Shown: one piece after another, positions 1 to 64,000 of the stretch
Layout: each line of letters starts with the position of its first letter
How positions within the stretch are numbered: the stretch's first letter is position 1
Source of the DNA: Acidimicrobiales bacterium
GTDB taxonomy: Bacteria; Actinomycetota; Acidimicrobiia; Acidimicrobiales; Iamiaceae
Length of the DNA stretch: 64,000 bases
Assembly: GCA_030448105.1 (NCBI GenBank)
Contig: JAUJNP010000001.1
Span: forward strand, 359,403-423,402
Direction of reading: 5' to 3'
The notes under the pieces: generated by a model
Seen by the model: the letters and a program-made list of their open reading frames with translations, nothing else
What the model was told of the DNA's origin: nothing
Databases searched by the model: none
Translations under genes and position numbers: made by a program

Positions 1-2
1 GT

Positions 3-557
3 GGCGCGGGCGCCTTCTCGATGGCCGTCCGGGCGGCCCACCTGGTCCGGCGGGCGCTGGCCGATGTCGGCCTGAAGGGTGCGGTGAAGACCAGCGGGGC
101 CAAGGGCGTGCACGTCTTCGTCCCGATCGACGGCCAGGTGCCGCCGGAGGACGCGGCCGCCGCGACCCGCGCCATAGCGGCGCGGGCAGAGCGCCTGGAA
201 CCCGAGATCGCCACGACCGCGTTCATGAAGGACGACCGGGCCGGCAAGGTCTTCGTCGACTCCACCCGTGCGGGTGGGGCCACGGTGATCGCGGCGTACA
301 GCCCCCGGGTGCGTCCGGGAGTGCCCGTGTCCTTCCCGGTGGCCTGGGACGACATCGACGACGTGGCGCCGGCCGACTTCACCGTGCACACCGCGCTGGG
401 ACACCTCGGGGACTGCGACCCGTGGGCCGCGCAGATGCCGGAGCAGCAGCAGTTGCCGGCGAGCCTCATCGAGGAGGGCGGCGCCATCCCGGTGGCCCGG
501 GTCCAGGCCATGCACGAGGGCAAGCGGCGCGCCCGCACCCGCCGCCCCTCGTCGTAG
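3..557 (+). CDS. LigD-type DNA polymerase/primase domain protein, C-terminal part (5' cut by window edge)
   Basis: The open frame enters from the left edge, so the start is outside the window; about 184 codons remain. The visible part matches the C-terminal half of the archaeo-eukaryotic primase-like polymerase domain found in bacterial non-homologous end-joining ligase D and in stand-alone PolD/PrimPol proteins: a TSGAKGVHVFVP segment (the 'SGxKGxHxxVP' motif), then KVFVDSTRAGGATVIAAYSPR, and the usual ending with DPWAAQMPEQQ. Such proteins add rNTPs or dNTPs during end joining and gap repair in the cytoplasm. No ligase or nuclease domain follows before the stop, so this end looks like a stand-alone polymerase. 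A second protein of the same family lies at 49820-50845. Confidence 0.85.
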   Translation, partial: GAGAFSMAVRAAHLVRRALADVGLKGAVKTSGAKGVHVFVPIDGQVPPEDAAAATRAIAARAERLEPEIATTAFMKDDRAGKVFVDSTRAGGATVIAAYSPRVRPGVPVSFPVAWDDIDDVAPADFTVHTALGHLGDCDPWAAQMPEQQQLPASLIEEGGAIPVARVQAMHEGKRRARTRRPSS

Positions 558-558
558 T

Positions 559-660
559 GGCACCTTCGGCTCACTACGGCGCTGCCGGTCGCCCGGTCGT
601 ACTCCACCCAAGCGGACGTGTCGGCCAGGATCACACCGATCCCCGCGGCCCGGCGTCGGT
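559..660 (-). pseudogene. VapC-like PIN toxin, N-terminal fragment
   Basis: Read on the minus strand, about 26 codons from near 634 downward give VILADTSAWVEYDRATGSAV, which is the beginning of a VapC-type PIN ribonuclease, including the first catalytic aspartate in the DTSAW motif. The frame then runs into non-PIN sequence at the end of the LigD-like gene. The remaining two thirds of a PIN domain are absent on this strand. The C-terminal part of a PIN domain is found just downstream on the opposite strand (689-868). No antitoxin gene is visible. I call it a non-functional remnant. Confidence 0.6.
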
Positions 661-688
661 AGGCGCGGCGATGGCATGCGCACCCCGC

Positions 689-868
689 ATGGCACGCATC
701 TACCGCGCCTGCCGCCGGGCGGGGGTCACGCCGAGAGGCCTGGTCGACTGCATGGTTGCGGCCGTCGCCTGGCGGCGCGGCGCCACGCTGCTCGCCCGGG
801 ACGCGGACCTGAACCGCATCGCCGAGGTCGTCGGGATCGACCTGGACGACGCCTCGCTGGCGCCATGA
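689..868 (+). pseudogene. VapC-like PIN toxin, C-terminal fragment
   Basis: About 59 codons on the plus strand read as the last third of a VapC PIN domain: GVTPRGLVDCMVAAVAWRRG followed by ATLLARDADLNRIAEVVGI. These carry the conserved acidic residue of the VDCMVA helix and the RDADL segment that completes the active site. The N-terminal catalytic Asp is not encoded upstream in this orientation; instead an N-terminal PIN fragment lies on the minus strand at 559-660. The frame stays open upstream, but that upstream translation does not resemble PIN. An inversion with a partial deletion of one toxin gene would explain both pieces, though remnants of two different genes are possible. Confidence 0.6.
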
Positions 869-924
869 GGCTTTCGCCCAGGCTTCGGCACGTCCGTCCC
901 GGTCGCGCAGCGTAACCTCCCCGG

Positions 925-3900
925 ATGATCGGTTGGCGCAAGGCGGCCGGGGCGCTGGCGGTGGCGCTGATCGCCGCGCTGGCCGCCACCACGACCCCGG
1001 CGGGCGGCATCCTCCCCTTCCCCGAGCCGGCTCCCGCCGGTGACCCTTACGACTACACGACCCTCCACATCACCAACGGGTCCTGCGACGTGGCCGCCGG
1101 CCAGGCTCGACCGCCCGGCAGCGACCTGCCCCCGAACTTCGACTGCCGGAACGACTGGAAGCTCACCGACTACGCCGCCCGCCCCGGCGACGAGGACTAC
1201 GACCCGACGGTGGCGTCGAACCCCCAGGAGCTCTTCGGCCGCAAAGGGTCCAGCACGAACAAGGCGTGGGAGGTCACCACCGGCCGGCCCGACACGGTGA
1301 TCGCGGTGACCGACTCGGGCATCCGCTGGGACGAGGACCGCCGCAACCTCGTCAACAAGTACTTCCTCAACCGGGGCGAGCTGCCCGTCCCCGGCGGCAC
1401 CGTCAAGGGCGGTCCCCTCACCGGCCACGACGCCAACCGCGACGGCGTGTTCAACGTGGCCGATTACGCAGCCGACGCCAGGGCCCAGGACTTCGACGAC
1501 GACGAGAACGACTTCCTCGACCCGGCCGACCTGATCCGCACCTTCAGCGACGGCACCGACGACGACGGCAACGGCTACGTCGACGACATCTCCGGCTGGG
1601 ACTTCTTCGAGGGTGACAACGACCCCAACGACGACGTCGACTACGGCCACGGCACCGGCGAATCGGAGGACTCGGCCGGCGAGACCGGCATCGACATCGA
1701 CCCGCAGTGCCCCAACTGCATGCTGATGGAGATGCGGGTGGGCGACTCGTTCATCGCCGACGCCAACCACTTCGCCGAGGCCGCCATCTACGCCACCGAC
1801 AACGGGGCCAGCGTGATCCAGAGCGCCCTCGGCACGCTCAACCACACCGGCTTCTCCCAGGCCGCGGCCGACTACGCGTGGGCCCACGGCGTGCTGTTCG
1901 TCGCCTCGGCGGCCGACGAGTCCGCCGGGCACCACAACTACCCCTCCGCCCTGAACCACACGATGGTCGTCAACTCGGTCACCAAGTTCGTGGACCCCGT
2001 CCAGGCGCCCCGCACCTACCTGGCGTTCAACGGGTGCACCAACTTCGGGGGCTACATCTGGACGACGGTGCCGTCGACCTCGTGCTCGTCCGACGCGGTC
2101 GCCCAGTCGGCGGGGATGGCCGGCCTGCTCTACTCGGCGGCCCGCAACGCAGTGGACCTCGGCGTGATCGAGCCGGACGTCTCGGGGCGCCCCCTGTCGG
2201 CCGCCGAGGCCAAGCAGGTGTTCCGGGCCGCGGCCGAGGACGTCGACTTCTCCACGCCGAAGCCCCCGGGTCCGCCGAACAACTTCGTGACCACCCTGCC
2301 GGCGTCGCAGCGCTTCGTGACCACCGCCGGCTGGGACCAGATCTCGGGTTGGGGGCGCACCAACGCCGAGGCCATGGTGCGCATGGTGGCGGCCGGCGCC
2401 ATCCCGCCGGAGGCCGACATCACCTCGCCCCGCTGGTGGCAGCCGCTCGGCACCACCGGGAACCTCGTCGTCGAAGGCCGGGTGGCCGCGCCCCGGGCGG
2501 GCTCCTACACCTACGAGGTGCAGTTCGCGCCGGGCGTGCAGCCGCCCCGCTACCCGGCGACCGACCCGTGGCAGACCGTCTTCACCAGCGGCTCCCGCTC
2601 GGCCCCGGTCGCCGGTCCGCTGGCCACCATCGACCTGGCCCGGGTGCGGGCGGCCATCGACGCCTCGGTGCCGCCGTACACGCCCCTCGACGACCCCACC
2701 TCCCGGGACCTGCCCGAGCGCGACGCCTTCCGGGTCCGGGTGGTCGTGCACGACGACCGACCGGAGACCCCCGACGCCATCGAGCAGCGCCAGGCCTTCG
2801 CCCACGCCGACCCCGCGCTGGTGGCTGGTTGGCCGCGTTTCCTCGGCGCCGACGGGGCGGGCTCAGCCGCCTTCGACGACCTCGACGGCGACGGCCGCGA
2901 CGACATGGTGATCGCCGACGGCAACGGCCTGGTGCACGCCTACCGGGCCGACGGCACCGAGCTGCCCGGCTGGCCGGTGCGGACCGGGCCCCTGCCGCTG
3001 CCCGACACCGGGGACAACGCCTACACCCGGGGCGAGGTCAGCCGAGATTGGCGCGCGGCCACACTCGTCGGCTCTCCCACCGTGGTCGACGTCGACGGCG
3101 ACGGCTGGGCCGAGGTGGCGGTCACCGACATCGAGGGACAGCTCCGGGTGTGGGACCGCTTCGGGCAGGGGCGGCCGGGCTTCCCCGTGGCGCCGGACCC
3201 CACCTTCAGCACCGAGACCGCCTGCCAGCGCGGCCCCCGCCCGGCGTGCGACGACCACGGCCGCCGGGTCCGCGATGAGCTCAACACCGTGGACCACGCC
3301 TTCAGCGCGCCGGCGGCGGCGGGCGATCTCGACCCCTCCCACCCCGGCTTAGAGCTGGTGGCGGGCTCCAACGACGGCCACGTCTACGCCTGGCACGCCG
3401 ACGGCACCCCGGTAGCGGGCTGGCCGGTCCTGCTGCGCGACCCCGCCAAGGTGGCGTCGATCGACCCCGTCACCCATCGGGTCACCTACGTCGACGGATC
3501 GGGCGCCCAGCCCGGCCGCAAGGTGGTGACCGCCCCCACCCTCGGCGACGTGGACGGCGACGGTGACCTCGAGGTGGCGGTCAACGTGAACGAGTCCTAC
3601 GAAGAGACGCCCAACTACTCGCCGTTCCGCGACCCCACGCTGGCCCTCCTCGCCCAGATCAACCCGCCCGGCAACACCCGCACCTACCTCCTCCACCACG
3701 ACGGCCGCGCCCACCCGGCCACCGCCGCCCAGACCGCCACCGCCCACCCCGACGACCAGGCCTATGTGCCCGGCTGGCCGGTGAAGATCGGGCTCATCGT
3801 GCTGAGCCTCCTCCCCTACGTCGGCGAGGGCTCGAACGGGTCGCCGGTGCTGGCCGACGTCGACGGTGACGGCCGGCTCGAGATCGGCACGGCCTCGGTG

Positions 3901-5205
3901 GCGGGGCCGGCGTACCTCCTGCGGGCCGACGGCTCCAGCGTCTTCGGCAACGGCCCCGACGGCACGTACCTCACGTTCGCGTCCTCGGCGGCGGAGACGG
4001 GCGGGGCCGCCACCGACTTCCCCAGCTTCGCCGCCCTTGGCGGGGGGGTCTTCGGCCGCATCGGCGGCACGGGGCCGCTGTCGTTCACGGCCGGCGCGGC
4101 GGGCCTCCGAAGGCTGCTCGACGTCGTTCTCCCCGAGCAGCAGCTCCTCGCCGAGGACCACGTGTCGGTCTGGGACACCGCCACCGGCCGCTACGCCCCC
4201 GGCTTCCCCGCCCAGGTCAACGACCTCCAGTTCTTCAACACCCCGGCCGTGGTCGACGTGGACGGCGACGGCCGGGCCGAAGTGCTGCAGTCGTCGGCCA
4301 CGTACGACCTGCGGGCCTACGGGGCGTTGGGCACGGTGCCGGCGGGCTGGCCCAAGTTCACCGGCGGGTGGTCGGTGGCCACGCCCGGCACCGGCGACCT
4401 CGACGGCGACGGCCGCCTCGAGGTGGCCCTCCCCACCCGCGAAGGCAACCTCTTCCTCTGGCGCACCGGGGGCGACGCCTGCCAGCCCGCCGAGTGGCCG
4501 AAGTACAACCACGACCTGCACAACACCGGCACCTACGGCACCGACGCCAAGCGTCCGAGCCGGCCGACCTCGGTGCGGGCGGCGGACGGGCGGCTGTTCG
4601 TGGAGGGCGGCGGGGACGACGGTCGCTGCGGCCAGGCGACCTCCTACCGGGTGACCGTGGGCGGCCAGACCACGGACGTCGACCCACCGGGCGAGGAGGG
4701 CGTGGCCCTCGCCGCTCGGCCGGGCCAGGTCGTCACCGTGCAGTCCGTCGACGACGCCGGCAACGTGTCCCCGCCGGTGGCGGCGACGGCCGGCGGGCCG
4801 CCAGCCTCGACGTCAACGACGACCACCACATCCACGACGACCACCTCGACGACGACCACCTCGACGACGACCACATCCACGACGACCACCTCGACACCCG
4901 GCACGTCGACGACCACCTCGACCGGCGGCAGCTCGACCGGCACCACCAGCGGAGCGGTCATTATCGACCCCCTCGCCATCGACCGCTACCCCTCCGGCAC
5001 CGGCCCCTCCGGCACCGGCTACGCGGGCACCGGCTCCGCCGGCAGCGACCCCGGCCCCGGTGACCAGGGCACCGGACTGGCTCGCACGGGGTCCGCACTG
5101 CTGTCGGCGCTGGCCGTCGCCCTCCTGCTCCTCGCCGCCGGCGCCACCTTCCGGGCGCTCAGCGGCCCTTCCAGACCGGTGCTCGCTTCTCGACGAAGGC
5201 GCTGA
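925..5205 (+). CDS. Secreted subtilase-like (S8) protein with FG-GAP repeats and LAxTG-type cell-wall anchor
   Basis: 1426 residues. An N-terminal signal peptide (residues 1-25) precedes a subtilisin-like domain: catalytic Asp130 in AVTDSGI, His242 in YGHGTG, and probable Ser389 in a CSS that replaces the usual GTS. The oxyanion Asn is replaced by Asp331 (ASAADE where AAGND is usual), so activity is uncertain. From about residue 650 there are at least six FG-GAP/VCBS-type repeats with calcium-binding DxDGDG cores (for example DLDGDGRDD, DVDGDGWAE, DVDGDGRLE), expected to form a beta-propeller. A Thr/Ser-rich stalk (about 1293-1335) leads to LARTG (1385-1389), a hydrophobic segment and an Arg-rich tail: the layout of a class-E sortase (LAxTG) substrate. 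No sortase is in the window. The 3' end overlaps the convergent enoyl-CoA hydratase by 47 bp. Confidence 0.85.
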   Translation: MIGWRKAAGALAVALIAALAATTTPAGGILPFPEPAPAGDPYDYTTLHITNGSCDVAAGQARPPGSDLPPNFDCRNDWKLTDYAARPGDEDYDPTVASNPQELFGRKGSSTNKAWEVTTGRPDTVIAVTDSGIRWDEDRRNLVNKYFLNRGELPVPGGTVKGGPLTGHDANRDGVFNVADYAADARAQDFDDDENDFLDPADLIRTFSDGTDDDGNGYVDDISGWDFFEGDNDPNDDVDYGHGTGESEDSAGETGIDIDPQCPNCMLMEMRVGDSFIADANHFAEAAIYATDNGASVIQSALGTLNHTGFSQAAADYAWAHGVLFVASAADESAGHHNYPSALNHTMVVNSVTKFVDPVQAPRTYLAFNGCTNFGGYIWTTVPSTSCSSDAVAQSAGMAGLLYSAARNAVDLGVIEPDVSGRPLSAAEAKQVFRAAAEDVDFSTPKPPGPPNNFVTTLPASQRFVTTAGWDQISGWGRTNAEAMVRMVAAGAIPPEADITSPRWWQPLGTTGNLVVEGRVAAPRAGSYTYEVQFAPGVQPPRYPATDPWQTVFTSGSRSAPVAGPLATIDLARVRAAIDASVPPYTPLDDPTSRDLPERDAFRVRVVVHDDRPETPDAIEQRQAFAHADPALVAGWPRFLGADGAGSAAFDDLDGDGRDDMVIADGNGLVHAYRADGTELPGWPVRTGPLPLPDTGDNAYTRGEVSRDWRAATLVGSPTVVDVDGDGWAEVAVTDIEGQLRVWDRFGQGRPGFPVAPDPTFSTETACQRGPRPACDDHGRRVRDELNTVDHAFSAPAAAGDLDPSHPGLELVAGSNDGHVYAWHADGTPVAGWPVLLRDPAKVASIDPVTHRVTYVDGSGAQPGRKVVTAPTLGDVDGDGDLEVAVNVNESYEETPNYSPFRDPTLALLAQINPPGNTRTYLLHHDGRAHPATAAQTATAHPDDQAYVPGWPVKIGLIVLSLLPYVGEGSNGSPVLADVDGDGRLEIGTASVAGPAYLLRADGSSVFGNGPDGTYLTFASSAAETGGAATDFPSFAALGGGVFGRIGGTGPLSFTAGAAGLRRLLDVVLPEQQLLAEDHVSVWDTATGRYAPGFPAQVNDLQFFNTPAVVDVDGDGRAEVLQSSATYDLRAYGALGTVPAGWPKFTGGWSVATPGTGDLDGDGRLEVALPTREGNLFLWRTGGDACQPAEWPKYNHDLHNTGTYGTDAKRPSRPTSVRAADGRLFVEGGGDDGRCGQATSYRVTVGGQTTDVDPPGEEGVALAARPGQVVTVQSVDDAGNVSPPVAATAGGPPASTSTTTTTSTTTTSTTTTSTTTTSTTTTSTPGTSTTTSTGGSSTGTTSGAVIIDPLAIDRYPSGTGPSGTGYAGTGSAGSDPGPGDQGTGLARTGSALLSALAVALLLLAAGATFRALSGPSRPVLASRRRR
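4812..4920 (+). repeat. Thr/Ser-coding tandem repeat (stalk of the surface subtilase)
   Basis: Near-perfect 15-bp units of the type ACGACGACCACCTCG are repeated here and translate as TTTTS blocks. They sit between the beta-propeller and the sorting signal and probably form an extended, possibly glycosylated, wall-spanning stalk. Slipped-strand length change is likely at such a repeat. Confidence 0.8.
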
Positions 5206-5956
5206 TGCCCTCGGCGGCGTCCTCGGTCGATGCCGTCACGCTGAGGAGGGGATGCAGCAGCCGGAGGGCGTCCTCGGCGGCCTGGTCCCAAACGCCGTAG
5301 AACGAGTCGCGACCCAGCTTCATCACCGCCGGCGACTTGGCCGCCAGCACCGAGGTCAGCTCGTCCACAGCGGCGTCGAGGGACCCCGCTGGCACCACCC
5401 GGTGCACGAACCCGATGCGCTCGGCCTCGGCGGCGTCGACCCGGCGCCCGGTCATCATCAGCTCGAGAGCCCGCTTGGGGGGCATGGAGCGGGTGAGGGG
5501 CACGGTGATCATGTGGGGCCACAGACCCACGTCGATCTCGGGGGTACCGAACCGGGCGTCGTCGCTGCACACGATCAGGTCGCAGGCGCACGCCAGCCCG
5601 AACCCACCCGCCAGGGCGTAGCCCCGCACCCGGGCCACGATGGGCTTGCCGAGCTCCCACATGTCGCGGAACAGGCGGGCCAGCTCGCCACGGGCGTCGT
5701 GGACGGCGGCATAGCCCCCGTCGCCGGCCATGCCGCTCAGGTCGGCGCCCGCGCAGAACGCCCGGTCGCCGGCGCCGGTGAGCACGACCACCCGCACGTC
5801 GGGATCGGCCTTGGCCGCGGCCAGCGCGGCGCGCAGCTCGGTCATCACCGTCCACGACAGCGAGTTGCGCTTCTCCGGCCGGTTGATCGTGATCCGGGCC
5901 ACCGCGGCCTCGACGTCGTACAGGAGGGCTTCGTAGGTCGGCCCATCGGTCAGCAT
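5159..5956 (-). CDS. Enoyl-CoA hydratase/isomerase family protein
   Basis: 265 residues, the full length of a crotonase-fold protein. Motifs: ITINRPEKRNSLSW at the N terminus, the CoA-binding/oxyanion segment AFCAGADLSGM, and ALAGGFGLACACDLIVCSDDARFGTPEIDVGLWP in the core. Hydration or isomerisation of acyl-CoA esters in fatty-acid or branched-acid breakdown is the family role; the exact substrate cannot be read from sequence. The ATG start is only 20 bp from the divergent kinase start at 5977, so both promoters must lie in this gap or inside the opposite gene. The last 47 bp overlap the end of the subtilase gene. Confidence 0.85.
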   Translation of the reverse strand: MLTDGPTYEALLYDVEAAVARITINRPEKRNSLSWTVMTELRAALAAAKADPDVRVVVLTGAGDRAFCAGADLSGMAGDGGYAAVHDARGELARLFRDMWELGKPIVARVRGYALAGGFGLACACDLIVCSDDARFGTPEIDVGLWPHMITVPLTRSMPPKRALELMMTGRRVDAAEAERIGFVHRVVPAGSLDAAVDELTSVLAAKSPAVMKLGRDSFYGVWDQAAEDALRLLHPLLSVTASTEDAAEGISAFVEKRAPVWKGR

Positions 5957-5976
5957 CGGCCCTAGTCTGCCGCCGG

Positions 5977-7521
5977 ATGCCGGGGGAACACGTGCTGGCG
6001 GTGGACCTGGGCACCGGTGGCGCCAAGGCGGCGCTGGTCACCCTTGACGGTGACCTAGTCGGCCACGCCTTCGAGCCCACCGAGCTGATCCTCCTGCCTG
6101 ACGGCGGCGTGGAGCAGGACCCGGCGGGGTGGTGGGCGGCCATCACCACCGCGGTGCGCCGCCTGCTGGCCGACACCCCCGTGGCGGTCGACGACATCGT
6201 CGCGGTCAGCGTGACCGCACAGTGGTCCGGCACGGTGGCGGTCGACGGTGCCGGCGAGCCGCTCATGAACGCGGTGATCTGGATGGACTCCCGGGGCGCC
6301 CGCCACATCGGAGAGGTCATCGGCGGGCGGGTGCGGGTGCTCGGCTACGACCCCCGAAAGCTGCGCCTGTTCATCTCCCGCACCGGTGGCGCGCCCAGCC
6401 ACTCGGGCAAGGACCCGGTGGCCCACATCCTCCACATCCGCCACGAGCGGCCGGACGTCTACGCCGCCGCCACCCACTTCCTGGAGCCGGCCGACTACCT
6501 GAACCTCAGGATCTGCGGGAGGGCGATTTCCTCCTACGACTGCATCGTCGCCCACTGGCTCACCGACAACCGCGACATCGCCCGGGTGCGCTACGACCCC
6601 GAGCTGGTGGCCCTGTCGGGCATCGACCCGGACAAGCTGCCGCCCCTGGTCCCGTCGGCCACGGTCGTGGGCGCGGTCACCGCGGCGGTGGCCGAGGAAT
6701 GGGGGATCCCCGCTGGCACCCCGGTGGTGACCGCCACCGGCGACGTGCACTCGGCCGTGCTCGGCTCCGGCGCCCTGGGCGACTACGAGGGCCACCTGTA
6801 CATCGGCACCTCGTCCTGGCTCTCCTGCCACGTGCCCGCCAAGCGCACCGACCTGCTCCACAACCAGGCGGCGCTGCCCTCGGCGCTGCCCGGCCGGTAC
6901 TTCCTCGCCAACGAGCACGAGACCGCCGGCGCCTGCCTGCTGCACCTGCGCGACCAGCTCGGCGTGGCCGCCGACCTCGATGAGCTCAACCGCCTGGCCG
7001 GTGCCTCCCCGGTGGGGGCCAACCGGCTCATCTACACCCCGTGGCTGAACGGCGAGCGCACCCCGGTGGACGACCACACCATCCGCGGTGGGTGGTCCAA
7101 CCTCGCCCTGGCCCACACCCGCGCCGAGCTGGTGCGCTCCGTGTTCGAGGGGGTCGCCTTCAACTCCCGCTGGCTGCTCGAGGTGGTGGAGCGGTTCGTG
7201 AAGCGCCCGCTGCCGCAGCTCAACTTCATCGGCGGTGGTGCCCGCTCCGACCTGTGGTGCCAGGTGCACGCCGACGTGCTCGACCGCCGCATCCGCCGGG
7301 TGGTCGACCCCCAGCACGCCAACGCCCGGGGCGCCGCCGTCGTGGCCGCCATCGCCCTCGGCCACCGCACCGCCGAGCAGGTGGCCGGTGGCGTGAAGAT
7401 CGACGCCGAGTTCGAACCGCAGGCCGCCGATCGGGCCACCTACGACGAGCTGTACTCGGAGTTCAGGAAGCTCTACAAGGCGCACAAGCCGATCCACGCC
7501 CGCCTCAACCGCCACCGCTGA
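5977..7521 (+). CDS. FGGY-family carbohydrate kinase
   Basis: 514 residues. The N terminus [15 protein letters not shown] is the phosphate-1 ATP-binding motif of the FGGY/actin-fold kinases, with a second FGGY signature region around [15 protein letters not shown] and the adenosine motif [13 protein letters not shown]. Members phosphorylate xylulose, glycerol, ribulose and related polyols. The sequence is close in layout to xylulokinases, but a better xylulokinase candidate sits beside xylA at 52-53.5 kb, so the substrate here is left open. It is followed at 16 bp by the PLP decarboxylase gene in the same direction and probably shares its transcript. Confidence 0.85.
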
Positions 7522-7537
7522 CTGCCGGAGGAACCCC

Positions 7538-8959
7538 ATGGACGCCGACGAACGAGCCGCATTGGCGGCGATGCTCGAGCCCGAGCTGAAGCCGTACGAC
7601 GACCGGTTCCAGCGCCACCACCGCCTCCCCCCCACCGGGCTCGACCGCGAGGCGGTCTTGGCCGAGATGCGGGAGCTCCAGGCCCTGGAGGAGGCCCGGT
7701 GGTCAGACGGCTACGCCTCCGGGGCGGTGTACCACGGCGACCCCGACCACATCGCCTTCATGAACGAGGTGTACGCCCTCAACTCGCAGGCCAACCCGCT
7801 GCACGCCGACCTGTGGCCCAGCGCCACCAAGTACGAGGCCGAGATCGTGGCCATGGTCGCCTCCATGCTCCACGGCGGGGACGCCCACGAAGACGCACCG
7901 GCGGTGTGCGGCACCGTCACCTCGGGGGGCACCGAGTCGATCCTCCTGGCCATGAAGACCTACCGGGACCAGGCCCGAGCCGAGCGGGGCGTGACCGAGC
8001 CGAACATCGTCGCTCCCGTCAGCGCCCACGCCGCCTTCGACAAGGCGTCGCAGTACTTCGGCATCGAGCTGCGCCGGGTGCCCCTCGGGCGGGACTTCAA
8101 GGCGGAGGTGTCGGTGGCCCGCCAGCTGGTCGACGCCGACACGGTGGCCATGGTGGGCTCCGCCGTGCAGTTCCCCCAGGGGGTGATCGACCCCATCGAG
8201 GAGCTGGCCGCGGTGGCCGCCGAGCTCGGCATCGGCTTCCACACCGACAGCTGCCTCGGTGGCTTCGTCCTGCCGTGGGCCGAGCGCCTCGGCCACCCCG
8301 TGCCGCCGTTCGACTTCCGGGTGCCGGGCGTGACGTCGATGAGCTGTGACACCCACAAGTTCGGCTACGCCGCCAAGGGCACGTCGGTGGTGCTCTACCG
8401 GGATCCCGACCTGCGGGCCCACCAGTACTACCGGACGGCGGAGTGGCCGGGCGGCCTGTACTTCTCCCCCACCTTCGCCGGGTCGCGGCCGGGGGCGCTG
8501 TCGGCCCAGGCGTGGGCGGCCCTGGTGTCCATCGGCGAGGAGGGCTACCTGGAGGCCACCCGGCGAATCCTGGCCGCGGCGGCGGTGATGCGCGACGGCG
8601 TGGCTGCCATCGACGGGCTCGAGCTCCACGGCGACTCGCTGTGGCTGGTGGCCTTCGGCTCCTCGGACCCCGACGTCGGCATCTACGCGGTCCTCGACCA
8701 GATGGGCCACCGGGGTTGGAGCCTCAACGGCCTCCAGCAGCCGCCATCGGTGCATCTGTGCACGACGCTGCGCCACACCGCCGACGGCGTGGCCGAGCGC
8801 TTCCTCACCGACCTGGCGGCAGCGGTGGAGGCAGTGCGGGCCGATCCCGGCGCCGGCGGGTCGATGGCGCCGGTCTACGGGATGGCGGCGTCGGTCGACG
8901 GGCGGGGCACGGTGGAGGACATCCTGCGCACCTACGTCGACGTGCTCTACCGGGTCTGA
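7538..8959 (+). CDS. PLP-dependent decarboxylase, sphingosine-1-phosphate lyase-like
   Basis: 473 residues of the group II decarboxylase / sphinganine-phosphate lyase fold. [14 protein letters not shown] forms the phosphate-binding region, [13 protein letters not shown] the PLP-ring stacking and pyridine-Asp region, and [16 protein letters not shown] carries the Schiff-base lysine Lys274. The THKFGxxxKGTS pattern is characteristic of the sphingosine-phosphate lyase branch rather than glutamate decarboxylases. A GGAGG ribosome site lies 7 nt before the ATG. It follows the sugar kinase by 16 bp, so a kinase-lyase pair acting on a phosphorylated metabolite is conceivable. The 3' end overlaps the convergent PhoX-like gene by 13 bp. 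Confidence 0.85.
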
Positions 8960-10332
8960 TCGCCGCCCGCGTCGGCACCAGCCCGCGTGCGCAGCCGCCA
9001 CGTGGCCGCGCCCGCCGCCACGAGTAGCGCACCGACCCCGCCGACCACCGGCAGGGCACCCAGCCCGCCGCCGCCGTCGCCGTCCCCGCCGGTGCCCGCT
9101 GCGCCCCGCGCCCGGCCCAGCGCCTCGGCGGCCGTGGTGGCCGGACCTGCCCCCGGCGCGGTGGTGGAGGCCGAGCGCTCCTTCGGTCGGCGGAAGGGGC
9201 CGCGGATCTCGTAGGTGATCCCGATGCCCTTTGGGCCGCCCCGCTGGGAGGACACGTACAAGCGGTCGCCGGCGGGAGCCAGCGCCACCCCGGCCAGCTC
9301 GCTCCCCGGCTGGCCGGTCATCCGCAGCACCCGCCCGGCGGCGCCGTCGGCACCCACCACCACCAGGTCCTGCTCGCCGGAGTGGTCCTCGCAGACGAAC
9401 ACCTCGCCCGCCGGCGACACGGTGACGTTGTCCACCCCGTCGAGCACCGGCTCGTCCCCGTCGGGCTGGTAGAGCACCGAGAGCCGGTCGGCACCGGGCT
9501 CGAGACGCCACACCCGGCCGTCGCCCTTGGTGGTGAAGTACACGACGTCGTCGGCGAACCAGATGCCCTCGCCCCCGTTGAACGGCGTGCTCTCCGGTAC
9601 CTGGGCGCGGGTGGGAGCGTCCTTGGCCGAGGCGTCGGGCACGGCCAGCCAGTCGACCGTGTCGTCGGCCACTCGGGCCACCGCCAGGCGGCCTGACTCG
9701 AGCGAGGGCCACCGGTCCGGCGCAAAGCGGTACAGCCGGCCGTCGGGCTTGTCCTCGGTGAGGTAGAGCGCTCCTTGCTCGTGGTGGACGGCCACGGCTT
9801 CGTGGTTGAACGTGCCCAACGCCGGGCGGACCTTGCCCTGACCCTTGGCCTCGACGGTGCACTCCCAGACCCGGCCCCCGTCGTGCTCCTCGCACGAGAG
9901 CCAGGTGCCCCACGGCGTGGGCCCACCGGCGCAGTTGTTCCGGGTGCCGGTCAGGATGGGGTAGGCGTCGACCACCTCCCCGTCGCCGTCGAAGCGCAAC
10001 GCCCCCACGCCACCGACGCCGGCGGAGGGGTGCTCGGAGTTGGAGACGTACACCCAGCCACCGTCGTCGAGGGGAAAGGTGGCGCCGCCGTCGGGGAACA
10101 GGTGCCAGGGGTGACGGGTGCCCTCGACGGGACGGTCGGCGATGGCCAGGACCCGCGACTCGAACCCCTCCGGTAGCCGCAGCCCGTTGGCGTCGGGCGG
10201 CCCGAGCGGGCCGTAGGGCAGGGCGTCGACTTCGGCGTCGGCCGCCGCCAGGGCGGGCGGCGAGGTGGCGAGGGCCAGCGCCGTCGCCCCGCCGGTGGCG
10301 AGGAACGCCCGCCGCGAGAGGTTCGCGGTCAT
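8947..10332 (-). CDS. Tat-exported DUF839/PhoX-family protein with C-terminal membrane anchor
   Basis: 461 residues from the ATG at 10332. The N terminus has [10 protein letters not shown], a twin-arginine (Tat) signal. The body contains repeats typical of DUF839/PhoX beta-propellers: [51 protein letters not shown] and [12 protein letters not shown]. PhoX enzymes are calcium/iron phosphatases that remove phosphate from esters outside the cell. The C terminus has a Gly/Ala/Thr-rich linker, a hydrophobic segment ([20 protein letters not shown]) and a basic tail, suggesting it is held at the membrane. An upstream extension in frame is rejected because the Tat motif would no longer be N-terminal. 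It lies 11 bp behind the GH63-like gene. Confidence 0.8.
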
Positions 10333-10343
10333 GGCCGTCGACG

Positions 10344-11453
10344 CTAATGGCACCCCGGGCCGACCGGGTAGCCCTCGGCGAGGAGGGCGAGGCCGGCCCA
10401 CGACTGAGGGACGGCACCGAGCCCGGCACCGGTGTCGGGCTCCCAGTACTCGGCCAGGCCCGACGCCTCGGCCCCGGCCACCAGGCCCTCCCCCACCGGA
10501 GCGCCCGCCCGCCACAGCAGGTAGATGAGCTGGGGCCAGCACGGCCCTCGCCAGTAGGAGCCGGGGTCGAAGGTGGGCTCGCCCCGGTGCACCGCCGGCG
10601 GTCCGAAGCGACCACCGAACCCACGGGGGTCATCAAGGGAGGCGAAGGCGTCGGCCCGCCGGTCCCCACCGCTCACGAGGGCGGGCAGCAACCCGTCGAC
10701 GGTCCGCACCCGCCCCGAGGGGTGGGGCCCGTCGACCCAGGTGCGCCCGGCCGGCTCCCACCGGCGGTCGAGGGCGGTGGCCAGGGCGGCGGCCTCGGCG
10801 TGCAACCCGAGCTCGTCGGCGTTGAACGCCACCAGGGCGTTGAACCCGGCCGGCGCCACCGCGAACGCGGGATTGGCCAACGGCGACCCGCACTCCGATC
10901 GCTCGACGGAGGCGAGCAGCTCGCCCTTCACGTCGTACCAGCGGTGGAGGTCCCACCCGGACGGGGCGCACCAGTCGTCCCAGCGCGGGCTGTCGTCGCA
11001 ACCGGTCTCCCAGGGGTGGACGACCGTCACCAGGCCGTCCTGGCGCGCCCGCGACTCGAGTAGGAAGCGGAGCCCGGCCTCCGCCGCCGCCACCACGTCC
11101 GCCGGCACGTCGACGCCCCGCCGTCGCAGCTCGGCCACGGCGTGGCCGTACATCGGTGGCTGGGTGATGGACGAGGTGGCGGGACGACCCCAGAAGTCCT
11201 CTAGGAACGACGGGTCACCCCGGTAGCGGACGTGGGGCACGAAGCCGTCGGGCGCCTGGTCGGCGAGAGCGGAGCGCAGCTCGGTGGCGGCTCGGCCGGG
11301 TTCGTCGAGCTCGGCCCAGATCAAGGCGTGGAAGCAGGAATCCCACAGCCACTGCCAGGGGTAGACGTCGGCGTTGGGCACCGTGTAACCCTCGGGGCGC
11401 CAGTGGGCCTCCATGACCGCCCGCACCCGATCCCGGAGAGGGGCCTCAGCCAC
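10344..11453 (-). CDS. GH63-like (MGH1-like) glycoside hydrolase
   Basis: 369 residues with a GTG start. Family features of the alpha/alpha-barrel GH63 group (mannosyl/glucosylglycerate hydrolases and relatives) are clear: YPWQWLWDSCFHALIW near residue 33, ITQPPMYGHAV, HPWETGCDDSPRWD and the late YWRGPCWPQLIYLLW motif. There is no signal peptide, so it should act in the cytoplasm. Because gpgS (glucosyl-3-phosphoglycerate synthase) lies 7 kb away, a role on glucosylglycerate is an attractive but untested guess. Its start codon is separated by 2 bp from the divergent GT4 start; the promoter of each gene must lie within the other's coding region. Confidence 0.75.
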   Translation of the reverse strand: MAEAPLRDRVRAVMEAHWRPEGYTVPNADVYPWQWLWDSCFHALIWAELDEPGRAATELRSALADQAPDGFVPHVRYRGDPSFLEDFWGRPATSSITQPPMYGHAVAELRRRGVDVPADVVAAAEAGLRFLLESRARQDGLVTVVHPWETGCDDSPRWDDWCAPSGWDLHRWYDVKGELLASVERSECGSPLANPAFAVAPAGFNALVAFNADELGLHAEAAALATALDRRWEPAGRTWVDGPHPSGRVRTVDGLLPALVSGGDRRADAFASLDDPRGFGGRFGPPAVHRGEPTFDPGSYWRGPCWPQLIYLLWRAGAPVGEGLVAGAEASGLAEYWEPDTGAGLGAVPQSWAGLALLAEGYPVGPGCH

Positions 11454-11455
11454 CG

Positions 11456-12490
11456 ATGCCCGTACCCACGTGCGCGCTGTTGTCGTTCCGGCTGGGCGGC
11501 ACCGACGGGGTGTCGGTGGTGGCGGCGTCGTGGCGCCGGGCGCTGGAGCGCCTCGGCTTCGCGGTGGTCAGCGTGGCCGGGGCCGGCCCGGTCGACCGGT
11601 TGCTCCCCGGCCTGGCCATCGACGCCCCGGCACCGCCGACGGCCGAGGAGCTGAGCGCGGCACTGGCCGATGCCGAGCTGGTGGTCGTCGAGAACCTGTG
11701 CACCATCCCGCTCAACCTCCCGGCCGCCCGCCTGGTGGCGGCCACGCTACGAGGGCGCCCGGCGATCCTGCACCACCACGACCCGCCGTGGCAGCGCCCG
11801 GCCTTCGCCCACGTGACCGAGCTGCCGCCCGACGATCCCGCCTGGCGTCACGTGGCCATCAGCCACCTGGCGGCCCGCCAGCTCGCGGAACGGGGGCTGG
11901 TGGCGACCGCCATCTACAACGGCTTCGACGTCGATCCACCGCCCGGCGACCGTGCCGGCACCCGCCGGCAGCTCGGCGTGAGCCCCGACGAACGCCTCTT
12001 CGTCCACCCGGTGCGGGCCATCGAGCGCAAGGACGTGCCCGCCGCGCTGGCCCTGGCCGGTGCCCTCGGGGCCACCTACTGGCTGCTCGGGCCGGCCGAG
12101 GACGGCTACGGCCCGACGCTCGACGCCGCCCTCGGCGCCGCTCCCGGCCGGGTGCTGCACCGGCCGCCCCCCACGATGGCCGACGCCTACGCCGCCGCCG
12201 ACGCTGTGGTGTTCCCGAGCACCTGGGAGGGCTTCGGCAACCCGCCGGTCGAGGCGGCCATCGCCCGGCGCCCGGCGGCGGTCGGCCCCTACCCGGTCGC
12301 TGCGGAGCTGGCCGCCCTCGGTTTCCGGTGGTTCCCCACCGCTGACCCGGCGCCGCTCGGGGCGTTCCTCGCCGCCCCCGACCCGGACCTGCTCGACGAG
12401 AACCAGGCGGTGGCCCGCCGCCACTTCTCCCAGGAGCGGGTGGAGGCCGACCTCCGGGCGCTGCTCGATGGGGCAGGCTGGAGCCCGTGA
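11456..12490 (+). CDS. GT4-like glycosyltransferase
   Basis: 344 residues. A GT-B fold glycosyltransferase is indicated by the C-terminal half: LFVHPVRAIERKD (donor-site start), WLLGPAEDGYG, then AAADAVVFPSTWEGFGNPPVEAAIARRPA, the conserved E-x7-E donor-binding motif region of GT4 enzymes. The N-terminal domain has HHHDPPWQRP and AISHLAARQL. Donor and acceptor are unknown. It is cytoplasmic and paired divergently with the GH63-like hydrolase; the next gene (12487) overlaps its stop by 4 bp and is likely co-translated. Confidence 0.8.
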   Translation: MPVPTCALLSFRLGGTDGVSVVAASWRRALERLGFAVVSVAGAGPVDRLLPGLAIDAPAPPTAEELSAALADAELVVVENLCTIPLNLPAARLVAATLRGRPAILHHHDPPWQRPAFAHVTELPPDDPAWRHVAISHLAARQLAERGLVATAIYNGFDVDPPPGDRAGTRRQLGVSPDERLFVHPVRAIERKDVPAALALAGALGATYWLLGPAEDGYGPTLDAALGAAPGRVLHRPPPTMADAYAAADAVVFPSTWEGFGNPPVEAAIARRPAAVGPYPVAAELAALGFRWFPTADPAPLGAFLAAPDPDLLDENQAVARRHFSQERVEADLRALLDGAGWSP

Positions 12491-12765
12491 GTGCGGCGGC
12501 GCCCGGGCCCGGCGCGGACCCGGTCCTGGCCCGACGGGCCCGCATCGCCCGCTGGGTGCTCCTCGGCCAGCGGGTGGGCTATGCCCTCTTCGCGGTGGCC
12601 GTGGCCGCCTTCGTGGCCGGCTTCGTGACGGGCTTCCGGGGGTGGGTCGTCACCCTCATCGTGACCGCCCTCGTGGCCGGGTCGGTCGTCCTCGCACCGG
12701 CCATCGTCTTCGGCTACGGCGTCAAGGCCGCCGACCGCGCCGATCGCGAAAACACCTGGGGCTGA
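12487..12765 (+). CDS. Small two-helix membrane protein
   Basis: 92 residues beginning with GTG that overlaps the preceding stop (GTGA), which implies translational coupling to the glycosyltransferase. Two predicted transmembrane helices: about residues 31-50 (GYALFAVAVAAFVAGFV) and 54-78 (WVVTLIVTALVAGSVVLAPAIVFGYG), with an Arg-rich N-terminal part and an acidic tail. I do not recognise a family with certainty; similar two-helix proteins are common in actinobacteria. Confidence 0.7.
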   Translation: MSAAAPGPGADPVLARRARIARWVLLGQRVGYALFAVAVAAFVAGFVTGFRGWVVTLIVTALVAGSVVLAPAIVFGYGVKAADRADRENTWG

Positions 12766-12792
12766 CGGCCCGCCGGCCACCAGACTTCGGCG

Positions 12793-13816
12793 GTGACCGG
12801 CAACATGGGCATCGAGGAGCTCGATCCTCGCACCGCCCCCGACGACGTCCTGGCGGCCGCCCACCAGGTGGTGGCCGAGGTGGAGGCGGAGCAGACGCCC
12901 GACGAGCCGCCCCCGACCCTGGCCGAGCTGGTAGCCGAGTGGCGACACCCACCAGCGTTCCTGGAGGCGCCCCATTGGCTGGCCACCCGAGCGGGCGAGC
13001 CGGTGGGATTGGCCTTCCTGGAGCTGCGCGACGTTCCCCACAACCGCGCGTACGCCGAGTTCGACATCGCGGTGACCCCGGCGGCCCGCCGTCAGGGCGT
13101 GGGCACCGCCCTGCTGGAGGCCGCCCTTCACCGGGCCCACGGCGAGGGCCGCCCGCTGACGACGGGCTACGCCTTGGCCGGGGGGGCGGGCTGGGCCTTC
13201 CTCGAGCGTCATGGCTTCACCTGCCGGCAGGTGGAGCGGCGCAGCCGGCTGCGCACGGCCGAGGTCGACCGCGCCCTGCTCCACGGCTGGGTCCAGCGGG
13301 CCGCCGAGCGGGCCGGCAACTACTCCCACGTGGGCAGGACCGGCCCCAGCCCCGACGAGCACGACGAGGCCTACGCCCGCGAGAGCATGGTGATGAACAC
13401 GGCCCCGCTCGACGAGGTCGAGTTCGAGGACATGGTGATCACCCCGGACCAGGTCCGCGCCGTCCAGGCCAGCTTCCCCGATCGGGGCATCGAGCCGTGG
13501 GTGCTGTGCGCCGCCACGACACCGGTGAGCTCGTCGCCAAGACCGACATCCGCTTCTCGCACCACCGCCCCGGCCACGCCGAGCAGGACGACACCGGCGT
13601 CGACCCCGCCCACCGCAACCGGGGCCTGGGCCGCTGGCTGAAGGCGGCCAACCTGCCGCGCCTGCTCGACGCCCACCCCGAGGTGGAGCGGGTCAGCACC
13701 TGGAACGCCGAGGGCAACGCCGCCATGCTCTCCATCAACGTGGCCATGGGGTTCCGTCCCTGGCAGGCGTGGGGACGTTCCAACCGGGGCCGCCGCCGGC
13801 CTGGACGACCGGCTAG
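12793..13816 (+). pseudogene. GNAT-family acetyltransferase with two domains, frameshifted
   Basis: The first domain reads from 12793 and has the acetyl-CoA site TPAARRQGVGTALLEAAL plus GYALAGGAGWAFLERHGF. The second domain begins normally (SMVMNTAP ... IEPWVLCA) but near 13512 the correct frame moves by one base: TGC GCC GCC ACG no longer reads through, while the neighbouring frame gives HDTGELVAKTDIRF, NRGLGRWLKAANL and AEGNAAMLSINVAMGFRPW, the rest of the domain. One missing C in a GCCC run explains it. A second one-base loss near 13774 (GGGG run) is likely, because only then does the gene stop at TAG 13814-13816, abutting the convergent lipase. Tandem-GNAT proteins of this type acetylate small molecules; the substrate is unknown. 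Confidence 0.75.
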
Positions 13817-14756
13817 CGCCGGGCGAGGGCCTCCCCGAGCTGTTGCGCCGCTTGCTGCACGCACGCTTCGGCCGCCGGGATCAGCCCGCTCATCCCGAAG
13901 AAGCCGTGGATCATGCCCGGGTTGGTGTCGTGGGTGATTGGCACGCCGGCCTTGTCGAGGGCGGCGGCGTAGGCGTCGCCCTCGTCGCGCAGCGGGTCGT
14001 ACTCGGCGGTGATGACGTGAGCCGGGGCCACGCCGGCCAGGTCGTCCACGTACAACGGGGAAACCTCGGGACTGGTGGGGTCTCCGTGGCTCCTGTCGGG
14101 GCCGAGGTAGCAGTCCAGGAACCACTGCATCGACTCGCGGGTGAGGAAGTACCCGTCGCCGTTCTCGGTGATGGACGGCTGGCTCATGGTGAGGTCGGTC
14201 CCCGGGTACACGAGGAGCTGGTGGGCCAGGATGGGGGCACCGAGGTCGCGGCGCGGATGGCCACCAGGGCGGCCAGGTTGCCGCCGGCGCTGTCGCCGCC
14301 GACGGCCAGGCGGTCGGCGTCGACATCGATCACGGCGCCGTTGGCCGCCACCCACTCGGTGGCCGCCCAGCAGTCCCGGAAGGCGGCCGGCCAAGGGTGC
14401 TCGGGAGCCAGTCGGTAGTCCACTGACACCACCACCGCCCCTGACCCGGCGCAGAGCTTGCGGCACACGGCGTCGGTGGTGTCGAGGTCGCCGATCACCC
14501 ACCCGCCGCCGTGGAACCAGACGAGCGCCCCGAACGGGCCGTGGCCCTCGGGCCGGTAGATCCGCAGGGTGAGGTGGTCGTCGGGGCCGACGATGGTGCG
14601 GTCCTCGACCGCACCCACGGGCGGCTGGCCGGCGTCGGCGGCGGCGAACGCCCGGAAGCCCTCGCGCACCTGCTGGGGCGTCTGCTCGGCGATGGGCGGC
14701 ACGTCCATGGCCGCCATGGCGTCGAGCAGGCTCTGGATGGACGGATCGACGGGCAC
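13813..14756 (-). pseudogene. Alpha/beta hydrolase (HSL-family lipase/esterase), frameshifted
   Basis: The N-terminal half (GTG start at 14756) has LVWFHGGGWVIGDLDT, the oxyanion-hole HGGG motif, DYRLAPEHPWPAAF, and GGDSAGGNLAALVAIRA with the nucleophile serine. About 14240 the frame breaks; the C-terminal half continues in another frame with LAHQLLVYPGTDL, AEYDPLRDEGDAYAAAL (catalytic Asp) and GMIHGFFGM (catalytic His). Restoring one C in GCGCC-GCGACC gives a continuous protein of about 314 residues, the normal size for hormone-sensitive-lipase-like esterases. All three catalytic residues are present, so the gene is either recently broken or the base is missing only in the assembly. Confidence 0.8.
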
Positions 14757-14803
14757 ACCCCAAGGTACATTGGCACCACTGCCGTCACCCCGGGGGTCCC
14801 GCC

Positions 14804-15905
14804 ATGAAGGCCGCTGTGCTCACCACCGTCGACACCCCCCTGGAGGTGCGTGAGGACGTCGAGATCGCCTCGCCCGGTCCAGGCGAGGTCCGCGATCCGC
14901 ATCGCCGCCTCGGGTGTGTGCCAGCCGGACCTGTCGGTGCAGAACGGCACCATCCCGTTGCCCACCCCGATCGTGTTGGGCCACGAGGGCGCCGGCGTGG
15001 TGGAGGAGGTGGGCGACGGCGTCACCAAGGTGGCCGCCGGCGACCACGTCGTCCTGTCGTTCGTGCCCGCCTGCGGCGAGTGCTACACGTGCTCGCGCGG
15101 CCAGGGGTACCTCTGCGAGAAGAGCGCCATGCAGGCCATGGGCGGCCAGCTCGACGGCACCACCCGGCTCATCTCGGGCGGGGCGCCGCTGCACCAGATG
15201 GCGTGCCTCGGCACCTTCGGCGAGGTGGCCATCGTGCCCGAGATCAGCATGGTGAAGATCCCCGACGACATGCCCCTCGACGTGGCCGCCCTCATCGGCT
15301 GCGGCGTGCTCACGGGGGTGGGCGCCGCCCTCAACACCGCCTCCATCCGCGAGGGCGACAGCGTGGCCGTGCTCGGCTGCGGCGGGGTGGGCCTCAACAT
15401 CATCCAGGGCGCCCGCATCGCCGGCGCCGGCACGATCATCGCCATCGACCGCTTCGACGCCAAGCTCGACATGGCCCGCCAGTTCGGCGCCACCGACGTG
15501 GTCAACAGCACCGACCGCGACGCCGGCGCGGCGGTGGCCGAGCTCACCGGGGGTCGCGGTGCCGACGTCGCCTTCGAGGCCATCGGCCTCAAGCCGACCA
15601 TCGAGGCCACCATCGGCATGATCCGCCCCGGCGGCGAAGCCATCCTCGTGGGCGTGCCCCGCCTCGACGTGATGCTCGAGCTCAACGCCGCCTTCACCTT
15701 CTTGTACCTGGACAAGACGGTCAAGGGGTGCTGGTACGGGTCCTCCAACATCCACACGGACGTGCCCAAGCTGCTCGGCCTCTGGAAGGACGGTCAGCTC
15801 AAGCTGGAGGAGCTGATCTCCCGCGAGATCAAGCTCGAGGACGTGAACTCCGCCTTCGAGGCCATGGAGAAGGGCGAGGTCGCCCGCTCAGTGATCAAGC
15901 ACTAG
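14804..15905 (+). pseudogene. Zinc-dependent alcohol dehydrogenase (MDR family), frameshift near N terminus
   Basis: Translation begins at ATG 14804 as KAAVLTTVDTPLEV and reaches SPGPGEV, then an indel near 14893 shifts the frame. From there the remaining ~335 codons are intact: ASGVCQPDLSV (catalytic zinc Cys), GHEGAGVVEEVGDGV, the structural-zinc cysteines in PACGECYTCSRGQGYLC, and the NAD(P) site VAVLGCGGVGLN with acidic Asp in AIDRFDAK. It resembles the NDMA-dependent/class III-like actinobacterial alcohol dehydrogenases. An extra G, or loss of two bases, after GAGGTCCGC would explain the break. The stop overlaps that of the convergent 48-codon gene. Confidence 0.8.
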
Positions 15906-16048
15906 CGCGGGCGCAGCAGGTCCCGGTGCCGGCGGCGGTTGACCCGCAAGGCCAGGTGGCTGGTGGCGGTGCGGGCGGCCGGGGCCGGGCGGAACGGCTC
16001 GGCCGGACGGCGGGTGGTGGCTGACGGCACGCTCCGGGGACCCTTCAC
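15902..16048 (-). CDS. 48-residue Arg/Pro/Ala-rich protein with near-perfect Shine-Dalgarno
   Basis: This short frame starts with GTG at 16048 and stops with TAG at 15902-15904. Ten bases ending 3 nt before it (AAAGGAGGTG, complementary to plus-strand 16051-16060) match the complement of the 16S rRNA 3' end, an unusually strong ribosome site. Codon third positions are over 90 percent G/C, as in neighbouring genes. The product is strongly basic, ending LRVNRRRHRDLLRPR, without a membrane segment. I know no family for it. It is divergent from the TetR gene at 16114 with a palindrome between them, and convergent with the alcohol dehydrogenase, overlapping its stop. Confidence 0.55.
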   Translation of the reverse strand: MKGPRSVPSATTRRPAEPFRPAPAARTATSHLALRVNRRRHRDLLRPR

Positions 16049-16062
16049 GCCACCTCCTTTCG

Positions 16063-16077
16063 CCACCGGAGCGGTGG
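16063..16077. promoter_or_regulatory. Inverted repeat, possible TetR operator
   Basis: CCACCG-GAG-CGGTGG is a perfect 6-bp inverted repeat with a 3-bp centre. It lies between the divergent starts of the 48-codon gene (16048) and the TetR gene (16114), the usual place for an autoregulatory operator. In DNA this GC-rich a 6-bp repeat can occur by chance. Confidence 0.4.
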
Positions 16078-16113
16078 AGTCCTCCCCGGCGGGCCGGGTA
16101 CCGTCACCGCACC

Positions 16114-16698
16114 GTGCCCGCCCGCCTCCCCGCTCCCGAACGTCGCCGCCAGCTCCTCGACGTGGCCCTCGAGGTGTTCGCCGAGCACGGCTACCACGCC
16201 ACGTCCATGAACGCCGTCGCCCACGCTGCCGGGGTCACCAAGCCGGTGCTCTACCAGCACTTCCGTTCCAAGCAGGCCCTCTACGGCGAGCTGCTCGACG
16301 ACGTGAGCGCCCGCCTCGAGGAGGCCATCACCAAGGCCATCGCCGGCGCCACCGGCCCGCGTCAACAGGTGCGGGCCGGTTTCGGGTCGTACTTCGACTT
16401 CGTCACCGATCACCCGGCGGCCTTCACCATCCTCTTCGGCGACACGTCGCGGGGTGACGAGTTCGCCGGGGCCACGCGCCGGGTGGAGGCGGCCATCGCC
16501 GAGGCCATCGCCCCCTTGATCGACGTCGAGGGATTGGCCACCGAGGACCGGCGCCTCCTGGCCCACGGCATCGTCGGCCTCACCGAGGCCACCAGCCGGC
16601 ACTGGGTGGCCCGCGGCCACCAGCCGCCCGCCGGCGACCTGGCCGACCGGCTGGCGGAGCTGGCGTGGGCCGGCCTGCGGGGCGTCAGGCCGGGCTGA
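16114..16698 (+). CDS. TetR-family transcriptional regulator
   Basis: 194 residues, GTG start. The N-terminal helix-turn-helix is typical: RRRQLLDVALEVFAEHGYHATSMNAVAHAAGVTKPVLYQHFRSKQALYGELL. The C-terminal ligand domain contains FDFVTDHPAAFTILFGD and VGLTEATSRHWVARGHQ, similar to actinobacterial TetR proteins that control lipid or acyl-CoA genes. The ligand is unknown. Its last 14 bp overlap the convergent lipase-like gene. Likely targets are itself and the divergent 48-codon gene. Confidence 0.85.
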   Translation: MPARLPAPERRRQLLDVALEVFAEHGYHATSMNAVAHAAGVTKPVLYQHFRSKQALYGELLDDVSARLEEAITKAIAGATGPRQQVRAGFGSYFDFVTDHPAAFTILFGDTSRGDEFAGATRRVEAAIAEAIAPLIDVEGLATEDRRLLAHGIVGLTEATSRHWVARGHQPPAGDLADRLAELAWAGLRGVRPG

Positions 16699-17917
16699 AC
16701 CACTCCCGGAGCTGGGCGTACACGTCGGGGTGGTGGAGCAGGCTGAGGTGGCCCAAGCCGCCCACGTGGCGGACGGCGGTGCGCACCGACGGGTCCGCCA
16801 CCTGTGGGTCGACCCACCCCGCGGGGGCAGCGCTGGCGAAGGGCACGAGGAGGTCGCCGATCGTGCTCCCGGAGAGTCCTTCGGAGCGTCCGTGGAGCGT
16901 GGCGGCGACGAACCCGTGGGTGGCGGTGGGCAGCAACGGCACCGGCGTCGGCCTGTGGCCACCCACCCGGCCCGGGGGGTGGCCCTGCCAGTCCTCGGCC
17001 AGCAGGCAGCCGTAGCGGAGGTCCTTGATCCCGGCGCTGCGGGCGTTGGCCAGCTCGGCGAAGGGCCGGCTCTCCCCGACCATCCCGAGGGCGCCGACGG
17101 CGGCGCTGGCGAGCTGCTCGAGGGGCGCCCCCCGGTGAGGTGTCCCCAGGTAGACGGCGTGGCGGACCAGGCCCACCCACCGGTGCCCGGCCCCGGTTGC
17201 CTGGTGGCAGGCGCTGCGCAACACGAGGCCACCCATCGAGTGCCCGATCACCACCAGCTCAGTAATCTCCACGGGCCACGCGTCGACCAGCCGCTCGAGG
17301 AGCACGGAGAGGTCGCGGCCGTTGTCGGAGATGTGGCGGCCGGTGTTGTAGCGGAGGTCCACCGGCGTGTACCCGAGGTCGCGGCGGAGCTGCTCGCCGT
17401 AGCTCGGCACTACCTCGGCGCCCCGGCCGCGGTGCCAGTCGCGCTCGGTGCCGGCCAGCCCGTGGACGAACACCGCGATGCGAGCGGTCGGAGCGCTCAC
17501 GTGGTCGGTTACCCGCCCGGGCCCAGGGCGCAGGCGCCGCCCCTCGTGGCGGAGCTGCATCTCGATGCACAGGTCGGAGCCCTCGGCTTCGAACTGATCG
17601 CCAAAGGCGGCGTTGAGCGAGGCCAGGACCTTGAGGCCACGGTCGCTGGCCTCGAGGACGCGCAGCTCGCGGTCACCCACCACCGCGTCGACGCCGGCCC
17701 GGGCCCCGGCGCCGATCGCCCGGCTGGCCAGGCGCAACGAGGAGTACACGCCGGTGGCCACGGCGTCGTGCACCGTGCGGGCGGGGAGCCCGGCCGGGCC
17801 GACCGCGCCGAACGAGCGCCGGGCCACCGCCCGGTGCACTCCCTCGGCGGGGACGGCGATGCGGTCAACGGTGCCGACGACGAGGTCGCCGAGCCCTCGG
17901 ATGTGGTTGGTGGCCAC
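16685..17917 (-). CDS. Alpha/beta hydrolase, PGAP1/lipase-like
   Basis: 410 residues. The C-terminal 270 residues form an alpha/beta hydrolase: IAVFVHGLAGTERDW (oxyanion loop), LRYNTGRHISDNGRDL, the nucleophile elbow VIGHSMGGLVLRSA, YLGTPHRGAPLE, and a late His in the GGLGHLSLLHHPDVY segment. The first 100 residues (VVGTVDRIAVPAEGVHRAVARR ...) are an uncharacterised N-terminal extension that also occurs in actinobacterial homologues I have seen described only as esterase/lipase-like. No signal peptide is evident. The substrate is unknown. Confidence 0.75.
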   Translation of the reverse strand: MATNHIRGLGDLVVGTVDRIAVPAEGVHRAVARRSFGAVGPAGLPARTVHDAVATGVYSSLRLASRAIGAGARAGVDAVVGDRELRVLEASDRGLKVLASLNAAFGDQFEAEGSDLCIEMQLRHEGRRLRPGPGRVTDHVSAPTARIAVFVHGLAGTERDWHRGRGAEVVPSYGEQLRRDLGYTPVDLRYNTGRHISDNGRDLSVLLERLVDAWPVEITELVVIGHSMGGLVLRSACHQATGAGHRWVGLVRHAVYLGTPHRGAPLEQLASAAVGALGMVGESRPFAELANARSAGIKDLRYGCLLAEDWQGHPPGRVGGHRPTPVPLLPTATHGFVAATLHGRSEGLSGSTIGDLLVPFASAAPAGWVDPQVADPSVRTAVRHVGGLGHLSLLHHPDVYAQLREWFSPA

Positions 17918-17977
17918 CGCCGCTCCTCCTACCCCCGGAGGTCCCTCTCAAGCTACCGCCCTCCTGACCGGGGTCGG

Positions 17978-18913
17978 TCAGCCCCTGGCCAGCAGGGACC
18001 GGGCATGGCGGCGGACGGGCTCGGGCACGGTGGCGGCGGGCGGCCGTTCGCTCAGCACCACCTCGTGGACGGTGGGCACGAAGCCGTCGCCGTCCCGGCC
18101 GAACTGGGTGACGTGGTGGTTCGCAGGGGTGGATGCCACCGGGAACCCCTCGAGCCGGTACAGCGCGGCCTGGAGCACCTCGGCCGCCATGCGCCCGAGG
18201 ACGAGGTCGGGGTGATGCCGGTGGACCCGGCGGCCCAGGTCGACCTGGACCACCGCGTCGATGCCGACCATGCGCGCGATGTCGATCAGGAGACCGATCT
18301 CCACTCCGTAGCCCGAGGCGAACGGCACCGACTCGAGCACCTCGCGCCGGCCGCCGTACTCGCCCGACAGCGGTTGGATCACCCCGGCCAGCTCCGGCCA
18401 GTAAAGGTTGAGGAGAGGGCGGGCCACCAGCTCGGTGACCCGCCCGCCGCCCGAGGGCGTCACGCCTGCCTCCATACGCAGCGGCCGGTCGTAGAACGCC
18501 TTCACGTAGGCGGTGCCGGGATCGGTGAGGAGGGGTTCGCACAGGCCGGTGACGAAGGTGGCGTCCACCTCCTCCAGGTCGGCGTCGAGGAACACGACGT
18601 TGTCGCCCGTCGTGACCAGCAGCGACTTCCACAGGGCGTCGCCCTTGCCCGGCACCGTTCCGTAGGACGGGGCGACGTCGCTCACGGCCACGACCGCCGC
18701 TCCCGCCTCGCGGGCCACGGCCGCGGTGCGGTCGGTGGACCCCGAGTCGATGACCACCAGCTCGTCCACCAGCGGGACACGGTCGACCAGCTCGCGGCGC
18801 AGGGTGGCCACGACGGTCCCCACGGTCCCCTCCTCGTTGAGGGCCGGCAGCACCACGCTGACGGTGCGCCCCGTGCCCTCCTTGACGGCCAGCAGCTCGG
18901 CCGCCGATCGCAT
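17978..18913 (-). CDS. gpgS: Glucosyl-3-phosphoglycerate synthase
   Basis: 311 residues from ATG 18913, the usual size of GT81 GpgS. Motifs: VSVVLPALNEEGTVG (UDP-sugar binding start), ELVVIDSGSTDRT, APSYGTVPGKGDALWKSL, VVFLDADLEE (metal/UDP site), and PLSGEYGGRREVLESVPFASGYGVEIGLLID. The enzyme joins UDP-glucose and 3-phosphoglycerate to give glucosyl-3-phosphoglycerate, the precursor of the solute glucosylglycerate and, in mycobacteria, of methylglucose lipopolysaccharides. It starts 2 bp after the monooxygenase stop and is last in a three-gene run. The matching phosphatase (gpgP) is not in the window; a GH63-like hydrolase lies 7 kb away. Confidence 0.85.
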   Translation of the reverse strand: MRSAAELLAVKEGTGRTVSVVLPALNEEGTVGTVVATLRRELVDRVPLVDELVVIDSGSTDRTAAVAREAGAAVVAVSDVAPSYGTVPGKGDALWKSLLVTTGDNVVFLDADLEEVDATFVTGLCEPLLTDPGTAYVKAFYDRPLRMEAGVTPSGGGRVTELVARPLLNLYWPELAGVIQPLSGEYGGRREVLESVPFASGYGVEIGLLIDIARMVGIDAVVQVDLGRRVHRHHPDLVLGRMAAEVLQAALYRLEGFPVASTPANHHVTQFGRDGDGFVPTVHEVVLSERPPAATVPEPVRRHARSLLARG

Positions 18914-18915
18914 CC

Positions 18916-20835
18916 CTACAGCACCTCGTAATCGTCGAGGTCCGGCTGGCGGGTCTGCTGCCAGTACTCGAGCAGGGTGAACGGCCAGTTCTGGGCGCTC
19001 CGGCCGGTGGCGTTCTTGTACCAGCTGTTGACCGAGGACACCCCCCACGCCATCTGGGCGTTCCCAGCGTCGACCCGCGCGTTGTAGGCGTCGTGGACCT
19101 CGGGCAGGGGGTCGATGGCACGGGCGCCGGTCTCGAGCAGCCGGCGCAGGCAGCCGACGACGTAGTGCACCTCGCACTCGGAGAAGTAGGTGATGCTCCC
19201 GTTGGCGACGATGTTGGTGTTGGGCCCGTACAGCAGGAAGAGGTTGGGGAAGCCGGGCAACGTGATCCCGAGGTAGGCGCGGGCATCGCCCCCCCACCGC
19301 TCGTGCAGGTCGACGCCGCCCCGGCCCACCACCTTCATGGGCGTCAGGAAGTCCGACGCCTTGAACCCGGTGCCGTAGATGATCACGTCGACGGGGTGCA
19401 GGGTCCCGTCGGTGGTCCGCACCCCTTCGGCGGTGATCTCGGCGATGCGGTCGGTGACCAGGTCGACGTCGTCGCGCCTGAGGGTCCGGGCCCAGATGCC
19501 GTTGTCCCGGATGAACCGCTTGGCGAAGGGTGGATAGTCGGGCGTGGCCACGTCCAGCAGCTCGGGGGCGTCGGCCATCTCGGCCTGCAGGTACCCCGCC
19601 AGGAGCTGGCGGACGAGCTCGTTCACCTGGCTCACCGACCGGCCCTCGCCGTCCCAGTCGGGGTCGACGGTGGCCGCCGGCAGCAGGCCCTCCACGTTGC
19701 GCCAGAAGATCCAGAACCGGTACCAGTTGGCGTAGCCGGGAACGTTGCGGAACAACCACTGCGCCTCGGGCGAGACCGGGTCGTGGTAGTCGGGCGTGGG
19801 GATGAACCACGCCGGGGTGCGCTGGAACACCGTCAGGTGCCCGGCCTGGTCGGCCACGGGCGGGATGAACTGGGCGGCGCTGGCCCCGGTGCCGATGACC
19901 GCCACCCGCTTCCCCGCCAGCGCCACGTCGTGGTCCCACCGGGCGGAGTGGAAGGCGGGGCCCTCGAAGCGCTCCACGCCGAGGATGTCGGGCAGGTTGG
20001 GCCGGTTGAGCTGGCCCACCGCGCTCACCACGGCGTGGGCCTCCAGGCGCTCCTCGGTGCCGTCGTCGGCCACCAGGTCGACGTTCCAGGTCATGGTGGC
20101 GTCGTCGAGCTGGATGGCAGTCACCTCGGTGCCGAAGCGGACCAGGGGGCGCAGCCCGAGGTCGTCGGCCACCCGGCTGAAGTACTCGAGCAGCACCTCC
20201 TGGGAGGAGAAGTGCTCCGGCCAGTCGGGCTTCGGGGCGAACGAGTAGCTGTAGAAGTGGTTGGACACGTCCACCCGGCACCCGGGATAGGAGTTCTCCA
20301 GCCAGGTCCCGCCCACGTCGTGGTTCTTCTCCAGCACCACCACGTCGAGGCCGGCCTGGCGGAGGCGGTGGGCGGCGGCCAGTCCAGACATCCCGGCGCC
20401 GATCACCGCCACCCGGAAGGGCCGCTCGGGGGCCAGGGCGTCCTTGCGCCAGACCGGGGCCCGCAGGTCCTCGCCGAGGGCGAGCTCTTCGCGCAGCAAC
20501 TCGAGGTACTCCTCCACCGGGGCGCCACCCGAGGCGAACTCGAGCAGCGTCCTCAACTCGTCGACGTCCGGCTCCCGGGGCGCGACGGGGTCGTCGCGCA
20601 GCCGCTGGAGGGCGCCGAGGGCGAGGGCCCGTCCCTCGGCGAGCTGTTGGTAGGAGAGGCCGGCGGTGGGGTCCATCATCACCGAGAGGTCCGGCCGGAG
20701 GTGCCCGGGGATCAGCGCAGGGTCACCCAGGCCACCGGCGAGGGCGGGGAGCAGTGCCGGCACCTCGGCGTGCTCGAGGGCGGCGCGGAGGGTGTCGTCG
20801 TCGGCGGAGTCGAGGTCGGCGTCGAAGTTCGGCAC
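18916..20835 (-). CDS. FAD-dependent monooxygenase, Baeyer-Villiger/flavin-containing type
   Basis: About 639 residues from GTG 20835 (a GTG at 20856 is an alternative). A ~130-residue helical N-terminal extension precedes the FAD site VAVIGAGMSGLAAAHRLRQAGLDVVVLEKNHDVGGTW, the FxGxxxHxxxW-like segment FEGPAFHSARW, and the NADPH site KRVAVIGTGASAAQF. The C terminus ends NWPFTLLEYWQQTRQ as in cyclohexanone/hydroxyacetophenone monooxygenase-like proteins. These insert oxygen next to ketones using NADPH and O2. It sits 31 bp behind the aminotransferase and 2 bp ahead of gpgS, so the three are probably one transcript. Confidence 0.85.
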   Translation of the reverse strand: MPNFDADLDSADDDTLRAALEHAEVPALLPALAGGLGDPALIPGHLRPDLSVMMDPTAGLSYQQLAEGRALALGALQRLRDDPVAPREPDVDELRTLLEFASGGAPVEEYLELLREELALGEDLRAPVWRKDALAPERPFRVAVIGAGMSGLAAAHRLRQAGLDVVVLEKNHDVGGTWLENSYPGCRVDVSNHFYSYSFAPKPDWPEHFSSQEVLLEYFSRVADDLGLRPLVRFGTEVTAIQLDDATMTWNVDLVADDGTEERLEAHAVVSAVGQLNRPNLPDILGVERFEGPAFHSARWDHDVALAGKRVAVIGTGASAAQFIPPVADQAGHLTVFQRTPAWFIPTPDYHDPVSPEAQWLFRNVPGYANWYRFWIFWRNVEGLLPAATVDPDWDGEGRSVSQVNELVRQLLAGYLQAEMADAPELLDVATPDYPPFAKRFIRDNGIWARTLRRDDVDLVTDRIAEITAEGVRTTDGTLHPVDVIIYGTGFKASDFLTPMKVVGRGGVDLHERWGGDARAYLGITLPGFPNLFLLYGPNTNIVANGSITYFSECEVHYVVGCLRRLLETGARAIDPLPEVHDAYNARVDAGNAQMAWGVSSVNSWYKNATGRSAQNWPFTLLEYWQQTRQPDLDDYEVL

Positions 20836-20866
20836 ACCGGCATGGTTGCCGATCACGGCCCGGGTG

Positions 20867-22099
20867 TCAGGCGTCCTCAGTCTCCTCGAGGGCGCCACGG
20901 CACGCGGCGGCGGCGCGCTGCACCTCATCGGTCGTCATGCACAGTGGCGGGGACACCTGGAGGCTGCCGTCGGAGAGGGCCCGGGTGAGGACCCCACGGT
21001 CCCGGAGGCGGCGGGCGGCTCCGGCGGCGGCGCCGGCGGAGGCGAGCTGGATGGCCGCCAGGGCACCGACGCCGGCTCGCACCTCCACCACGGCCGGCAG
21101 CTCGGCCAGCGGCGCCAGGGCCGAGGCCAGCTCGGCCTCGAGCCGGGTGGCCGCCGGGAGGAGCCCTTCCCCCTCGAGCAGGGCGATGTTGGCGAGGGCC
21201 ACCGCGCACGCGGTGGCGTGACCCGAGTAGGTGTACCCGTGCCGCCACGGACCGTCGATGCCGGAGCCGAGCGTGCGCCACACGACTTCGGAGACCACCA
21301 CTCCACCGAGCGGGAGGTAGCCGGACGTCACGCCCTTGGCGAAGAGGATGAGGTCGGGGCGCACGCCGAACCGCTCGGAGGCGAACCAGTGGCCGAGGCG
21401 CCCGAAGCCGGTGATCACCTCGTCGACCACGAGGAGCACGTCGTGGCGTCTGCAGATCTCTGACACGGCGCGCAGGTAGTCGGGGGAGGCGGCCCGGACG
21501 CCGCCGGCACCGATGACCGGCTCGCAGAAGAAGGCCACGACCCGTCCACCGGCCGCGTCGATGGCCGCTTCCAGGCTGGCGGGGTCGTCCCACTCGACCT
21601 CGACGCCGGCGATGCCGACCTCGGTCGGGGTGCGGTTGGCCTCGATGCCCGCCAGCGCGGTGCCGCCGAGGTGCATGCCGTGGTAGGCGTGGCGCCGGTG
21701 CACCACGACGTTGCGCTCGGGCTGCCCCTTGACCCGGGTGAGGGCCATCACCAGCTTGATGGCGGTGTCCACCGAGTCCGAGCCGCCGCTGGTGAAGAAG
21801 ACCTTGGACCCGTCCACCGGCGCCAGCTCGGCGATCCGCTCGGCCAGCTCGACCGTGGGCTGCGTGGCGACGTCGCCGAAGTTCGAATAGGACGCCAGCC
21901 GGGCCATCTGGGCGGCGGCGGCGTCGGCAAGCTCGGACCGGCCGTGGCCGACGTTGCAGTACCAGAGCCCGGCGGCGAGGTCGAGGTAGCGCCGCCCGGC
22001 GTCGTCGGTGACGGTGGCGCCGGACCCGGAGACGAGGACCAGCTCACCGTGCTCGTCGACGTCGACCGGGTTCGAGAAGGGGTGGAACAGGCGGCTCAT
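20867..22099 (-). CDS. Class III PLP-dependent aminotransferase
   Basis: 410 residues. Omega-aminotransferase features: GLWYCNVGHGRSELADAA, KVFFTSGGSDSVDTAIKL, HAYHGMHLGGTALAG, VLLVVDEVITGFGRLG with the PLP Asp, and ILFAKGVTSGYLPLGGVVV with the Schiff-base lysine. Enzymes of this group transfer amino groups between omega-amino acids or amines and pyruvate/2-oxoglutarate; the substrate cannot be fixed. It is the first gene of the run leading to the monooxygenase and gpgS. About 160 bp without a recognised gene separate it from the acyl-CoA dehydrogenase upstream. Confidence 0.85.
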   Translation of the reverse strand: MSRLFHPFSNPVDVDEHGELVLVSGSGATVTDDAGRRYLDLAAGLWYCNVGHGRSELADAAAAQMARLASYSNFGDVATQPTVELAERIAELAPVDGSKVFFTSGGSDSVDTAIKLVMALTRVKGQPERNVVVHRRHAYHGMHLGGTALAGIEANRTPTEVGIAGVEVEWDDPASLEAAIDAAGGRVVAFFCEPVIGAGGVRAASPDYLRAVSEICRRHDVLLVVDEVITGFGRLGHWFASERFGVRPDLILFAKGVTSGYLPLGGVVVSEVVWRTLGSGIDGPWRHGYTYSGHATACAVALANIALLEGEGLLPAATRLEAELASALAPLAELPAVVEVRAGVGALAAIQLASAGAAAGAARRLRDRGVLTRALSDGSLQVSPPLCMTTDEVQRAAAACRGALEETEDA

Positions 22100-22258
22100 C
22101 GGCGGGCGCTCACCACCGCCGGAGTCTTCCCCATGCTGGTGCGTCGTGCGTCAGACGGCCTGGTGGGGTGGGTCGGTCAAGGTCGAGCCAGTGGAGGTGC
22201 CCGCAACCACCGACGAGAACTAGAGCTGGCCGCGCTCGTGGCGGGCGGCCCATGTCCA

Positions 22259-23491
22259 CTACTCGATGCGCAGCCCTGAGATGGCCCGGGCGATGACGAG
22301 CTGCTGGATCTGCTCGGTGCCTTCGAAGATGTCGTAGATCTTGGCGTCGCGGTGGAAGCGCTCCACGGGGTACTCGCGCACGTAGCCGTAGCCGCCGAGG
22401 ATCTGGATGGCCCGCTCGGTGACCCACACCGCCACCCGGCCCGCCTTGAGCTTCGACATGGAGCCCTCGGCGTTGCGGTACTCGGCGTTGCGGGCCATCC
22501 ATGCCGCCCGCCACACCAGCAGCCGGGCGGCGTCGATCTCGGTGGCCATGTCGGCCAGGGTGAAGGCGATGGCCTGGTTCATGATGATGGGCTTGCCGAA
22601 CGCCTTGCGGTCCTGGGCGTACTGGAGGGCGTACTCGTAGGCGGCCCGGGCGATGCCGATGGCCTGGGCGCCCACCGCCGGGCGGGTGGCCTCGAAGGTG
22701 GACATGGCCGGCTGCTTGCCGCTGGTGGCGTGCTTCGGCTTGTTCATGGCCTCCCGCGCCTTGGCCAGCTTCTCGTCCAGCTTGTCCTTGCCGCCGAGGA
22801 GGCACGACCCGGGGACACGCACGTCGTCGAGCACCACCTCGGCGGTGTGGGAGGCCCGGATGCCGTGCTTCTTGTACTTCTGGCCCTGGGACAGCCCGGC
22901 CGTGCCCGGCGGCACGATGAAGCTGGCCTGGCCCCGGCCCTTCAGCTCGGGGTCCACGGCGGCGACCACCACGTGGACATCGGCGATGCCGCCGTTGGTG
23001 ATCCACGCCTTCGTGCCGTTGAGCACCCACTCGTCTTTGGCCTCGTCGTAGACGGCCCGGGTGCGCAGTGAGCTCACGTCGGAGCCGGCGTCGGGCTCGC
23101 TCACGCAGAAGGCGCCGAGGGCGATCTTGTCGGGTGTGCCGTAGCACTGCGGCACCCACTCCATCATCTGCTCCGGCGTGCCGTTGCCGGCGATGCCGGC
23201 GGCGGCCAGGCCCGAACCGAAGATGGCCAGGCCGATGCCGGCGTCACCCCAGAACAGCTCCTCGAGAGCGAGGGGCAGGGTGAGCCCGGAGGCGTCGCCC
23301 ATCATGGCGTTGGCCATGAAGTCGAAGCTGTAGAGCCCGATCTTGGCCGCCTCCTCGACGATGGGCCACGGGAACTCCTCGCGCTCGTCCCACTCCTCGG
23401 CGGCGGGGCGCACCACGTCCTCGGCGAAGTCGTGGACCCACTTCTGAATCTGCAGCTGGTCCTCGTTCAGGGCGAGGGAGAAGTCGCTCAT
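22259..23491 (-). CDS. Acyl-CoA dehydrogenase
   Basis: 410 residues beginning SDFSLALNEDQLQIQKWVHDFAEDVVRP. Family motifs: LGAFCVSEPDAGSDVSSLRTRA (FAD/substrate site), NGTKAWITNGGIADVHVV, AQDRKAFGKPIIMNQAIAF, and AIQILGGYGYVREYPVERFHRDAKIYDIFEGTEQIQ, which carries the catalytic-base region. It oxidises acyl-CoA to the trans-2-enoyl-CoA, passing electrons to ETF. The ATG start is favoured because the upstream extension in frame is not dehydrogenase-like and a perfect inverted repeat lies 20 bp upstream (23511-23526), suggesting control by a TetR/FadR-type repressor. Confidence 0.9.
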   Translation of the reverse strand: MSDFSLALNEDQLQIQKWVHDFAEDVVRPAAEEWDEREEFPWPIVEEAAKIGLYSFDFMANAMMGDASGLTLPLALEELFWGDAGIGLAIFGSGLAAAGIAGNGTPEQMMEWVPQCYGTPDKIALGAFCVSEPDAGSDVSSLRTRAVYDEAKDEWVLNGTKAWITNGGIADVHVVVAAVDPELKGRGQASFIVPPGTAGLSQGQKYKKHGIRASHTAEVVLDDVRVPGSCLLGGKDKLDEKLAKAREAMNKPKHATSGKQPAMSTFEATRPAVGAQAIGIARAAYEYALQYAQDRKAFGKPIIMNQAIAFTLADMATEIDAARLLVWRAAWMARNAEYRNAEGSMSKLKAGRVAVWVTERAIQILGGYGYVREYPVERFHRDAKIYDIFEGTEQIQQLVIARAISGLRIE

Positions 23492-23510
23492 CGCAGCCCC
23501 CTGGGGCGAA

Positions 23511-23526
23511 GTTACCAATCGGTAAC
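23511..23526. promoter_or_regulatory. Palindrome GTTACC-N4-GGTAAC upstream of acyl-CoA dehydrogenase
   Basis: GTTACCAATCGGTAAC is a perfect inverted repeat with 6-bp arms. It is AT-richer than its surroundings and lies 20 bp before the acyl-CoA dehydrogenase start, where a repressor would block transcription. The pattern resembles operators of TetR-family regulators of fatty-acid genes, but the regulator is not identified. Confidence 0.55.
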
Positions 23527-23540
23527 AAGACGGTAGACGG

Positions 23541-24824
23541 TCATCCGCTCGGCTGCCAAGCGCGCCGGCCGGCACGGGCGGGAACGAGGACCAGGGCCAC
23601 CAGCACCAGCGCGCCGGCGGCCAGGTAGGGCGCGGGCACGCCGACGTGCTCGAAGAGCACGCCGGCCGCGGCCGGCCCCACCACCCTGGCCAGGCTCCCC
23701 GCCGACTGCTGGAACCCGAGCACCCGCCCCCGCTGCTCGGCCCGCACCCGGCCGGCCACCGCCGAGGACATGGTCGGCGTGACCAGCCCCTGGCCCACCA
23801 CGAGGAGCCCGAGGGCGGGGACCAGGGTGACCCAGCCGCCGTCGACGGCCAGGAGGACCAGACCAGCGCCGTTCGCAACCAGGCCTGCCCGCAACGTGCC
23901 CGCCTCGCCGAGGCGCTCGCTGACGGGGTGGACGAGCCCGACCTGCACGAGCACCAGGGCCAGGCCGATCCCCGTGAACACCGCGCCGGTCGAGCTGAGG
24001 CTGAGGCCGAGGCGGGCCTTCACCAGCAGGGCGAAGGTGCCCTCGAAGCCGCTGAAGGCCACCAGGGCGACGAAGGCCACCACCACCAGTCGCAGCACCG
24101 CGGGCGCCACCCCCGCCAGCCCCCCCGGGTGCAACCCCGGCTCCAGCCCGGCCGGCCCCACGTGCTCGGGCGCGGACCCTTCGGCCTCCGCCATGTCCGG
24201 TCCCCCAGCGGCCAACCTGGGGTGGGTCTCGGGGAGGCGGCGCACGGCCACGAGGGCGTTCACCCCGGCGATGGCGGCGGCCACGAAGAACGGGATGTGG
24301 GGCCCGCCCAGCGCGGTCAAGGTGGCGATGGCGGGTCCGAGCACGAAGCCGACCCCGAAGGCCGCGCCGAGCAGGCCGAACAGGCGGGGCCGCTCGGCCG
24401 CGGGAGCCACGTCGGCCACCGCCGCCTGCGCCACCGACACACTGGCCCCCGACGCCCCGTCGAGCACCCGCCCGAGCAGGAGCAGCCACACCGAGCCGGC
24501 CAGCCCGGTGACCACGCTGCCCACCGCCGTGCCGCAGAGCGAGACGATGAGGACCGGCTTGCGCCCGTAGCGGTCCGACAGCCGGCCCAGGATCGGGGCG
24601 CACACGAGCTGAGCCAGCGAGAAGCTGGCAACCACCAGACCGATGACCGAGGGGCTGATGTCGAGGTCCTCGGCGTAGCGGGGCAGGATCGGGAAAACGA
24701 TCCCGAAGCCGATCAGGTCCACCGCCACCGTCACCCAGATCGGCCCGAAGCCGGGAGGCAGGCGCCGAGGCCCACCGCCGGCACCTCGGCGCTGGCGCCC
24801 TGCTGACCGGCCCACGACGGCCAA
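23541..24824 (-). CDS. MFS transporter, TetA/DHA1-like exporter
   Basis: 427 residues with about 12 hydrophobic segments. The first helices contain DLIGFGIVFPILPRYAEDL and the cytoplasmic loop GRLSDRYGRKPVLIVSL, the MFS motif A (GxLaDrxGrkxxl). LGAAFGVGFVLGPAIAT is motif C, typical of drug/H+ antiporters of the DHA1 group. A long central loop (PETHPRLAAGG ... EPGLHPGG) joins the two six-helix halves. The N-terminal 25 residues are basic and may be over-extended; a start a little downstream is possible. Substrate unknown. Confidence 0.85.
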   Translation of the reverse strand: MAVVGRSAGRQRRGAGGGPRRLPPGFGPIWVTVAVDLIGFGIVFPILPRYAEDLDISPSVIGLVVASFSLAQLVCAPILGRLSDRYGRKPVLIVSLCGTAVGSVVTGLAGSVWLLLLGRVLDGASGASVSVAQAAVADVAPAAERPRLFGLLGAAFGVGFVLGPAIATLTALGGPHIPFFVAAAIAGVNALVAVRRLPETHPRLAAGGPDMAEAEGSAPEHVGPAGLEPGLHPGGLAGVAPAVLRLVVVAFVALVAFSGFEGTFALLVKARLGLSLSSTGAVFTGIGLALVLVQVGLVHPVSERLGEAGTLRAGLVANGAGLVLLAVDGGWVTLVPALGLLVVGQGLVTPTMSSAVAGRVRAEQRGRVLGFQQSAGSLARVVGPAAAGVLFEHVGVPAPYLAAGALVLVALVLVPARAGRRAWQPSG

Positions 24825-25030
24825 GGGTCCGCCCGCCCGGCTCCCCCAGTCAAATCCCGCGCCGCGGGGGCGGCTCTCCCCTCTGCGGGCTGCTCGCCTG
24901 GCGACTCCGCCGCGGGCGTGCGCCGGTAGGATGCTGGATCACGCTGCGGGGCGCAGGGGATGCGCCGGGTGGGCACGACCTATAGCCGTAGGGCCAGTCG
25001 GGCAGCGGGCTCAGTCGTTGGGAGGGTGGC

Positions 25031-26416
25031 ATGGGGCGCACCGAGGAACACGCAGGGCTGCTCGGCCAGCTCACCGACGCCCATGTCGTGGATCGTGCCC
25101 GCTGTGGCGACCGGGTGGCCCTCGCCGAGGTCGCCCGCCGGCACGTGCCGGCCGCGTGGCGCCTGGCCGTCCTCAGCAGCGGCTCCCTCACCGCCGCTTC
25201 GCAGGTCGTGGGCCGGGCGCTCACCATGGCCCTCGCCACCGTGGGCGGCGGCGCCTGGGGGGTCGACGACCCGTTCCGGCCGTGGCTGCTCCGCGCCGTC
25301 CGGGACCTGGCCACCGACGCCCGCGTGGGCGACGCCGACGACCTCACCGAGCTCGCCACCCAGGTGGCCGGCGACACCTTCCCCGCGCCGGTCGCCCTGG
25401 CCTTCGCCGAACTGCCCGAGGCCCAGCGCACCGCCCTGTGGGCCAGTGCCGTCGAAGGGCTGTCGCCCGCCGAGGTCGCCACCGTGCTCGACCTCGATCC
25501 CGACGACGGCCCGTCGGCGGTGGCCGCGGCCGAAGCCGCCTTCGCCGGCCGGGCCCGGCGGGCGGGCGGGGAGCCCGTGCTGTACGACGCCCTCGTGGCC
25601 TTCGCCCTCCCGGTGCCGGCCGACGTCGTGTCGTCGGCCACCACCACGTGGCGCACCTGGCAGGCCGCCGGCGACCGCCCGGCGGGGACGGCAGCGACCG
25701 GACGGATCACCGGGCTCCGCCCGCGCCTGGTGGCCACCGCCGCCGTCGTGGTCCTCGCCGTCGGCGCCTTCGCCTCCGTGGTCACCGAGGGCGGTGCCAC
25801 CGGCCCGGTGCGCCCCCGCTCGGCCAGCCAGCAGGTCGCGGCACCGGCGTTGCAGAAGCCGGCTGCCCGAGGCGCCGACGCCCGTGCCACCGGCCGCACT
25901 CGGAGCGCCCCCGGCCGCCCCCGTTCCCGCTCCGCCACCTCAGCTCCCCGCACCCCCAAACCGGCCCCGCCCCCCTCGATCGTCGGCCTGACCCCGGGCG
26001 GGGCCGACGGCAGCCCCGTCACCGGCGACCAGGCGGGTCCGTCCACCGGTTCGGGCGCGGGCACGGGCACCGGCACGGGGTCCGGTTCGGGCACCTCGCA
26101 GGCGCCGCCGGCCACCCCCGCGCCCGCCGGTGCGGACCGCGGCACCGGCTCGTCGGCGGCCCCGCCGACACCGGCCCCCGCTCCGGCTCCCGCCCCCGCG
26201 CCGGCTCCCGCCCCCGCCCCCGCGCCGGCTCCCGCCCCCGCTCCGGCCCCGGCCCCGGCCCCCGCCGCGCCGCCCCCCACCACCTCGTCGCCGACCACCC
26301 GGCCGGCGCCCACCACCACCGCGCCGCCAGCGCCGCCCACCACCCTGGTGACCGCCCCCGGCCCTGGGAGCGGTGTCGGCGGGGTCATCTGCGGCGCGCT
26401 GCCGGTCTGCCCCTGA
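25031..26416 (+). CDS. Sigma-70-like protein fused to a transmembrane segment and Pro-Ala-rich exported tail
   Basis: 461 residues; GGAGG lies 5 nt before the ATG. Residues 15-100 (VVDRARCGDRVALAEVARRHVPAAWRLAVL ... PWLLRAVRDLATD) resemble region 2 of an ECF sigma factor, and 120-175 (FAELPEAQRTALWASAVEGLSPAEVATVLDLD) region 4, but both are degenerate. A hydrophobic helix follows near 230-252 (RLVATAAVVVLAVGAFASVV), then a long Gly/Ser/Thr/Pro stretch, an uninterrupted Pro-Ala repeat (about 378-414), a Thr/Pro stretch and a C-terminal CGALPVC. ECF families with C-terminal membrane and extracellular extensions are known; whether this one binds RNA polymerase is unclear. The 206-bp gap to the divergent MFS gene shows no gene. 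Confidence 0.65.
   Translation: MGRTEEHAGLLGQLTDAHVVDRARCGDRVALAEVARRHVPAAWRLAVLSSGSLTAASQVVGRALTMALATVGGGAWGVDDPFRPWLLRAVRDLATDARVGDADDLTELATQVAGDTFPAPVALAFAELPEAQRTALWASAVEGLSPAEVATVLDLDPDDGPSAVAAAEAAFAGRARRAGGEPVLYDALVAFALPVPADVVSSATTTWRTWQAAGDRPAGTAATGRITGLRPRLVATAAVVVLAVGAFASVVTEGGATGPVRPRSASQQVAAPALQKPAARGADARATGRTRSAPGRPRSRSATSAPRTPKPAPPPSIVGLTPGGADGSPVTGDQAGPSTGSGAGTGTGTGSGSGTSQAPPATPAPAGADRGTGSSAAPPTPAPAPAPAPAPAPAPAPAPAPAPAPAPAPAPAAPPPTTSSPTTRPAPTTTAPPAPPTTLVTAPGPGSGVGGVICGALPVCP
26164..26272 (+). repeat. Pro-Ala-coding low-complexity repeat
   Basis: Irregular repeats of CCGGCTCCCGCC/CCCGCGCCGGCT encode a (Pro-Ala) run in the membrane-anchored sigma-like protein. Such tails usually act as stiff spacers through the cell wall. 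The region is nearly free of A and T and prone to length change and assembly errors. Confidence 0.8.
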
Positions 26417-26440
26417 CGCGCCCTCTCCCGTGATCGTCGG

Positions 26441-27793
26441 TCAGCGGCGACGCACAGTCGTGCCCGCGGGGGTGTCCTCCACCGTCCAGCCCTCGGCCTC
26501 GAGCTGATCCCGGAGGGCGTCGGCCGCCGCCCAGTGGCGCGCCGCCCGCGCGTCGTCGCGCCGGCGGGCCAGCGCGGCGACGGCCTCGGGAACCTCCTCG
26601 GTGCCCGAGCGCAGCTCGATCCCCACCGCGCCACAGATCTCATGGACGGCCGCCGCCAGCGCCGCCGCCGGCCCTTCCCGGCCCTCGTCGAGCAGCGCGT
26701 TGCCCCTGCGCACCAGCTCGAACAGGAGGGCCACGGCGGCCGAGGTGTCGAGGTCGTCGTCCATGGCGGCGCGGAAGCGGGCCACGGCGTCTGGCTCGGG
26801 GGCGACCGGGGCCAGTCCCGCAGCACGGCGGGCGAAGGCGTCGAGGCGCTCCAGGGCGGCGGCGGCGTCGGCGGTGGCCGCCCGGGTCACGTCGATGGGC
26901 GAGCGGTAGTGGGCCCGGAGCACGAGCAGCCGGTAGGCGCGGGGATCCACCGACTCGATCAGCTCGGCCAGGGTGGTGAAGTTGCCGAGCGACTTCGACA
27001 TCTTCTCCCCGCCCACCTCCACGAAGCCGTTGTGGGCCCAGTGGCGGGCGTAGCGCCGTCCGGTGGCCACGGCCTGGACCCGCTCGTTCTCGTGGTGGGG
27101 GAAGGCCAGGTCCTGGCCGCCGCCGTGCAGGTCGAAGCCCTCGCCGAGGAGGTCGAGGGCCATCACCACACACTCGGTGTGCCAGCCGGGCCGGCCCGGC
27201 CCCCACGGTGACGGCCACGAGGGCTCACCCGGCTTGGCCTTCTTCCACAGGGCGAAGTCCACCGGCGAACGCTTCTCCTCGAGCGCCTCCACCCGGGCCC
27301 CCGCCCGCAGGCTGTCGATCGACTGGCGGGCGAGGAGCCCGTAACCCTGCAGCTGCTCGGCCGAGAAGTACACGCCGTCGCCCGTCTCGTAGGCGGCGCC
27401 CCCCTCGACCAGGCCCGCGATCAACGCCACCATGGCCTCCACGTAGGCGGTGGCGTGGGGGTCCACGGTGGGCCGCCTCACGCCGATGGCGTCCATGGCC
27501 TCGTACCACTGCGCCTCGTAGGTGGCCGCCACCTCGGCCTCGGGGCGGCCCTCGGCCGCCGCCCGGGCGATGATCTTGTCGTCGATGTCGGTGATGTTCG
27601 ACACGTAGCGGACCTCGTCGCCGCCCCACTCGAGGTAGCGGCGCAACACGTCGAACACGAGCGTGAACCGGCCGTGGCCGAGGTGGGCCGGGCCCGACAC
27701 GGTGGGCCCGCAGACGTACATCGACACCTTGCCCGGCTCCCGCCGCTCGAAGGGCACGACTCTGCCCTGGGCGGTGTCGAAGAGCCGCAGCAC
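26441..27793 (-). CDS. cysS: Cysteine--tRNA ligase
   Basis: 450 residues, usual for bacterial CysRS. Zinc/cysteine-binding Cys28 in MYVCGPTV, the HIGH-type motif HLGH at 37-40, the second zinc region GWHTECVVMALDLLGEGFDLHGGGQDLAFPHHENE, and KMSKS in GGEKMSKSLGNF. It charges tRNA-Cys in the cytoplasm. The related mycothiol ligase MshC was considered because this is an actinobacterium, but the length, the GPTV sequence after Cys28 and the C-terminal anticodon-binding tail fit CysRS. It is divergent from the xylanase gene at 27853. Confidence 0.88.
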   Translation of the reverse strand: MLRLFDTAQGRVVPFERREPGKVSMYVCGPTVSGPAHLGHGRFTLVFDVLRRYLEWGGDEVRYVSNITDIDDKIIARAAAEGRPEAEVAATYEAQWYEAMDAIGVRRPTVDPHATAYVEAMVALIAGLVEGGAAYETGDGVYFSAEQLQGYGLLARQSIDSLRAGARVEALEEKRSPVDFALWKKAKPGEPSWPSPWGPGRPGWHTECVVMALDLLGEGFDLHGGGQDLAFPHHENERVQAVATGRRYARHWAHNGFVEVGGEKMSKSLGNFTTLAELIESVDPRAYRLLVLRAHYRSPIDVTRAATADAAAALERLDAFARRAAGLAPVAPEPDAVARFRAAMDDDLDTSAAVALLFELVRRGNALLDEGREGPAAALAAAVHEICGAVGIELRSGTEEVPEAVAALARRRDDARAARHWAAADALRDQLEAEGWTVEDTPAGTTVRRR

Positions 27794-27852
27794 GGGCCGG
27801 ACGGTAGCCCCCGGTGCCCGGGACGCCGGCGGGATTGTGGTCCACTGGCGCG

Positions 27853-28932
27853 GTGCGAAGCCCCGCCGTCGCCGTGCTCGTGGCGGCCGGCCTGGTCGCG
27901 GCGATGGCGACGGTGGGGTGTGGCGACGACACGGCCGCGCGGACAGCCCCCTCCACGCCGGCGGCCACCGAGGCTCCGGGGCTCCAGGCCCTCGCCGCTC
28001 CCCATGGCGTGCGCATGGGGACAGCGGTGCGGGCCAACGTGCTGGCCGCCGATCCAGGGTACGGGCGCACCATCGCCGCGCAGTACGGCATCGTCACCCC
28101 CGAGAACGACCTCAAGTTCGCCCCCACCGAGCCGCAGCGCGGCCGGTTCGACTTCGCCGCCGCCGACGCGGTGGTGGCCTTCGCCGAGCGCCATGGCCTG
28201 GCCGTCCGGGGCCACACCCTCGTCTGGCACCGCCAGCTCCCGGCCTGGCTGACCGAGGGGCGCTTCGACGCCAGGGAGACGAGAGCCGTGCTCCGGGCCC
28301 ACATCGCCGCCGTGGTCGGCCGCTACCGCGGCCGCATCGCCCAGTGGGACGTGGTGAACGAGGCGGTCGACGAAGACGGCCGCCTGCGCGACAACCTCTG
28401 GCTCCGGGTGCTCGGGCCCGGCTACATCGGCGACGCCTTCCAGGCGGCCCGTGCCGCCGATCCCGAGGCGCGCCTCTTCCTCAACGAGTTCGCCATCGAA
28501 GCCCCCGGGCCCAAGGCCGACGCCACCGTCGCGCTGGTTGCGCGGCTGCGGGCCGAGGGTGTGCCCATCGACGGCGTCGGCTTCCAGGCCCACGCCACCC
28601 CCGGCGCCCCTTCCGGCGAGGCGCTGGCGGGCCAGCTCCGGCGGGTGGGCCGGCTCGGCCTGGAGACGGCGGTGACCGAGGCCGACGTGCGCCTGGACGT
28701 CCCGGCCACGCCCGCTGCCCTCGCCCGCCAGGCCAACACCTACCGCCAGCTCCTGGAGGCGTGCCTGCGCGAGCCGTCGTGCCACACCTTCGCCACCTGG
28801 GGGTTCACCGACGCCTGGTCGTGGATCGCCAAGACGTTCCCCGGTCAGGGAGCGGCCCTGCCCTTCGACGAGCGCTACCGGCCCAAGCCCGCCCAGCGGG
28901 CCATGGCCGCCGCCCTGCGGGCCCGCCGCTGA
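27853..28932 (+). CDS. GH10 endo-1,4-beta-xylanase, lipoprotein
   Basis: 359 residues from GTG 27853, chosen because it places a lipoprotein signal ([21 protein letters not shown]) at the N terminus. The GH10 barrel follows: [36 protein letters not shown], the acid/base Glu170 in [31 protein letters not shown], the nucleophile Glu276 in [11 protein letters not shown], and the terminal [13 protein letters not shown]. It should cleave xylan outside the cell while attached to the membrane. An ATG-less longer start at 27814 (GTG) is less likely. Xylose genes (xylA, xylB, GH3) are 22 kb further on. Confidence 0.88.
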
Positions 28933-28984
28933 CCCCTCCAACCGGTGCGGGGGCCGGCCACGGCGGCCGTTACCTTGGGCGCCC

Positions 28985-31534
28985 ATGGCCGCCGAGCGCA
29001 CCGTCCCCTCCAAGCCCGCCCTGGAGGGCCTCGAGGAGAAGTGGGACGCCCGCTGGGAGGCCGAGGGCACCTACCGCTTCGACCGCGGCAAGGAGCGAGC
29101 CGAGGTCTTCGCCATCGACACGCCGCCGCCCACCGCGTCGGGCACCCTGCACATCGGCCACGTGTTCAGCTACACCCACACCGACTGCATCGCCCGCTAC
29201 CAGCGCATGCGGGGCCGGGAGGTCTTCTACCCCATGGGGTGGGACGACAACGGCGTGCCCACCGAGCGCCGGGTGGAGAACTACTACGGCGTCCGCTGCG
29301 ACCCCAGCCTCCCCTACGACCCGGGCTTCGCCCCGCCGGCGTCGCCCGGCAAGGAGTTCGTCAGCACCTCGCGGCGCAACTTCGTCGAGCTGTGCCTCGC
29401 CCTCACCACCGAGGACGAGAAGGCCTTCGAGGCCACCTGGCGACGCCTCGGCCTCTCGGTCGACTGGTCGCTCCTGTACCAGACCATCAGCGCCGACTCC
29501 CGGGCCACCGCGCAACGGGCCTTCCTGCGCAACCTGGCCCGGGGCGAGGCCTACCTGGCCGAGGCGCCCACCATGTGGGACGTCACCTTCGGGATGGCCG
29601 TCTCCCAGGCCGAGCTGGAGGACCGCGAGACCGCGGGCGCCTACCACCGCATCTCGTTCCACGGACCCGACGACGAGCCGGTGCTCATCGAGACCACCCG
29701 GCCCGAGCTGCTGGCGGCGTGTGTGGCGCTGGTGGCCCACCCCGACGACGAGCGCTACCAGCCGCTGTTCGATCGCACCGTCACCACCCCGGTCTTCGGC
29801 GTGGAGGTGCCGGTGAAGGCCCACCCGTTGGCCGAGCCCGACAAGGGCTCCGGCATCGCCATGGTGTGCACCTTTGGCGACGTCACCGACGTCACCTGGT
29901 GGCGCGAGCTGCAGCTCGACACGCGCGCCATCGTCGGGCGCGACGGGCGCATCGCCGCCGAGCCACCCGCCGCCCTGGTCGGCCAAGGCGCCCGGGCGGC
30001 CTACGCCCGCCTGGCCGGCGCCACCGTCCACACCGCCCGGGAGCGCATGCTCGAGCTGCTGGCCGAGGCGGGCGACCTGCACGGCGAACCCCGCCCCGTC
30101 ACCCACGCCGTGAAGTTCTACGAGCGGGGCACCAAGCCGCTCGAGATCGTCGCCTCCCGCCAGTGGTACATCCGCAACGGTGGTCGCGATCCCGAGCTGC
30201 GGGAGCGCCTCCTGCGCCGGGGTGACGAGCTCGCCTGGTGGCCGGCGTTCATGCAGGCCCGCTACGAGAACTGGGTCAGCGGCCTCAACGGCGACTGGCT
30301 CATCAGCCGCCAGCGCTACTTCGGGGTGCCGTTCCCCGTCTGGTACCGCCTCGATGCCGATGGCGAGGCGGACCACGACGACCCGATCGTGGCCGAGGAG
30401 GCTGCCCTCCCGGTCGACCCCAGCTCCGACCCGCCCCCGGGCTTCACCGAGGACCAGCGTGGCCGGCCCGGCGGGTTCGTCGGCGACCCCGACGTGATGG
30501 ACACCTGGGCCACGTCCTCGCTCACCCCCCAACTGGCCACCGGTTGGGAGCGCGACCCGGACCTGTTCGCCCGCACCTTCCCCAGCGACCTGCGCCCCCA
30601 GGCCCACGAGATCATCCGCACGTGGCTGTTCTCCACCCTGGTGCGCAGCCACTTCGAGCACGACACCGTCCCGTGGCGCAACGCCGCCATATCCGGCTGG
30701 GTCCTCGACCCCGATCGCAAGAAGATGTCGAAGTCGAAGGGGAACGTGGTCACGCCGATCCCCCTGCTGGAGGAGTACGGCACCGACGGCGTGCGCTACT
30801 GGGCCGCCAGCGGCGCGCCGGGCACCGACACCGCCACCGACTTCGGCCAGATGAAGGTGGGTCGCCGGCTGGCCATCAAGCTGCTCAACGCCAGCCGCTT
30901 CGCCCTCGGCCTGGGCCGAGCCGAGGACCCCACGCTGGTCACCGACCCCGTCGACCGCGCCATGTTGGCCCGCCTGGCCGGCGTGGTCGACGCCGCCACC
31001 GGAGCCTTCGACGCCTACCACTACGCTCGCGCCCTCGAACGCACCGAGACGTTCTTCTGGTCGTTCTGCGACGACTACCTCGAGCTGGTGAAGGCGCGGG
31101 CCTACGGCAGCCGGGGCGATGGCCCGGCGGAGTCCGCCCAGGCGGCCCTGGCCGTGGCCCTCTCCACCCTCCTGCGGCTCTTCGCACCGTTCACGCCCTT
31201 CGTCACCGAGGAGGTGTGGTCGTGGTGGCAGGAAGGGTCGGTGCACCGGGCGCCCTGGCCCGACGCCGCCGCGCTGCGGGCGGTGGCCGGCGACGGCGAT
31301 CCCGCCGTCCTGGTGGCAGCGGCCGACGCCCTGCGAGAGGTGCGCAAGGCCAAGTCCGACGCCAAGCGGTCGATGCGGGCCGACGTGGCCCGGGTGGAGG
31401 TGCGCGACACCGCCGACCGACTGGCCGCCCTCGCCGCCGCCACCGACGACGTGATGGAGGCGGGCCGGGTGGCCGAGCTGGCCCGCACCGAGGGCGAGCG
31501 GTTCGCGGTGGCCGTCACCCTGGCCGATGGCTGA
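28985..31534 (+). CDS. valS: Valine--tRNA ligase
   Basis: 849 residues. Class Ia features: [13 protein letters not shown] with HIGH at 56-59, [23 protein letters not shown], the editing (CP1) domain region [36 protein letters not shown], and KMSKS at 580-584 in [12 protein letters not shown]. The C-terminal anticodon domain contains [17 protein letters not shown]. The early WDDNG motif and the shorter C terminus, without the long coiled arm of E. coli ValRS, match the variant seen in alphaproteobacteria and many actinobacteria. It charges and proofreads tRNA-Val. Confidence 0.9.
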
Positions 31535-31546
31535 GCCCGCCGGCGG

Positions 31547-31882
31547 CTACCCGACGCCGCTGCCGAGGCCCAGCGCCACCAGCACCAGCACGCCGATCAC
31601 CAGACCCACCACCAGCGGGATGAGCACCCAGCGGAGATCCTCCACCGGGTGCTCGTCGTGGTCTGTCGCCCCGTGGCCGTGCCCGCCGACGTCGTGGACG
31701 TCGCCGGCGTGGTGGCCGGGCGACGCGTGCGCTTCGTCGTCGACGCCCGGCCCGCCGTGGATGTCGTGGGCCAGGTCGTGGTCGTCGTGGGTGGGATCGG
31801 CGGCGCCGGGCAGCCGGGCGTCGTGGACGGTCTGGGGATCCTCGTGCGCCGTCGACTCGGGCTGCTCGGGGCTAGAGGCCAT
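31547..31882 (-). CDS. Histidine/aspartate-rich single-pass membrane protein
   Basis: 111 residues. The first ~80 contain 14 histidines and many Asp/Glu (for example THDDHDLAHDIHGG, HHAGDVHDVGGHGHG), then EDLRWVLIPLVVGLVIGVLVLVALGLG forms one transmembrane helix near the C terminus. No signal peptide is seen, so the His-rich part is probably cytoplasmic (tail-anchored). Such sequences often bind Zn, Ni or Cu; this is inference. It lies 9 bp behind the mscS-like gene in the same direction and convergent with valS. I do not recognise a named family. Confidence 0.65.
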   Translation of the reverse strand: MASSPEQPESTAHEDPQTVHDARLPGAADPTHDDHDLAHDIHGGPGVDDEAHASPGHHAGDVHDVGGHGHGATDHDEHPVEDLRWVLIPLVVGLVIGVLVLVALGLGSGVG

Positions 31883-31891
31883 GGCCCGACG

Positions 31892-32917
31892 CTACTGCCG
31901 GTCGGCGCCGGCCTGACCGGGACGCACCACGAAGGTCCCAGGCGGGGCGGGCATCGATATGCCGGCGGCGGCGAGGGCGTCGGGGATGGCGAGGCGCAGC
32001 GCTCGCATCACCGTCCACTGGGCGCCGGGCCGGGTCTTCACCACCACGCGCACGGTGATCCCGGCGGGGGCGACGTCCTCCACCCCCCACACCTCGGCCG
32101 GCTCGAGCACGTCGTCGGCCAGCTCGGTGGCGGCGCAGACGCGGTCGGCCACCTCCTTCAGCACCGCCTCCGCCCGGGTCAGGTCGGTGCCGGCCGCCAC
32201 CACCACGTCGACCACCCCCCGGGCCCACTGCTGGGACTGGTTGCCGACCCGGCGGATCTCCCCGTTGGGCACGTGCCAGACGGTGCCGTTCACGTCGCGG
32301 ATGCGGGTGGAGCGCAGCGACACCCCTTCGACCGTCCCTACGGCGTCGCCGACGTCGACCACGTCGCCCACCCCGTACTGGTCCTCGATGAGCATGAACA
32401 TCCCCGACAGGAAGTCCTTCACCAGGCTCTGGGCCCCGAAGCCGAGGGCCACCCCGATGACCCCTGCGCCGGCGATCAAGGGGCCCAGCTCCAGGCCGAG
32501 CTCGGCCACCACGTAGGTCGCCGCGAAGGCGGCGATCACCGCGGTGGTGAGGCTGCGCAGGACCTGGCCGATGGTCTCGGCCCGGGCCGAGGACCGCAGG
32601 GTGGGCGGGTCATCGGTGCCGAGCACGCTCGGCGCCCGCTGGCGGACCCGGTCGAGCGGGCCGCCCTCGGTGGCGCCCGCCACCCGGCTGACGAAGCGAC
32701 GGATCAGGCGGCGCAGGGCCTTGGCCAGCAACCACGCCACCAGCAGGATGATCAGGATCTTGAGGGGCCGGGCCACCAGAAAGTCGACGACCTTGGCCCA
32801 GCCCTCGCTCGAGGTGCGCTGGTAGACGAACCGGCAGGCGGTGCCGGGCTCGACACCGCAGGCGTCGGCCAGGCCCGGGTCGGGCCCGGCGATGGGCACG
32901 AGTGGCGGGCCGGTCAC
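31892..32917 (-). CDS. MscS-family mechanosensitive channel
   Basis: 341 residues from GTG 32917, chosen because a longer start would overlap the FKBP gene. Transmembrane helices near KVVDFLVARPLKILIILLVAWLLAK and VLRSLTTAVIAAFAATYVV, then the pore helix LGLELGPLIAGAGVIGVALGFGAQSLVKDFLSGMFMLIEDQYGVGDVVD, the hallmark of MscS (Gly/Ala-packed TM3 then a beta-domain), and RDVNGTVWHVPNGEIRRVGN. It releases solutes when membrane tension rises. An N-terminal segment with paired cysteines (DACGVEPGTACRF) precedes the first helix. Part of a minus-strand group with two FKBPs and the His-rich protein. Confidence 0.85.
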   Translation of the reverse strand: MTGPPLVPIAGPDPGLADACGVEPGTACRFVYQRTSSEGWAKVVDFLVARPLKILIILLVAWLLAKALRRLIRRFVSRVAGATEGGPLDRVRQRAPSVLGTDDPPTLRSSARAETIGQVLRSLTTAVIAAFAATYVVAELGLELGPLIAGAGVIGVALGFGAQSLVKDFLSGMFMLIEDQYGVGDVVDVGDAVGTVEGVSLRSTRIRDVNGTVWHVPNGEIRRVGNQSQQWARGVVDVVVAAGTDLTRAEAVLKEVADRVCAATELADDVLEPAEVWGVEDVAPAGITVRVVVKTRPGAQWTVMRALRLAIPDALAAAGISMPAPPGTFVVRPGQAGADRQ

Positions 32918-32927
32918 GGAACGGGGC

Positions 32928-33299
32928 TCAGTCAACCGCCAGCAGGTCGACCACGAAGATGAGGGTCTCGTCCGGGCCGATGGCCCCGCCGGCACCCCGA
33001 GACCCGTAGGCCAGGGCTGGCGGGATGGTGAGCCGGCGGCGGCCACCCACCTTCATGCCCGCCACCCCCTGGTCCCAGCCGGCGATCACCTGGCCCCCGC
33101 CGAGCCCGAAGCGGAACGGCTCCCCGCGGTCCCAGGAGGCGTCGAACTGCTCACCGCTGCTCCACGCCACCCCGACGTAGTGCACGGTGACCGACTGGCC
33201 GGCACCGGCCTCGGCGCCCTCGCCCACCGAGAGGTCCTCGGTCTCGAGGTCGGTGGGCGGCTGGCCCTCGGGCCGGTCGATGAGCGGCTTGTCGGCCAT
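32928..33299 (-). CDS. FKBP-type peptidyl-prolyl isomerase, cytoplasmic
   Basis: 123 residues, a single FKBP domain without signal peptide: SVTVHYVGVAWSSGEQFDASWDRGEPFRF, VIAGWDQGVAGMKVGGRRRLTIPPALAYGSRGAG and PDETLIFVVDLLAV. The Trp-lined pocket (GWDQG) and the aromatic residues of the active site are kept. It catalyses cis-trans isomerisation of prolyl bonds. It lies 10 bp behind a related FKBP lipoprotein gene, so the pair looks like a tandem duplication split between cytoplasm and cell surface. Confidence 0.9.
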   Translation of the reverse strand: MADKPLIDRPEGQPPTDLETEDLSVGEGAEAGAGQSVTVHYVGVAWSSGEQFDASWDRGEPFRFGLGGGQVIAGWDQGVAGMKVGGRRRLTIPPALAYGSRGAGGAIGPDETLIFVVDLLAVD

Positions 33300-33309
33300 G
33301 GCCGGCCTC

Positions 33310-34008
33310 CTAGGGGGCGGTGGTGGTGGTGGAGCTGGTGTCGCCGGCGCCCTCGGGCACGCTGGAGCCCTCCGGTGCGGAGCTGGCCGGCGCGGTGGTG
33401 GCCCCCGGAGCGGTGGTGGTGGTGGCCGGCGCGGGTGTGGCCTTGACGAGGTCGATCACGAACACCAGCGTCTCGTTGGGGGCGATGCCCTCGCGTCCCT
33501 CGGCCCCGTAGGCCAGGGCCGGAGGGATGACCAGCTGGCGGCGCCCGCCCACCTTCATCCCGGGGATCCCCTCGGTCCAACCCTTGATCAGGCCGCCCTC
33601 GGCCAGCTGGAACTCCGCCGGCTGGCCGGCGTCCCAGGAGGCGTCGAACTGCTTGCCCGTCGAGCACGAGATGCCCACGTACTGCACGGTGATGGAGTCG
33701 CCGAGCTTCACCGTGGCGCCGGTGCCGACCTCGAGATCGGTCTTCACCAGCTTGGCCGGGGGTGAGCCCTCGGGCATCTTGACCTCGGGCTTGCCCTTGG
33801 CCGGCGGCACACCGGTGGCGGCCTTGCACGGCTTGCCCTTGGCGTCGGCCAGGGTGGTGGGGGTCGGAAGGGTGGGGATGCCCTTGTCGAACTTGGCGGC
33901 CCCGTCCTTGACCGGGGTGCCGGCGTCACCGCACCCGGCCAGCGCCACCAGCGCGGCGGCCGCCATCAGCGCGACGGCGCGCCGGCGGAACGGGAGGAGC
34001 GTCGGCAT
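33310..34008 (-). CDS. FKBP-type peptidyl-prolyl isomerase, lipoprotein
   Basis: 232 residues. N-terminal signal with lipobox LAGC (Cys about residue 26), a Lys/Pro/Thr spacer, then the FKBP domain: ITVQYVGISCSTGKQFDASWDAGQPAEF, LIKGWTEGIPGMKVGGRRQLVIPPALAYGAEG and NETLVFVIDLVKA. The tail is Ala/Thr/Ser-rich and ends in TTTTAP. It should help fold secreted proteins while tethered to the outer face of the membrane. It is divergent from the aldo-keto reductase and is first of the minus-strand FKBP/FKBP/mscS group. Confidence 0.9.
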   Translation of the reverse strand: MPTLLPFRRRAVALMAAAALVALAGCGDAGTPVKDGAAKFDKGIPTLPTPTTLADAKGKPCKAATGVPPAKGKPEVKMPEGSPPAKLVKTDLEVGTGATVKLGDSITVQYVGISCSTGKQFDASWDAGQPAEFQLAEGGLIKGWTEGIPGMKVGGRRQLVIPPALAYGAEGREGIAPNETLVFVIDLVKATPAPATTTTAPGATTAPASSAPEGSSVPEGAGDTSSTTTTAP

Positions 34009-34100
34009 CGGGGCGAAACCCTACCGGCCTCGAGCCGGCCCTCCCGGCGCGCTCCCGCGCGAGACTCGGCCGCTCGCGACGTCCGAACCAGGGAGCAGCC

Positions 34101-35084
34101 GTGAAGTACGTCGAGGTGGGATCCGAACCGAACCGGGCCCGCGTCTCGGCCATCGGGGTCGGGTGCTGGCAGTTCGGGTCGCGCGACTGGGGCTACGGCC
34201 AGGAGTACGGCGACACCACCGCCGTCGAGATCGTGCACCGGGCCCTCGACCTCGGGGTCGACCTGGTCGACACGGCCGAGATCTACGCCCGCGGGGTCTC
34301 CGAGTCCATCCTCGGCCGTGCCCTCGACGGGCGGCGCGACAAGGCCTTCGTGGCCACCAAGTTGTGGCCGGTGCTGCCCACCGCCGACCGGGTCTACGAG
34401 CACGGGCGACTCTCGGCCATGCGCCTCGGCATCTCGACCATCGACCTGTACCAGGTGCACTGGCCCAACCCCGTTGTGCCGGACCAGCAGACCATGGCCG
34501 GCATGCGCCGGCTGCAGGACGACGGCCTGGTCCGGCACGTCGGGGTGAGCAACCACTCCGCCGCCCAGTGGCGCTCGGCCGAGGCCGCCCTCGGTCGGCC
34601 GATCCTGTCCAACCAGGTGAACTTCAGCCTGGCCCAGCGCAAGCCCGAGCGCGAGGTCCTCCCTCACGCCCAGGCCGCCGGGCGCCTCGTGATCGCCTAC
34701 AGCCCCCTGGCCCAGGGGCTCCTGGGCGGGCGCTACGACGCCGCCCACCTCCCGTCGGGGCCGGCCCGGGCCAACAACCCCCTCTTCCTGCCCGAGAACC
34801 TGGAGCGGGCCACACCGCTCATCACCGCTCTGCGGGAGGTGGCCGCCGCCCACGACGCCACCCCCGCCCAGGTGGCGCTGGCGTGGCTGATCGCCCAGCC
34901 CAACGTGGTTGCCATCCCCGGGGCCAGCAGCGTGGAGCAGCTCGAGCACAACGTCGCCGCCGCCGACCTCGAGCTCGGCTCCGACGAGCTGGCCCGGCTC
35001 ACCTCCGAGAGCGACCGCTTCCAGCCCGTGCGAGGCCTGCCCGCCGTTCCGGGCCTGCTCAAGGCCCGCTTCGGGAAGCCCTGA
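34101..35084 (+). CDS. Aldo/keto reductase
   Basis: 327 residues, GTG start with GGGAG about 7 nt before. AKR barrel motifs: SAIGVGCWQFG, DLVDTAEIYARGVSESILGRAL with catalytic Asp and Tyr, KAFVATKLWP with the Lys, DLYQVHWPNP with the His, and LIAQPNVVAIPGASSVEQLEHN near the NADPH site. It reduces carbonyls with NADPH; substrate unknown. It is followed 2 bp later by the ketopantoate-reductase-like gene, and the two plus the MBL protein form one run. Confidence 0.9.
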   Translation: MKYVEVGSEPNRARVSAIGVGCWQFGSRDWGYGQEYGDTTAVEIVHRALDLGVDLVDTAEIYARGVSESILGRALDGRRDKAFVATKLWPVLPTADRVYEHGRLSAMRLGISTIDLYQVHWPNPVVPDQQTMAGMRRLQDDGLVRHVGVSNHSAAQWRSAEAALGRPILSNQVNFSLAQRKPEREVLPHAQAAGRLVIAYSPLAQGLLGGRYDAAHLPSGPARANNPLFLPENLERATPLITALREVAAAHDATPAQVALAWLIAQPNVVAIPGASSVEQLEHNVAAADLELGSDELARLTSESDRFQPVRGLPAVPGLLKARFGKP

Positions 35085-35086
35085 CC

Positions 35087-36058
35087 GTGCGCTACGTCGT
35101 GTTCGGCGCCGGCGCCATCGGCGGTGCCATCGGCGGGCGGCTGCTCCAGCACGGCCACGACGTCGCCCTCGTGGCCCGGGGCGCTCACGCCGAGGCCATG
35201 GGCGACCGCGGCCTGGAGCTGCGCTCACCTCAGGGGACCGTCCTGCTCCGACCTCCCGTGGCCGAGGACCCGGCCGCTTTCGCACCGGCCCCCGGCGACG
35301 TGGTGATCCTCGCCGTGAAGAGCCAGGACACCCCCGCCGCCCTCGACGCCCTGGTGGCGGCGGCCGACCCGGGGGTGGCGATCATCTGCGCCCAGAACGG
35401 GGTGGAGAACGAACGCCTCGCCCTGCGCCGGTTCGCCGCCGTGTACGGCATGTGCGTGATGCTCCCGGCCAGCCACCTCGAGCCCGGCGTGGTGGAGATC
35501 TACGCCACGCCGGTGAGCGGCATCCTCGACGTGGGCCGCTACCCGTCGGGATCCGACCCCCGGGCCGAGCGCATCGCCGCCGACCTCTACGCCTCCACGT
35601 TCGCCTCCCAGGCGGTGGTCGACGTCATGAGCCGCAAGTACTCGAAGCTCCTGTTGAACCTGGGCAACGCCATCGAGGCCGCCTGCGGGTCGGCGGCGAG
35701 GGGCGGGGAGCTCTACGCCCGGGCACGGGCCGAGGCGGAGGCGTGCTTCGAGGCGGCCGGCATCCGAGCCGCCACCGAGGAGGACGCCGAGCGCCGCACG
35801 GTGATGTCGATGAAGCCCATCGACGGTCGCCGCCGAGGGGGCGGCTCGTCGTGGCAGAGCCTCGCCCGGGGGGCGTCGCGCACCGAGGTGGACCACCTCA
35901 ACGGTGAGGTGGTGCTGCTCGGACGCCTCCACGGCGTAGACACGCCCGTCAACCAGCTCCTCCAGCGCACCCTCTCGACCCTGGCCCACCAGCGGGCCGC
36001 CCCTGGGTCGCTGGCACCCGAGGACCTGCTGGGCCAGCTGGAAGGGGCCCCATCGTGA
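35087..36058 (+). CDS. 2-Dehydropantoate 2-reductase family protein
   Basis: 323 residues from GTG 35087, two bases after the preceding stop. The N terminus VVFGAGAIGGAIGGRLLQHGHDVALVARG is the NADPH Rossmann fold of ketopantoate reductases; VILAVKSQDTPAALDAL and ICAQNGVENE follow. The C-terminal helical domain has SRKYSKLLLNLGNAIEA with the conserved Lys, and GSSWQSLARGASRTEVDHLNGEVV, the substrate-binding SxxQD-like segment and catalytic Glu. PanE makes pantoate for coenzyme A, but this family has many paralogues with other substrates and no pan genes are near, so the role is left at family level. Its stop overlaps the next start (GTGA). Confidence 0.8.
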   Translation: MRYVVFGAGAIGGAIGGRLLQHGHDVALVARGAHAEAMGDRGLELRSPQGTVLLRPPVAEDPAAFAPAPGDVVILAVKSQDTPAALDALVAAADPGVAIICAQNGVENERLALRRFAAVYGMCVMLPASHLEPGVVEIYATPVSGILDVGRYPSGSDPRAERIAADLYASTFASQAVVDVMSRKYSKLLLNLGNAIEAACGSAARGGELYARARAEAEACFEAAGIRAATEEDAERRTVMSMKPIDGRRRGGGSSWQSLARGASRTEVDHLNGEVVLLGRLHGVDTPVNQLLQRTLSTLAHQRAAPGSLAPEDLLGQLEGAPS

Positions 36059-36972
36059 CGGTGGCCGGGGAGCCCACCACCACCGAGGTGGCCGACGGCG
36101 TCTTCGCCTACGTGCAGCCCGACGGGAGCTGGTGGATCAACAACACCGGGTTCCTGGTGGCCGACGACGGCGTCGTCAGCATCGACACGTGCGCCACCGA
36201 GCGCCGCACCCGGCGCTACGCCGCCGCCATCGCGGCGGTCACCGACGTGGCCGTCCGCACCATCGTCGTCACCCACCACCACGGCGACCACACCAACGGC
36301 AACTGCCTCTTCCCGGGAGCGACGATCCTCGCCCACGAACGCTGCCGGGAGGTGGTGGCCAACTCGCCGATCGGCTTCGGCGACGCCATCTGGGGAGGCA
36401 TCGACTGGGGCGACCTCACCGTGGTGGCCCCCCAGCTCACCTTCACCGGCCGCGTGGACGTGCACGTCGGCGACGTGGTGGTGGAGCTGCACGCCCTCGA
36501 CGGCCCCGCCCACACCGTCGGCGACGTGGTGGCGTGGATCCCGCAGCGCTCGGTGCTGTTCGCCGGCGACCTGGTGTTCAACGGCGGCACCCCGTTCGTG
36601 CCCATGGGCTCGATCCCCGGCTCGTTGGCCGCCCTGGAACAGATCCGGGCCCTCGCGCCCGCCACCATCGTCCCCGGGCACGGGCCGGTGTGCGGGGTGG
36701 AGGTGCTGGACGGCATCGCCGAGTACCTGCGGTGGGTGCAACGCCTGGCCGAGGAGGGCCGCGCCGGCGGTCTGACCCCCCTCGAGGTGGCCCGCTCGGC
36801 CGACCTCGGGCCCTTCGCCGAGCTGCTCGATCCCGAGCGCCTGGCCGGCAACCTGCACCGGGCCTACGCCGAGCTCGACGGCGCCCCACCGGGCGCGCCG
36901 ATCGACCTGCTCGCCGCCTTCGGCGACATGCTCGAGCTCAACGGCGGCGGGCCGCTGCCGTGCTGCGTCTGA
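36055..36972 (+). CDS. MBL-fold metallo-hydrolase
   Basis: 305 residues, GTG start overlapping the previous stop by 4 bp. Metal-binding motif THHHGDHTNGN (HxHxDH), then the DGPAHTVGDVV histidine, FAGDLVFNGGTPFV (Asp) and VPGHGPV (last His) complete the two-metal site. The layout fits the cyclase/SoxH-like or lactamase-like hydrolases that act on many esters and lactones. The gene is the last of a three-gene operon with the aldo-keto reductase and the ketopantoate-reductase-like enzyme and is followed by a strong terminator. Confidence 0.85.
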   Translation: MTVAGEPTTTEVADGVFAYVQPDGSWWINNTGFLVADDGVVSIDTCATERRTRRYAAAIAAVTDVAVRTIVVTHHHGDHTNGNCLFPGATILAHERCREVVANSPIGFGDAIWGGIDWGDLTVVAPQLTFTGRVDVHVGDVVVELHALDGPAHTVGDVVAWIPQRSVLFAGDLVFNGGTPFVPMGSIPGSLAALEQIRALAPATIVPGHGPVCGVEVLDGIAEYLRWVQRLAEEGRAGGLTPLEVARSADLGPFAELLDPERLAGNLHRAYAELDGAPPGAPIDLLAAFGDMLELNGGGPLPCCV

Positions 36973-36984
36973 GGCCATGGCGCG

Positions 36985-37021
36985 CAGGAGCGACCCGGCC
37001 CGAGGGCGCGGGTCGCTCCTG
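36985..37021. terminator. Bidirectional hairpin terminator
   Basis: CAGGAGCGACCCG and CGGGTCGCTCCTG form a perfect 13-bp stem around an 11-nt loop. It stands between the convergent MBL and cold-shock genes, 13 bp from each stop, so it can end transcripts from both sides. There is no clear U tract, as is common in very GC-rich genomes. Confidence 0.8.
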
Positions 37022-37035
37022 GGAGACCGCTCGGT

Positions 37036-37242
37036 TCAGGAGAGGGGCTTGACCGACGAGGCCTGCAGGCCCTTCTGGCCCTGGGTGACCTCGAACTCGA
37101 CCCGCTGGCCCTCGGTGAGCTCGCGGTAGCCCGAGACCTGGATCTGGGAGTGGTGGACGAAGAGATCCTCGCCGCCGCCCTCAGGGGCGATGAAGCCGAA
37201 GCCCTTGGTTGCGTTGAACCACTTGACGGTACCGGTTGGCAT
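37036..37242 (-). CDS. Cold-shock protein (CspA family)
   Basis: 68 residues starting [33 protein letters not shown], with the RNA-binding motifs KGFGFI (RNP1) and DLFVHH (RNP2). A single cold-shock domain that binds single-stranded RNA/DNA and melts secondary structure. The ATG at 37242 is preceded by AAAGGA at a good distance; a longer in-frame start is rejected since CSPs begin at this residue. The 134 bp upstream, up to the SHOCT-like gene, hold no other gene and would contain its promoter and leader RNA. Confidence 0.95.
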
Positions 37243-37376
37243 TGTTTCGTTCCTTTGTTCTCCACGCATGACACTTGCGGGAGACATGACGAAACCCTGC
37301 AGCGGCACCCACCTGCGTGATCTCGGACCGGGCGCACCCGAAACCATAGCGGATCACCGGACGAAGGTCACCCAGG

Positions 37377-37658
37377 TCAGTCGACGGGCAGGCGGCTGAA
37401 CAGCTCGGTCTTCTGGTCCTCGAACTCCTCGAAGCTGATCTGCTTGGCCTCGAACTGCCGGTGCAACGCCTCCACCAGCTCCAGGAGGTCAGCGGCGGAG
37501 AGCTCCTCGCCGTAGTCGCTCACCTTGGCGTCGGACACCTCGTCGTCGGGAGCGGGCCCCTCGGAGCGCTCCTGGCGCTTGGCCCGCTTGGCCGCCTGCT
37601 TGGCCTGCTTGGCCCGGTCACGCTGCAGCTTCTCGAAGCTCGATCGTTGTGCAGCCAT
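37377..37658 (-). CDS. Small protein with basic N terminus and SHOCT-like C terminus
   Basis: 93 residues. The N-terminal half is strongly basic (KLQRDRAKQAKQAAKRAKRQER), likely a helix that could bind nucleic acid; a short acidic linker follows. The C-terminal 35 residues (AADLLELVEALHRQFEAKQISFEEFEDQKTELFSRL) fit the SHOCT (short C-terminal) domain pattern of two helices. No catalytic residues. The same direction and closeness to the cold-shock gene suggest, but do not prove, a link. Confidence 0.7.
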   Translation of the reverse strand: MAAQRSSFEKLQRDRAKQAKQAAKRAKRQERSEGPAPDDEVSDAKVSDYGEELSAADLLELVEALHRQFEAKQISFEEFEDQKTELFSRLPVD

Positions 37659-37861
37659 GTGGTTCTCCGTTCGACGTGGAGCGGGCGCAACGGGACCCGG
37701 CGCCCCGCCGCGGCATCGGCGGGCGGCTGGCTCAGCCCACCGACAGGCAGGGCCCAGCTTGGCCCAGCCGGGTTCGCCGGTCGTGCCCGGAGCCTACCTG
37801 AGCAGGGCATTTGCGCCAACCTCGCCCACGGCGGGCGCGGTGGTAGGACACCCAGAAGGGG

Positions 37862-40417
37862 CTACCCCCGCAGGAACAGGGCCCGGGACCGCCAGTCGTT
37901 GCCGTCGATGCCCGGTCCACTGACCACCGTGGCGGTCGCCGCGTCCGGGTGCCCGGCGCGGAAGCTGACCCGGTGCAGGTTGCCATCGCCCGCGGTGGCC
38001 CAGTAGAGCCGGCCGTTGGCCACGAACATGCCCGAGGTGCTGCGCCAGTCGAGGGTGGTGTCCACCACCACCTGGGGATCACCCACGATGCCGCTGTCGG
38101 GGCTGAACGCCCGGGAGTACAGCGCCGGATCGTCGAACAGGGTGTAGTGGATCCGCCCGTCGGCGAAGAACATGCCGGTGACGTTGGGCAGCTGGGCGTA
38201 GAAGCCCGACCGGTTCCCCCGGTAGACGGTGTCGCCGGACCCGGTCCGCACGCTGCTCCACAGCGGGTCGTTGTAGGGATCGACCACCGTGTCGGGCCCG
38301 AAGGTGGTGCCATTGAAGCTGCGCTGGTGGAGCTGGGAATCGGTGGCGCCGTAGTACAGCGTTCCGTTGATCATGAAGGCCCCCCGCGCCCGGCTCCACG
38401 CCGTGCCGTCCGCCGCCAGCGTGGTGGTGGCGCCCACCGCGCCGGCGCCGTCGTAGCTGCGCACCCGCACGTCGTCGCCGCTCGAGGGCGGCGGGGCGAC
38501 GTCGGTGCGTACTATCTCGATGGCGTTGATCAGCGGGTTCTCGACCCGGTGGACGAATCCGATGCGCACACGGCCGTCGCGGCCGGCGGTGGTGTCGAAC
38601 GCCTTCATGGTGCCGGTCTGGTCGCCGGCGTCTGCTGCGATGTCGTAGTTGGGCAGGACGGTGGCACCGTCGAGGGTCACGTCGAACACCCGCTGGCCAG
38701 GCGCGCTGGTGCCGCTGTAGCGGTTGGCGAAGTACAGGCGAACCTGCACCGGGGTGCCGGCCGCGACCGGGAACTCCCAGGCCATCTCGGGGTCGGGGGT
38801 GGGCCCCCACCGCTCGGAGTCGAACACGGCCCGGGGGGTGGAGGCGGGCACGGTGGCGGCCACGTTGGCCACCGGGTCCCAGCTGGCCGCCTCCGTGGCC
38901 CCGCCCACGTACGGGCTGGGGCTCTCGGGACGGTCACCGGACCAGTCCGGTCCGCTGTCGGTGGCCTGCAGCGCCGGTCCGGCGGCGTTGACCCGGTGGA
39001 GCACGTTGGTGGCGGTGGGGCTGCGCCGCCCGGCGAGGTAGACGTTGCCGGGCAGGGTGCCCGTGTTGGCGGGCGGCAGTACCCGCCCACCGGCCAGCGG
39101 GAAGAAGGCGAGTCGGCCCCGCGAGTACTTGCGGTTTCCGATGAAGGTGGTGTCGCTGCCCACGTACAACCCGTCGGGGCCGGCGTAGATCTCCTCGGCG
39201 CCGTGGCCCCGGGGGTGGCGGCCCGGGTTCCAGGCCAGGGGCACCCCCGTGGCCGGGTCGAGGGCACCGAGCCCTGGCCGGGCCACCGCGCCAGGGCCGG
39301 CGTGGTCCTGGCCGTAGGGGTTGTTCAGCCAGCGCTGGTGCCCGCCGACGTAGACGGCGGTGCCGGTGACGGCCACCGAGTAGAGCGAATCGGTGCCGGT
39401 GTGGTTCATCCAGGTTGGCGCCACGTCGGCGCCACTTCCGGCGGTCTCGAAGCGTGAAGCGGCGTCGCAGGCCTCGAACGAGCCGGCGTAGTAGCCCCCG
39501 GTGGTGACCACCACGAAGTACGAGCCGTCGGGCGAGAACTCGACGTCGCGCATGTAGCTGTCGAAGGCCCAGTAGAAGCAGTCAGGGGTGAAGGCGCTGG
39601 TGTTCCAGCCGAGGTCGACGCTGGCCGCCGCCCCGCTCAGGTTGATCCGCACGATCTGGTCGCGCGCCTGGCCGCTGGCCGAGGTGAAGTTGCCGATCAC
39701 CACCATGCGGGTTCCGTCGGGCGTGATGTCGAGCTTGGTGGCGCCGACGGCGGCCTTGACGCCGCTGCCGTTGTAGTTGTGGTGGCCGGCGAGCTGCACA
39801 CCCATGAACGGGTCCACCGCCCCCGTGGTGGGGTTGACGGTGGCCAGCCCGGCGTGGACGGTGGTGCCCACCTTGGTGAAGGTGCCGCCGACGTACAGCC
39901 GGCCCCCGGCGGTGTCGAGATCGGTGACGATGCCGTTGGGCGTCGGCACCTTGAAGCCGGCGACGCTGGCGCCGGTGGCGGTGCGCACCAGCGCGACCGC
40001 CTTGACGGCCACACCGTTCACGCTGGTGAAGCGGCCCCCCAGGTAGACCGACGTGCCGTCGGCCGCGGCCTCGAGGGCCCGGACCTCGCCGTTGACGGCC
40101 GGGACGAAGCCCGGGTCCACCACCCCGGTGGCGGCGTCGAAGGCGGCGACGTAGTTGCGGGTGATGGTGGTGGTCGACCCGGGGTTGCGCACCCCGGTGA
40201 AGGTGCCGCCGACGATGACGCGGTTGCCGACCCGGAGGATGGCCTTCACCGCCCCGTCGGTGAAGTACGGGGTCTTGGTCGACGGGACCGCGCTCACCAC
40301 CGCGCCGTGGGCGATGTTCTCGGCCGCCGCCGGTGTGGTGCCGAACAGGCCCCCCAGGAGGACGAGCACCACCACGCTCGCGGTCCGGCGGGCCCGAGCC
40401 CGCGACGTGGTGGTCAT
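37862..40417 (-). CDS. Secreted beta-propeller protein with malectin-like domain
   Basis: 851 residues from ATG 40417, which has GGGGGG just upstream and gives a proper signal peptide (ARRTASVVVLVLLGGLFGTTPAAAE). Residues 40-460 hold repeated units such as VGNRVIVGGTFTGV, YLGGRFTSVNG and LYVGGTFTKVG, the delta-60/WD-like propeller type common in secreted actinobacterial proteins. A malectin-like carbohydrate-binding domain follows (VQVRLYFANRYSG, GQRVFDVTLDGATVLPNYDIAADAG, VRIGFVHRVENPLINAIEI). A second repeat block (YYGATDSQLHQRSFNG, FFADGRIHYTLFDDPALYSRAF, LYWATAGDGNLHRVSF) ends the protein. No anchor is seen, so it is likely released. Function probably glycan binding or adhesion. Confidence 0.8.
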   Translation of the reverse strand: MTTTSRARARRTASVVVLVLLGGLFGTTPAAAENIAHGAVVSAVPSTKTPYFTDGAVKAILRVGNRVIVGGTFTGVRNPGSTTTITRNYVAAFDAATGVVDPGFVPAVNGEVRALEAAADGTSVYLGGRFTSVNGVAVKAVALVRTATGASVAGFKVPTPNGIVTDLDTAGGRLYVGGTFTKVGTTVHAGLATVNPTTGAVDPFMGVQLAGHHNYNGSGVKAAVGATKLDITPDGTRMVVIGNFTSASGQARDQIVRINLSGAAASVDLGWNTSAFTPDCFYWAFDSYMRDVEFSPDGSYFVVVTTGGYYAGSFEACDAASRFETAGSGADVAPTWMNHTGTDSLYSVAVTGTAVYVGGHQRWLNNPYGQDHAGPGAVARPGLGALDPATGVPLAWNPGRHPRGHGAEEIYAGPDGLYVGSDTTFIGNRKYSRGRLAFFPLAGGRVLPPANTGTLPGNVYLAGRRSPTATNVLHRVNAAGPALQATDSGPDWSGDRPESPSPYVGGATEAASWDPVANVAATVPASTPRAVFDSERWGPTPDPEMAWEFPVAAGTPVQVRLYFANRYSGTSAPGQRVFDVTLDGATVLPNYDIAADAGDQTGTMKAFDTTAGRDGRVRIGFVHRVENPLINAIEIVRTDVAPPPSSGDDVRVRSYDGAGAVGATTTLAADGTAWSRARGAFMINGTLYYGATDSQLHQRSFNGTTFGPDTVVDPYNDPLWSSVRTGSGDTVYRGNRSGFYAQLPNVTGMFFADGRIHYTLFDDPALYSRAFSPDSGIVGDPQVVVDTTLDWRSTSGMFVANGRLYWATAGDGNLHRVSFRAGHPDAATATVVSGPGIDGNDWRSRALFLRG

Positions 40418-40534
40418 GTTCCCCCCGAGGTGTGCGACTCCCCGAGCCTCGCACGCTTCGTAGCCGAGTAGCAACCACGTCACGCTCAGTGGTCGAACCC
40501 TCAGGCAGGGTAAACGGCCCGGCGCCGCTCGAGG

Positions 40535-40774
40535 TCAGCTCCCGACGTTGCTGGGGTCGATCAGGAAGGCGATCTTGCAGTTCACCTTGTAGTTGGTGAG
40601 CTCGCCGCCGTCGCCGACCTCGGCGCTGCTGGAGATCACCTCGACGCCTTTGATGTTGCGGATGGTCTGGGAGGCCGTGCGCACGGCGTTGCGCACCGCG
40701 TCGCTGAACGATTCCGTGGAGCTGCCGACCAGCTCGAGGATCTTGACCACGCCACCAGGGGTTTCGTTTGCCAT
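40535..40774 (-). CDS. Dodecin
   Basis: 79 residues from ATG 40774 (a GTG one codon earlier is possible). VVKILELVGSSTESFSDAVRNAVRTASQTIRNIKGVEVISSSAEV followed by LTNYKVNCKIAFLID matches the dodecin family end to end. Dodecins assemble into hollow 12-mers that bind flavins or coenzyme A and buffer them. Here the usual aromatic gate (Trp in the VKGxEV..W region of some members) is not obvious, so the ligand is not assigned. It is divergent from the phosphotransferase gene. Confidence 0.9.
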   Translation of the reverse strand: MANETPGGVVKILELVGSSTESFSDAVRNAVRTASQTIRNIKGVEVISSSAEVGDGGELTNYKVNCKIAFLIDPSNVGS

Positions 40775-40872
40775 CACCGGGGTCTAGCACCCCTCGGTGC
40801 CGGCGCGCGCCGAGCGGCACCCGCCGGCGGCGGCCGCTACCGTCGTCGGCGGCTCGTGACAGGGGGAAAGCG

Positions 40873-41970
40873 GTGGCAGATCTCGGGTTCCCGACCGGAC
40901 CGGAGGGCCTCGGCCCCCAGTGGTTCACCGACGCGCTGCGGTCCACGTCCACCATCGGCGACGACGTCCAGGTGACGGCGGTCGACACCGAACCGATCGG
41001 GGTCGGCATCGGGGTGCTGGCGCTGCTGTGGCGGGTCCGGCTCGACTACGAACCGCCCGGTTCGGGACCTCCCTCGGTGGTCTTGAAGCTGCCCCACACC
41101 GGCGCCGAGTCGCGCCACATCGCCGACTCGTTCCGCTTCTACGAGCGCGAAGTCCGCTTCTACGAGGAAGCCGCCGACCGGTCCCCGCTGCGCACGCCCA
41201 CCCGGTTCGCATCGGCGTACGACGAGGGCTCGGGCGACTTCGTCCTGTTGATGGAGGACCTGGGCGGGCGCCGCGTGTACGACCAGGTCCAGGGCTGCCC
41301 GCCCGAGGCAGCGGCGCGGAGCCTCCAGGCCCTGGGCGCCCACCACGCCGCCTGGTGGGGCTCGGCCGACCTCGACCGCCCGTGGGTGATGCGGGTCGCC
41401 GACCCGCCCAACCCCCAGGCGCTGGTCCCCGCCCTGCGCCAGTCGTGGCCCATCATCGAGCACCGCTTCGCCTCGGTCCTCCGGGGCCCGGTGTTCGACG
41501 CCGCCCGGCGGATGCCCGACGCCGCCGTGGCCCTGATGGAGCGCCTCTCGGAACCGCCGCTCACGTTGCTCCACGGCGACCACCGGCTCGACAACCTGTT
41601 CTTCTCCGATGCGGAGGGCACCGAGGCGGTGGCCGTCGTCGATTGGCAGATCACCGGCTCTGGCCGCGGGCCCTACGACGTGGCCTACTTCCTGTCGCAG
41701 AGCCTCCTGCCCGCCCAGCGCAAGGAGGTCGAGCACGATCTGGTCACCGCCTACCACCGGGCGCTGGTCGATGGTGGCGTCGAGGGCTACCCGTTCTCCG
41801 ACTGCTGGGAGGACTACCGCCGGGCCACGCTCTTCGTCCTCGTCTACCCGCTGAACGCCGGATCGGTCGACCTCGTGAACGATCGCGCCGTCGCCCTGTT
41901 CACGGCCATGCTGGAGCGGGCGGTGGCGGCCATCGTCGACCTCGACGCCCTCGAGCTCATGCCCCCCTGA
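40873..41970 (+). CDS. Phosphotransferase (aminoglycoside/ecdysteroid-kinase-like)
   Basis: 365 residues from GTG 40873, with AGGGGGAAAG directly upstream as ribosome site. Protein-kinase-like fold: SVVLKLPHTG (ATP Lys), YEREVRFYEEAA, FVLLMEDLGG, LLHGDHRLDNLFF (catalytic loop HGDxxxxN), and VAVVDWQITGSGRGPYDVAYFLS (metal Asp). Proteins of this group phosphorylate small alcohols such as aminoglycosides, choline, or steroids; in actinobacteria they often sit near lipid-degradation genes. Substrate unknown. Confidence 0.85.
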   Translation: MADLGFPTGPEGLGPQWFTDALRSTSTIGDDVQVTAVDTEPIGVGIGVLALLWRVRLDYEPPGSGPPSVVLKLPHTGAESRHIADSFRFYEREVRFYEEAADRSPLRTPTRFASAYDEGSGDFVLLMEDLGGRRVYDQVQGCPPEAAARSLQALGAHHAAWWGSADLDRPWVMRVADPPNPQALVPALRQSWPIIEHRFASVLRGPVFDAARRMPDAAVALMERLSEPPLTLLHGDHRLDNLFFSDAEGTEAVAVVDWQITGSGRGPYDVAYFLSQSLLPAQRKEVEHDLVTAYHRALVDGGVEGYPFSDCWEDYRRATLFVLVYPLNAGSVDLVNDRAVALFTAMLERAVAAIVDLDALELMPP

Positions 41971-42064
41971 GCTTGTGGGCGTCGCAGCGCTCCAGACGAG
42001 CACCCGGCCCAGGCCGTCGGTGAGGTGCCGATGATTCACGTCACATCCGGTCGTCGTAGCTGGC

Positions 42065-42382
42065 GTGCCCGGAGGAGATCGAGCCGCCAAGCTGGTCCTG
42101 GTCCGCGATGACGCCGAGGTGGCGAGCTGGGCGTTGAAGCGCCGCCGCGCCGATCTCGCGGCCGTCGACGAACTGGCCCGCCTGGCGCTGGCGGCCAAGC
42201 GCCTCGGCTGTTCGATCCGGCTGCGGGAGCCCTGCGCTGAGCTGCTCGCGCTGCTCGACCTCGCCGGCCTTAACGACGCCTTCGGCGTCGCCGGGAACCC
42301 GGGGCAGGTGGCCGGGGAGGCCGAAGGTGGCGAGGAGCCCCGGATCGAGGAAGTGGTGGTGCCCGACGATCCGGTCGCCTGA
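42065..42382 (+). CDS. STAS-like (anti-sigma-factor-antagonist-like) protein
   Basis: 105 residues, GTG start. Core DLAAVDELARLALAAKRLGCSIRLREPCAELLALLDLAGLNDAF follows the STAS pattern in which the second half of the domain ends in a helix after LDLAGL. The N-terminal strand is KLVLVRDDAEVASW. The Ser/Thr that is phosphorylated in classical antagonists (DS/DT before the helix) is replaced by DL-AAVD, so classical partner-switching is unlikely. The tail EEPRIEEVVVPDDPVA is acidic. It is convergent with hypD at 64 bp. Confidence 0.6.
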   Translation: MPGGDRAAKLVLVRDDAEVASWALKRRRADLAAVDELARLALAAKRLGCSIRLREPCAELLALLDLAGLNDAFGVAGNPGQVAGEAEGGEEPRIEEVVVPDDPVA

Positions 42383-42446
42383 CGTTTCGATCACCTGCAG
42401 GGCGAACGGCTGGTGCCGCGGTTGGCTGGCGGCCCTCCTTTGGTCG

Positions 42447-43577
42447 TCAGGCCGATGCCCTGCCGAGCGTCACGGCCGCCTCCCGGTGGAGGCGGCCGAA
42501 GTTGTAGTACGCGGCGCACGCACCCTCGGAAGAGACCATGCAGGTCCCGATGGGCGTCTCCGGCGTGCATGCCGTGCCGAAGACCTTGCACTCCCAGGGC
42601 TTGATCACCCCCTTGAGCACCTCACCGCATTGGCAGGCCTTCGGGTCCGCCACCCGTACGCCGGGCACCGCGAAGCGCAGCTCGGCGTCCCAGGGCGCGA
42701 GCTCGGGGCGGAGCTTGAGGGCGCTCTGGGAGATGAAACCGAGCCCCCGCCACTCGAAGTGGGGTCGCAGCTCGAACACCTCGGCCAGCATCTTCAGGGC
42801 TCGGGGGTTGCCCTCGTCGCGGACGATCCGGGTGTACTGGTTCTCGACCTGGCACCGCCCCTCGCGGATCTGGGTGAGCAGCATGACGATGGCCTGGAGG
42901 ATGTCGAGCGGCTCGAAGCCCGCGGTGACCAGCGGCTTGCCGTACTGGGCGGGCACGAACCGGTAGGGGTGGTTGCCCACCACGGTGGAGACGTGACCGG
43001 GGCCGAGGAAACCGTCGAGGCGCAGGTCGGGCGACTCGAGGATCGCCTTCAGCGGCGGCACGATGGTGACGTGGTTGCAGAACACGCTGAAGTTGCGCAC
43101 ATCGGCGTCGCGCGCCCGCAGCAGCGTGACCGCGGTGGAGGGGGCGGTGGTCTCGAAGCCCACCGCGAAGAACACCACCTCACGGTCGGGGTGCTCGACG
43201 GCGATGCGCAACGCGTCCAGTGGCGAGTACACGAAGCGAACGTCGGCGCCCCGCGCCTTGGCCTCGAGCAGGTTCCCGTGACCGCCGGGCACGCGCATCA
43301 TGTCGCCGAAGGAGGTGAAGATCACTCCTGGGGTCTCGGCCACGGCGATGGCGTCGTCGACCCGGCCCATCGGGATCACGCACACCGGGCATCCCGGCCC
43401 GTGGACCAGCTCGACGTTCTGGGGCAGGACGTGCTCGATGCCGTGGCGGTAGATGGTGTGGGTGTGGCCGCCGCACACCTCCATGAACTTGAAGGAGTCC
43501 TCGCCCGCCAGCTCCCGGATGCGCGCCACCAGCACCCGGGCGGCGGCGGGGTCGCGGTACTCGTCGACGAACTTCAC
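42447..43577 (-). CDS. hypD: [NiFe]-hydrogenase maturation factor HypD
   Basis: 376 residues from GTG 43577, the normal HypD length, with GGGAGG upstream. Cys motifs typical of the family: FMEVCGGHTHTIYRHG, HGPGCPVCVIPMGRVDDAI, and the iron-sulphur cysteines in ACQCGEVLKG, CKVFGTACTP and GTCMVSSEGACAAYYNFG. HypD is the 4Fe-4S scaffold on which, with HypC, the Fe(CN)2CO unit of [NiFe] hydrogenase is built. It is the last gene of the hyp operon; its start overlaps the stop of the miniature hypC by 4 bp. Confidence 0.95.
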   Translation of the reverse strand: MKFVDEYRDPAAARVLVARIRELAGEDSFKFMEVCGGHTHTIYRHGIEHVLPQNVELVHGPGCPVCVIPMGRVDDAIAVAETPGVIFTSFGDMMRVPGGHGNLLEAKARGADVRFVYSPLDALRIAVEHPDREVVFFAVGFETTAPSTAVTLLRARDADVRNFSVFCNHVTIVPPLKAILESPDLRLDGFLGPGHVSTVVGNHPYRFVPAQYGKPLVTAGFEPLDILQAIVMLLTQIREGRCQVENQYTRIVRDEGNPRALKMLAEVFELRPHFEWRGLGFISQSALKLRPELAPWDAELRFAVPGVRVADPKACQCGEVLKGVIKPWECKVFGTACTPETPIGTCMVSSEGACAAYYNFGRLHREAAVTLGRASA

Positions 43578-43657
43578 CCGGCCTCCCGTTCGGAGACGGT
43601 CATCCGCAGCGACGACAGGGCCATGGCCGCCTCTTCCTCTTCGATGCCGAGGCACAT
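43574..43657 (-). CDS. hypC: Miniature HypC-like peptide, probable internally deleted hypC
   Basis: Only 27 residues: it begins MCLGI, the N terminus of HypC whose Cys2 is essential, and jumps directly to EEEEAAMALSSLRMTVSERE, which resembles the C-terminal helix of HypC. The middle (about 50 residues, the beta-barrel core with the PG after MCLGI) is absent. The remaining frame is intact, with a GGAGG 9 nt before the ATG and a GTGA overlap with hypD. So the gene keeps its place in the operon between hypF and hypD but cannot encode the chaperone fold. HypC function may come from the SIS-HypC fusion at 47764-48489. Confidence 0.6.
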   Translation of the reverse strand: MCLGIEEEEAAMALSSLRMTVSEREAG

Positions 43658-43660
43658 GGT

Positions 43661-43729
43661 TCACATCCTCCGCAGTCGCCGGTACCGGGCGAAGTCCGAA
43701 GCGAGCGCACCGCCAAGTATGACCGCCAT
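43661..43729 (-). CDS. 22-residue membrane microprotein in the hyp operon
   Basis: ATG at 43729-43727 overlaps the hypF stop by one base (TGATG), a classic re-initiation arrangement; the frame ends at TGA 43661-43663, three bases before the miniature hypC start. The product is MAVILGGALASDFARYRRLRRM: a short hydrophobic stretch then a basic tail. The same frame is hydrophobic for another 10 codons upstream (AAALLAIVVL), so the original start may lie further up at a non-standard codon. Its ending RYRRLRRM is reminiscent of small actinobacterial proteins I recall next to hyp genes (DUF6893-like); this match is from memory and unverified. Confidence 0.5.
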   Translation of the reverse strand: MAVILGGALASDFARYRRLRRM

Positions 43730-46029
43730 CAAGACGACGATGGCCAGCAGGGCTGCGGCATAGTCGGCGGCTGGACGCCCCGGGCCGCCGCCACCGCCGC
43801 CTGGCCGATGCTGATGCCGCCGTCGTTGGCCGGCACCAGGCGGTGGGTGAGCACCCGGAGCCCGGCGCCGGCCAGAGCCTCCTCCACCACCTCGCTGAGG
43901 CGGACGTTCTGGAACACCCCGCCGGTGAGGGCCACGGTGGCGAGGCCGTGCTCCTCGGCGGCGGCGGCACCGAGCACGGCGGCGGCCCGACCGACCGCTT
44001 CGTGGATGCCGGCGGCGATCACCGGGACGGGCGTGCCCTTCCCCCGGTCGGCCAGCACGGCGGTCACGAGGGGGACCGGGTCGAGCACGCCGTCGCCCAC
44101 CTCGACGGGATAGGCGGCCGCCTCGGAGCGGGGCACGGTGCGGGCGGCGGCCTCCAGCTCGATGGCCGCCTGGGCCTCGTAGGAGACGGTGGGGCGTAGG
44201 CCGAGGAGGGCGGCGAGCGCGTCGAAGAGACGGCCCATGCTCGTCGTGACCGGTCCGTGGCCCCGGTCGACGAGGTGGCGCACTGCCGCCAAGCGCTCGT
44301 CCTCGAACGGCGGATCGACGCCCGCGGCGCGCGCCCACGCCACGCCCATGCGCCAGGGCTCGCGGATGGCGGCCGCCCCGCCGGGCATCGTCACCGGTCG
44401 GAGGTGGCCCACCCGCTCGAACCCGTGGAGGTCGGCCACCAGGACCTCGCCGCCCCAGAGGGTGTCGTCCGGTCCGTAGCCCAGGCCGTCGAAGGTGAGG
44501 GCCACCACCGGTCCCCGGTGCCCGTGCTCGGCCAGGCACGACGCCGCATGGGCGTGGTGGTGCTGCACGGGGCAGGGCTCGAGGTCCAGCTCGGTGGCGA
44601 ACTTGGTCGACAGGTACTCCGGGTGCAGGTCGTGGGCGACGACCTCGGGCACGACGGCGTAGAGGTGGCACAGGTGGTCGACCGCCTGCAGGAACGACTG
44701 GTAGGTGGCGAGGTGCTCGAGGTCGCCGATGTGGTGGCTGACGATGACCGCCTCCCCGGTGGTGACCGCCACCGTGCTCTTGAGCTCCGCACCGACGGCC
44801 AGGATCGGGCGGTTGGCGGATACGGGGAGCGGTTGAGGTTCGGGCGCGTAGCCGCGGGATCGGCGCAGCAGGCGGAGGCCGCCGCCTTCCGGGAGGGCTC
44901 GGGCCACCGAGTCGTCACAGCGGATGTGGATCGGGCGGTCGTGGGTCAGGAGGCCGTCGACCATCGGCCCGAGGCGGGCGATGGCGTCGGCGTCGGTGTG
45001 GGCGATGGGCTCGTCGCTCAGGTTGGCGCTGGTCATCACGAGCGGACGGCGGAGGCCGGCCATGAGCAGGTGGTGCAGCGGCGAGTACGGCAGGAACACG
45101 CCGAGCTCGCCCAGCCCCGGGGCGACCCCCCCGGCGACGGTGGCGCCCGACCGCCGGGGCGCGACCACGATCGGCCGGCGGGGTGACACCAGCGCCGCCC
45201 GGGCGGCGGCGCCCAGCTCGCACAGCGCCTCGGCTGCCGCCACGTCGGGCACCATGACCGCGAAGGGCTTGGCGTCGCGGGCCTTTCGCCGGCGCAGCTC
45301 GGTCACCGCCGCGTCATCGACGGCATCCACCGCCAGGTGGTATCCCCCGATGCCCTTCACCGCGGCGATCCGGCCCGCCCGCAGCGCCTCCACGGCGGCG
45401 TCGAGGGCGGCGTCGCCCTCGGCCTGCGGCCGGCCGTCGGGTGCGCACCACCGCAGGCGCGGCCCGCACGCCGGGCAGGCGTTGGGTTGGGCGTGGAAGC
45501 GCCGGTCGGCGGGGTCGTGGTACTCCGCCTCGCAGGCGGCGCACATGGTGAACCCCGCCATCGTGGTCGCCGGGCGGTCGTAGGGCACGGCGGTCACGAT
45601 CGTGTAGCGGGGACCGCAGTCGGTGCAGTTGGTGAACGGGTATCGGTAGCGCCGGTCGGTGGGGTCGTCCACCTCGGCCAGGCATGCCGCGCAGGTGGCG
45701 GTGTCCACCGCCACCGGTGCCACCGGAGGCCCCTCGGCGGTGGTGGTCATGATCTCGAAGCCGGTTCCACCCGCCGGGGGCACCCGGGCGACGTCCACCG
45801 CCGTGACGATGGCCAGGGGCGGCGGCACCTCCACCAGCCGGCGGCACAGCTCGGCCACCGCCGCCTCGGCCCCCTCCACCTCCACGACCACGCCCGCGCC
45901 GTCGTTGTGGACGAAGCCAACCAGTCCGAGCTCCACCGCGCTGCGGTAGACGAAGGGCCGGAACCCGACACCCTGGACCGTTCCGTGCACGGCGATGCGG
46001 CGCCGCGCCACCGGGACCGGCGCGGTCAA
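43729..46029 (-). CDS. hypF: Carbamoyltransferase HypF
   Basis: 766 residues from a TTG that overlaps the hypE stop (TTGA). Domains in order: acylphosphatase (VHGTVQGVGFRPFVYR, residues 13-30), two zinc fingers (CAACLAEVDDP ... FTNCTDCGPRYTI and CAACEAEYHDP ... NACPACGP, about 110-200), a YrdC-like domain (GGYHLAVDAVDDAAVTELRRRKARDAKPFAVM), and the Kae1-like carbamoyl-transfer domain with HHHAHAASCLAEHG and ALTGGVFQNVRLSE. HypF uses carbamoyl phosphate and ATP to place a carbamoyl group on the C-terminal Cys of HypE, the source of the cyanide ligands. Full length with no defects seen. Confidence 0.95.
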   Translation of the reverse strand: MTAPVPVARRRIAVHGTVQGVGFRPFVYRSAVELGLVGFVHNDGAGVVVEVEGAEAAVAELCRRLVEVPPPLAIVTAVDVARVPPAGGTGFEIMTTTAEGPPVAPVAVDTATCAACLAEVDDPTDRRYRYPFTNCTDCGPRYTIVTAVPYDRPATTMAGFTMCAACEAEYHDPADRRFHAQPNACPACGPRLRWCAPDGRPQAEGDAALDAAVEALRAGRIAAVKGIGGYHLAVDAVDDAAVTELRRRKARDAKPFAVMVPDVAAAEALCELGAAARAALVSPRRPIVVAPRRSGATVAGGVAPGLGELGVFLPYSPLHHLLMAGLRRPLVMTSANLSDEPIAHTDADAIARLGPMVDGLLTHDRPIHIRCDDSVARALPEGGGLRLLRRSRGYAPEPQPLPVSANRPILAVGAELKSTVAVTTGEAVIVSHHIGDLEHLATYQSFLQAVDHLCHLYAVVPEVVAHDLHPEYLSTKFATELDLEPCPVQHHHAHAASCLAEHGHRGPVVALTFDGLGYGPDDTLWGGEVLVADLHGFERVGHLRPVTMPGGAAAIREPWRMGVAWARAAGVDPPFEDERLAAVRHLVDRGHGPVTTSMGRLFDALAALLGLRPTVSYEAQAAIELEAAARTVPRSEAAAYPVEVGDGVLDPVPLVTAVLADRGKGTPVPVIAAGIHEAVGRAAAVLGAAAAEEHGLATVALTGGVFQNVRLSEVVEEALAGAGLRVLTHRLVPANDGGISIGQAAVAAARGVQPPTMPQPCWPSSS

Positions 46030-47117
46030 CAGATCCGGGGAAGAGGGTCACCCACGAGCATGTCGACGATGCGGGTGCCGCCGAAGCTGGTGAGCAGGAC
46101 CACGATGCGCTCGGGCTCGGACCGGATCTCCCCGATCACGGCGGCGTCGCGGCCGAAGGGGTGGGCGCGCATGGCCGCCAGCGCAGCGTCGGCCTGGTCG
46201 GGAGGGACGACTGCCACGACCTTGCCCTCGTTGGCCACGTAGAGGGGGTCGATGCCGAGCAGGTCGCAGGCCCCGGTCACCGCCGGCGCCACCGGCAGGG
46301 CCCGCTCGTCGAGCACCACCGCCAGCTCGGTGGAGTGGGCCAGCTCGTTGCACACCGTGCCCACGCCGCCCCGGGTGGGGTCACGCAGCCACCGGGTGCC
46401 GGGCGCGGCGGCCAGGAGGTCGGCCACCAGCCCGCCGAGAGGTGCCGTGTCGGAGCGGATGTCGGCCTCCAGGGCGAGGTCGCCGCGGGCCAGCATGACC
46501 GCCATGCCGTGATCGGCGATGGTGCCCGACACCAGCACGACGTCGCCGGGGCGGACCAGCTCGGGGCCCAGCACCCGGCCATCGGGTATGACCCCGACAC
46601 CGGCGGTGGTGACGTACATGCCGTCGGCCGCGCCGCGGTTCACCACCTTGGTGTCGCCGGTGACGATGGCCACCTCGGCGGCGGCCGCCGCCGAGGCCAT
46701 GTCGGCCACGATGTCGCGCAGCTCGGCCATGGGGAAGCCCTCCTCCAGCACGAACGCAGAGGACAACCAGGCCGGCCGGGCGCCGAGCATGGCGAGGTCG
46801 TTGACGGTGCCGTGCACCGCCAGGTGGCCGATCGAGCCGCCCGGGAACGTGCGGGGCGCCACCACGAAGGAGTCGGTGCTGAACGCCAGCCGGCTCGTGC
46901 CCACCTGGATGGTGGCCCCGTCGGCCAGTTCCGAGAGGGGCTCGTTGGCGAAGGCGTCGAGGAAGAGCGCGTCCACCAGGGCGGCCGACGCCTTGCCGCC
47001 GGCGCCGTGGGCCAGGGTGACCACCTCGTCGGTGAGGCGTGGCCTCCGGCGGCGGAAGGCCTCGATGCGCTCGAGCACCGCCGACTCTCGCCCGTCGCGG
47101 GCGCTGGTGACGGTCAT
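46026..47117 (-). CDS. hypE: Hydrogenase maturation factor HypE
   Basis: 363 residues from ATG 47117, which overlaps the stop of the SIS gene (ATGA). PurM-like ATP-binding fold: VVTLAHGAGGKASAALVDALFL, STDSFVVAPRTFPGGSIGHLAVHGTVNDLAMLGARP, VTGDTKVVNRGAADGMYVTTAGVGV, and WLRDPTRGGVGTVCNEL. The protein ends exactly in PRIC, the obligatory terminal cysteine that accepts the carbamoyl group from HypF and is dehydrated to thiocyanate. So HypE looks fully functional. Confidence 0.95.
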   Translation of the reverse strand: MTVTSARDGRESAVLERIEAFRRRRPRLTDEVVTLAHGAGGKASAALVDALFLDAFANEPLSELADGATIQVGTSRLAFSTDSFVVAPRTFPGGSIGHLAVHGTVNDLAMLGARPAWLSSAFVLEEGFPMAELRDIVADMASAAAAAEVAIVTGDTKVVNRGAADGMYVTTAGVGVIPDGRVLGPELVRPGDVVLVSGTIADHGMAVMLARGDLALEADIRSDTAPLGGLVADLLAAAPGTRWLRDPTRGGVGTVCNELAHSTELAVVLDERALPVAPAVTGACDLLGIDPLYVANEGKVVAVVPPDQADAALAAMRAHPFGRDAAVIGEIRSEPERIVVLLTSFGGTRIVDMLVGDPLPRIC

Positions 47118-47767
47118 GTCACCCCGAGCTCGGGCCCGTCGAGAGCCTGTTGCACGCCTCGCCAGAGGTCGACCATTACCGCCGCCTGGGTCTCCTGGAT
47201 CCGGTGAACGCTGTCGGACCGGACCACGATGCAGTGGTCGAGGTCGCCCGACGCCGCCATGCGGCCCCCGTCGTAGCCGGCCGAGCCGACGGCGAGCACG
47301 CCGCGCCGCCGTGCCTCTGCCAACGCGATCAGCAGGTTCTCGGAGTTGCCGCTGGTCGACAAGGCGAGGGCCATGTCGCCGGGGCGGGCGGCGGCGATGA
47401 GCTGGCGGGCGAAGACGAGGTCGAAGCCCACGTCGTTGCCCAGCGCGGTCAGTACCGCCTCGTCGGCCGCCAGCGAACGGGCCGGCAGGACCCGGCCCGT
47501 CGGGGGCGAGACGAACAGCGCGGCCACGCCGGCGGCGTCGGTGGCGCTGCCGCCGTTGCCGAAGGTGAACAGCCGCCCGCCCCGGGCGAAGCGCTCGGCC
47601 ATGGCCTCGACGGCGGCGGCGAGGTCGGCCGAGGCGTCGGTGCGGGTGGCCGCCCGCAGCTGCATGCTCTCGCCCGCCTTCGCCTCCGCCGACCGGGAAA
47701 GGTCGGCGAGGAGGCTCGGTCCGTCCCGCTCGTCGCCCTCGATGAAGGGGTAGAGGAAGTCGGTCAT
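47114..47767 (-). CDS. SIS-domain protein (phosphoheptose-isomerase-like)
   Basis: 217 residues from ATG 47767. SIS fold: AMAERFARGGRLFTFGNGGSATDAAGVAALF (sugar-phosphate loop), ALGNDVGFDLVFARQL, MALALSTSGNSENLLIALAEARRRG and the C-terminal SVHRIQETQAAVMVDLW. It is like GmhA/DiaA isomerases, but the coupling to hyp genes on both sides (4-bp overlaps with the SIS-HypC gene and with hypE) indicates a place in hydrogenase maturation or its regulation. SIS genes inside actinobacterial hyp operons are known, but their job is not clear. Confidence 0.85.
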   Translation of the reverse strand: MTDFLYPFIEGDERDGPSLLADLSRSAEAKAGESMQLRAATRTDASADLAAAVEAMAERFARGGRLFTFGNGGSATDAAGVAALFVSPPTGRVLPARSLAADEAVLTALGNDVGFDLVFARQLIAAARPGDMALALSTSGNSENLLIALAEARRRGVLAVGSAGYDGGRMAASGDLDHCIVVRSDSVHRIQETQAAVMVDLWRGVQQALDGPELGVT

Positions 47768-48489
47768 GGCCCACCCTCGACGAGCGTGATGGCGGTGCCG
47801 GCGTGCACCAGGAGCAGGTCGCCCCGGTGCACGTCGCCCACCATGGTGGTGTCGATGTCCTCGATCCCGGCGGCGGTGCGGACCGTGGCACCGTCGCTCG
47901 CGGGGGCCAGCACCTCGGCCAGGCGGCCCTCGTCCGAGCAGGTGATGCAGGTCGTGGCCTCCTCGCACGCTCCGTCGGCGCCGAGCAGCCCGGGGTGCTC
48001 GAAGCACACGTGGGTCAGTTCCCACAGGAGGTGGTAGAGGAGGACGAGGCGGCCGTCGTGGACGGCCAGCTCGGTCTCGTCGGCCAGCCACAGGACATGG
48101 TCGGCGGCACCCGCCGGCGGCCGTCCCCCGGCGCCCATCCAGACGGTCGTGGCGCCCCAGGCCGGGGCCCGGCGCAGCACGTCGCTCACGCCCGCCGCGG
48201 CCGCGCCGCCGCCCCCCACGAGGACGACGTCGCCACTGGCCACGAGGGGACGGAGCTGGTCGGCGCCGCCGTCGCCGGGGGTGGCGATGGCCACTGCCGG
48301 TAGGGCCCGCTTGCCGACGATCACCGGATGGACGAACTCGACGGCCACGTGCTGCGCGTGCTCGGGGTGCTCGGGTGACCAGCACCAGAGGGTGGCACCG
48401 GCGGCGAACCGGCGGGCCATGGCCAGCGATGTGGACGCCAGGTCCGAGGCAAGGGAGCCGAGCGTCTGCGTCGCACCCGGTTCGGCCAT
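47764..48489 (-). CDS. Fusion of SIS domain and HypC/HupF-type hydrogenase chaperone
   Basis: 241 residues from ATG 48489, with GAGGAGG upstream. Residues 1-165 form a SIS-like domain (MARRFAAGATLWCW, VASGDVVLVGGGGAAAAGVSDVL, GATTVWMGAGG). After a linker with EEATTCIT, residues 178-241 (CITCSDEGRLAEVLAP ... IEDIDTTMVGDVHRGDLLLVHAGTAITLVEG) match the HypC/HupF fold, ending in the strand VGDxxLVHxGxAI; a CITC pair takes the place of the N-terminal MC. This would be the only complete HypC-like domain here, since the separate hypC is gutted. It is the first gene of the hyp operon, 87 bp downstream of the TetR gene. Confidence 0.75.
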   Translation of the reverse strand: MAEPGATQTLGSLASDLASTSLAMARRFAAGATLWCWSPEHPEHAQHVAVEFVHPVIVGKRALPAVAIATPGDGGADQLRPLVASGDVVLVGGGGAAAAGVSDVLRRAPAWGATTVWMGAGGRPPAGAADHVLWLADETELAVHDGRLVLLYHLLWELTHVCFEHPGLLGADGACEEATTCITCSDEGRLAEVLAPASDGATVRTAAGIEDIDTTMVGDVHRGDLLLVHAGTAITLVEGGP

Positions 48490-48576
48490 CGTCCCCCTCC
48501 TCGGTCGCGAGTGGAGACCAGGGTCGGGAGCGTACCGCTTGACTCGCCCCACGACTCGGGCTACGGCGGGTGGTCG

Positions 48577-49158
48577 TCAAGCATGGGCCGGCAAGGCCGC
48601 CTGCACCGCCTCGGCCACAGTGCGCCCCAAGGCCTCCATCGGCTCCACCCGCCGGGCGGCCCGGCTGAGCAGGAAGCCCCCCTCCAGGGCGGCCACGAAG
48701 AGCACGGCCAGCTCCCGGGCCCGCTCCGGGGCGATCCCCTCGCCGGCGAACCGCGCCGTCAGGCCGTCGAGCCACGACTCGAAGATCTCGGCGGTGACCT
48801 CGCGCAGCGGCTCGTTGGTGCTGGCGACCTCCAGGGCGACCGTCGCGATCGGGCAGGCGTCGGCGTACCCGGTGGCCTCGAGGGTGTGAGCGGCGGCGGC
48901 GAAGGCGTCGCCGACCGCGGTCACCACGTCGGGGGAAGCGTCGAGGACGGCGGCGACGAGCTGGGCGTAGCCGGCGCCCGCCCACCGCAGGGCCTCCGCC
49001 GCCAGCTCCACCTTGCCCCCCGGGAAGAAGTGGTAGAGCGAGCCGAAGGGAGCGCGGCTCTCGACGGTGATCTGCTTCAGGCCGGAGCCGGCGTAGCCCT
49101 GGCGCATGAACGAGGTCGCCGCCGCTTCCACCAGCCGTTCCCGAGTGCCCACCGCCAC
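48577..49158 (-). CDS. TetR-family regulator
   Basis: 193 residues, GTG start at 49158 with GGGAAGG before it. Helix-turn-helix: TRERLVEAAATSFMRQGYAGSGLKQITVESRAPFGSLYHFFPGGKVELAAEAL. The PxGSLYHFFPxGKxxLAxxAL signature and the DACPIATVALEVAS segment put it with the LmrA/YxaF/QacR-like TetR group that controls exporters or small membrane proteins. Two tandem palindromes (49182-49214) between this gene and the divergent membrane gene are its likely operators. It is upstream of and in line with the hyp operon but 87 bp away. Confidence 0.9.
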   Translation of the reverse strand: MAVGTRERLVEAAATSFMRQGYAGSGLKQITVESRAPFGSLYHFFPGGKVELAAEALRWAGAGYAQLVAAVLDASPDVVTAVGDAFAAAAHTLEATGYADACPIATVALEVASTNEPLREVTAEIFESWLDGLTARFAGEGIAPERARELAVLFVAALEGGFLLSRAARRVEPMEALGRTVAEAVQAALPAHA

Positions 49159-49181
49159 CTTGCCTTCCCGCCGCCCCCGAG

Positions 49182-49214
49182 TAGAGTGGCCGCTCTAGTA
49201 GAGCGATCACTCTA
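49182..49214. promoter_or_regulatory. Two tandem palindromic operators TAGAG-N6-CTCTA
   Basis: TAGAGTGGCCGCTCTA (49182-49197) and TAGAGCGATCACTCTA (49199-49214) are separate inverted repeats with the same arms, 17 bp centre to centre, just under two helical turns. They fill the gap between the divergent TetR (49158) and membrane-protein (49229) starts and would cover both promoters. Two TetR dimers side by side would fit. Confidence 0.8.
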
Positions 49215-49228
49215 GCCCCGGAGCCGCC

Positions 49229-49774
49229 ATGCGCCCCGCCGCCGTCCTCCCCCGCCCAACCGTCGGCGCCGTGGCTGACCATCGCCTGCTGGAGGTGGCC
49301 GCCACCTTCTTCGCTCTCGCCGTGCTGATCCACAACACCGACCACCTTCGCCGCGGCGGTGACTCCGTCACGGCCGACGTGTTCTGGCTCGGCACGGCCG
49401 CCATCGCCATCGAGGTGGGCGTGGTCGTCCTCGTCTTCCTGCGCCATCCCTCGGCCCCGCTCGCCGCCGTGGCCGCGGGCTTCCCCCTGGCCCTCGGCTA
49501 CCTCTTCGTGCACTTCACGCCGGAGCGGACGTGGCTCAGCGACTCGTTCCCCGGCGGCGACGTGAGCGCGCTGTCCTGGTTCGCCGCCTCCCTGGAGACG
49601 GTGGCCGCGCTGGTGCTCGGCGTGGCCGGCGTGGTCGTGCTCCGCCGCCGGGGGGTCGCCGTCGCGTCGGGGACCGGGAGCACGCCTCTCGCCGCCGGAG
49701 TCCGTCACCCCGTGGTGGTGGTGATGGCCCTCGGCAACCTGGCCATCCTGGCGGGGGCGCTCCTCACCCGCTGA
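49229..49774 (+). CDS. Integral membrane protein under TetR control
   Basis: 181 residues with four predicted transmembrane helices: EVAATFFALAVLIHN, VFWLGTAAIAIEVGVVVLVFL, PLAAVAAGFPLALGYLFVHF, and SLETVAALVLGVAGVVVL, plus a possible fifth (VVVVMALGNLAILAGALL). HNTDHLRRGGD after the first helix and HFTPE after the third place His/Asp/Glu residues near the membrane surface, possibly a metal or proton site. I do not recognise a family. Divergent to TetR with the operators 15 bp before its ATG, so induced expression is likely. Confidence 0.75.
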   Translation: MRPAAVLPRPTVGAVADHRLLEVAATFFALAVLIHNTDHLRRGGDSVTADVFWLGTAAIAIEVGVVVLVFLRHPSAPLAAVAAGFPLALGYLFVHFTPERTWLSDSFPGGDVSALSWFAASLETVAALVLGVAGVVVLRRRGVAVASGTGSTPLAAGVRHPVVVVMALGNLAILAGALLTR

Positions 49775-49819
49775 TGGGGGTCGACGCCACCCGGGCCGGC
49801 GGCGAGGGAGACTCCTCGG

Positions 49820-50845
49820 GTGAGCACCGCCGGCGCCGACGACATCACCCTCGAGCTCGACGGCCGTGACGTCGTCATCTCGAGCCCGGGCAAGGTCTTC
49901 TTCCCCGAGCGGGGAGAGACCAAGCTCGACCTGATCGAGTTCTACCGGGCCGTGCGCGACCCGCTCATGGCGGCCATGGGCGGCCGGCCCGTTCTGCTTC
50001 AGCGCTTCCCGGAGGGGGCGGGCGGCAGCTCCTTTTTCCAGAAGCGGGTCAGCCGGGGTTCGACGCCGTGGCTGGAGACGACCGTGGTCAGCACCCCGAA
50101 CGGCACCACCTCGGACGCGCTGGTGGCCGCCGACCTCGCCCACGTGGCGTGGGCCGTGAACAAGGCCTGCCTCGGTTTCCACGTGTGGCCGACCCGCGCC
50201 GACGACCCCGAACACGCCGACGAGCTGCGCATCGACCTCGACCCGACACCCGGAGTCGACTTCCCCATGGTGCGCGAGGCCGCCCACCTCGTCCGTCAGC
50301 TCCTGGCCGAGCTCGGCCTCACCGGCTGGCCCAAGACCACCGGCAACCGGGGCATCCACGTCTACCTTCGGCTGGAGCCCCGCTGGGACAGCTACGCCGT
50401 GCGGTCCGCCGCTGTCGCCCTGGCCCGTGAGCTGGAGCGGCGCCACCCGGACCTGGTGACGGCGGCGTGGTGGAAGGAGGAGCGGGGCCGGCGGGTGTTC
50501 GTGGACTTCAACCAGAACGCTCCCCACAAGACGGTGTTCGGCGCCTGGTGCGTGCGGGCCCGTCCGGGGGCGCAGGTGTCCACGCCGTTCCACTGGGACG
50601 AGCTCGACGAGGGGTTCCACCCCGACGCCCTCACCATGGCGGTCGTCGCCGAACGGGTCGCCACCCAGGGCGATCCGTGGGCGGAGATGTACGAGCGGCC
50701 CCAGTCGCTGGAACCGCTGCTCGCCCTCCACGAGCAGGACATGGCGGCGGGCCTGATGGACGCCCCGTGGCCGCCGGTGTACCCGAAGCAGCCCAACGAG
50801 CCGCCCCGGGTGGCGCCGTCACGGGCCAAGAAGCCGGCACCCTGA
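49820..50845 (+). CDS. LigD-type DNA polymerase/primase domain protein, stand-alone
   Basis: 341 residues, no ligase or nuclease domain. [47 protein letters not shown], and [19 protein letters not shown], which supplies the two metal aspartates (DLD), then [13 protein letters not shown] and [38 protein letters not shown]. This is the complete polymerase (PolDom) module of LigD. In mycobacteria similar stand-alone proteins (PolD1/PolD2) make short primers and fill gaps. The window starts within a second paralogue, and no ku gene is seen. Confidence 0.9.
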
Positions 50846-50899
50846 CCCGGCCCGGGCCCGACGACGTACGGTCGTGCCAACCGCAGGAAGGGAGCACCC

Positions 50900-52086
50900 A
50901 TGACAGAGGCACCACGGCCCGAGGACAGGTTCAGCTTCGGGCTCTGGACCGTCGGATGGCTGGCCCGGGACCCGTTCGGCGACCCTACGAGGGCGGCGCT
51001 GGACCCGGTGGAGGTGGTCGGCACCCTGGCCGAGCTCGGGGCGTACGGCGTCACGTTCCACGACGACGACGTCGTCCCGTTCCAGGCCGGTCCCGCGGAG
51101 CGCGAGCGGGGGCTGAAGCGCTTCCGTGAGGCCCTCGACCGGGCCGGGATGGTCGTGCCGATGGTGACGACCAACCTGTTCACCCACCCGGTGTTCAAGG
51201 AGGGGGCGTTCACGGCCAACGACCGGGAGGTCCGCCGCTTCGCCCTCCGGAAGGTGATGCGCAACCTCGACCTGGCCGCCGAGCTCGGCGCCGCCACCTA
51301 CGTCTTCTGGGGGGGCCGGGAGGGTTCCGAGGTGGACGTGGCCAAGGACCTGCGCGCCGCGCTCGACCGTTACCGAGAGGCGATCGACACCCTCGCCCAG
51401 TACGTCGAGGACCGCGGCTACGGGATCCGCTTCGCCCTGGAGCCGAAGCCCAACGAGCCGCGGGGCGACATCTTCCTGCCGACCGTCGGCCACGCCCTCG
51501 CCTTCATCACGAGCCTCGAGCACGAGGCGATGGTGGGGGTGAACCCCGAGGTCGGCCACGAGCAGATGTCGAACCTCAACTTCGCCCACGCGGTGGCGCA
51601 GGCGCTCTGGCACGACAAGCTCTTCCACATCGACCTGAACGGCCAGCACGGCCCCAAGTTCGACCAGGACCTCGTCTTCGGCCACGGTGACCTCCTCAAC
51701 GCGTTCACGCTGGTCGACCTGCTCGAGCACGGCGGCCCCGACGGCGGACCCGCCTACGACGGGCCCCGGCACTTCGACTACAAGCCGCACCGGTCGGAGG
51801 CGATGGACGGCGTGTGGGCGTCCGCCGCGGCCAACATGCGCACCTACCTGCTCCTGAAGGAACGGGCCCAGGCGTTCCGGCAGGACCCCGAGGTGCAGGA
51901 GGCGTTGGCGGCGGCGGGCGTCCCCGATCTCGCCCAGCCGACCCTGGCGCCGGGCGAGAGCCACGATGCGTTGGTCGCCGACGTGACGTCGTTCGAGGAC
52001 TTCGACGCCGACGCCAAGGGGAAGCGGAGCCACGGCGCGGCACGGCTCGACCAGCTCTTGCGGTCGAGCACATGGGCGCTCGGTAG
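50900..52086 (+). CDS. xylA: Xylose isomerase (frameshift in last ~10 codons)
   Basis: ATG 50900 has GGAAGGGAG before it. About 394 codons with all hallmarks: [30 protein letters not shown] (catalytic His), [48 protein letters not shown] (metal Glu), [37 protein letters not shown] and [15 protein letters not shown]. After RLDQL the frame drifts into unrelated sequence, but adding one base near 52058 gives AVEHMGAR and the stop TAG at 52084-52086, the expected ending. It interconverts xylose and xylulose and is convergent with xylB. Confidence 0.92.
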
Positions 52087-52087
52087 A

Positions 52088-53476
52088 CGCGGCGACGCGG
52101 GTCGCCGCCTCGCGGTACCGGGCGCGCACCTCGGCGACCGGACGGCCCGGGATCCGCGCCGCGGTAGACCGGGCCCAGTCGGGGCGGTGCCCCCCGTGGG
52201 CCACGGCCGCCTGCCACGCCGCGCCGAGGGCCACGTGCTCCCCCGGCGCCGGCACCTCGACGTCGACGCCGAACACCCGCCCGGCGATCTCCTGCACCGC
52301 CGGCGACTGCGCTCCGCCGCCGGTGAGGAGGATCCGACCCACCTCCACTCCCTGGGCGGCGAGGGCGTCGACCCCGTCGGCCAGCCCGCAGAGCAGGCCC
52401 TCGATCACGGCACGGGCCAGGTTCTGGGGGGTGGTGTTGGCCAGCGACATCCCTACGAGCTCACCCCGCGCCTCCGGCAGGTTGGGCGTGCGCTCACCGC
52501 TGAAGTAGGGCACCACGACGAGCCCCTCGGCGCCCGGCGGAGCGGCCAGGGCGAGATCGGACAGGCGGGCGAGGTCGCACCCGAGCAGCGACGCGACGGA
52601 CGCCAGCACCGGGGCCCCGTTGAGCGTGCAGGCGAGGGGGAGGAAGGCGCCTGTGCCGTCGGCGAAGCCGGCGACCGTGCCCGAGGGATCGGCGGCCGGA
52701 GTCGCCGACACCGCGCTCACCACGCCGGAGGTCCCGATCGAGACGATCACGTCGCCCGGGCCGGCACCGAGGCCGAGCGCGGCCCCCATGTTGTCGCCGG
52801 TACCGGCGGACACGGCCACGCCCGGCCGGGCCTCGCCCGCGAGCGCGAAGGGCGCGAGCACCTCGGGCACCTCCAGCACGCGCCCGAACGCCTGCTCGAG
52901 CAGATCGAGCCGGTACGCGCCCCCGAGGGGCGACCAGTACCCGGTGCCGCTGGCGTCGCCGCGGTCGGTGACCAGCGAGGTGAGCGAGGATGCGCCCGTC
53001 AGCCGCCAGGTCAGCCAGTCGTGGGGCAGGCACACCGCCGCCACCCGGGCCGCGACCTCGGGCTCGGCCTCGGCCAGCCAGCGGAGCTTGGTGACGGTGA
53101 AGGAGGCGACGGGAACCGAGCCGGTCAAACGAGCCCACGTCTCCGCCCCGACCTCGGCGACCAGGTCGGCGGCCGCGCCCGCCGACCGGGTGTCGTTCCA
53201 CAGCAGGGCCGAGCGCACCACCGCCCCGTCCTCGTCGAGGGCCACCAAGCCGTGCTGCTGCGCGGCGACTCCGAGGGCCACGACGTCGTCGTCGAGGCCG
53301 CCGGCCTCCCCGAGGGCCTGGTCGAGCGCCGCCTCCCACGCGCGGGGATCGACCTCGGTGCCCTCCGGGTGGGGAGCCGAGGCCCGCCGGACGACGCGGC
53401 CCGACTCCGAATCGCACACCACGACCTTGCAGGACTGGGTGGAGGAATCGATCCCGGTGACCAGCGACGCGTTCAC
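52088..53476 (-). CDS. xylB: Xylulokinase (3' end undefined)
   Basis: GTG start at 53476 overlapping the GH3 stop (GTGA). About 463 recognisable codons: [22 protein letters not shown] (phosphate 1), [44 protein letters not shown] (phosphate 2 region), [29 protein letters not shown], and [22 protein letters not shown] (adenosine). It phosphorylates xylulose for the pentose phosphate pathway. Similarity ends with [12 protein letters not shown] near 52088, but no stop follows in frame until 50819, antisense to xylA. The true stop may have been lost, or an indel like the one in xylA hides it. The coordinate given is the end of similarity. Confidence 0.85.
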
Positions 53477-55638
53477 CGCCGGAGGGGCACGAGGATGGCG
53501 TCGGGATCGTGGGCGTGCGCGCTCACCTCCAGCACGATGTCGTCGGGCGCCGGGAGCATGCGCCGGCGGGCCTCCGAGTCCCACACCGCCAATGGCGTGA
53601 ACGACACCTCGACCGTGGTGGAGGCGCGGTGCCCGGCGGCGACCTCGATCCCGGCGAAGCCGACCAGCATCAGCTCGCCGGCGTAGGGACCCGACCGGCA
53701 GCGGCCGTACACCTGGACCACGTGGCGCCCGTCGCGATCGCCGCGGTTGGACACCGTCACGGCCATGCGCACGCCGTCGACCCCGATCGTGCCGGGGGTG
53801 GCGTCGTCGATCGTGAAGGTGGTGTAGGACCGGCCGAACCCGTGCGGGAAGGCCGGGGCGACGCCGAGGTGGTCGAGCAGGCGCTGTCCGTGGAGGCGGT
53901 CGTAGGTGATGGCGGTGGCGTCGCGGTCGAAGGCCGGGAGGTGGTCGGCCGAGGTGGGGATGCTGAATGGAAGGCGCCCGGCCGGGTTCTGCGCGCCGGT
54001 GAGGACATCCGCCAGCGCGTGGCCGCCCTCCATGCCGGCGTACCACATCAGCAGCACGGCGGGGACGCTGCCCCGCCAGGCCTCGGTGACCACCGCCCCC
54101 GCCGCCACCAGGGCGACCACGGTGCGGGGGTTGGCTCGGCCGACCGCCCGGATGATCGCCTCGTCCACCGGGCGCAGCGACAGCGACTGCCGGTCACCAC
54201 CGGCGCCGGCGGTCATGACCGCGCCCGAGAGATCGAGGGCACCGGCATCTTCGGGAAGCGGGGGGAACAGGGCCAACAGCTCCGGGCGGGACATCGTGTC
54301 GGAGCCCACGTACTCGCCTTCGTCGTCGGCGTCGTACCCCGCGACCACGATCGCCACCTCGGCGGCGGCCGCGGCCGCCGCCGCCCTGGCCGGGTCGTCG
54401 TCGGTGACCACGTGGATCTCCGCGTCGGGGAAGGCGGCGCTGATCCCCTCGAGCGGCGTGGTGGAACTGGGTGGGCGGACGTTCGACGATCCGCCGTCGC
54501 CCTGGTTGGCCTGGTCGGCCAGGCGACCGATCACCGCTATCGAGGCGACGGCGTCGGGGGCCAGCGGCAACAGGGGAGCCCCGTCCACCGGTTCGTTCTC
54601 GAGCAGGACCATCGCCCGGGCGGCCACCCGGCGAGCCAGCGCCCGGGCGTCCGGGGCGGCCATGGCCTCGGCGCCCACCGCCGCCGTTTCCCGGGTGGCC
54701 GCCGAGCGCAGCTGCGTGGCCAGGATGCGGGTGCCCGCCCGCTCGACCGCGGCCCAGCTCGTCTCGCCCGCCGAGAGCTGCCGGCGCAGGTGGGCCGCCC
54801 GCTGCTGGCGGAACGGCTCCTCGATGTCCATCCCCGCGTTCAGGGCCGCCGCCCCGTCCCGCATGCCCCAGACGAAGTCGGTGACGGTGATCCCGTCCCA
54901 ACCCCACTGGTCGCGCAGGATGCCGGTGAGCAGGTACTCGTTCTGCCCGGCCCACTCACCGTTGACCGAGTTGTAGGCCCCCATGACGGCGGCGACGCCC
55001 TCGTCGACCACCCGCTTGAAGTGAGGGAGGTAGACGTCGTGGAGCGCTGCCTCGTCGATGGTGACATCGACGGTGAAGCGGGCGTTCTCCATGCTGTTGA
55101 GGGCGTAGTGCTTGGCGCAGGCCATCACGTACCGCTGGGCCCCGCGTGTCAGCGCCGCCCCGAGCTCGCCCAGGTGGTACGGGTCGTCGCCGTAGGTCTC
55201 CTGGGCCCGTCCCCACGCGGGATGGCGGGGCAGGTTGATGCACACCCCGCCGAAGAAGTTCCCGCCCTGGGCCCGGATCTCCCGCCCTATGACCGCGCCG
55301 ACCTCCTCCTCGAGCGCGATGTCCCAGGTGGCGCCGCGGGCCATGGACACCGGGAACGCCGTCCCGTTCCCCGCCACGCACCCCCGGGGGCCGTCGACGA
55401 AGCGGATCCCGGGGATGCCGAGACCTTCGACGGCGCCGTGCACGTAAGGGCGGACGTTGTAGCCCTCGGTCAGCATGGCCACGAGCCCCTCCCAGAAGGG
55501 GGTGTCGCCGTCGAGCAGCCAGAGCCGTTCGTCGTCGTCGAGCCGGTCGTAGATCGCCTTGGCCGCTCGCTCAGGCGCCTCACCGGCCCGGACGGCGGCG
55601 ACGGCATGATCGAAGGTCACGTCACCCCCGTCGCCCAT
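53473..55638 (-). CDS. GH3 family glycosidase (beta-glucosidase/beta-xylosidase type)
   Basis: 721 residues. N-terminal GH3 barrel: [79 protein letters not shown] (the KH motif), and nucleophile Asp254 in [14 protein letters not shown]. The second domain contains [11 protein letters not shown] and [19 protein letters not shown]; a fibronectin-III-like C terminus follows ([26 protein letters not shown]). There is no signal peptide, so it should hydrolyse imported oligosaccharides. Its overlap with xylB and nearness to xylA make beta-xylosides a likely substrate. Confidence 0.85.
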
Positions 55639-55709
55639 CCAACCCTCCCCTCGCGGACCGGCGAACGCTAACGAATGGCGAGCGATGAGTTCGCCGCCCG
55701 GCTCCCGTC

Positions 55710-56738
55710 GTGATCACCGATGGACATGCAGGGAAACTCGTGCTCGACAACGCCGAAGTAGCCTGCCGCCCGGTGTCTGGCACGCCGGTGATCGAGGAGG
55801 AGCTCGAGCTCCACCGGCGCGAGCTGACGGCGTACTGCTACCGGATGCTCGGCTCGGGCTTCGAGGCCGAGGACGCCGTCCAGGAGACCCTCGTCCGGGC
55901 GTGGAAGAACTTCGATTCATTCGAGGGGCGCTCGGCCCTGCGGTCGTGGCTGTACCGCATCGCCACCAACGTCTGCCTCGACATGCACCGTGGGCCGCAG
56001 CGGCGGGCCCGCCCGATGGATCTCGGACCCTCCTCGTCGGCCGAGACGCCGCTCGGGCCGATGGTCGGTGAGCATGCGTGGGTCACGCCCATCGCCGACG
56101 CCCGGGTGCTGCCCGCCGATGGCGACCCCGCCGAGCTGGCCGCGGCGCGGGAGTCGATCCGCCTCGCCTTCGTGGCCGCCCTGCAGCACCTGCCGCCGAA
56201 GCAGCGGGCCGTGCTGATCCTGCGGGAGGTGCTGCGCTGGCAGGCGAGCGAGGTGGCCGAGCTGCTCGACACGTCGGTGGCTTCGGTGAACAGCGCGTTG
56301 CAGCGGGCCCGGGCCACGCTCGCCGAGCGGGACCTGGAGGCGTCGGCGCCGGACTCACCCGACGACCCCGAGCACCAGGCGCTGCTCGCCCGCTACGTCG
56401 AGGCCTTCGAGCGCTACGACATCTCGGCGCTGGTGTCGCTGCTCTCGGAGGACGCCAAGTTCACGATGCCTCCGTTCGAGCTGTGGCTCGAGGGCATCGA
56501 GGACATCGGGAAGTGGTACGTCGGCCAGGGCAGGGGTTGCCAGGGCGCCCGGCTGGTGGCGACCAGAGCGAACGGTGTCCCGGCCTTCGGCTTGTACAAG
56601 GTCGCCGAGCCCGGCGTGTGGCTGCCGTTCAACGTCCACCTCGTGGACACCGAGGACGGGCGGATCGTCGGCCTCCACCACTTCCTCTTCCCCGAGCTCT
56701 TCGCCGCCTTCGACCTGCCTCCCCGCCTCGAGGCGTAG
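55710..56738 (+). CDS. ECF sigma factor, SigG-like, with SnoaL-like C-terminal domain
   Basis: 342 residues with a GTG start; a GTG near 55773 just before the first helix is an alternative. Region 2: ELHRRELTAYCYRMLGSGFEAEDAVQETLVRAWKNFDSFEGRSALRSWLYRIATNVCLDM. Region 4: ALQHLPPKQRAVLILREVLRWQASEVAELLDTSVASVNSALQRARATL. The C-terminal ~110 residues (LARYVEAFERYDISALVSLLSEDAKFTMPPFELWLEG ... GLHHFLFPELFAAF) form a SnoaL/NTF2-like domain that in such factors regulates sigma activity instead of an anti-sigma factor. Transcription targets unknown. Divergent from the GH3 gene. Confidence 0.88.
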   Translation: MITDGHAGKLVLDNAEVACRPVSGTPVIEEELELHRRELTAYCYRMLGSGFEAEDAVQETLVRAWKNFDSFEGRSALRSWLYRIATNVCLDMHRGPQRRARPMDLGPSSSAETPLGPMVGEHAWVTPIADARVLPADGDPAELAAARESIRLAFVAALQHLPPKQRAVLILREVLRWQASEVAELLDTSVASVNSALQRARATLAERDLEASAPDSPDDPEHQALLARYVEAFERYDISALVSLLSEDAKFTMPPFELWLEGIEDIGKWYVGQGRGCQGARLVATRANGVPAFGLYKVAEPGVWLPFNVHLVDTEDGRIVGLHHFLFPELFAAFDLPPRLEA

Positions 56739-56920
56739 CCGTCCGGCCCACGCGCGACGTGGCCGCCGAGCCGCCGCGCCGTGCTGACCGGTCGCCTCGC
56801 CTGTCGGCTCGGCCCTTAGGACGTGCGCGGAAAGGTCGAGCCGTCGTCCGGGCAAGCGGTGCGGCTGCGCCGCAACAGGCGCTGTGCTGGTGGGTCGCCT
56901 CGCCTATCGGCTCGGCTCCT

Positions 56921-57469
56921 TTAGGCCAACAGCCGCTGCATGGCCAGCGCGAGCACGTCGGCCCGGCTGCGCGTGCCGTGATCGGCGGCCATGAACGGGC
57001 TGCCGACGTACAGCGCCATGGCGATCATGCCGCGGGCTTCGACATCGGCTTCGTCGGGGCAGAAGGCACCGAACAGCGAGCGCATGTACTCCAGTCGCCG
57101 GTTGTCGGCGCGGCGGAGGCGGTCGGCGACCTTCGGCTCCCGCCGGGCCCAGTCGCGGACGGCGAGGTCGATCCTCAGCAGCTCGCGACTCGAGGAGGCC
57201 AGGGCGAACAGCCGCCGCAGCCTGGCTCGTGCGTCCCCACCCTTGGACTCGACGCCCGCGATCACGTCGTCGACGAGCAACCGCTCCCACGTGTCGAGCA
57301 TCTCCTCGAGCAGGGCCCCCCGATCGTCGAAGTGCCAGTAGAAGCCGCCCTTGGTCACGCCGAGCGCCCGCGCCAACGCCTCGATCCGGACGGCGTCCGG
57401 ACCGCCGGCCGCCAGGGCCCGCAGCCCCTCGTCGATCCACCGGCTCCGGGGGGTGCGAGTGACGGCCAT
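56921..57469 (-). CDS. TetR-family regulator
   Basis: 182 residues from ATG 57469 (earlier in-frame starts lie within the operator region and are rejected). HTH: SRWIDEGLRALAAGGPDAVRIEALARALGVTKGGFYWHFDDRGALLEEML; the GVTKGGFYWHF recognition helix is typical of the TetR_C_like group that senses lipophilic compounds. The C terminus has IAMALYVGSPFMAADHG. The 182 bp between this stop and the SigG-like gene show no gene. It is divergent from the DUF2867-like gene, with a palindrome between. Confidence 0.85.
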   Translation of the reverse strand: MAVTRTPRSRWIDEGLRALAAGGPDAVRIEALARALGVTKGGFYWHFDDRGALLEEMLDTWERLLVDDVIAGVESKGGDARARLRRLFALASSSRELLRIDLAVRDWARREPKVADRLRRADNRRLEYMRSLFGAFCPDEADVEARGMIAMALYVGSPFMAADHGTRSRADVLALAMQRLLA

Positions 57470-57531
57470 GGGCCATCTGTACCGCATACGGCTCCGAATG
57501 GACGCGTCCCCTCCGACGTGCCTACCGTTGA

Positions 57532-57549
57532 CCATACGTCACCGTATGG
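57532..57549. promoter_or_regulatory. Palindrome CCATACG-N4-CGTATGG, likely TetR operator
   Basis: CCATACGTCACCGTATGG is a perfect inverted repeat with 7-bp arms. It lies 14 bp before the DUF2867-like start and 62 bp before the TetR start, and a half-like CATACGG copy occurs at about 57485-57491 close to the TetR start. The arrangement fits repression of both genes by the TetR protein at 56921-57469. Confidence 0.75.
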
Positions 57550-57563
57550 ATGGAGACCCGACG

Positions 57564-58172
57564 ATGAGGCTCCCGAGCACCGCCCACACCGACCGGCCGT
57601 GGCGGATCCACGAGCTCACCGGCGACTTCCGGCTCGAGGACGTGTGGGCACTGGCGACGCCGGGCGGTCCCGAGGACTTCCCCCGACTGGTGGAGGGGTT
57701 CGCCGCGGGCGACCCCTCACGCGATGGCTCGCCCGTGGTCCGAGCCCTCTTCGCCATCCGGTGGAAGATCGGGGAACTGCTGGGTTGGGACGACCCGGAG
57801 GACGGCCTCGCCTCCCGGGTCCCGACGCTCCGCGACCGGCTGCCGGAGGATCTGCGGGACGGGCCCACCGGGCCCGACTTCGGCGCGCTGCCGTTCGTCC
57901 CGCTGTACCTGCTCGACGACGAGTTCGCCGCGGAGATCGCCAACCGGACCATGCACGGGATCCTTCACCTCGGTTGGGTGCCCGACGGCGAGGGCGGCTA
58001 CCGGGGCCAGATGGCGGTCCTGGTGAAGCCGAACGGACTGCCGGGGACCGTATACATGGCCGCCATCAAGCCGTTCCGTCATCTGCTCGTGTACCCGCCG
58101 ATGCTGCGCCGGATCGGCCGGAACTGGCGGGAAGGCACCCGCGAGGCCTCCCGGCCCGGCCCGACGCGCTAA
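57564..58172 (+). CDS. DUF2867-family protein
   Basis: About 202 residues from ATG 57564, which has GGAG 9 nt upstream; ATG 57546 lies within the operator and is less likely. RPWRIHELTGDFRLEDVWALATPGGPEDFPRLVEGF, FAIRWKIGELLGWDDPEDG, LPFVPLYLLDDEFAAEIANRTMHGILHLGWV and YRGQMAVLVKPNGLPGTVYMAAIKPFRHLLVYPPMLRRIGRNW fit DUF2867, an SRPBCC-like domain found alone or fused to NAD-binding proteins. Biochemical role unknown. Probably induced through the divergent TetR. Confidence 0.8.
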   Translation: MRLPSTAHTDRPWRIHELTGDFRLEDVWALATPGGPEDFPRLVEGFAAGDPSRDGSPVVRALFAIRWKIGELLGWDDPEDGLASRVPTLRDRLPEDLRDGPTGPDFGALPFVPLYLLDDEFAAEIANRTMHGILHLGWVPDGEGGYRGQMAVLVKPNGLPGTVYMAAIKPFRHLLVYPPMLRRIGRNWREGTREASRPGPTR

Positions 58173-58421
58173 CCCTTCCCCCCGGCCAGCACCGCGTCGA
58201 AGGGTTCCCCCGTTTCGGCCCGCACCTGCACCGGACCCCTCCCCCGGTGCCAGCTTGGCAGCCACCTCGTGGTCGACGAGGGCGCCGGGGTCGACGCCTC
58301 GGCCGGCGGCGAGACATCAGCCGGTAGCGGCAAGTCCCGGCCCCGTTGAGTAAGGTGACACGAACGTCAGAAAACAACGGGGCGATGAAGTTGTCGAAGG
58401 CGAACGGGAGAACCGACGGCA

Positions 58422-60116
58422 GTGCCTGAGAGATCCGCCGCGCCGCCGCTCACGGAGCGGGCCGCCCCCACCGACGAGCAGGTCGAGATCGAGCCGTGGC
58501 ACGCGGTGTGGTCGGAGACGGGCTCCTGGCCCGGCCAGCCCGAGCGCCACGACGAGCTTCGCCGGCGGATCGGCGCCTCCATCGGGGACCGGGTGTTCAT
58601 CGCCCCGTCCGCCAACGTGGTGTGCGAGTCGTTGTCGATCGGCGACCGCTCCTACGTGGCGGCCGGGTGCCAGCTGCGAGATCGCATCCGCATCGGCGAG
58701 GACTGTTCGCTCAACCCCCACGTCACCATGGCCGGCTCGGTCACCCTCGGGCACGGCGTTCGGGTGGCATCCCATGTCGCCTTCTACGGCTTCAACCACG
58801 TCTTCACCGACCTCGACGCACCGATCTGGATGCAGGGCCTTACCGAGGAGGGCATCGTCGTCGAAGACGACGTGTGGGTGGGCACCCACGTCGTCGTGTG
58901 CGACGGCGTCACCGTCGGAGCCCACAGCGTCCTCGCCGCCGGCGCGGTGGTCACGCGCGACGTGCCCCCGTACAGCATGGTCGGCGGAGTGCCGGCCCGG
59001 GTGATCCGTGACCGGCGTGACCCCGCACCTTCACCACGCGCCCCCCGCGACCCGCTGGCCCGCTTCGACGAGCGCGTGCGCCGCCAATGGGCCGACGTGG
59101 TGGAGAGGTGCCGGGTCGACTTGCCGCTCGGCACCTACGTGGACTCGCCGGGCGCGCCCCTCACCCAACGAGCGGTGTGCGATGCCGTCGAGCTGGCGGC
59201 GGCGTTCGGCGGGGTGACCGGCCTGCAGGCCGCGATCGGCGCCGACGCCCTGGTCGAGCGCCTGCAGGCGACACAGGATCCGGTCACCGGGCTGTTCCTC
59301 GACCCAGCGGAGGGGTGCCCGCCGGACCCGCTCCAGTGGCAGATCGGCAAGGAGTACCACCACTACGGCGTGCTTTCGGTGGGCTACGCCCTCGAGTGCC
59401 TCGGCGCCGGCCCCGCCCGGCCGGTCCACTGCGTCGAGGACCTGCCCGACGAGGACCTGCTGGCCCGGCTCGACGCCCTGCCGTGGCGCGAGCTGGCCTG
59501 GCCGGCCGGTTCGTGGGTCGACTTCTGGGGGACGGCCGTGTACCTGAACCGGCGCCATCACCACAGCAACAAGGGGCTCGAGACGCTGCTCGGGTGGCTG
59601 CTCACGCGCCTCGACCGGCGCACCGGCCTCTGGGGCGGTCCCCACCCGGACTGGGGGTGGCTGATGCCGGTGAACGGCTTCTACCGGCTCACCCGCGGCA
59701 CGTTCGCGCAGTTCGGCCTTCCACTGCCGGAGCCCGAGGCCACCATCGACTCGGTGGTGGCCCACTGCCGCGCCAACGGCTGGTTCGCGGAACGCAACCG
59801 CACGGCGTGCAACGTGCTCGACGTCGTGCACCCCCTCTGGCTGGCCGGGCGGCAGACCGACTACCGCCGACCCGAGCTGGTTGACCAGCTGGCCGCGCTA
59901 CTGGCCCGCACCACCGAGCACTGGGTCGACGGCGAGGGCTTCGCCTTTGAGGCCGGTCGCCCCACCGGCCTCCAGGGCAGCGAGATGTGGCTCTCGATCG
60001 TGTACCTCCTCGCCGACCACCTCGGTGAGGCCGACGGCCTGGCGTGGCGCCCACGGGGCGTGCACCGGTTGCCGCCGGCGGCCTCGCTCGCCATCCCCCT
60101 CTCGGGGTCGGCGTGA
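58422..60116 (+). CDS. Hexapeptide acyltransferase fused to an alpha/alpha-barrel-like domain
   Basis: 564 residues, GTG start. Residues 40-200 are a left-handed beta-helix acyltransferase of the maltose/galactoside acetyltransferase type: IGDRVFIAPSANV, IGDRSYVAAGCQL, IGEDCSLNPHVTMAGSV, the catalytic His in YGFNHVF, VVEDDVWVGTHVVVCDGVTVGAHSVLAAGAVVTRDVPPYSMVGGVPARVI. Residues 210-564 contain helical repeats with EYHHYGVLSVGYALECLG, SWVDFWGTAVYLNRRHHHSNKGLETLLGWLL, DWGWLMPVNGFYRLTRG and FEAGRPTGLQGSEMWLSIVYLLADHL, the look of a terpenoid-cyclase/GH-like alpha toroid. It may acetylate and recognise or trim a glycan. The next gene overlaps by 4 bp. The 249 bp before the start hold no recognised gene. 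Confidence 0.75.
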   Translation: MPERSAAPPLTERAAPTDEQVEIEPWHAVWSETGSWPGQPERHDELRRRIGASIGDRVFIAPSANVVCESLSIGDRSYVAAGCQLRDRIRIGEDCSLNPHVTMAGSVTLGHGVRVASHVAFYGFNHVFTDLDAPIWMQGLTEEGIVVEDDVWVGTHVVVCDGVTVGAHSVLAAGAVVTRDVPPYSMVGGVPARVIRDRRDPAPSPRAPRDPLARFDERVRRQWADVVERCRVDLPLGTYVDSPGAPLTQRAVCDAVELAAAFGGVTGLQAAIGADALVERLQATQDPVTGLFLDPAEGCPPDPLQWQIGKEYHHYGVLSVGYALECLGAGPARPVHCVEDLPDEDLLARLDALPWRELAWPAGSWVDFWGTAVYLNRRHHHSNKGLETLLGWLLTRLDRRTGLWGGPHPDWGWLMPVNGFYRLTRGTFAQFGLPLPEPEATIDSVVAHCRANGWFAERNRTACNVLDVVHPLWLAGRQTDYRRPELVDQLAALLARTTEHWVDGEGFAFEAGRPTGLQGSEMWLSIVYLLADHLGEADGLAWRPRGVHRLPPAASLAIPLSGSA

Positions 60117-61447
60117 TCGGTGGGCCGGCTCGCCGCCGGTCGCCAGGGTCGAAGCGGTCCCAGCCGCGGGTGGCCCCGCTCATCGCGGTCATCGCCGTGT
60201 TTGCGGCGCTCGTGCTGCCCGCCGAGGGCGCCGAGCGGCCGGGGGCCGCCGGCGACGCGGTGGGTGAGGCGAACCGGTGCGTCGAGCGAGCCGAGGTGAA
60301 GGGGGCGACCGTCGCGTGGGACAGGATCAAGAACCCGATCCTGAGCTACCCCGACGCGGCGGTGAAGGACATGTCGGTGCGGCTCGCCGACGGGCGGTGG
60401 CGCATCCTGTTCAGCTTCGCACGGGGCCCCGAGGGCCGTTTCGACATGGGCGTGGTCAGCAGCTCCGATCTCGACTCCTTCTCCAAGCCGGAGGTCGTGC
60501 CGGCGCTGGCCTCGCCGGAGATCACCCGCCGGTCCGACGGCACCTGGATCATCGCCGCCCAGCAGTACGACCAGCCCAAGCTGGCCCGGCTACGAGTGCT
60601 GACGTCGCCCGACCTGGAGACGTTCTCCGATCGGAAGCCGCTGGCGGTGGAGCTGGGACCGGATCTCCAAGAGCCGAAGCAGCGGATGATCGACGCCGCT
60701 CTCGCCCACACCGACGCCGGGCTGTTCCTCGCCTACAAAGAGGGCTACATCGTCGGGACGTCGCCCCGCATCGCCCATTCGCCGTCGGGCTCGCTGCAAG
60801 GGCCGTGGACCGTCATCGGCCGGCCCGACGTCGGGTTGTTCGAGAACTACCAGTTCTTCGTGCTCGACGGCACCTGGCACATGCTCGGGACCACGGTGCC
60901 GAGCATCGAGGAGCTGGTCAAGCACCTGGACCTGCTCGAAGAAGGGGTGACGGCGCCCGAGAACCCTCCCACCCACCGGCCGGTGCTCTACCGGCTGGCC
61001 GGCGATCCCGAGACGCCCGCCGACTGGCTGAAGTGGGAGAAGGTCCGCGAGATCGTCGTGCCCGAAGAGCGGTGGAACACCTTCGCCGAGGACGGCGACT
61101 ACGAACGGTCCAACTCCGCCCACCTCTGCGACGCACGCGCCCTGGACGGCTACTTCTACCTCTTCTACGCAGGTAGCAACGAGGTCGAGGCGTTTGGGGG
61201 GACCGGCCACGCCAAGCTGGGCATAGCCCGCAGCAAGGACCTGAAGACGTGGGAGCTGCCTCCCGGCAAGAAGGCCCCGAAGGTGCCGGCGGCCTCCGCG
61301 GAGTCCCGGGCCGGGCCCGCCCAGGATGACAGGAGCTCCACGTCATTGCCTCTAGCGGCGGCGGCCGTGGTCGTCCTCGGCCTGGCCGTCGCCGCCCTCG
61401 GCACCGTCGTGATGCGGCGCCGGGCCAACTCGTCCGCCGCCCGGTAG
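60113..61447 (+). CDS. Membrane-anchored five-bladed beta-propeller glycosidase-like protein
   Basis: 444 residues from GTG 60113 (GTGA overlap). A signal sequence/anchor (VAPLIAVIAVFAALVLPAEGA, about 20-40) leads to blades such as WDRIKNPILSYPDAAVKDMSVRLADGRWRILFSFA, VVSSSDLDSFSKPE, LRVLTSPDLETFSDRK, LFENYQFFVLDGTWHMLGTT and GYFYLFYAGSN, typical of GH43/GH62/GH68-like propellers. A C-terminal transmembrane segment (LAAAAVVVLGLAVAALGTVV) and RRR tail anchor it at the cell surface. Catalytic acids of GH43 are not obvious, so it may bind rather than cleave arabinan or other polysaccharide. Co-translated with the acyltransferase fusion. Confidence 0.7.
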   Translation: MIGGPARRRSPGSKRSQPRVAPLIAVIAVFAALVLPAEGAERPGAAGDAVGEANRCVERAEVKGATVAWDRIKNPILSYPDAAVKDMSVRLADGRWRILFSFARGPEGRFDMGVVSSSDLDSFSKPEVVPALASPEITRRSDGTWIIAAQQYDQPKLARLRVLTSPDLETFSDRKPLAVELGPDLQEPKQRMIDAALAHTDAGLFLAYKEGYIVGTSPRIAHSPSGSLQGPWTVIGRPDVGLFENYQFFVLDGTWHMLGTTVPSIEELVKHLDLLEEGVTAPENPPTHRPVLYRLAGDPETPADWLKWEKVREIVVPEERWNTFAEDGDYERSNSAHLCDARALDGYFYLFYAGSNEVEAFGGTGHAKLGIARSKDLKTWELPPGKKAPKVPAASAESRAGPAQDDRSSTSLPLAAAAVVVLGLAVAALGTVVMRRRANSSAAR

Positions 61448-61538
61448 GCCATTCCCGCTGGACAGGTGACGCGCAGCGTGGAGGTACGGTCGCACCACGT
61501 CAACGATCCAGCCACCGCGACGCCTGATCGCCTCGAAC

Positions 61539-62879
61539 GTGAGCCCCTACCTGCCCCTCGCCGGGGTGGTGGGTCTGGAGGCCGCGTGGTTGGCCAGTCG
61601 AGGCCGGATCACCGGGCCGCTGCTCTGGCTGCCGTTGCTCACCTGCGTGGCGGCCCACGCCGCCCTCGTCGTGCAGGAGCATCGCCGACCCCGACTCGGT
61701 GCGCGAGCCGTCGTGGTGGCAGCGGTCGTGGTGGGCCTGGTGGCGGTGGTGGCTCCACCGTTCGGGTCCCGCGACGTGTTCCTGTACGGGATCTACGGCC
61801 GGATGGTCGAGCACTACCACGCCAGCCCCTACGTCCACCTGCCGCGGAACTTCCCCGGCGACCCACTGCTCGAGGCCACGTCACCCAAGTGGCATTCGAC
61901 CCGCTCCAACTACGGGCCGCTGTTCACCGCGGTGTCAGCAGCAGGCGCGTCCGTCTACGGCGCGTCGCCGTGGGCAGCTCGCACCTGGTTCCAGGTGCTC
62001 AACCTCCTCGCCCTCCTCGCCATCGTCCTCGCACTGGCCCGGCGCCGGGTCTCGAGCTCCGTCCTCCTGGCGGTCGCCCTCGCCCCGCCTCTCCTCGCCG
62101 TCGTCAACAACGCGCACAACGACCTGCTCGTCGGACTGCTGGTGTTGGTCGGCGTGCTGCTCGCCCTGGAAGGGCGAGCTGGTCTGGCCGGGGTCGCGCT
62201 GGGCGCGGCGTGCCTGATCAAGGTCTTGGCCCTGCCCCTCGTAGCGGGGGTGGTCGTGGCGTACCTGCTCAAGAAGCGGTGGCGGGCCGCGGCCACGACT
62301 GCCGTGGTCACCCTCGGCCTCCTGGTCGTCGGCTATGGCGCCGCGGGCGGCGCCGAGGCGCTGGAACCCCTGGGCCAGCACACGGCCGTCACGACCCGCT
62401 TGTCGGTCTGGTACGCCGTCCAGCCCCTGGTTCGAGCGGTCATCGATTCGGACTTCGGGGTCGGGCACATCGGACGGGCGACGATGGTGCAAGTGGCGCT
62501 GGCCGCGGCGGTGGCGGTGACCATCGCATTCTGGGTCCGCAACCGCTCAGGCGGAGACCCGGCGGCGGTGATGGTGGCACCGATGGTCGTCACGTTGCTG
62601 CTCGCCGCTTACGCGCTCCCGGCCTACGCGGCGATCGCACTTCCGGCGGTGGCGCTCTCCTCCAGCCGCCGGTTCCAGGTGATCGCGTTCTCACATGCCT
62701 CGGTCTACCTGGTGGCTTACGTCGCCCCGTTGGGGCACCACCCGGTCCTCGCTCCCCCTTTCGCGTCGGAGGTGCGAAGGGCAGTGCCCTGGATCTGCCT
62801 GGCCCTCGCCGTCGCCTTCCTGGCGATCGGCCCTGCTCGTCCCCGCCCGGCCCCGAGCACCGAAGATTCCGCCGTCTGA
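61539..62879 (+). CDS. Polytopic membrane glycosyltransferase (GT87/MptAB-like)
   Basis: 446 residues with about ten hydrophobic helices. The first extracytoplasmic loop has FGSRDVFLYGIYGRMVEHYHASPYVHLP, where the Asp of RDVFLY matches the catalytic acid of GT-C enzymes that use polyprenyl-phosphate sugars (DUF2029/GT87 and the mannosyltransferases MptA/MptB). SNYGPLFTAVSA, VVNNAHNDLLVGLLVLVGV and LIKVLALPLV are further family features. It would add a sugar to a lipid-linked or cell-wall glycan on the outer face. It belongs with the acyltransferase and propeller genes upstream (gap 91 bp). Confidence 0.75.
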   Translation: MSPYLPLAGVVGLEAAWLASRGRITGPLLWLPLLTCVAAHAALVVQEHRRPRLGARAVVVAAVVVGLVAVVAPPFGSRDVFLYGIYGRMVEHYHASPYVHLPRNFPGDPLLEATSPKWHSTRSNYGPLFTAVSAAGASVYGASPWAARTWFQVLNLLALLAIVLALARRRVSSSVLLAVALAPPLLAVVNNAHNDLLVGLLVLVGVLLALEGRAGLAGVALGAACLIKVLALPLVAGVVVAYLLKKRWRAAATTAVVTLGLLVVGYGAAGGAEALEPLGQHTAVTTRLSVWYAVQPLVRAVIDSDFGVGHIGRATMVQVALAAAVAVTIAFWVRNRSGGDPAAVMVAPMVVTLLLAAYALPAYAAIALPAVALSSSRRFQVIAFSHASVYLVAYVAPLGHHPVLAPPFASEVRRAVPWICLALAVAFLAIGPARPRPAPSTEDSAV

Positions 62880-62956
62880 CAACACACAACCGTATGGGAG
62901 CTGCCGACGCCGCTTCCCCCCGGCCAGCACCCGACGATGGGCGTTTGCGCCGTTGC

Positions 62957-64000
62957 TCAGCCCAGCCGGGTCAACACGTTGCGGGTGATCTGCTCGACCT
63001 GCCGGTCTCGCCCGGCGAGTCCGTGGGCCCAGTCGGTCGACCCCGACGTGATCACCGTGGCGCCCGCCTCGTTCGTGTAGGCACCGAGCACCGCGTGGCC
63101 GTGGCGGATGCGTTCCATCGCTTCTGGCTCGCGCGTCCCGAACACGCGTGACGCGATGTACTCCAGCTCGCTCGGCTCTCCCGGCTTGGGCGGACGAGGC
63201 GCGGTCTCGCGCGTGAAGTGCTGGGTCGGGCACGTGCCGAGGATCTCGAAGGTCGGCGGCGTGCCGTCCTCGCCGGTCGGGTACGGCAGGCCGTCGCGGT
63301 AGGTGAACACGCACCCGTCGCACTCGTAGCCGACGACGGTGGCGCCGGCCCCGAGCACGTCGCCGTAGCCGAGCCCGGTGCCGTCGAAGATCCAGTGACC
63401 GGCGCGGTGCACCGTGTATCCGCCGAGCCCGGCGGTCACGTTGCGGCCGATGCGGTGGTAGCCACCGCGGGTGAACGAAACGCCGGTCATGCGGTTCTCG
63501 GGACGATCGACGACCACGTCGGACCAGAACGTCGTCGCCTCCCGCTTGCGGTCGGTGCCCGCCACAGGGTCGTCCTTGAAGAAGCCCTTGTAGCCGACCA
63601 TCACGTCGCGGTCGTCGCCCTCGATGCGCACCTGCCACAGCGAGGTGTTGCCCGAGAAGAACGCCGCGTTGCCGCCCCGGGCGATGAAGGCCTCGACCGT
63701 GTCCCGCATGCCGCGGGACCAGTACTCATCGTGGCCGACCGACAGGTACAGGCTGGCGCCGTCCAGCACCTCGGGGTGCGCCTCCAGATCGGCGTTGGTG
63801 CACACACCGAGCTCGAACCCCTCGCGCTCGGCCCACTCGATGAACGGCAGCTCCCAGTCGGGCCAACCCGCCGACCCGGCGTAGCCCGACAGGTGGTTGA
63901 GCTGGAGGTAGCCGACGTGGGCGGCGATCTGCGGATCGGGCTCGCCCGTCCCCGTGACCCGACGGCCCTTGCCCGGGGGCTTGTACAGGTAGCCCGCCGC
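62957..64000 (-). CDS. N,N-dimethylformamidase beta-subunit-like protein (5' cut by window edge)
   Basis: At least 347 residues; the frame stays open to the right edge, so the start is outside. Typical C-terminal DMFase-beta-like segments: VGYLQLNHLSGYAGSAGWPDWELPFIEWAEREGFELGVCTNADLE, then DGASLYLSVGHDEYWSRGMRDTVEAFIARGGNAAFFSGNTSLWQVR, GVSFTRGGYHRIGRNV and HWIFDGTGLGYGDVLG. In the known enzyme this part holds a glutamine-amidotransferase-like fold with a mononuclear iron. Most actinobacterial relatives have unknown substrates, and no small alpha subunit is seen on this side. Convergent with the glycosyltransferase. Confidence 0.8.
   Translation of the reverse strand, partial: AAGYLYKPPGKGRRVTGTGEPDPQIAAHVGYLQLNHLSGYAGSAGWPDWELPFIEWAEREGFELGVCTNADLEAHPEVLDGASLYLSVGHDEYWSRGMRDTVEAFIARGGNAAFFSGNTSLWQVRIEGDDRDVMVGYKGFFKDDPVAGTDRKREATTFWSDVVVDRPENRMTGVSFTRGGYHRIGRNVTAGLGGYTVHRAGHWIFDGTGLGYGDVLGAGATVVGYECDGCVFTYRDGLPYPTGEDGTPPTFEILGTCPTQHFTRETAPRPPKPGEPSELEYIASRVFGTREPEAMERIRHGHAVLGAYTNEAGATVITSGSTDWAHGLAGRDRQVEQITRNVLTRLG

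Follow-up and report, generated by a model that had tools for sequence, protein, structure and literature searches.

Does a sigma-like protein that is anchored in the membrane still act as a sigma factor, or has it become something else? The question is raised by a 461-residue protein encoded in a 64,000-nucleotide stretch of an Acidimicrobiales bacterium genome (hereafter the window; features in Table 1). The preliminary description of this protein had reported that a degenerate pair of sigma regions 2 and 4 precedes a single membrane helix, with a tail of about 200 residues that ends in CxxxxxC, and Pfam, hydropathy and composition analyses bear out these features. Taken together, the results suggest a sigma factor turned into something else, because its sigma fold, membrane anchor and cysteine-tipped tail stay while the zinc finger of its relatives and most of the contacts are lost.

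The reading frame opens with an ATG (read from the sequence), and its codon-position GC over the first 200 codons (0.845/0.56/0.94) is of the coding type. A chance reading frame was considered and rejected on account of protein-level relatives in other genomes, the count in Table 1 including the window's own genome. A Pfam search of the 461-residue protein, with matches reported at E<=10, yielded Sigma70_r4_2 (PF08281) as the only family over its cut-off (E 7e-6, 26.0 versus 25.7 bits, residues 123-156). The second match, PhyR_sigma-like, lay below its cut-off (18.1 versus 27 bits). At the same threshold the protein gave no match to the region-2 profile (PF04542), to zf-HC2 or to the response-regulator receiver domain, and its tail contained no Pfam domain and so no terminal carbohydrate-binding module. 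The NCBIfam SigM model matched residues 11-156 with an E of 8e-7, far below its cut-off.

Table 1 Features of the protein and of its locus in the window
Feature	Position	Strand	Basis or remark
Open reading frame, 461 aa: pseudo-sigma, membrane helix, low-complexity tail	25031..26416	+	Protein-level relatives in 23/41 genomes
Putative ribosome-binding site GGGAGGG	25020..25026	+	Read directly
Degenerate sigma region 2, aa 16-97	25076..25321	+	Modelled helices 16-97 like ECF sigmas; no Pfam region-2 match
Degenerate sigma region 4, aa 114-179	25370..25567	+	Pfam Sigma70_r4_2, 26.0 bits
Site of the missing H-x3-C-x2-C zinc-finger (anti-sigma) segment of orthologues	25565..25588	+	Linker alignment
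Conserved helix past the zinc-finger site, aa 199-212, W-R-x-W	25625..25666	+	Alignment and modelled helix 199-212
Single membrane helix, about aa 233-251	25727..25783	+	Hydropathy 2.56
Arg-rich, then Gly/Ser/Thr/Pro-Ala low-complexity tail, predicted outside	25784..26389	+	Composition
C-terminal two-cysteine tip CGALPVCP	26390..26413	+	Cys pair in 16/20 complete locus orthologues
Locus anchor: acyl-CoA dehydrogenase	22259..23491	-	79-88% identical, beside the gene in 8/8 other family loci
Locus anchor: MFS transporter, divergent	23541..24824	-	True start probably lower than 24824
Locus anchor: cysteinyl-tRNA synthetase (cysS), convergent	26441..27793	-	
Locus anchor: valyl-tRNA synthetase (valS)	28985..31534	+	

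The fold of the protein was predicted with AlphaFold. A model based on 31 aligned sequences reached a mean pLDDT of 88.6 and a pTM of 0.85, and a second model, based on eight sequences (the window protein and seven decayed relatives), reached 77.0 and 0.71; even in this model, built from decayed relatives only, most of the sigma part exceeded a pLDDT of 85. ECF sigma factors were the best structural matches of both models, led by SigW bound to RsiW. A second aligner, applied to the first model, returned CnrH with CnrY (Z 14.6, 2.7 A, 153 residues), SigW (Z 14.5, 3.0 A, 152 residues) and PhyR (Z 10.1). The predicted fold is that of a two-domain sigma factor in the compact form seen when it is held by an anti-sigma, a match of fold that does not equal a match of function. 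With region 4 just over the Pfam cut-off, region 2 unmatched and both models resembling ECF sigma factors, the sigma-like identity proposed in the preliminary description came through the profile and structure checks suggested with it.

Insertion of the 461-residue protein into the membrane and its topology are predictions from sequence. The 25 residues preceding the membrane helix contain five Lys or Arg and the following 25 contain three; direct reading shows that the tail is also Arg-rich further past the helix, and the topology call is weaker for this protein alone. The tail comprises 210 residues, with P, A, S, T and G accounting for 81% of its whole length. Its only cysteines, Cys 454 and Cys 460, form the ending C-x5-C-P-COOH and are probably joined as a disulfide.

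The window protein shares the plan of a sigma domain, a membrane helix and a Pro-rich outer stretch with ECF52 (SCO4117 of Streptomyces coelicolor), for which this plan has already been published, and with ECF48 and ECF53, for which membrane-fused extensions are expected (PMC5826349; PMC8999054). This architecture is therefore not unusual, and low-complexity Pro-Ala, the make-up of the spacer singled out in the preliminary description, is by itself ordinary in such a GC-rich genome. The unusual feature, which could not be seen from the sequence alone, is a family-wide loss of sigma motifs and zinc finger at one conserved locus where the anchor and mostly the tip are retained. Intact orthologues at the locus resemble ECF52, ECF48 and ECF53 in having the zinc finger as well (PMC5826349; PMC8999054). 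Unlike ECF52, the window protein has no zinc finger, its sigma motifs are eroded, and it carries a two-cysteine tip instead of a carbohydrate-binding module. In IutY of Pseudomonas putida (ECF243), too, a single membrane protein carries both sigma and anti-sigma, as in the fusions at this locus, but IutY is described as an active sigma freed by proteolysis (PMC8999054), whereas the window protein has lost its sigma motifs. The proposed genome-wide survey for the same architecture did find company: two more sigma-domain proteins (L210 and L211), among 24 region-2 matches of the genome at E<=0.01 that do not include the window protein, carry a strong hydrophobic helix downstream of their sigma domain. 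In L211 this is joined by an H-x3-C-x2-C motif, with no match to the zf-HC2 profile, and by a Pro-rich stretch. Other fused sigma proteins therefore exist in the same genome.

Comparison across genomes ties the ancestry of the protein to a conserved locus, as the gene order acyl-CoA dehydrogenase, MFS transporter, fused sigma gene, cysS and valS recurs across Acidimicrobiales. A scan of genome contigs with the window protein itself found no relative, and a second scan with intact orthologues as queries returned 80 loci. Among 54 MFS-anchored loci that were fetched, 10 had the gene; the remainder were weaker MFS homologues, cut contigs or loci with the gene absent. Within the window's family, nine of the 24 genomes examined have the fused sigma gene at this locus.

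In other families the gene at the locus usually codes for an intact ECF sigma, to which a zf-HC2 zinc finger, a membrane helix and a tail are joined in this order. Fifteen locus proteins from outside the family were found and 11 were scanned with Pfam; region 2 exceeded its cut-off in 8/11 and zf-HC2 likewise in 8/11. All nine members in the window's family have the hydrophobic helix and the low-complexity tail. The zinc-finger motif is left in one of their nine loci (L100) and has been excised in the other eight, the linker alignment showing the segment cleanly missing and the flanking ALPxP...WRxW segment retained. Zinc-finger loss and sigma loss are separable, because L060, of another family, has no zinc finger and a sigma domain still over the Pfam cut-off, while L100 shows the reverse, a zinc finger and no sigma profile over the cut-off. 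L062 and L094, each from a further family, have likewise lost region 2. The L100 protein (L100:7670-9511) contains a long acidic insertion of roughly 75 residues or more that breaks region 2.

Residues at expected contact sites have changed as well. Positions 55, 58 and 62 of region 2.2, conserved as acidic residues, presumably meet the beta' clamp of RNA polymerase; the alignment shows A, Q and R there in the window protein. Position 62 is E or D in all 11 intact orthologues and R in the window protein and in six of the seven decayed relatives aligned. Among the 24 region-2 proteins that the window's genome encodes, 23 have D or E at position 58 and 18 have E at position 62; this comparison was confined to positions 58, 62 and 85, as the alignment of these sigmas, which mixes sigma groups, is poor in region 4. 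The preliminary description had proposed that the protein titrates RNA polymerase, and the loss of these acidic positions (58 D to Q, 62 E to R) makes titration not the likeliest role. Arg 166, 168 and 172 of the intact orthologues, which we take to lie in the region-4 recognition helix, are A, E and A in the window protein. The protein retains L128-P-E, R133, R83, W85, R91 and D96, and because of these residues and of its region-4 match it is the least decayed member of its family. A tally of all conserved polar positions was dropped as proof of sigma loss, as ordinary ECF sigmas of similar divergence vary as much: of 18 such positions the window protein retains 8 and four held-out ordinary ECFs retain 5, 9, 12 and 12, giving no separation. 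The case for sigma loss is built instead on particular acidic and Arg positions, on orthologues that no longer match the profiles and on evolutionary rates.

The sigma part evolves faster in the window's family than in the intact orthologues or in the neighbouring MFS gene. Median pN/pS was 1.0 for 28 decayed pairs, 0.64 for 45 intact pairs and 0.41 for 15 MFS pairs, values that are near saturation, GC-biased and to be read relative to one another only; median pS was similar in the three sets (0.46, 0.455 and 0.478, respectively).

These observations bear on whether the protein is a still-working fused ECF sigma of divergent sequence, freed by proteolysis as proposed for ECF52. Its region 4 passes Pfam, its modelled fold is intact, several residues of regions 2.3 and 2.4 are retained, and fast evolution could be divergence. 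We nevertheless regard a working sigma factor as quite improbable: the acidic 2.2 positions and three Arg of the recognition helix have disappeared, no zinc finger is left to hold the sigma, and the window protein alone among the nine family loci has a sigma profile over the cut-off, which the eight relatives at the same locus fail to reach. With its zinc finger removed and its contacts to RNA polymerase and promoter eroded, the protein has most likely ceased to act as a sigma factor, as judged from its sequence.

A degenerate sigma domain has a precedent in PhyR, an anti-anti-sigma of Alphaproteobacteria whose sigma-like domain has the correct ECF structure but is degenerate in its promoter- and core-RNA-polymerase-binding regions (PMC8103513). 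The window protein shows the same pattern of an ECF fold with degenerate binding regions, and might be a membrane-anchored sigma mimic of this kind that titrates separate zinc-finger anti-sigmas under control of the tail. The leading structural matches are sigmas solved with anti-sigmas, PhyR itself scoring lower (Z 10.1), PhyR_sigma-like is the second Pfam match, below its cut-off, and five zf-HC2 matches in the same genome are possible partners. We hold such mimicry to be unlikely, as an anti-sigma partner is absent from the locus, the retained anti-sigma-binding surface that it calls for is putative, and the sequence changes fast, unlike that of a strict mimic. The window protein further differs from PhyR in having no receiver domain, in its membrane anchor and outer tail, and in that no NepR-like partner was identified. 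The listings and abstracts searched contained no membrane-anchored pseudo-sigma, and such an anchored form is without precedent within that literature. If the mimic were real, PhyR-like sigma mimicry would have arisen a second time and independently, from an actinobacterial fused ECF receptor that lost its inhibitor and its transcription activity and became a sigma-shaped decoy on the inner face of the membrane.

The tip of the tail tells of retention. A close Cys pair occurs near the tail end in the majority of the 20 complete locus proteins counted (Table 1), and random placement of equal cysteine numbers gave a mean of 3.2 and a maximum of 11 in 20,000 trials versus the observed 16. The tip is thus retained more often than chance allows. 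It is present in six of the eight complete proteins of the window's family; the tails of L031 and L033 end without a Cys pair and L032 is cut by a contig end. In several intact orthologues the tip resembles C-T-G-x-x-V-G-x-x-x-V-G-C-x-P, compared with CGALPVCP in the window protein. Among further loci, counted within Acidimicrobiales only, the pair is present in L110 and L119, and a close tail pair is missing from L114, L117, L118 and L120-L123, of which L117, L118 and L121-L123 have two Cys about 100 residues apart; the three Cys of L124 may belong to a shifted frame. The tip is therefore not found throughout Acidimicrobiales, and it is a candidate sensing element for many fused ECF receptors at this locus. 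In L035:8328-9938 the two-Cys tip is duplicated in tandem (CTGLLLGGTVVGCEVQAP twice).

Non-random retention of the tip also speaks against a decaying gene without present function, which we consider very doubtful. A pN/pS near 1 and sigma decay in other families (L062 and L094) would fit simple decay, but the reading frames are open in all nine family loci (L032 up to the contig end), the codon GC of the window's gene is of the coding type, and the fold is recoverable from the decayed rows alone. One open frame alone proves little, because stops are rare at 81% GC (a mean of 3.25 per shuffle, with none in 3.6% of 2000 shuffles).

We judge it reasonably probable that the window protein is a membrane-anchored pseudo-sigma derived from an ECF52-kind fusion, serving as a protein-docking module or as a cytoplasmic plug for the tail. 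The ancestor was a fusion of ECF sigma, zinc-finger (ZAS-type) anti-sigma, membrane helix and outer tail at one Acidimicrobiales locus. The lineage of the window then lost the zinc finger, and residues for contact with RNA polymerase and promoter eroded. What is left would be a closed sigma2-sigma4 fold on the cytoplasmic side, a single helix and, at the surface, a flexible tail whose two-Cys tip is probably disulfide-bonded. On a conservative view, selection would act on the anchor and tail. The computations establish the ancestry, the synteny, the missing zinc finger, the changed key residues, the predicted fold and the conservation of the tip; from them we infer membrane insertion and topology, the disulfide, the end of transcription activity and the docking or plug role of today. 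One fixed locus thus spans the range between intact fusions of sigma, anti-sigma and receptor and proteins that match no sigma profile, while the anchor and mostly the tip persist, and it provides a testable case of a transcription factor becoming a non-transcriptional membrane protein or decoy. It also serves as a warning that annotation from a single marginal sigma match may hide pseudo-sigmas.

Further observations concern the neighbourhood of the gene. The cysS copy is 37-40% identical to that of the window in five of the eight other family loci (L031, L033, L046, L099 and L101), whereas the L100 copy reaches about 70% and the copies of other families reach 60-70%; in the five loci it looks as if it had been replaced in place. 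Between cysS and valS the window contains a glycosyl hydrolase family 10 (xylanase-type) gene at 27814-28932 (Pfam E 4e-97) with a lipoprotein-like start. In L042:7511-10962 the fused sigma receptor is present as a tandem duplicate at the same locus, and the tails of the two copies differ.

What the first reader, a model, noticed from the sequence alone, without database searches (positions are those of the whole stretch)
58422..62879. Possible new surface-glycan modification group
A hexapeptide acyltransferase fused to a helical-barrel (toroid-like) domain is co-translated with a double-anchored five-blade propeller protein and followed by a polyprenyl-sugar-type GT-C enzyme. The acyltransferase-toroid fusion is not an architecture I know. 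The set could acetylate, extend and recognise an outer polysaccharide.
Basis: partly seen in the sequence, partly recalled or inferred. Interest (0 to 1): 0.6.

Follow-up and report, generated by a model that had tools for sequence, protein, structure and literature searches.

The report
Acetyltransferase-toroid fusion in sugar-breakdown loci
A protein that joins a sugar-acetyltransferase-like domain to an uncharacterised ring-shaped helical domain turns out to be an old fusion shared by many bacteria and one archaeon, filed only as 'acyltransferase', and its best-conserved neighbours are genes for breaking down plant-type sugars, not genes for building a surface coat.

Summary
In detail: three ORFs lie at 58422-60116, 60113-61447 and 61539-62879. 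The first joins a hexapeptide (left-handed beta-helix) acyltransferase to a C-terminal helical toroid; it shares a GTGA overlap with the second. AlphaFold gives a confident six-inner/six-outer-helix toroid. Foldseek's best hits are prenyltransferase-type toroids, but only at fold level. No Pfam or PDB sequence family matches the toroid.

The fusion is not local. It occurs in Acidimicrobiia, Streptomyces, Paenibacillus, Opitutaceae, Clostridia, rhizobia and a Haloarcula, and is split into two adjacent genes in two lineages. The two domain trees largely agree, so the fusion looks ancestral. It is annotated only as 'acyltransferase'; no description was found.

The surface-glycan reading is not supported. 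The fusion-propeller pair occurs only here and in one close relative, and the GT87 gene lies beside neither elsewhere. Informative neighbours are catabolic: ABC transporter-GH88-DUF2264-fusion in rhizobia, GH88 and DUF2264 in Haloarcula, GH28-GH28-fusion in Streptomyces, GH3, xylA and xylB near the window and in another family, and a divergent AraC regulator in eight of eight loci. The propeller resembles GH32/43/130 enzymes with three invariant carboxylates, so a hydrolase is likelier than a lectin. Enzymatic function remains inferred.

The parts
58422..60116 (+). Acyltransferase-toroid fusion, 564 aa, no signal peptide or TM segment
   Evidence: ORF; Hexapep; homologous full-length in about 27 loci from 7+ groups; no hydrophobic segment
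58536..59021 (+). Hexapeptide / left-handed beta-helix acyltransferase domain (about residues 39-200); N125-H126 and G189-x-P-A motifs
   Evidence: Pfam, PDB hits to sugar/xenobiotic acetyltransferases, best 3ect E 1.8e-23; N125-H126 invariant in the 15 rows that hold this domain
59049..60113 (+). C-terminal (alpha/alpha)6 toroid domain (residues 210-564), no Pfam family
   Evidence: AlphaFold model pLDDT ~90; Foldseek best RabGGTase beta E 8.9e-5; no Pfam/PDB sequence match; 51 invariant columns concentrated on alternate ('inner') helices
60113..61447 (+). GH32/43/130-like beta-propeller protein, exported (N-terminal hydrophobic segment) with a C-terminal TM segment; invariant D86, D194, E244
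   Evidence: Profile of 14 homologues hits GH32 1uyp E 8.9e-11 and GH130; Glyco_hydro_43 / 32N in 9 of 14 members; conserved carboxylates; hydropathy
61539..62879 (+). GT87-type GT-C membrane glycosyltransferase; position after the propeller not conserved elsewhere
   Evidence: Pfam GT87; no homologue beside any other fetched fusion or propeller locus
50900..52086 (+). Xylose isomerase-like gene (xylA), context
   Evidence: Pfam AP_endonuc_2 100.9 bits; also near the fusion in L066
52082..53476 (-). Xylulokinase-like gene (xylB), context
   Evidence: reading frame and sequence; homologue near the fusion in L066
53473..55638 (-). GH3 family glycosidase, context
   Evidence: Pfam GH3; 62% identical homologue near the fusion in L066
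62957..64000 (-). N,N-dimethylformamidase beta-subunit-like protein (runs out of the window), context
   Evidence: Pfam DMFA2_C; 54-58% identical homologue near the fusion in L066

Best explanation
The 564-aa protein is a soluble, probably trimeric, two-domain enzyme of carbohydrate catabolism. Its beta-helix domain transfers an acyl (most likely acetyl) group from CoA to a sugar hydroxyl, in the manner of galactoside/maltose acetyltransferases. Its toroid domain, whose cavity-facing helices carry most of the invariant polar and aromatic residues, binds and possibly cuts or rearranges the sugar or oligosaccharide that is acylated. The unit is used while cells take up oligosaccharides of plant-type polysaccharides (uronic-acid-, xylose- or rhamnose/galacturonate-containing), for example to cap or detoxify intermediates, and in several lineages it is probably controlled by a divergent AraC-type sugar sensor. 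In this window it is coupled to an exported, membrane-bound GH43/32-like propeller enzyme; the GT87 gene is a bystander. Shown: domains, fold, conservation, co-inheritance, neighbourhoods. Inferred: acetyl-CoA as donor, sugar substrate, a catalytic role of the toroid, regulation by AraC.
For: Hexapeptide domain with the N-H and G-x-P-A motifs conserved. Confident toroid with 51 invariant columns; invariant polar/aromatic residues are 16 of 94 inner-helix positions against 2 of 80 outer (Fisher p 0.0012). Largely congruent trees of the two domains, with two splits nested inside fused clades. Operonic order sugar ABC-GH88-ABC ATPase-DUF624-SBP-DUF2264-fusion in five rhizobial genomes; GH88 and DUF2264 beside it in the archaeon Haloarcula; GH28-GH28-fusion in two Streptomyces; GH3, xylA, xylB and a DMFA2-like gene beside it in the window and, in another order and orientation, in another Acidimicrobiia family. 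Divergent AraC-type regulator at 8 of 8 Paenibacillus, Buttiauxella and Opitutaceae loci.
Against: Many Acidimicrobiia copies have unrelated neighbours (prfC, an aminopeptidase and a sugar/adenosine-type kinase), and Rhizobium copies sit beside proline/betaine genes. Distant stand-alone toroid relatives lie in glycan-biosynthesis clusters. The toroid's best fold hits are prenyltransferases, not glycosidases, and overall TM-scores are low. GH88 and DUF2264 profiles are not related to the toroid. No substrate or activity evidence exists.
Confidence: 0.42

Rival explanations
1. Surface-glycan modification group: the acyltransferase-toroid acetylates, GT87 extends and the propeller recognises an envelope polysaccharide.
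For: Hexapeptide acetyltransferases often serve capsule/LPS synthesis (WcaF model 67.9 bits); a GT-C gene follows in the window; distant stand-alone toroid relatives sit in GDP-fucose glycan clusters.
Against: The three-gene order is unique to this window and the fusion-propeller pair is found only in one close relative. Across lineages the fusion sits with GH88, DUF2264, GH28, GH3 and xylose genes rather than GT clusters. The propeller has enzyme-like invariant carboxylates.
Confidence: 0.15
2. The toroid is a terpenoid/prenyl-type enzyme or lipid-binding domain and the fusion acylates or handles a lipid or isoprenoid, not a sugar.
For: Best Foldseek matches are Rab geranylgeranyltransferase beta subunits (E 8.9e-5), then C3d/A2M and squalene-hopene cyclases; weak Prenyltrans Pfam hits to distant relatives (E 0.03-0.06).
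Against: TM-score to targets only about 0.4 and rmsd 8-9 A, so the resemblance is fold-level; GH76 mannanases and an epimerase score nearly as well; no Pfam prenyltransferase match to the family itself; neighbours are sugar genes.
Confidence: 0.13
3. The toroid is non-catalytic: a substrate-docking or regulatory module that only positions acceptors for the acyltransferase trimer.
For: Always linked in cis or adjacent to the acyltransferase in the loci examined; invariant aromatic residues fit a binding cleft.
Against: Many invariant charged residues (D254, E257, D367, R422, R425, D467, E521) on cavity-facing helices are more than a docking cleft usually needs; diverged homologues stand alone.
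Confidence: 0.3

Closest known systems
Galactoside/maltose acetyltransferase-type hexapeptide acetyltransferases (LacA, Maa; PDB 1kqa, 3srt, 3ect)
   Same: Same beta-helix domain, N-H catalytic-type motif and C-terminal G-x-P-A segment; acetyl-CoA-dependent sugar O-acetylation in the known members
   Different: Scores far below every NCBIfam equivalog cut-off shown (e.g. 60.4 against 347 for galactoside acetyltransferase); carries an extra 355-aa toroid not found in those enzymes
Terpenoid cyclase / protein prenyltransferase alpha/alpha toroids (RabGGTase beta, squalene-hopene cyclase)
   Same: Six inner and six outer helices in a barrel; best Foldseek hits
   Different: No sequence-family match; TM about 0.4; invariant residues do not follow the prenyltransferase D-x-C...H zinc pattern (own knowledge, by inspection)
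GH88 and DUF2264 families
   Same: Conserved gene neighbours; alpha/alpha-barrel catabolic enzymes (own knowledge)
   Different: No profile-profile relationship to the toroid (hhalign probability below 1%)
GH43/GH32/GH130 five-bladed propeller enzymes (for the second gene)
   Same: Profile similarity (1uyp E 8.9e-11); invariant Asp-Asp-Glu with spacing like GH43
   Different: Below Pfam cut-offs in the window protein (13.1 against 32.2 bits); membrane-anchored; no characterised member found

Membership tests
Hexapeptide (left-handed beta-helix) acyltransferases | Hexapeptide repeats above the Pfam cut-off | tested here: met
   PF00132 59.1 bits, cut-off 27; 15 of 18 rows, the other three being toroid-only rows
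Hexapeptide (left-handed beta-helix) acyltransferases | Catalytic-type histidine and C-terminal CoA-site motif | tested here: met
   N125-H126 and G189-x-P191-A192 conserved in the rows holding the domain; the role of the His is by analogy with known members
Hexapeptide (left-handed beta-helix) acyltransferases | Trimer and acyl-CoA-dependent activity | not testable with these tools
   Only a monomer model could be made, with low confidence in this domain
Galactoside/maltose O-acetyltransferase equivalogs | Score above the NCBIfam equivalog cut-off | tested here: not met
   60.4 against 347 and 48.7 against 314 bits
Terpenoid cyclase / prenyltransferase toroid superfamily | Alpha/alpha-toroid fold | tested here: met
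   Model pLDDT ~90 with 6+6 alternating helices; Foldseek E 8.9e-5, though TM only about 0.4
Terpenoid cyclase / prenyltransferase toroid superfamily | Pfam family match or PDB sequence match | tested here: not met
   No toroid-family hit for any of 16 members; no PDB hit for their profile
GH88 or DUF2264 | Profile-profile homology with the toroid | tested here: not met
   hhalign probability 0.5 and 0.2%
GH43/32/130 propeller enzymes (second gene) | Profile similarity to solved five-bladed propellers | tested here: met
   1uyp E 8.9e-11, 9fj8 E 1.4e-5
GH43/32/130 propeller enzymes (second gene) | Pfam cut-off reached by the window protein | tested here: not met
   PF04616 13.1 bits, cut-off 32.2
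GH43/32/130 propeller enzymes (second gene) | Three catalytic carboxylates in equivalent positions | tested here: inconclusive
   D86, D194, E244 invariant in 14 of 14 with GH43-like spacing, but the structural register is not fixed: the model failed and the GH32 alignments match more than one blade
GT87 (GT-C) | Pfam GT87 cut-off | tested here: met
   56.6 bits, cut-off 25
Surface-glycan modification gene group | Conserved order fusion-propeller-GT87 in other genomes | tested here: not met
   Pair only in L008, GT87 nowhere else beside either gene

The most novel reading that the evidence does not exclude
The toroid is a new catalytic family (a new glycoside hydrolase, lyase or sugar isomerase) that works only in cis with an acetyltransferase: a two-step machine that cuts or rearranges an oligosaccharide and acetylates the product, spread across bacteria and into archaea under the bare label 'acyltransferase'.
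Probability: 0.3. Interest if true: 0.65.

Novelty: new variant of a known kind. Interest (0 to 1): 0.42.

Why it matters
A conserved, ancient two-domain enzyme family is hidden under a generic annotation, half of it with no Pfam model. Its association with GH88-DUF2264 transport operons, pectin clusters and AraC regulators makes a concrete prediction about substrates. It would also bear on an old question: why sugar-catabolic operons carry acetyltransferases at all, the physiological role of LacA being still debated (own knowledge).

Tried and rejected
AlphaFold on the propeller with two sequences failed (pLDDT 33.7), and its model was not used. Kinship of the toroid with GH88 or DUF2264 was tested by profile comparison and rejected. 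A viral origin or viral fold match was not found (no phage record). E. coli genomes hold no relative of the Buttiauxella pair at DNA level. Literature searches for the architecture and for DUF2264 gave nothing useful. The three-gene group as a functional unit was rejected on distribution. A link to proline-betaine catabolism (Rhizobium neighbours) was considered and set aside because it is confined to one genus and rearranged in part of it.

Full report
WHAT IS THERE. The window lies in a 3.29-Mb assembly (49 contigs) whose closest named relative is an Acidimicrobiales MAG. Three ORFs are present as described. The first (58422-60116) encodes 564 aa. Its N-terminal part matches Pfam Hexapep (59.1 bits, cut-off 27) and the PDB's hexapeptide acetyltransferases (best 3ect, E 1.8e-23). 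It scores far below every NCBIfam equivalog cut-off shown, so no specific known enzyme is named. The C-terminal 355 residues match nothing convincing in Pfam, NCBIfam or the PDB by sequence, alone or as a 16-member profile. The second ORF begins at GTG 60113, inside the stop of the first (GTGA). The third follows after 91 bases and is a GT87 enzyme.

FOLD. With an 18-row alignment from the search for related loci, AlphaFold2 models residues 211-558 at pLDDT about 90, as alternating helices that count as six inner and six outer. The beta-helix half is modelled poorly, which would be expected for a trimeric fold given as a monomer. Foldseek's best PDB hits are RabGGTase beta subunits (E 8.9e-5), followed by C3d/A2M domains, GH76 mannanases and squalene-hopene cyclases at E 0.04-0.1, with TM about 0.4 or lower. 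This is a toroid at fold level only. Of 51 invariant columns, 31 lie on inner helices against 5 on outer ones; for polar and aromatic residues it is 16/94 against 2/80 (Fisher p 0.0012). Inner and outer were assigned by alternation, since no coordinates were available. The pattern is that of a ligand or active-site cavity.

DISTRIBUTION OF THE FUSION. The search for related loci returned 15 loci from Acidimicrobiia and other actinobacteria, Paenibacillus, Buttiauxella, Opitutaceae and Clostridia. Plasmid records added Rhizobium, Agrobacterium, Neorhizobium, Allorhizobium, Martelella, Streptomyces, Frondihabitans and the archaeon Haloarcula (136 records). Wherever the whole locus was read, the toroid is fused to the hexapeptide domain, except in Buttiauxella and a Propionibacteriaceae MAG, where the two are separate adjacent genes. 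Trees of the two domains broadly agree, and the split forms nest with fused Paenibacillus and with fused Opitutaceae respectively. The fusion is therefore most simply ancestral, with two later splits. Several supports are below 95, the Haloarcula and Clostridia rows are long, and the Streptomyces position differs between the trees. In the window's class, 7 of 395 sampled genomes hold it, and 5 of 24 in its family, so it is patchy. The public annotations seen call it acyltransferase, hexapeptide transferase, O-acetyltransferase trimeric LpxA-like protein or DapH/DapD/GlmU-related protein. No paper describing the architecture was found in the open library; subscription literature was not searched.

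DISTANT RELATIVES. Stand-alone toroid proteins occur in the window's own genome just upstream of groEL (L037) and in about 1-Mb genomes of one family. A profile comparison confirms kinship (98.7%, E 1.5e-16). The latter lie in glycan-biosynthesis clusters with GDP-sugar enzymes and glycosyltransferases (by sequence inspection). The wider superfamily is therefore not restricted to catabolism.

NEIGHBOURHOODS. In Agrobacterium vitis, Allorhizobium ampelinum, Allorhizobium pseudoryzae and Rhizobium sp. SSA_523 the fusion closes an operon of sugar ABC permeases, GH88, ABC ATPase, DUF624, solute-binding protein and DUF2264, directly after DUF2264. In Haloarcula it is followed within 5 kb by an IclR regulator, GH88 and DUF2264 (42-45% identical to the rhizobial ones). 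In two Streptomyces plasmids it overlaps or abuts the second of two GH28 genes, in one of them near GH78 and GH2. In one Paenibacillus a GH95 gene and an enolase-family (sugar-acid dehydratase-type) gene lie a few kilobases away. A divergent AraC-type regulator sits beside it in all eight Paenibacillus, Buttiauxella and Opitutaceae loci, of two AraC subfamilies. In the window, xylA, xylB and a GH3 gene lie 3-7 kb upstream and a DMFA2-like gene downstream. All four recur near the fusion in L066, from another family of the class, in different order and orientation. Against this, a clade of Acidimicrobiia has it next to prfC, another has an aminopeptidase and a kinase, and Rhizobium proper has it beside proline/betaine genes. 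The catabolic association is repeated in unrelated lineages but is not universal.

THE PROPELLER AND GT87. A profile of 14 homologues matches GH32, GH130 and related propellers (1uyp, E 8.9e-11), and 9 of 14 members hit GH43 and GH32 models weakly. D86, D194 and E244 are invariant in 14 of 14, with spacing like the GH43 triad (own knowledge). The structural register is unproven, because the model failed and the local GH32 alignments fit more than one blade. An enzyme is more likely than a lectin. Propeller homologues occur in 14 of 395 class genomes; apart from the window's own genome these are different genomes from those holding the fusion. Fusion and propeller adjoin only here and in L008. 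GT87 homologues were found beside neither gene elsewhere.

MECHANISM. The fusion has no signal or TM segment, so it is cytoplasmic, whereas the propeller is exported. The best-supported account is an acyl-CoA-dependent sugar acetyltransferase whose toroid binds, and perhaps processes, the sugar or oligosaccharide imported during breakdown of plant-type polysaccharides. Donor, acceptor and any toroid catalysis are inferred. Its two refutation conditions come out as follows: the fusion is widespread but without a described function, and the toroid fold is confirmed.

VERDICT. A real, conserved and under-annotated architecture; a new variant of hexapeptide acyltransferases with an unnamed toroid family. 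It is not a new surface-glycan system.

Noticed in passing
window 52040-52100: The xylA-like frame runs on past its expected end without a stop, while the neighbouring frame holds a plausible xylA C-terminus and stop (LAVEHMGAR*); this looks like a one-base frameshift, in the assembly or real.
   Followed up: partly
window 62957-64000 (-) and L066:12925-14373 (-): A dimethylformamidase-like protein lies near the fusion in two families of the class; the link is unexplained.
   Followed up: partly
L037, L030-L036 (G000:C1:19554-20090 and about 1-Mb genomes of family f34): Stand-alone distant toroid relatives, in glycan-biosynthesis clusters or next to groEL, with no Pfam family.
   Followed up: partly
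L040:6914-8632, L040:13008-15062: Two large proteins without any Pfam match lie beside the GH28-GH28-fusion cluster in two Streptomyces plasmids.
   Followed up: no
window 43729-47900 (-): By sequence inspection, a HypF/HypE-like hydrogenase maturation region.
   Followed up: no
window 55710-56738 (+): ECF-type sigma factor with a C-terminal SnoaL-like domain.
   Followed up: no
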